Positions 1-14,672 of a DNA stretch of 14,672 nucleotides are shown here, one piece after another. This DNA comes from Candidatus Fermentibacterales bacterium (GTDB taxonomy: Bacteria > Fermentibacterota > Fermentibacteria > Fermentibacterales > JAFGKQ01). Under the pieces are notes generated by a model that saw only the letters and a list, made by a program, of their open reading frames with translations, was not told the origin of the DNA and did no database searches. Positions within the stretch are counted from its first letter, which is position 1. Every line of letters begins with the position of its first letter. The translations under genes were made by a program, and so were the position numbers. Where the stretch lies: contig JAFGKQ010000062.1 in NCBI GenBank assembly GCA_016928495.1, positions 1-14,672 on the forward strand, given 5' to 3'.

Positions 1-663
1 GGCCAGGAGGTCGGACTCCGGCAGATCGAGCAGGGCCGCTCCGGCGATCGCGGGAATGGCAAGCAGGAAAGAGAACTCCGCCGCTGCCCTCCTCTCGACG
101 CCGACCATCAGCCCGGCCGCTATGGTCGCTCCGGATCGCGAGATGCCCGGAATTATCGCAACGGCCTGCGCTACGCCGATGGCCAGCCCCCTGGAGAAAC
201 CCGGAGAGCATTCCCCGTGCGCGGGTCCAGGAGCGGGCACGTCAGCGCGGGGCGCGATGGGGACATCCGCGCGGGGCGCGAACCTGGTGATCCAGAGCAG
301 CGTGCCCGTCACCAGGAGCATCACCGACACGAGGACGGGCGAGCCGAACAGGCCCTCGATGGATGACCTTAGCAGGAGTCCCGCCAGGGCGGCAGGTACC
401 GAGGCGGCGGCCAGGACGCCGAGCATCCTGAGACTCGTCGCCTCGAGCCTTGCCGCACCCGAGAGCAGGGACAGGAGGTCTCTTCCGAACACCATCAGGA
501 TGGCGGCCATGGTTCCGAGGTGCACCACGACCTCGAAGGTCACTCCACCCGGTGGGATGCCGAGCATCGCCCTCCCCAGGACCAGGTGTCCCGAGCTGGA
601 CACCGGAAGGAACTCCGTCAGTCCCTGGAGAGCGCCGAGAGCGGCGGCCTCGAGCCAGCTCAA
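1..663 (-). CDS. uppP: Undecaprenyl-diphosphatase UppP (BacA), C-terminus cut by the window edge
   Basis: Integral membrane phosphatase that converts undecaprenyl pyrophosphate to the monophosphate lipid carrier used for peptidoglycan and surface polysaccharide synthesis. I translated 221 residues on the minus strand; family members are about 270, so roughly 50 C-terminal residues lie beyond base 1. Both family signatures are visible: QGLTEFLPVSSSGHL at residues 13-27 (the (E/Q)xxxE motif, with Gln first) and PGISRSGAT at 172-180. Hydrophobic segments fill the rest. The best start is a TTG at 663 that overlaps the aspartokinase TGA stop (TTGA), with a purine-rich GGAGCGAGAGGG just upstream; no ATG or GTG fits this frame. 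It is translationally coupled as the last visible gene of the glycosyltransferase-aspartokinase-uppP operon. Residues about 129-143 carry a doubled APRADVP linker. The identity is certain; the start is less so. Confidence 0.93.
   Translation of the reverse strand, partial: MSWLEAAALGALQGLTEFLPVSSSGHLVLGRAMLGIPPGGVTFEVVVHLGTMAAILMVFGRDLLSLLSGAARLEATSLRMLGVLAAASVPAALAGLLLRSSIEGLFGSPVLVSVMLLVTGTLLWITRFAPRADVPIAPRADVPAPGPAHGECSPGFSRGLAIGVAQAVAIIPGISRSGATIAAGLMVGVERRAAAEFSFLLAIPAIAGAALLDLPESDLLA
235..280 (-). repeat. Short in-frame tandem duplication inside uppP
   Basis: Two 22-bp copies at 235-256 and 259-280, with a 24-bp period, match at 19 of 22 positions. They encode APRADVP twice, separated by one Ile, in the loop between the N-terminal membrane helices and the PGISRSGAT half of UppP. 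The period is a multiple of three, so the frame is kept. Confidence 0.75.
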
Positions 664-1871
664 ACAGCGCCCTCTCGCTCCGGGCAGGGGGGCTTCTCTA
701 TGAACTCCTCGTGCAGGGCCCTCAGGGCAGCGTCTCCATCCCCGTCGCGCACCAGGGCAGAGATGGTCGCGTGGGAGTCCACGGTCTGCAGCATGTCTAT
801 TCCCGCACCCGCCAGAGCCCGGGCGAAGTGGGCCATCACCCCCCGCATGCCATGCATGCCGGCGCCGACGATGGAGACCTTTCTGCAGGGGCCGGACAGG
901 GTATGAGGAATGCCCGCCCCGGTGAGAGCGCCGGCGGTCGCTTCGGAGTCGTCGGTCCTGACGGTGAAGACGGCCCTGCTTCCGAATACCGAGAACAGGT
1001 CCATGGAAACGCCCTCTCCGGCGATCAGGGAGAAGACCCGATCGAAGAAGTCCCTGGCGGGGACATCCGCCGGGCCGTCGGCAGTCACCTGCACGACAGA
1101 GGGCCCGGCCGCGACCCCGGTTACGTACCTGCCGCTCCTTATCGCGACCGGCTCGACCGTTGTCACCGTCCTTCCGGTGCTCTGCGAGCGCAGCTCTATC
1201 GTCAACGAGGCCTGCTCGGCGATCTCGGCCGCCCTCGGATGCACGACCTTCGCGCCCTGCCAGGCCATCTGCCTTATGTCCTCCGCGCTGACCCTCTCGA
1301 GAGGCCGGGCTGCCGGAACAACCTCCGGATCGGCGGTGAAGACGCTCTCCACCGTCTTGTAGAGCAGTACCCTCCCGCAGCCGAGGGCCGCAGCCAGGCA
1401 GACGGCGCTGGTATCGCTGCCGCCGCGCCCGAGCGTCGTGACGCTCCCGTCCGGTCCCATCCCCTGGAAGCCTGCCACCACGACGCAGGGAAAGCGGCCG
1501 AGAGCTTCCAGGACGGCCCCGGGATCGACCGAGCTGACGCAGGAGTCGGAGACGACCCCGTCGGTCCTTATCCCCGCTTCCCAGCCCGTCATCGCCCTGA
1601 CCTCGACACCCCTCTCGCGGAGCAGCGAGGAGAAGACCACCGCGGAGATGACCTCGCCACACGCCAGCACGAGATCCCGCTCCCTCGAATCGGCATGGGC
1701 CGCCAGCCCGCTCAGGGTATCGGTCGCGTAGGGATCCCCCGCCCTGCCCATAGCCGAAACGACGACGACGAGTCTCCCGTGCTCCCCGAGGAGGCCCAGA
1801 CAGGCCTCGAGCGCGGCACCCCTCGACCGGTCGTCCTGCAGGCAGGTCCCTCCGAACTTGGCGACTATCAT
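660..1871 (-). CDS. dapG: Aspartate kinase, DapG type (monofunctional, ACT domains)
   Basis: Catalyses ATP-dependent phosphorylation of L-aspartate, the first step to diaminopimelate, lysine, threonine and methionine. The kinase domain spans residues 1-240: KFGGTC at 5-10, SAMGRAGDPYATDTL at 39-53 (the GDPYATDTL stretch is typical of Bacillus DapG), GEVIS at 72-76, TTLGRGGSDTS at 145-155 and QGAKVVHPRA at 205-214. ACT regulatory domains follow at about 255-400, so feedback inhibition is likely. By homology with E. coli LysC, the substrate residues K5, E73, R149 and D153 are kept. Odd points are Cys for Ser in KFGGTS, and YKTVESVFTADP at 171-182, where families have a T-D-V-(D/E)-G loop lining the nucleotide pocket. 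Length (403 aa) is normal. The start ATG overlaps the upstream glycosyltransferase stop (ATGA) and the stop overlaps uppP. dapG versus lysC naming is a judgement from sequence memory. Confidence 0.9.
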   Translation of the reverse strand: MIVAKFGGTCLQDDRSRGAALEACLGLLGEHGRLVVVVSAMGRAGDPYATDTLSGLAAHADSRERDLVLACGEVISAVVFSSLLRERGVEVRAMTGWEAGIRTDGVVSDSCVSSVDPGAVLEALGRFPCVVVAGFQGMGPDGSVTTLGRGGSDTSAVCLAAALGCGRVLLYKTVESVFTADPEVVPAARPLERVSAEDIRQMAWQGAKVVHPRAAEIAEQASLTIELRSQSTGRTVTTVEPVAIRSGRYVTGVAAGPSVVQVTADGPADVPARDFFDRVFSLIAGEGVSMDLFSVFGSRAVFTVRTDDSEATAGALTGAGIPHTLSGPCRKVSIVGAGMHGMRGVMAHFARALAGAGIDMLQTVDSHATISALVRDGDGDAALRALHEEFIEKPPCPEREGAV

Positions 1872-3019
1872 CCTGGCCCGGCTCCCTTGTCTGCGAACAG
1901 CCTGCTCATAGCGGCATCATAAATGGTGGCACACGTCTCCTCCCAGGTCGGGAAGGAGAGCGATGTCTCGTAGGCGGCGCCCGAGATGCGCCTCCTGAGC
2001 TGGACGTCGGCGCTGAGCGTCGAGATCGCGTCGGCAAGCCCTCCAGTATCACGGGGCTCGACCAGAAGGCCGTTGACGCCGTCCTTCACCAGCTCCGGAA
2101 CCGCGCCGACTGCGGTCGCCACGACCGGCAGGCCCCTGGCCATCGCCTCGGCTATAGCCATCCCGTACCCCTCCCACCGCGAGGGCAGGAGGAAGATGTC
2201 ACTGGCTGAGTAGAGCCTCTCCAGCTCCGCCTGATCCACCATCCCCAGGAACTCCACTCTCTCCTGCATGCCCAGCTGACGGATGCGCTCACGGACCATG
2301 GCGGCGTAGGGGGCGTTGTAATCGGGCTTGCCAACGATGAGCAGCTTTGCCCGATCGGCGCCGGACCTGGAAAGCGCCTCCACGGCCTCCAGAACACCCT
2401 TCCGCGGCTCGACGGTGCCCACGAGAAGCACGGTGCGTACGTCGTCGCTGATGCGCGGCCCGGGGCTCCGGCTGACGGACAGGCCGGGCCTGGCCAGGAT
2501 CACTCGCGCCGGATCGACCCCCAGGGACCCCAGCTCGGAAGAGGTGTGATCGCTGATCGAGACGACCAGGTCGGAGTGGGTGAGCAGGTCCTTCTCGGTC
2601 CAGCGCAGGATGATGCGTCCGAGGCGGGTCGAGGCGCTGCGGAAGCTCATGTGGAAAGCGGTGGCGATCGTCCGGGAGCCGCGGTTCTTCCTGACCCAGC
2701 GGTTGAAGAGCCAGGTGTGCCTGTGGCCCCCGGCATCGGCGAGCACCAGATCGGGCGCGCTCTTCCTGAACCTCGCGATCATGGCGAGGTTCGCCGGGAA
2801 GCGAGGCCTGTGCACGATGTACGGCAGGTCCGCGACCACGTGGAAGTACCCTACGCTCCAGCCCTCCGATTCGAACTTCCTGGCGACCATGTAGTCGTAG
2901 AACGTCCCGCCGGTGTGCTCCAGCAGGTTTCCCCGGCCATCGGGACGGACTGCTCCGGTAACTAGCAGATGACGTAGCAAGAACTGGTCTCCCGGGTCTT
3001 GTTGGAAAGATCGAGCCAT
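1868..3019 (-). CDS. GT4-family glycosyltransferase (GT-B fold)
   Basis: Retaining glycosyltransferase, probably cytoplasmic, transferring a sugar from a nucleotide donor to an unknown acceptor. The 383-residue protein has an N-terminal acceptor domain and a C-terminal donor domain with VLLVGTVEPRKGVLEAVEAL (197-216) and SRWEGYGMAIAEAM (280-293). The latter holds the GT4 E-x7-E pair at Glu283 and Glu291, followed by GLPVVATAVGAVPELV. I chose the ATG at 3019 over one 27 bp upstream because AGGAG sits six bases before it. It heads a tightly overlapping operon with aspartokinase and uppP and diverges from another glycosyltransferase 57 bp away. The sugar, acceptor and pathway cannot be told from sequence. 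UppP downstream fits a lipid-carrier-linked glycan, but that is inference. Confidence 0.88.
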   Translation of the reverse strand: MARSFQQDPGDQFLLRHLLVTGAVRPDGRGNLLEHTGGTFYDYMVARKFESEGWSVGYFHVVADLPYIVHRPRFPANLAMIARFRKSAPDLVLADAGGHRHTWLFNRWVRKNRGSRTIATAFHMSFRSASTRLGRIILRWTEKDLLTHSDLVVSISDHTSSELGSLGVDPARVILARPGLSVSRSPGPRISDDVRTVLLVGTVEPRKGVLEAVEALSRSGADRAKLLIVGKPDYNAPYAAMVRERIRQLGMQERVEFLGMVDQAELERLYSASDIFLLPSRWEGYGMAIAEAMARGLPVVATAVGAVPELVKDGVNGLLVEPRDTGGLADAISTLSADVQLRRRISGAAYETSLSFPTWEETCATIYDAAMSRLFADKGAGPG

Positions 3020-3025
3020 TATATT
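2998..3025 (+). promoter_or_regulatory. Candidate promoter for the plus-strand glycosyltransferase pair
   Basis: TATATT at 3020-3025 lies 15-16 bp after CTTGTTG (2998-3004), resembling -10 and -35 boxes with slightly short spacing. It is the only AT-rich spot in the 57-bp gap between the divergent genes (3020-3076). Transcription would begin near 3032, about 45 bp before the chosen start. No clear minus-strand promoter was seen in the gap. Weak call. Confidence 0.3.
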
Positions 3026-3076
3026 CTCCTGCGATTTTGCCGTCACCTTCGATCCGAATGCGGGAACGCGTCATCC

Positions 3077-4342
3077 ATGGCCCGAAGCGTATGCCTTGTC
3101 GTGAAGAACCAGCTCTGGAACGACGCCAGGGTGAAGAAGGAGGCCAGGAGCCTCCTCTCGGCAGGCTACGAGGTGACCATCGTCGCGAAGCCCGAGCCGG
3201 ACGAGCAGGAGGAGCAGATCTGGGAGGGCGTCAGGGTCATCAGGGTCCCCAGGGACTCCCGGTTGCGGCGCAGGATGCGCACCCAGGTCCTCTCCACCGA
3301 GCGCTCCGCCGGGGCCTCCAGTCTCCTGGCGCGGCTCATCTCGGCAATCCGCAGGTTCCCGCCCAGGCTCTGGCTGGCCAGGAAGAAGGGGCTCCTGCTG
3401 TTCGATCTGAGGATGCTGCGGGCCGCTCTGCGCTGCAGGGCCGACGTGTACCATGCCAACGACCTCGATACCCTGCCGATCTGCCGGATCGCATCGGTCA
3501 TCCGGAGGGCCCGCCTGGTCTATGCTTCACACGAGCTGTGGCTCGAGTCGGTCCGCTACCTGCGCGGAACGTCCTGGATCGGGAGGCTCTGGTACCGGTC
3601 CATGGAGAGCCTTCTCTGCCCGGCGGCGGACCTCGTCATAGCCGTCACCCGCTCCCGTGGGGATCACATGATCTCACGCTACCCCCGGATGAAGGCTCCC
3701 CTGATCATCGTCGAGAATCGCCCCGACCCGATCGAGACGCTTCCCGAGCCTGCGGATCTCGAGGCTCTGGCAGGTGTTCCGCCCTCGGCAACGGTGGTGC
3801 TCTACCAGGGCATCATGGCTCCCGAGAGGGGCCTCGAGCAGCTCGTGGAAGCGGCACGCATCGTGCGCGAGCACAACGACGACGCGCGATTCGTGCTCGT
3901 CGGCCACAGCGTCCTGGGCGACAGGCTCGAGCTCCTCGCGAAGCAGATGGGGGTCTCGGACAGGATTTCCTTCCTCGATCCCGTGCCCTCGGAGAGGCTC
4001 ATGGAGGTGACCGTAGCGGCAGACATCGGCCTGGTGCTGTTCCAGAATACCTGTCTCAACCACTACTACTCGCTACCGAACAAGCTCTACGAGTACATGA
4101 TGTGTGGTCTGCCCGTGATCGCCTCCGAGCTTCCGGAGATCTCGAGCGTGCTGTCGGAGGCCGGCTGCGGCGTCACGGTGGACGCGTCTTCTCCCCGGTC
4201 GATAGCCGATGGGATCCTCTGCCTGTGTGATGATCCGGACCGCAGAAGGGAGATGGGCAGGCGCGGAAGGGCCTCGGCCCTCTCGGAGCACAACTGGAGC
4301 ACGCAGCGAGCCCGACTGCTCGAGGCGTACGGAGAGCTATGA
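3077..4342 (+). CDS. GT4-family glycosyltransferase
   Basis: GT-B type glycosyltransferase of 421 residues from the ATG at 3077. The N-terminal domain begins VCLVVKNQLWNDARVKKEAR, typical of the acceptor-binding half. HANDLDTLPI (127-136) and VYASHELWLES (148-158) are the conserved inter-domain stretches of this GT4 subgroup. The donor domain carries VLYQGIMAPERGLEQLVEA (241-259) and NKLYEYMMCGLPVIASELPE (335-354). An in-frame TTG at 2999 would add 26 residues, but they do not look like the family and would overlap the divergent gene. The ribosome site before 3077 (GGGAACG) is weak. The stop overlaps the next gene by ATGA, so the two are co-translated. Donor and acceptor are unknown. Confidence 0.87.
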   Translation: MARSVCLVVKNQLWNDARVKKEARSLLSAGYEVTIVAKPEPDEQEEQIWEGVRVIRVPRDSRLRRRMRTQVLSTERSAGASSLLARLISAIRRFPPRLWLARKKGLLLFDLRMLRAALRCRADVYHANDLDTLPICRIASVIRRARLVYASHELWLESVRYLRGTSWIGRLWYRSMESLLCPAADLVIAVTRSRGDHMISRYPRMKAPLIIVENRPDPIETLPEPADLEALAGVPPSATVVLYQGIMAPERGLEQLVEAARIVREHNDDARFVLVGHSVLGDRLELLAKQMGVSDRISFLDPVPSERLMEVTVAADIGLVLFQNTCLNHYYSLPNKLYEYMMCGLPVIASELPEISSVLSEAGCGVTVDASSPRSIADGILCLCDDPDRRREMGRRGRASALSEHNWSTQRARLLEAYGEL

Positions 4343-5688
4343 GCGCAAGGAAGCTCCTGTTCGTGGCTTACTTCTTCCCCCCCGTGTCCACCGGGTCCGC
4401 GCCGAGGAACATCAGGCTCGCGAGGTACCTGCGCGAGGCCGGGTGGGAGATGGTGCCTCTTACCGTGGAGAATCCGCACGTGATACCGGTGGACCCCACC
4501 CTGCTGGACCTTCTGCCGGACGGTATGAAGGTCCACACGGTCCGGCATGTCGATCCTCTGTCATGGCTGGAGGCGCTCTGGCGCTTCATCGGGGGAGGAG
4601 GCGCCGCAACTGCAGCGCCACCGGGAGAGCGGAGCGGGGAGAGGCAGTCGCAGAATGCGGTGAAGAGGTTCCTGCACAACTACGTGTTCGTGCCGGACAG
4701 GGCAGTGACCTGGGTGCCGTCGGCTCTCGGCAGGGCACGGAGGCTCATCGCGTCGGAGAAGATCGAGCTCGTCGTGTCGGCGGGACCGCCGCACTCCTCG
4801 CACCTGCTGGGACATCTTGCCGGCAGGACAACTGGCAGGCCCTGGGTCACCTACTATGGTGACCTCTGGACCCACGACTCGTACGTGGGTTGGCATCACC
4901 GGTCCCGCCTGAACCTGCTTCTCCAGAGAAGGATCGAGGCTTTCATCACTCGCAGGTGTAACGGCATCGTCACGACCACCGAAACCTCCTCGGAGTTCTT
5001 CAGAAGCACCTACGGCGCCGCCTGCCCGCCGGTCTTCACCGTCATGAACGGCTACGATCCGGACATGCCATGGATGGGCGAGGGAGCCGAGGCCGTCGTC
5101 TCGCGTCCGAAACGACGGGAGATCCGCGTGGCATACGCCGGCTTCTTCATGGGCACGCAGACCCCCCGACCGTTTCTCGAGGGGCTGGCTCTCTTCGGGT
5201 CGAAGCATCCGGATGCGCGGGTGCGCTTCCGTGTGGTGGGTGACTTCTCGGAGAAGTACGCGGCCATGCCCTCCGCGCTGGGCCTCTCCGACATCGTGGA
5301 GGTCACGGGGAGAGTCCCCTACCAGGATGCCCTGGCCGAGATGAGGGACGCCGATCTTCTTCTGGCCTGCCTGCCACCGCTGCCGGGCAGCGAGGTCAAG
5401 AACCCGACGAAGCTGGCGGAGTACCTTCAGGCAGGCGGGTCCATTCTCGCGGTGGCTCCTGACGGTGAGCTCACGGGCATCGTGGATCGCCTCTCTGCCG
5501 GGTACTGCGCGAGTCCCTCGGGGGACAGCGTTCTGCATGCCCTGGAGAGAGCCTGGGCGGACTGGACCGGTCCGGGGCTTCGGAGAGCGTCTCGAGAGGC
5601 CGCCGAGCAGCTCTTCGACATGAGACGCAACTGCGCGAGGCTCGCCGGGTTCTTCGACGGCGTCGTGCGCTCTGCCTCCGGGAGCTAG
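4339..5688 (+). CDS. Glycosyltransferase, GT4/WbuB-like
   Basis: A 449-residue protein of the glycosyltransferase-B superfamily. The N-terminus FVAYFFPPVSTGSAPRNIRL is the classic opening of WbuB/GT4-like enzymes, which have a Gly-rich donor loop after strand 1. SAGPPHSSHLLG (147-158), YYGDLWTHD (172-180) and MNGYD (236-240) follow. NPTKLAEYLQAGGSIL (355-370) marks the C-terminal nucleotide-sugar site, although the E-x7-E pair is less obvious than in the two neighbours. Residues about 84-105 form a Gly/Ala/Arg-rich low-complexity insert. The ATG is overlapped by the previous stop and preceded by GGAGAG. The stop is shared with the convergent phoU stop in one CTAG. It likely acts with the upstream enzyme on the same surface glycan; the substrate is unknown. 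Confidence 0.84.
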   Translation: MSARKLLFVAYFFPPVSTGSAPRNIRLARYLREAGWEMVPLTVENPHVIPVDPTLLDLLPDGMKVHTVRHVDPLSWLEALWRFIGGGGAATAAPPGERSGERQSQNAVKRFLHNYVFVPDRAVTWVPSALGRARRLIASEKIELVVSAGPPHSSHLLGHLAGRTTGRPWVTYYGDLWTHDSYVGWHHRSRLNLLLQRRIEAFITRRCNGIVTTTETSSEFFRSTYGAACPPVFTVMNGYDPDMPWMGEGAEAVVSRPKRREIRVAYAGFFMGTQTPRPFLEGLALFGSKHPDARVRFRVVGDFSEKYAAMPSALGLSDIVEVTGRVPYQDALAEMRDADLLLACLPPLPGSEVKNPTKLAEYLQAGGSILAVAPDGELTGIVDRLSAGYCASPSGDSVLHALERAWADWTGPGLRRASREAAEQLFDMRRNCARLAGFFDGVVRSASGS

Positions 5689-6338
5689 CCCAGGTCCACC
5701 TGCTCCCCGGTGACGGTGAAGATCACCCGCTCGCAGATGTTCTCCACGCGGTCGCCGCTCCGCTCGAGGTTGTGCGCTACCCAGAGAAGAGCCATCGCGG
5801 GGTCTATCGAGCCGGGGTCCTTCAGGATGAAGAAGATGAGGTCCCGCTGAACGACCTTGTACAGCTCGTCGATGAGCTGGTCCTGCTCGGGTATGGCCCT
5901 GGCGGCGGCGGCGTCCTCGCGAACGAATGCCTCGACGGCTTTCTCCAGCATGCCGCGTGCCCTCTCGCACATCCTGGGGATATCCACGAGCGGTTTCAGC
6001 AGGGGCTTCTGACCTATGAAGATGTTCAGCCTTGCGATCCCCTTGGCATAGTCGCCGATTCTCTCGAGCTCAGTGGCTATCTCCAGGACCGACGCGATCT
6101 TCCGGAGGTCCGTGGCCACGGGCTGCTGGGTAGCTATCAGCGTGAGGCAGTCCTCCTCGATCTGGAACCGCATGCGGTTTATCTCCTCGTCCCGTTCGAT
6201 GAGGAGCGCCGCGCCCTCGAGGTCCCTCCGGGAGAGCTGCTCGACCGACTGCTTCAGCGCTTCCGAGACCACCTTCCCCAGTCTCAGGATGCTGCCCAGT
6301 ATCTCGCTGATCCTGTTCTCGTAGGTCTCCCGCGCCAT
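5685..6338 (-). CDS. phoU: Phosphate signalling regulator PhoU
   Basis: Cytoplasmic all-helical protein that links PstSCAB transport state to PhoR and keeps the Pho regulon off when phosphate is plentiful. It has 217 residues, normal for the family, with the two PhoU three-helix repeats. The metal-binding signatures are ELERIGDYAKG (90-100) and NLERSGDRVENI (190-201). It is the last gene of the pst operon, 27 bp after pstB. An AGGAAGG ribosome site sits about nine bases before the ATG at 6338. The C-terminal stop lies within a CTAG that also holds the stop of the convergent glycosyltransferase, leaving no room for a terminator between them. Confidence 0.97.
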   Translation of the reverse strand: MARETYENRISEILGSILRLGKVVSEALKQSVEQLSRRDLEGAALLIERDEEINRMRFQIEEDCLTLIATQQPVATDLRKIASVLEIATELERIGDYAKGIARLNIFIGQKPLLKPLVDIPRMCERARGMLEKAVEAFVREDAAAARAIPEQDQLIDELYKVVQRDLIFFILKDPGSIDPAMALLWVAHNLERSGDRVENICERVIFTVTGEQVDLG

Positions 6339-6365
6339 TCTAACGACCTTCCTGCGGGCAGGCTG

Positions 6366-7145
6366 CTAGCTGAACCTGCCGGAGATGTAGTCCTCCGTGG
6401 TCTTCTCCCGGGGATTGGTGAATACCCTGCTCGTCGGGCCGTACTCGATCAGGTGCCCGCTCCTGTTCTCGTCCGTCATGAAGAAGGCGGTGAAGTCCGA
6501 CACCCTGGCCGCCTGCTGCATGTTGTGGGTAACTATGACGATGGTGTAGTCCTTCTTCAAGGTCTGCAGCAGCTCCTCGATCTTGAGCGTGGCTATGGGA
6601 TCGAGAGCGGATGCCGGCTCGTCCATGAGGATTACCTCCGGTTCGACCGCCAGGGTCCGCGCGATGCAGAGGCGCTGCTGCTGGCCGCCGGATAGCGCGA
6701 GGCCCGACTTGCTCAGATCGTCCTTGACCTCGTCCCAGAGGGCAGCGCTCCGGAGGCTCTTCTCGACTATCTCGGCGAGCCGGTTTCTGTCGCGCAGCCC
6801 GTGGGCCCTGGGGCCATAGGCAACGTTGTCGAATATGGTCTTCGGGAACGGGTTGGGCTTCTGGAAGACCATCCCGACCAGCCGCCGGAGCTCGACCACG
6901 TCCAGCCTGAAGATGTCCTGGCCGTCGAGCAGCACCTCGCCCGCCACCCTCACCCCCGGGATCAGCTCGTTCATCCTGTTGAAGGTCCTTATGAAGGTGC
7001 TCTTGCCGCAGCCGGAGGGCCCTATGATGGCAGTGATGCGGTTGGAGGGGATGTCGAGCGTCGTCTCGTGCAGCGCGCAGAAGTCCCCGTACCAGAGCTT
7101 GTAGCCTATGGTCCTCAGCCTGCAGGCGCCGGTAGTCTCTTCCAT
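6366..7145 (-). CDS. pstB: Phosphate ABC transporter ATP-binding protein PstB
   Basis: ATPase subunit that powers PstCA phosphate import at the inner face of the membrane. All ABC motifs are intact in its 259 residues: Walker [10 protein letters not shown] (42-50), Q-loop at Gln95 in VFQKPNPFP (the PNPFP stretch is diagnostic of PstB), signature LSGGQQQR (151-158), Walker [14 protein letters not shown] (171-183) and H-loop His207 in TIVIVTHNM. The ATG at 7145 lies three bases after the pstA stop, so translation is probably coupled. Nothing is missing or unusual. Confidence 0.98.
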
Positions 7146-7148
7146 CTC

Positions 7149-8042
7149 TCACGCACCGATCCTTGCCGAAAGCTTCCTCGAGAACAGGTTGATGACGGCG
7201 TTGATGATGATGATACTGATCACGAGGATCGCCGCCGTGCCCATCGCCTTGTCGAAAGCCCTGGTCTCCATCGCCAGGTAGTAGACATGGAGCGCCATGG
7301 TCCTCCCGCCGGAGAGCAGGGAGGTCGGCATCCTGTAGCTCCCACCCAGAGTGACGTAGAAGATGGCCGTCTCGCTGACTATCCGGCCAACGCTGAGGAC
7401 TATGCCGGTCATTATCCCGGGGATGGCGGCAGGGAGCACGACCTTCTGGGTGGTCTGCCACCTCGTCGCACCCAGCGCCAGGCTGCCGTTCCGGTAGGAC
7501 ACCGGCACGGCCTTGAGCGCTTCCTCGGTAGTCCGGATCACGACCGGCAGGATCAGGCAGGCGCCCGCCAGGCCTGCGGCCAGGAGCGAGAAGCCGAGGT
7601 GCATGGAGGACACGAACAGGGCGTAGCCGAAAAGGCCGAAGATGATCGAAGGGACGCCTGCCAGGGTCTCGACGCCGAACCTGGCCGTGCTGACCACAGC
7701 CCTGATGATCCGGCTCTTCCGGGCCATAGCCTCGGCGTACTCGACGAGGTAGATGCCGGCCCCTACGCCCAGGGGCGTGGCAATCCCTACCGTCAGCACC
7801 ACCAGGTAGAGCGTTGCCACGATGGTGGTGGAGATGCCGCCCTCTCCCGAGATGCCACCCCTGGGAGGGGTCGTGATGAACTGCCAGGTGATGGAGCTGA
7901 GGCCCTTGGCCACGATGTAGCCCACCACGATCAGCAGTATCAGCACGCTCAGAGAGCCGGCCGCCCACACCAGCGAGAAGGCTATCCTCTGCATGAGCCT
8001 CCTGCTGCCGAGGTTGCTGCGTCCGGACCCGGGAGCGTTCAT
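7149..8042 (-). CDS. pstA: Phosphate ABC transporter permease PstA
   Basis: Second membrane subunit of the high-affinity phosphate importer, 297 residues. Hydrophobic segments lie near residues 22-46, 73-100, 125-147, 150-170, 205-230 and 268-288, giving the usual six helices. The cytoplasmic EAA-type coupling loop that contacts PstB is NGSLALGATRWQTTQKVVLP (185-204). VETLAGVPSIIFGLFGYALF (124-143) is the conserved Pst permease stretch. The ATG at 8042 overlaps the pstC stop (ATGA) and has GGGAGCG upstream. A longer in-frame reading reaches 8630, but its extra residues are a frame-shifted shadow of pstC. Confidence 0.96.
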   Translation of the reverse strand: MNAPGSGRSNLGSRRLMQRIAFSLVWAAGSLSVLILLIVVGYIVAKGLSSITWQFITTPPRGGISGEGGISTTIVATLYLVVLTVGIATPLGVGAGIYLVEYAEAMARKSRIIRAVVSTARFGVETLAGVPSIIFGLFGYALFVSSMHLGFSLLAAGLAGACLILPVVIRTTEEALKAVPVSYRNGSLALGATRWQTTQKVVLPAAIPGIMTGIVLSVGRIVSETAIFYVTLGGSYRMPTSLLSGGRTMALHVYYLAMETRAFDKAMGTAAILVISIIIINAVINLFSRKLSARIGA

Positions 8043-8935
8043 CGCGTGCGCTCCCTCATTATGGCGCGGGCCGAGCTGTTGATGAGCATTATGAGAACGA
8101 AGAGGATGACTCCCGTGGCGAACAGAGCGCTCTCGTGGATCCCGGTGGCGTAGTTGATCTCGACGGCTATGTTGCCGGTCAGCGTCCGGGCCTGGCTGAG
8201 GAAGATCGTCAGCGGGTTGGCGTTCAGGGGCCTGGGTATGATCACCGAGTTGCCTATGACCATTATCATGGCGATGGTCTCGCCAAGGGCCCTTCCGATT
8301 CCCAGTATGATGGCGGCGACGATCCCGGACCTGGCGGAAGGCAGGATGACCCTGGTGATGGTCTGCCACCTGGTCGTGCCCAGGGCCAGCGAGCCCTCCC
8401 GGTACTCCCTTGGCACCAAGCGGATCGCGTACTCCGAGATGTTGGTGATCGTCGGGAGGATCATCACGGCGAGCACCGCGGAAGCGGCCAGCAGCCCGAA
8501 GCCGGAGTTGCCGGCGACTGGCACCTTCCTCGCCAGGGGCACCAGCACGACCATTCCGAACAGGCCGTATACCACGCTCGGAATGCCGGCCAGCAGCTCT
8601 ACGGCGGGCCTCACTATGTTGCTCATCCACCTGGGGGCGATCTCAGCCAGGAAGACCGCGCAGCCGATGGCAAGAGGTACCCCCAGGATCGCAGCGCCGA
8701 TGGTAACCAGGACGGACCCGGCTATCATGGGAACCAGGCCGAACTCCTCGAGGCCCGGGCGCCAGACGCTTCCCGTGAGCAACCGCCCGAGCCCGATCTC
8801 GCTGATGGCCGGAAGGCCCTCCCTGAGCGTGAAGAAGCCGATGAGGAATACGGCCAGGATGCTGGTAAGGGCCATGAGCATGAGGAAGTAGCCCACCGAC
8901 TTGTCTACGATGAACCTGGTGCGCATCAACATCAT
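8039..8935 (-). CDS. pstC: Phosphate ABC transporter permease PstC
   Basis: First membrane subunit of the phosphate importer, up to 298 residues. Predicted helices lie near 14-37, 68-98, 110-133, 146-166, 203-228 and 267-287. The EAA loop is EGSLALGTTRWQTITRVILP (180-199), nearly the same as in PstA. ELLAGIPSVVYGLFGMVVLV (113-132) and GRALGETIAMIMVIGN (214-229) are conserved Pst permease segments. Three in-frame ATGs cluster at 8935, 8932 and 8926. None has a strong ribosome site, and the last (MRTRF) may be the real start. The weak start and the upstream hairpin fit lower expression than the binding proteins. The stop overlaps the pstA start. Confidence 0.96.
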   Translation of the reverse strand: MMLMRTRFIVDKSVGYFLMLMALTSILAVFLIGFFTLREGLPAISEIGLGRLLTGSVWRPGLEEFGLVPMIAGSVLVTIGAAILGVPLAIGCAVFLAEIAPRWMSNIVRPAVELLAGIPSVVYGLFGMVVLVPLARKVPVAGNSGFGLLAASAVLAVMILPTITNISEYAIRLVPREYREGSLALGTTRWQTITRVILPSARSGIVAAIILGIGRALGETIAMIMVIGNSVIIPRPLNANPLTIFLSQARTLTGNIAVEINYATGIHESALFATGVILFVLIMLINSSARAIMRERTR

Positions 8936-8967
8936 CCGTTCAACTCGGGCCCGACCACCCGGGGCCA

Positions 8968-9001
8968 GCGCCCGCCTATGAGTCGTGGCGGCGGCGGGCG
9001 C
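8968..9001 (-). other. GC-rich hairpin between pstS and pstC
   Basis: A perfect 9-bp inverted repeat (8968-8976 GCGCCCGCC with 8993-9001 GGCGGGCGC) encloses a 16-base loop. It sits in the 84-bp gap after the pstS stop and before pstC. There is no T run after it on the minus strand, so it is not a canonical intrinsic terminator. By analogy with pst operons where binding-protein mRNA outlasts permease mRNA, it may stabilise the upstream 3' end or act as a partial terminator or processing point. Confidence 0.6.
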
Positions 9002-9019
9002 GTGCCCATGGGGGGTCTA

Positions 9020-9841
9020 TCAGATGACCGAGATGTAGCCCTCGGAAGAAACGATAGCCTGCCCGTCAGGGCTCATGATGAACTCGAGGAATCGGGCAGC
9101 CGCGCCGCCCGCGGGGCCCGGCGTTATCATGTTGAGAGGCCTGACGACCGGGTAGATACCAGTCTTGGCGTTGCTCACGGAAGGCTCAATGCCCTCGATG
9201 CTCAAACCCCTGACGCTCGGGTCGAGGTAGCCGAAGGAGAGGAAGGCTATCGAGTTGGGGGTCGTGCTCACGGAGGTTCGAACCGCGCCGTTGGAGGGAA
9301 GCAGGATGGCCCCGCTCGTTATGAGAGCCTCGTCCATGACGAGCTCCTCGAAGGCTGCGCGGGTCCCGGAGCCCTCTTCCCTTGCGATTACGACTATCAC
9401 CTGGTTCGGGCCGCCGACCCCTGACCAGTTGGATATCTCGCCCGAGAAGATCTGCCTGACCTGCTCGACCGTCAGGTTGGACACGCTCACGCCGGGGTGC
9501 GCGACGATCGCAATGCCATCACGGGCTATGGTGTGGACCACGATGCCGGGGAACTCCTGGAACTCGGACTCCTTGACCTCCCTGGAGGCCATGCCGATGT
9601 CGGCAGTGCCCTCACCGGCTGCCTTCACGCCTACGCTCGAGCCGCCGCCGCCAACGGTCACCATGATGTCGCTGTGAAGAGCCTCGAAGGCCTCTCCCAG
9701 CTTCTCCGCGAGCGGCTGGACGGTTGTGGAGCCGAAGAGAGTGATCTCGGTGTCGGCCCCGGCGCTCTTCAGCGGGACCAGAGCCAGGGCGGCGGTGAAG
9801 ACCGCAGCCTTGAGGATCGATGCTGCTGTGATCTTGTGCAT
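9020..9841 (-). CDS. pstS: Periplasmic phosphate-binding protein PstS, soluble paralogue
   Basis: Substrate-binding protein of the PstSCAB importer, 273 residues. A Sec signal peptide covers about residues 1-29, with likely cleavage after the AGA that ends at residue 29. There is no lipobox Cys, so it should be free in the periplasm. Phosphate-site loops are GSTTVQPLAE (37-46), GGGSSVGVKAAGEGT (65-79) and EEGSGTRAAFE (155-165), the signature of the PstS_2 type. It is a tandem paralogue of the lipoprotein gene 18 bp upstream, about two-thirds identical by eye and collinear without gaps over the mature domain. AGAAAGGCG precedes the ATG. It is followed by a strong hairpin and then pstC. Confidence 0.95.
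   Translation of the reverse strand: MHKITAASILKAAVFTAALALVPLKSAGADTEITLFGSTTVQPLAEKLGEAFEALHSDIMVTVGGGGSSVGVKAAGEGTADIGMASREVKESEFQEFPGIVVHTIARDGIAIVAHPGVSVSNLTVEQVRQIFSGEISNWSGVGGPNQVIVVIAREEGSGTRAAFEELVMDEALITSGAILLPSNGAVRTSVSTTPNSIAFLSFGYLDPSVRGLSIEGIEPSVSNAKTGIYPVVRPLNMITPGPAGGAAARFLEFIMSPDGQAIVSSEGYISVI
9033..9082 (-). repeat. 50-bp perfect repeat, copy 1 (3' end of soluble pstS)
   Basis: Identical at all 50 positions to 9873-9922, exactly 840 bp away. It encodes the C-terminal FIMSPDGQAIVSSEGYI region. Identity extends through silent sites, unlike the flanking sequence. A second shared stretch of 29 bp is at 9357-9385 and 10197-10225. Confidence 0.9.
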
Positions 9842-9859
9842 GTTCGGAAACGCCTTTCT

Positions 9860-10732
9860 CTAGTTGACCGCTATGTAGCCCTCGGAAGAAACGATAGCCT
9901 GCCCGTCAGGGCTCATGATGAAGTCGAGCCAGGCCTTCGAGATGCCTTCCGGCTGGCCGAGCGTGATCATGTTGAGGGGCCTCACGACGGGATACTCGCC
10001 GGACGCGGCCGTCTCCTCGTTGGGCAGGACTCCGTCGACGGCTATGGACCTGACGGTCTCGTCCAGGTATCCGAACGAGAGGAAGCCTATGGACATGGGA
10101 GTCGTCGAGACGGTCGTGCGCACCGCCCCGTTCGAGGGCTGGAGCACGGCGCCGCCAGTGATGAGCGTCCCATCCATGACCAGTTCCTCGAAGGCCGCGC
10201 GGGTCCCGGAGCCCTCTTCCCTTGCCACAGTGATGACAGGGCCAGCGGAGCCTCCGACTTCCGACCAGTCGGTGATCTCGCCATTGAAGATGTTCCTCAC
10301 CTGCTCGGTCGTGAGCCGGTCGACTCCCGCATCGGGGTGTGATACGATGGCGATGCCGTCGCGGGCGATGGTGTGAACCACTATGCCAGGGAACTCCTCG
10401 AACTCGGAGTTCTTGATCTCGCGGCTGGCCATCCCGATCTCGACGGTGCCTTCACCCGCGGATTTCACGCCAACGCTCGAGCCGCCGCCCTGGACGGTTA
10501 TCTCCACGTCGGGGTACTCGGCGCTGAAGGCCTCCGAGAGAAGCTCCGCAAGAGGCTGCACCGTGGTGGACCCCGCCACGCTTATCCGGCCGGAGAGAGC
10601 AGGCTGCCCGACCGTCGCCGTTGTGTCCGGCGCACCGCTCGAGCCCTGTTCCGGCTGCTCACCCTCGCCGCAGCCGCCGACGATCGCCAGAACGCCGGCC
10701 GCCAGTGCGAGAGCTCTCAGTTTTCCAGTCAT
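9860..10732 (-). CDS. pstS: Phosphate-binding lipoprotein PstS
   Basis: Second phosphate-binding protein of the locus and first gene of the pst set, 290 residues. The N-terminus is a lipoprotein signal: charged MTGKLR, a hydrophobic core, then the lipobox VGGC with Cys21 as the predicted lipid-modified residue. An approximately 27-residue Ser/Gly/Thr/Gln-rich tether (22-48) follows before the folded domain. The ligand loops match those of its neighbour: GSTTVQPLAE, GGGSSVGVKSAGEGT and EEGSGTRAAFE. The start at 10732 is well supported by GGAGGTA eight bases upstream (10741-10747). Membrane anchoring here and a free paralogue next door suggest a division of labour, which is inference. No Pho-box-like repeat was found directly upstream. 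Confidence 0.95.
   Translation of the reverse strand: MTGKLRALALAAGVLAIVGGCGEGEQPEQGSSGAPDTTATVGQPALSGRISVAGSTTVQPLAELLSEAFSAEYPDVEITVQGGGSSVGVKSAGEGTVEIGMASREIKNSEFEEFPGIVVHTIARDGIAIVSHPDAGVDRLTTEQVRNIFNGEITDWSEVGGSAGPVITVAREEGSGTRAAFEELVMDGTLITGGAVLQPSNGAVRTTVSTTPMSIGFLSFGYLDETVRSIAVDGVLPNEETAASGEYPVVRPLNMITLGQPEGISKAWLDFIMSPDGQAIVSSEGYIAVN
9873..9922 (-). repeat. 50-bp perfect repeat, copy 2 (3' end of lipoprotein pstS)
   Basis: Partner of the copy at 9033-9082. The two pstS genes align without gaps at a constant 840-bp offset over their ligand-binding domains, as expected for a tandem duplication. Confidence 0.9.
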
Positions 10733-10784
10733 GTGCCGCTTACCTCCGTCTTCCTTGCTGTTGGTTGTTCTTCTGTGCGCGACC

Positions 10785-10809
10785 GTCGCCGATACAGATA
10801 GACGGCGAC
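10785..10809. other. Inverted repeat upstream of pstS (operator or leader hairpin)
   Basis: A perfect 7-bp inverted repeat (GTCGCCG at 10785-10791, CGGCGAC at 10803-10809) flanks an 11-base AT-rich centre. That centre reads TCTATCTGTAT on the minus strand and could hold a -10 element. It lies about 55-75 bp before the lipoprotein pstS start. It may be a protein-binding site or an RNA hairpin in the pstS leader. Confidence 0.4.
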
Positions 10810-10854
10810 CAGGTCAGGTCTGCCGGCCGGGACGCCCGGAAACAGGGCAGTGGT

Positions 10855-10896
10855 GTGGAAGCGGAGGCCCGGCCGGGCCGGAGCCCCCGCTTCCAC
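10855..10896. other. Long GC-rich palindrome between porin and pstS
   Basis: A perfect 10-bp outer stem (GTGGAAGCGG at 10855-10864, CCGCTTCCAC at 10887-10896) continues inward, after a mismatch, through GGC/GCC and CCGG/CCGG pairs to a five-base loop. This makes about 17 pairs in all. It is followed by no T run on either strand. It could be a Rho-linked terminator, an attenuator or a processing site between porin and pst mRNA. Confidence 0.5.
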
Positions 10897-11133
10897 CGGC
10901 AGACAGCCCGCGAAGGAGGGGGATTCGCGTGTGTGAGGCCGGACTCGCCGGGATCATGTACCCAACTGGAGCGGCACCAGGAAGGTGAGGTCCCGACGAG
11001 CCGGCCGGCATGGGCTGTCCGGGAAACCCGGCCGCGAGGAGGCAGGCATGGGATCCGCCCCGGTTCCCGCTACTCACGACCTTCGTTTCCTTCACGCCCT
11101 GTGTCCTTCCGAATCTGCGATGATGCTTCCGTT

Positions 11134-11151
11134 CCCGTCCGGCTGGACGGG
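11134..11151 (-). terminator. Hairpin directly after the porin stop (weak terminator candidate)
   Basis: A perfect 7-bp stem CCCGTCC/GGACGGG with a four-base loop begins one base after the porin stop codon. The bases after it on the minus strand are AACGGAAG, not a T run, so intrinsic termination would be inefficient. It may mainly protect the porin mRNA 3' end and allow readthrough into pst. Confidence 0.35.
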
Positions 11152-11152
11152 T

Positions 11153-12193
11153 CTAGAACTTCATTCTCCAGTTCAAGTACATGTCGGTGTAGCCGTCGGT
11201 GTTCTCGTCCTCGAAGCTGTAGTTGCGTGCACCGATCTGCACCGTGTTGTACTTGGTCATGAAGAGGTTGAGGCAGAAGTCCATGGCGCCGTAGTTATCG
11301 CTATCGGGCGCCTCCGTGCCCTGCCAGGCCGGGCTGATCTGCTCGTAGCGCACCGCGGGCTGGATGCCCGTGAGTAGCCAGGCGTTCTCGACGCCGAACA
11401 TGGCGTTGAGCTCCACCGAGTAGATGCCGGCATTGCCGGTGTCGAGGCCGGACACCTCCGGACCCCACCAGCCGAGGCTCAGGTACTCGCCGAAGAAGCC
11501 GATGTCCACGTTGTCGGAGGCAGGGTACTTGAGGGCGGCATAGCCCCCGAAGCCGCTCGAGCTGAACGAACTCTCCATCGTGCTGTCCTCGTAGGCCGAG
11601 TAGGAGCCGTAGGAGCCGCCGAGGGTCACCCAGTCGGTGGGGCTGGCCCAGCCGTGGAAGGTTATCTGCTTGTTGCTGTCATCCTCCGGTTTGTTGTCGC
11701 GGCTTCCGTTGGAGTAGACGATGTCCAGGCCGGCTACATCGAAGTCGGTGTAGAGGCCGAAGCCAACGTCCCTCTTGCCGTACTTGCCGAAGCCGGAGTA
11801 ACCGGTCCAGAGAGGGCGGTCCAGGAAGCGGAGACCGGAGCCGGACTCGGTGTAGCCGTAGCCGAAAGGCCTCTTGAACTGACCGCCCCGAAGGCAGACC
11901 TGGTCGGAGAAATGCAGGTTCATGTAGACGTCCTCGAGGTGCACCTCGCCGTCGGTGCTGTAGAGCTTGAGCTCGAACTTGGCGTCCAGGAAGTCGTTGA
12001 CCCTGGGCACCCAGGTCAGGTCCGTGATAGCCCGGAAGGCCATGTCGGGCTCGTGGTCTTCCTCGCCGTAGATGTAGGCCGTAGCGAAGCTGTAGCCCTT
12101 GAAGGCCCACATCTCGCTGCCACCGGTGGAGAACTCCCCGCCCGCGAAGGCGCAGAAGCTGGCCAGAACGAGCACAGGCATAACGAGTCTCAT
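11153..12193 (-). CDS. Phosphate-selective porin O/P family outer-membrane protein
   Basis: Predicted beta-barrel channel for anion or phosphate entry across the outer membrane, 346 residues. The signal peptide is about residues 1-17 or 18, with cleavage near AFA-GG. Porin O/P features are an N-terminal strand repeat, LRGGQFKRPFGYGYTES (101-117) with LRFLDRPLW (121-129), and GKRDVGFGLYTDF (139-151) followed by GLDIVYSNGSRDN. The protein ends in NWRMKF, the terminal aromatic used by the outer-membrane assembly machinery. I chose the ATG at 12193, with AAAGGTGG just upstream. The ATG at 12256 lies inside a leader hairpin and would bury the signal peptide. A four-repeat Pho-type promoter lies upstream, placing the gene in the phosphate-starvation response. 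Ligand selectivity cannot be proved from sequence. Confidence 0.85.
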   Translation of the reverse strand: MRLVMPVLVLASFCAFAGGEFSTGGSEMWAFKGYSFATAYIYGEEDHEPDMAFRAITDLTWVPRVNDFLDAKFELKLYSTDGEVHLEDVYMNLHFSDQVCLRGGQFKRPFGYGYTESGSGLRFLDRPLWTGYSGFGKYGKRDVGFGLYTDFDVAGLDIVYSNGSRDNKPEDDSNKQITFHGWASPTDWVTLGGSYGSYSAYEDSTMESSFSSSGFGGYAALKYPASDNVDIGFFGEYLSLGWWGPEVSGLDTGNAGIYSVELNAMFGVENAWLLTGIQPAVRYEQISPAWQGTEAPDSDNYGAMDFCLNLFMTKYNTVQIGARNYSFEDENTDGYTDMYLNWRMKF

Positions 12194-12234
12194 CGAAACC
12201 ACCTTTCGATCAGGTTGAGACCGGGTACCTTCCA

Positions 12235-12254
12235 GGGGATGTGAAGCCATCCCC
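12235..12254 (-). promoter_or_regulatory. 5' leader hairpin of porin mRNA
   Basis: A perfect 7-bp stem (GGGGATG/CATCCCC) with a six-base loop starts about ten bases after the transcription start expected from the upstream -10 box. Near-5' stem-loops of this kind protect outer-membrane protein mRNAs such as ompA from decay. The hairpin also sequesters the upstream ATG, supporting the start at 12193. Confidence 0.5.
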
Positions 12255-12271
12255 AACCCCTCACGGTGGGT

Positions 12272-12326
12272 CTTATACCGGCGGGGAATGAAGGTCGGAT
12301 GAAGCCTGTGTTAAGTCGGAGTTAAG
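12272..12326 (-). promoter_or_regulatory. Pho-box promoter: four 11-bp repeats plus -10 box
   Basis: On the minus strand the half-sites CTTAAC (12326-12321), CTTAAC (12315-12310), CTTCAT (12304-12299) and CTTCAT (12293-12288) lie at an exact 11-bp period. After a 10-bp gap comes TATAAG (12277-12272), a good -10. PhoB/PhoP-family regulators bind tandem direct repeats at one per helical turn, with the box ending about 10 bp before the -10 and replacing the -35. The CTTAAC core is closer to cyanobacterial and Bacillus Pho sites than to the E. coli CTGTCAT. Four half-sites imply two PhoB dimers. Transcription should begin near 12265 and run into the porin. The element starts about 32 bp after the phoR stop. 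Confidence 0.85.
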
Positions 12327-12358
12327 GCTCTAAGCGGCTATCTGTCAGTCATTTGAGA

Positions 12359-14128
12359 TCAGACTGTGGAAGGTGCTGCGGGAAGGGCCACCCTGAACAG
12401 GGACCCCTTGCCGGGCGAGTCGGCTACTTCCACCGAGCCTCCGTGCAACACGACGATGTGCTTGACGATAGAGAGCCCGAGGCCGGTGCCGCCCTGCTGT
12501 CTGGACCTCGAGCGGTCGACCACGTAGAACCTCTCGAAGATCCTTCCCCGCTCCTCCTCCGGGATGCCGATGCCAGTATCGGCAACCTCGGCGACCACTC
12601 GATCGCTGCCCTCGGAGTAGACCCTGACCACGATCGAGCCCTTTTCGGTATAGCTCAGAGCGTTGTCCAGCAGGTTGACGAAGACCTGCGCCAGCCTGAA
12701 GGCATCGCCGCTCACGGGGGAGACGTCCTCTCCGGCGTCCAGCCTGAGCTCGAGGCCCTTCACCAGGGCTTTCTGCTGGAACATCGCCACGGCATCGCGC
12801 GCGACATCGCGAAGATCCACAGGAGCCGGATCCTGGATCGAGCCCCGGGTCTCCAGCTCGCTGAGGACCTGCAGGTCCCTCACCAGGCTGATGAGGCGGT
12901 CGGCGTTGCTCTCGATAATGCCCACGTACCTCGAGCTCTCGGCATCGAGGCCGGCCCCGGAGAGAGTCTCCGCGAATCCCTTGATAGCGGTCAGAGGCGT
13001 TCTCAGCTCGTGAGAGACGTTGGCGACGAAGTCCTTTTTCATCCGCAGCACCCCGGTGAGCTCCGTCACATCATAGAGGGTGACGATGATCTCCGAGCTG
13101 GCGGGAATCCTGCTGCTCCTGCAGACGTAGGTCCGGCCTCCAAGCCCGAGCTCGGTGTCCTCCTTCCCTGCTCCGGAGATGGCCCTTCCCAGGAGATCGT
13201 AGAGATCAGGGTCGCTTACGAACCTGCGGAAGGGGTCACCCGCCGAGGGCTTGCAGCCGACGATCTCCTCGAAAGCCCTGTTCCAGATGGATGCCTTTCC
13301 GTTCCGGTCCAGCACCAGCAATCCTTCCCGCATCGAGGAGATCACTGTGCCGAGCTTCTCCTTCTCGGCCGACAGCTCGCCGATGACGCGGCCGGTCCGC
13401 TCGATCATCCGGTTGAAGCTCCTTCCGAGCTCCGACATCTCCCGTATGCTGGAGGGAAGGACCCTCACGCCGAAGTCGCCGCTTGCCGCGCTTCGAGTGG
13501 CCCTCACCATGTCCCTCACGGGCCTGGACAGGCTCCTGGAGAAGGCGAGGGCGACCACCAGGGCCGCGACGGCGAAGATGGCCGTGCTCCTTATCACCCT
13601 GCCGGTCAGGGATGCCATGACCTCCTCGATGCTGGTCAGCCTGAGGCTCAGCCTGAGCACAGCGGGCCGGCCGGCGGTCCCGCTGATCGGGATCGCAACG
13701 TACAGGAGATCCTCCTCGAGCGTGGTGCTGTACCTCTGAGAAGATCCCATTCCGGACCTGAGGGCCCATATGATCTCCGGCCTTCCTCGGTGGCTCTCCA
13801 TCTCTGCAGGATCGGCATAGGTATCTCCGAGAACGGCGCCCGAGACGTCGACAACGGTGATCCTGATGTTCATCTCGCTGCCCAGCGCGTCAGCCAGCGA
13901 GTCTACCGAGGCTGTGGCCAGGCTGTCTCCCGACATGGCCTCTTCCACGCCGGATCGCATCCCGACGGCCATGCGGTAGAGATCGAGCGCCGTGGTCTCG
14001 GTGAAGGTCTGCCTCACGGTCTGGTGCGACAGGTAGATGATGAAGGCGCAGAGCACCAGGGTTATCAGAAGGAAGCCCAGGAACAGCCTGAGCAGAAGCG
14101 AGAACCCCCCCGCGGATCCAGCCCTCAT
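12359..14128 (-). CDS. phoR: Phosphate-regulon sensor histidine kinase PhoR-like
   Basis: Membrane sensor kinase of 589 residues that phosphorylates the adjacent PhoB-type regulator. Domain order: first membrane helix about 11-33, an extracytoplasmic sensor domain of about 145 residues, second helix about 178-197, HAMP about 198-250, PAS about 262-355, HisKA with H-box ANVSHELRTPLTAIKGF (369-385, His373), then HATPase. The HATPase shows the N-box NLLDNALSYTEKG (485-497), G1 DTGIGI (517-522), F-box FERFY (531-535) and G2 GGTGLGL (546-552). The large sensor domain resembles Bacillus PhoR and WalK rather than E. coli PhoR, which lacks one. The ATG overlaps the regulator stop (ATGA). The ligand of the sensor domain is unknown; the name rests on its pst and phoU neighbours. 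Confidence 0.93.
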   Translation of the reverse strand: MRAGSAGGFSLLLRLFLGFLLITLVLCAFIIYLSHQTVRQTFTETTALDLYRMAVGMRSGVEEAMSGDSLATASVDSLADALGSEMNIRITVVDVSGAVLGDTYADPAEMESHRGRPEIIWALRSGMGSSQRYSTTLEEDLLYVAIPISGTAGRPAVLRLSLRLTSIEEVMASLTGRVIRSTAIFAVAALVVALAFSRSLSRPVRDMVRATRSAASGDFGVRVLPSSIREMSELGRSFNRMIERTGRVIGELSAEKEKLGTVISSMREGLLVLDRNGKASIWNRAFEEIVGCKPSAGDPFRRFVSDPDLYDLLGRAISGAGKEDTELGLGGRTYVCRSSRIPASSEIIVTLYDVTELTGVLRMKKDFVANVSHELRTPLTAIKGFAETLSGAGLDAESSRYVGIIESNADRLISLVRDLQVLSELETRGSIQDPAPVDLRDVARDAVAMFQQKALVKGLELRLDAGEDVSPVSGDAFRLAQVFVNLLDNALSYTEKGSIVVRVYSEGSDRVVAEVADTGIGIPEEERGRIFERFYVVDRSRSRQQGGTGLGLSIVKHIVVLHGGSVEVADSPGKGSLFRVALPAAPSTV

Positions 14129-14672
14129 GTCTCGAGCTTGTAGCCCACTCCCCTCACGTTCCTGAGCAGAGAGGCGGCGTCGCCCAGCTTTTCCCTGATG
14201 TGCCTTACGTGAACATCGACAGTTCTGTCGAGCACGGCCTTCTCGCTGCCCCAGAGCCTGTCCAGGATCTGCTCCCTTGTGAAGACCCTGCCGGGCTGCG
14301 AGGCCAGGATGGCCAGTATGCGGAACTCCGTCGATGTCAGGGCCACCGGCCTTCCGGAGACAGTTGCCTCGAACCGTTCCGGGTCCACAGTCAGGATCCC
14401 GCCGACGGTCGCTCTGCCCGAGCTCTCCCTGCGCTCCAGGCTTCTTCTGAGAACGGCCCTGACCCTGGCGACCAGCTCTCGGGGTGAGAAGGGCTTGGTA
14501 ACGTAGTCGTCGGCGCCGATCTCCAGCCCGGTGACGCGATCCGCCTCCTCGCCGAGGGCGGTGAGCATGACGATGGGGAGGCCGGCCCAGTCCCGGTTCG
14601 CCCGCAGCGTTCGGCAGACCTCGATCCCACTCGCGTCAGGAAGCATGAGATCGAGGATGAGCAGGTCCGGCC
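14125..14672 (-). CDS. phoB: PhoB/OmpR-family response regulator, N-terminus cut by the window edge
   Basis: DNA-binding regulator expected to bind the 11-bp repeats before the porin. The last 181 residues are visible; about 45 N-terminal residues, including the acidic pocket of strand 1, lie past the right edge. The receiver domain shows the phospho-acceptor Asp in LLILDLMLPD (visible residue 7), the switch Thr in VMLTA (visible 37) and Lys in YVTKPFSPREL (visible 59). The winged-helix output domain follows after an Arg/Ser-rich linker: VALTSTEFRILAIL, VFTREQILDRLWG, the recognition helix RTVDVHVRHIREKLG and the wing RGVGYKL. The stop overlaps the phoR start. The phoB name is from context. 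Confidence 0.93.
   Translation of the reverse strand, partial: PDLLILDLMLPDASGIEVCRTLRANRDWAGLPIVMLTALGEEADRVTGLEIGADDYVTKPFSPRELVARVRAVLRRSLERRESSGRATVGGILTVDPERFEATVSGRPVALTSTEFRILAILASQPGRVFTREQILDRLWGSEKAVLDRTVDVHVRHIREKLGDAASLLRNVRGVGYKLET

Follow-up and report, generated by a model that had tools for sequence, protein, structure and literature searches.

A conserved four-unit repeat array ahead of the pst operon as a predicted Pho promoter in Candidatus Fermentibacterota

What kind of regulatory element occupies the short gap between a phoR-like gene and the porin gene that opens a phosphate-uptake operon in Candidatus Fermentibacterota, a phylum that is uncultured and little studied, and which genes does it serve? 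The window, i.e. the whole stretch of 14,672 nucleotides analysed here, is contig C146 of a 2.3 Mb MAG of 81% completeness. Its minus-strand gene order is phoB-like, phoR-like, the repeat array, porin, pstS, pstS, pstC, pstA, pstB and phoU, with the following genes:

14125..14672, minus strand: phoB-like response regulator (Trans_reg_C and Response_reg), N-terminus cut by the contig end
12359..14128, minus strand: phoR-like sensor histidine kinase (HisKA, HATPase_c, HAMP, PAS), ending 32 bp upstream of array unit 1
11153..12193, minus strand: porin (Porin_O_P-like), first gene of the operon, ATG at 12193 (PF07396 E=0.0023, below cut-off)
9860..10732, minus strand: pstS, phosphate-binding protein (PF12849 7e-43)
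9020..9841, minus strand: second pstS (PF12849 2e-41)
8039..8935, minus strand: pstC (PF00528 1.8e-20; gene order)
7149..8003, minus strand: pstA, start approximate (PF00528 5e-20; gene order)
6366..7145, minus strand: pstB (ABC_tran 1e-28)
5685..6338, minus strand: phoU (PhoU 2e-45)

The porin orthologue L036 of family f2 matched PF07396 above the cut-off (4e-9). The two pstS genes form a tandem pair within one operon (9020-10732); several relatives keep the second copy elsewhere.

The array lies between the end of the phoR-like gene (12359) and the porin ATG (12193). Including the -10 element it occupies 12272-12326 of the minus strand and reads CTTAAC-CTTAAC-CTTCAT-CTTCAT at an exact 11-bp period. 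Units were read from the sequence, and bits give the weighted information of the first seven columns of each unit:

12316..12326, minus strand: Pho box unit 1, CTTAACTCCGA, most upstream, 6-bp word CTTAAC at 12326-12321; 8.9 bits
12305..12315, minus strand: Pho box unit 2, CTTAACACAGG, word CTTAAC at 12315-12310; best conserved unit, 9.9 bits
12294..12304, minus strand: Pho box unit 3, CTTCATCCGAC, word CTTCAT at 12304-12299; 4.9 bits
12283..12293, minus strand: Pho box unit 4, CTTCATTCCCC, word CTTCAT at 12293-12288; 8.4 bits
12272..12277, minus strand: -10 element TATAAG (relatives carry xATxxT at the same place)
12264..12267, minus strand: predicted transcription start region, placed from the -10 position

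On re-reading of the minus strand, the original prediction proved exact in its coordinates and 11-bp phase, and also in its ten bases (12287-12278) between the last 6-bp word and TATAAG (12277-12272). Five of these bases, GCCGG, separate the 44-bp array from TATAAG. A fifth unit was rejected: because the next period upstream (12337) matched at only 3/6 positions, the array comprises four units.

The Pho box unit is defined as 11 nt long (PMC4415409), and a distance of 10 bp between Pho box and -10 element has been stated (PMC1906773). The general description of a Pho box, with at least two tandem direct repeat units of 11 nt upstream of phosphate-uptake genes and about 10 bp upstream of a -10 element in place of a -35 element, agrees with the four units in exact phase, their location ahead of porin-pstSSCAB-phoU (and likewise in relatives) and the 10 bp to TATAAG. 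The repeats had been proposed to stand in for the -35 element, and this is borne out by the fixed -10 distance; no ordinary -35/-10 promoter was found within 12150-12450. Near the predicted mRNA 5' end we also observed a perfect 7-bp hairpin, GGGGATG-GCTTCA-CATCCCC (12235-12254, minus strand). A hairpin with a different sequence was noted by eye at a comparable position in some f2 leaders; the 5' leader folded no better than shuffles (z ~ -1).

The shortness of each unit is the one point in favour of regarding the array as a chance run or a functionless low-complexity repeat, and we give this reading next to no credence. The four-unit pattern CTTMAY-N5 x4, allowing up to three mismatches, had no match in 200 dinucleotide shuffles, and its matches in the window were the array and one period further upstream only. 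Without mismatches, the two-unit pattern had only five occurrences in the whole 2.3 Mb genome, and the overlapping pairs of the array itself account for three of them; other two-unit matches, on contigs C79 and C257, sit within long open frames. When a profile was built from relatives only, leaving out the own family, the array site outscored everything else in the window by about 28 bits, and 1 Mb of random sequence contained nothing that scored as high. A profile made of just the four f3 sites was too thin and missed the window site. Spacing and place are moreover conserved in more than 30 genomes, and on sequence comparison this conservation already refutes a chance origin.

A gap-free 58-column profile (A2, R1), applied to 42 genomes of the order, returned in essence a single strong site for each genome, located at the pst locus. 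A four-unit array with a -10 element at the same distance was located upstream of the pst operon in 30 of the 31 genomes bearing pstS, so that conservation among relatives, whose failure had been named as a possible refutation, was confirmed. The exception, G039, encodes only a distant PstS (50% identical). Among the 11 genomes in which pstS was not detected, the profile found an array in only one (G021) and none in the other ten. The G021 array follows directly on a phoR-like gene near a contig end, and pstS of this genome is therefore probably unassembled. Array and pstS were associated with a Fisher p of ~8e-8, to be read in view of the fact that related genomes are not independent. The profile was trained on most of the sites recovered, and the held-out evidence consists of the leave-own-family-out test, the new matches in Chloroflexota described below and the absence of arrays from pstS-less genomes. 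The window site was the weakest of the pst-operon sites recovered in the order (19.9 bits). Three families of the order have pst operons preceded by arrays with the identical -10 distance. The relatives found through their PstS bear names of Candidatus Fermentibacteria (Hyd24-12), i.e. Aegiribacteria, Sabulitectum and Fermentibacter daniensis. The -10 hexamer starts exactly five bases past the 44-bp array and shows AT at positions 2-3 in 31/31 arrays and T at position 6 in 30/31, the exception being the G of TATAAG in the window.

The genes around the array vary among the relatives. In f2 genomes with the porin, 68-91 bp separate the array from the aligned start of the gene. Family f3 has the window-type porin at another place, without an array; its pst operon begins with a gene for another outer-membrane protein (L156 5163-6236, L157 7401-8567) that shows no convincing similarity to the window porin, and the array lies directly after phoR and ahead of this gene. 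Two genomes (G028, G005) have the array ahead of pstS with no porin in between, and it is kept at loci L050-L054 and L056-L059, where phoR is not adjacent, and in several Sabulitectum-type genomes with no phoR upstream. Two relatives (G003, G012) carry a second array ahead of their separate second pstS operon, and the unlinked second porin copy of the own genome (67% identical, G000:C91) has none. Since the array is kept without adjacent phoR, without porin and with another porin, it belongs to pst expression and not to phoR or the porin. The original placement directly ahead of the porin-pst operon and beside phoBR agrees with the gene order of the window. Autoregulation of phoBR by the same array was rejected, as none of the f3 loci searched with the array model showed a match ahead of phoB.

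Across relatives the unit word was (C)TTAAC(A) and not CTTMAY. A Pho box of the lineage can thus be defined from the array across relatives, as had been suggested, only with a different word: relatives carry CTTAACA, and the proposed search for CTTMAY-N5 repeats returned three-unit, one-mismatch matches that were scattered and mostly outside pst, for which CTTMAY was discarded as lineage consensus. CTTAAC-N5-CTTAAC falls mostly on the pst locus in relatives. In the f2 arrays units 1 and 2, and mostly also unit 4, read CTTAACA, and unit 3 is degenerate (e.g. CCAAATA or GCAGACA); in f3, unit 4 is CCTCAC in most genomes and GCCAAC in G002, and unit 3 is assorted. Apart from an A at position 5, unit 3 is degenerate in relatives. 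Across the order as a whole, units 1 and 2 are strong, unit 4 is so in most cases, and unit 3 is the weakest. Two CTTAAC followed by two CTTCAT were seen in this genome alone, which was the sole representative of its family (f1) in the comparison. The contrast of a distal CTTAAC and a proximal CTTCAT pair was therefore not conserved and is not a rule of the lineage, given that unit 4 is mostly TTAAC in f2 and CCTCAC in most f3 genomes.

Which protein would act on the array? The best curated model for the response regulator was TIGR02154 (PhoB), with 197.6 bits for the 173-aa fragment in the window and 214 bits for a full-length f3 relative against a cut-off of 296.2, and we therefore call the regulator PhoB-like and not PhoB. 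For the kinase the best NCBIfam model was PnpS (315 bits, below the cut-off of 400), and its score also fell short of the curated PhoR cut-off. In its DNA-binding domain the adjacent regulator retains the E. coli PhoB residues R193, T194, D196, V197, H198, R203, R219 and Y223, and we take base-contacting residues to be among them, going by the PhoB-DNA structure. Positions 200-201 are not conserved, being RR in E. coli, RH in the window and TN in f3, which may be tied to the changed unit word. OmpR-family regulators commonly use tandem direct half-sites. This, together with the score of the adjacent regulator below the PhoB cut-off, is what speaks for another member of the family binding the array; the PhoB-like protein would then share this site or act at other ones. 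We consider such an arrangement very improbable: throughout the order the array goes with the pst operon, in many genomes phoBR stands immediately upstream, and the part of the regulator that contacts DNA is similar to that of PhoB.

A conserved array at pst operons, with a layout like that of E. coli pstS, thus identifies the element as a Pho box promoter, in line with the Pho-type promoter of the original prediction, and the adjacent PhoB-like regulator is most likely its driver. With high confidence we regard it as a Pho-regulon promoter that fires the porin-pstSSCAB-phoU operon via the adjacent PhoR/PhoB-like pair on phosphate limitation; that this regulator binds the array, that phosphate controls the operon and where transcription starts are what we infer from layout and gene context. 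Pho box promoters in general are occupied by a phosphorylated regulator of the PhoB, PhoP or SphR type and respond to low phosphate by induction. Under phosphate limitation the PhoR-like kinase would phosphorylate the PhoB-like regulator, whose winged-helix domains would then occupy the four 11-bp units in head-to-tail order as two tandem dimers at the -35 position, with one unit for each helical turn. The bound regulator would recruit sigma-70 RNA polymerase to the -10 element TATAAG, from where the polymerase would transcribe the operon.

A closely similar published word is that of the cyanobacterial SphR Pho box, CTTAACCT repeats of 8 bp with a 3-bp linker (PMC1906773). Both share the 11-bp period, nearly the same word (CTTAAC) and the location upstream of pst genes; at the level of words, the first two units and the relatives carry CTTAAC, and positions 7-8 differ from the consensus. 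The unit word (C)TTAAC(A) may belong to the class known for SphR. However, the published model has three units (PMC1906773) and the present array four, with a degenerate third in most relatives, and its host phylum is not cyanobacterial.

The pstS promoter of E. coli MG1655 reads CTGTCATAAAA CTGTCATATTC CTTACATATAA CTGTCACCTGT TTGTCC TATTTT, with the words CTGTCA, CTGTCA, CTTACA and CTGTCA at 11 bp, then TATTTT. It resembles the present array in having four 11-bp units, a deviant third, a -10 element directly downstream and a pst operon behind it. The architecture was therefore already known and the word is different: E. coli-type PhoB boxes have CTGTCAT units, whereas the window has CTTAAC/CTTCAT and the relatives CTTAACA. 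In addition, the E. coli -10 element starts six bases past the 44-bp array instead of five, and profile R1 did not recognise the E. coli site. In Bacillus subtilis the PhoP box consists of TTAACA-type repeats at 11-bp spacing and is thus alike in word and period.

Several Chloroflexota pst operons absent from the model also matched the profile (L250, L183, L220, L214, L215). Their arrays share four TTAAC-type units, a -10 element at the same or adjacent spacing and a closely related PstS; unit 3 differs in often being TTGAA. Literature searches for a Pho box in Chloroflexota or Fermentibacter returned no description. The PstS encoded at 9860-10732 is up to 67-68% identical to PstS of Chloroflexota (Anaerolineae; L176, L180, L183), and arrays of a similar kind lie upstream in the operons of these proteins. 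The pst genes may have been passed horizontally between Fermentibacterota and Chloroflexota.

A refinement of the Pho promoter explanation, and not an alternative to it, would be the originally proposed device of two affinities in which the CTTAAC pair is loaded first and the CTTCAT pair second, resulting in graded induction. Conservation across the order is highest in units 1 and 2 and lowest in unit 3, and the deviant unit of E. coli pstS is likewise the third. As the CTTAAC/CTTCAT split occurs in this genome only and f2 unit 4 is mostly CTTAACA, we hold this version to be unlikely. A strong distal pair combined with a weakest third unit could possibly still result in ordered or graded loading. 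More generally, and as a tentative idea that we rate rather doubtful, a fixed-distance four-unit (C)TTAAC promoter with a selected weak third unit might be a conserved device common to Fermentibacterota, Chloroflexota and, as regards layout, E. coli pstS, in which that unit sets the loading order of the dimers and the pst threshold.

Two further array-like sites were noted. A weaker one in the own genome (G000:C306:9562-9615; L284 3063-3116, minus strand; 14.8 bits) consists of CTTAACCCGGC AGCAATACGGG GTTAACAACGG followed by CATCTT at the same -10 distance; it follows an ORF with a weak alkaline-phosphatase match, precedes a 307-aa ORF and is a possible second Pho target. The other, outside training (G038:C56:6968-7019; L285 2969-3020, plus strand; 26 bits), is located directly upstream of a 214-aa secreted-looking protein without Pfam match, a candidate for an extra regulon member.

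We conclude that the array is a Pho promoter of a known kind, very well supported and newly documented for this phylum. A phylum that is represented here by MAGs thereby gains a concrete Pho box that can be tested, with the pst operon identified as its main and perhaps nearly only target. This Pho box outlasts changes in neighbouring genes such as porin type and phoR linkage. The weak third unit, also seen in E. coli pstS, poses a small and testable design question: if the idea of its selection is true, it would determine the order of two regulator dimers and thereby the threshold of pst induction.
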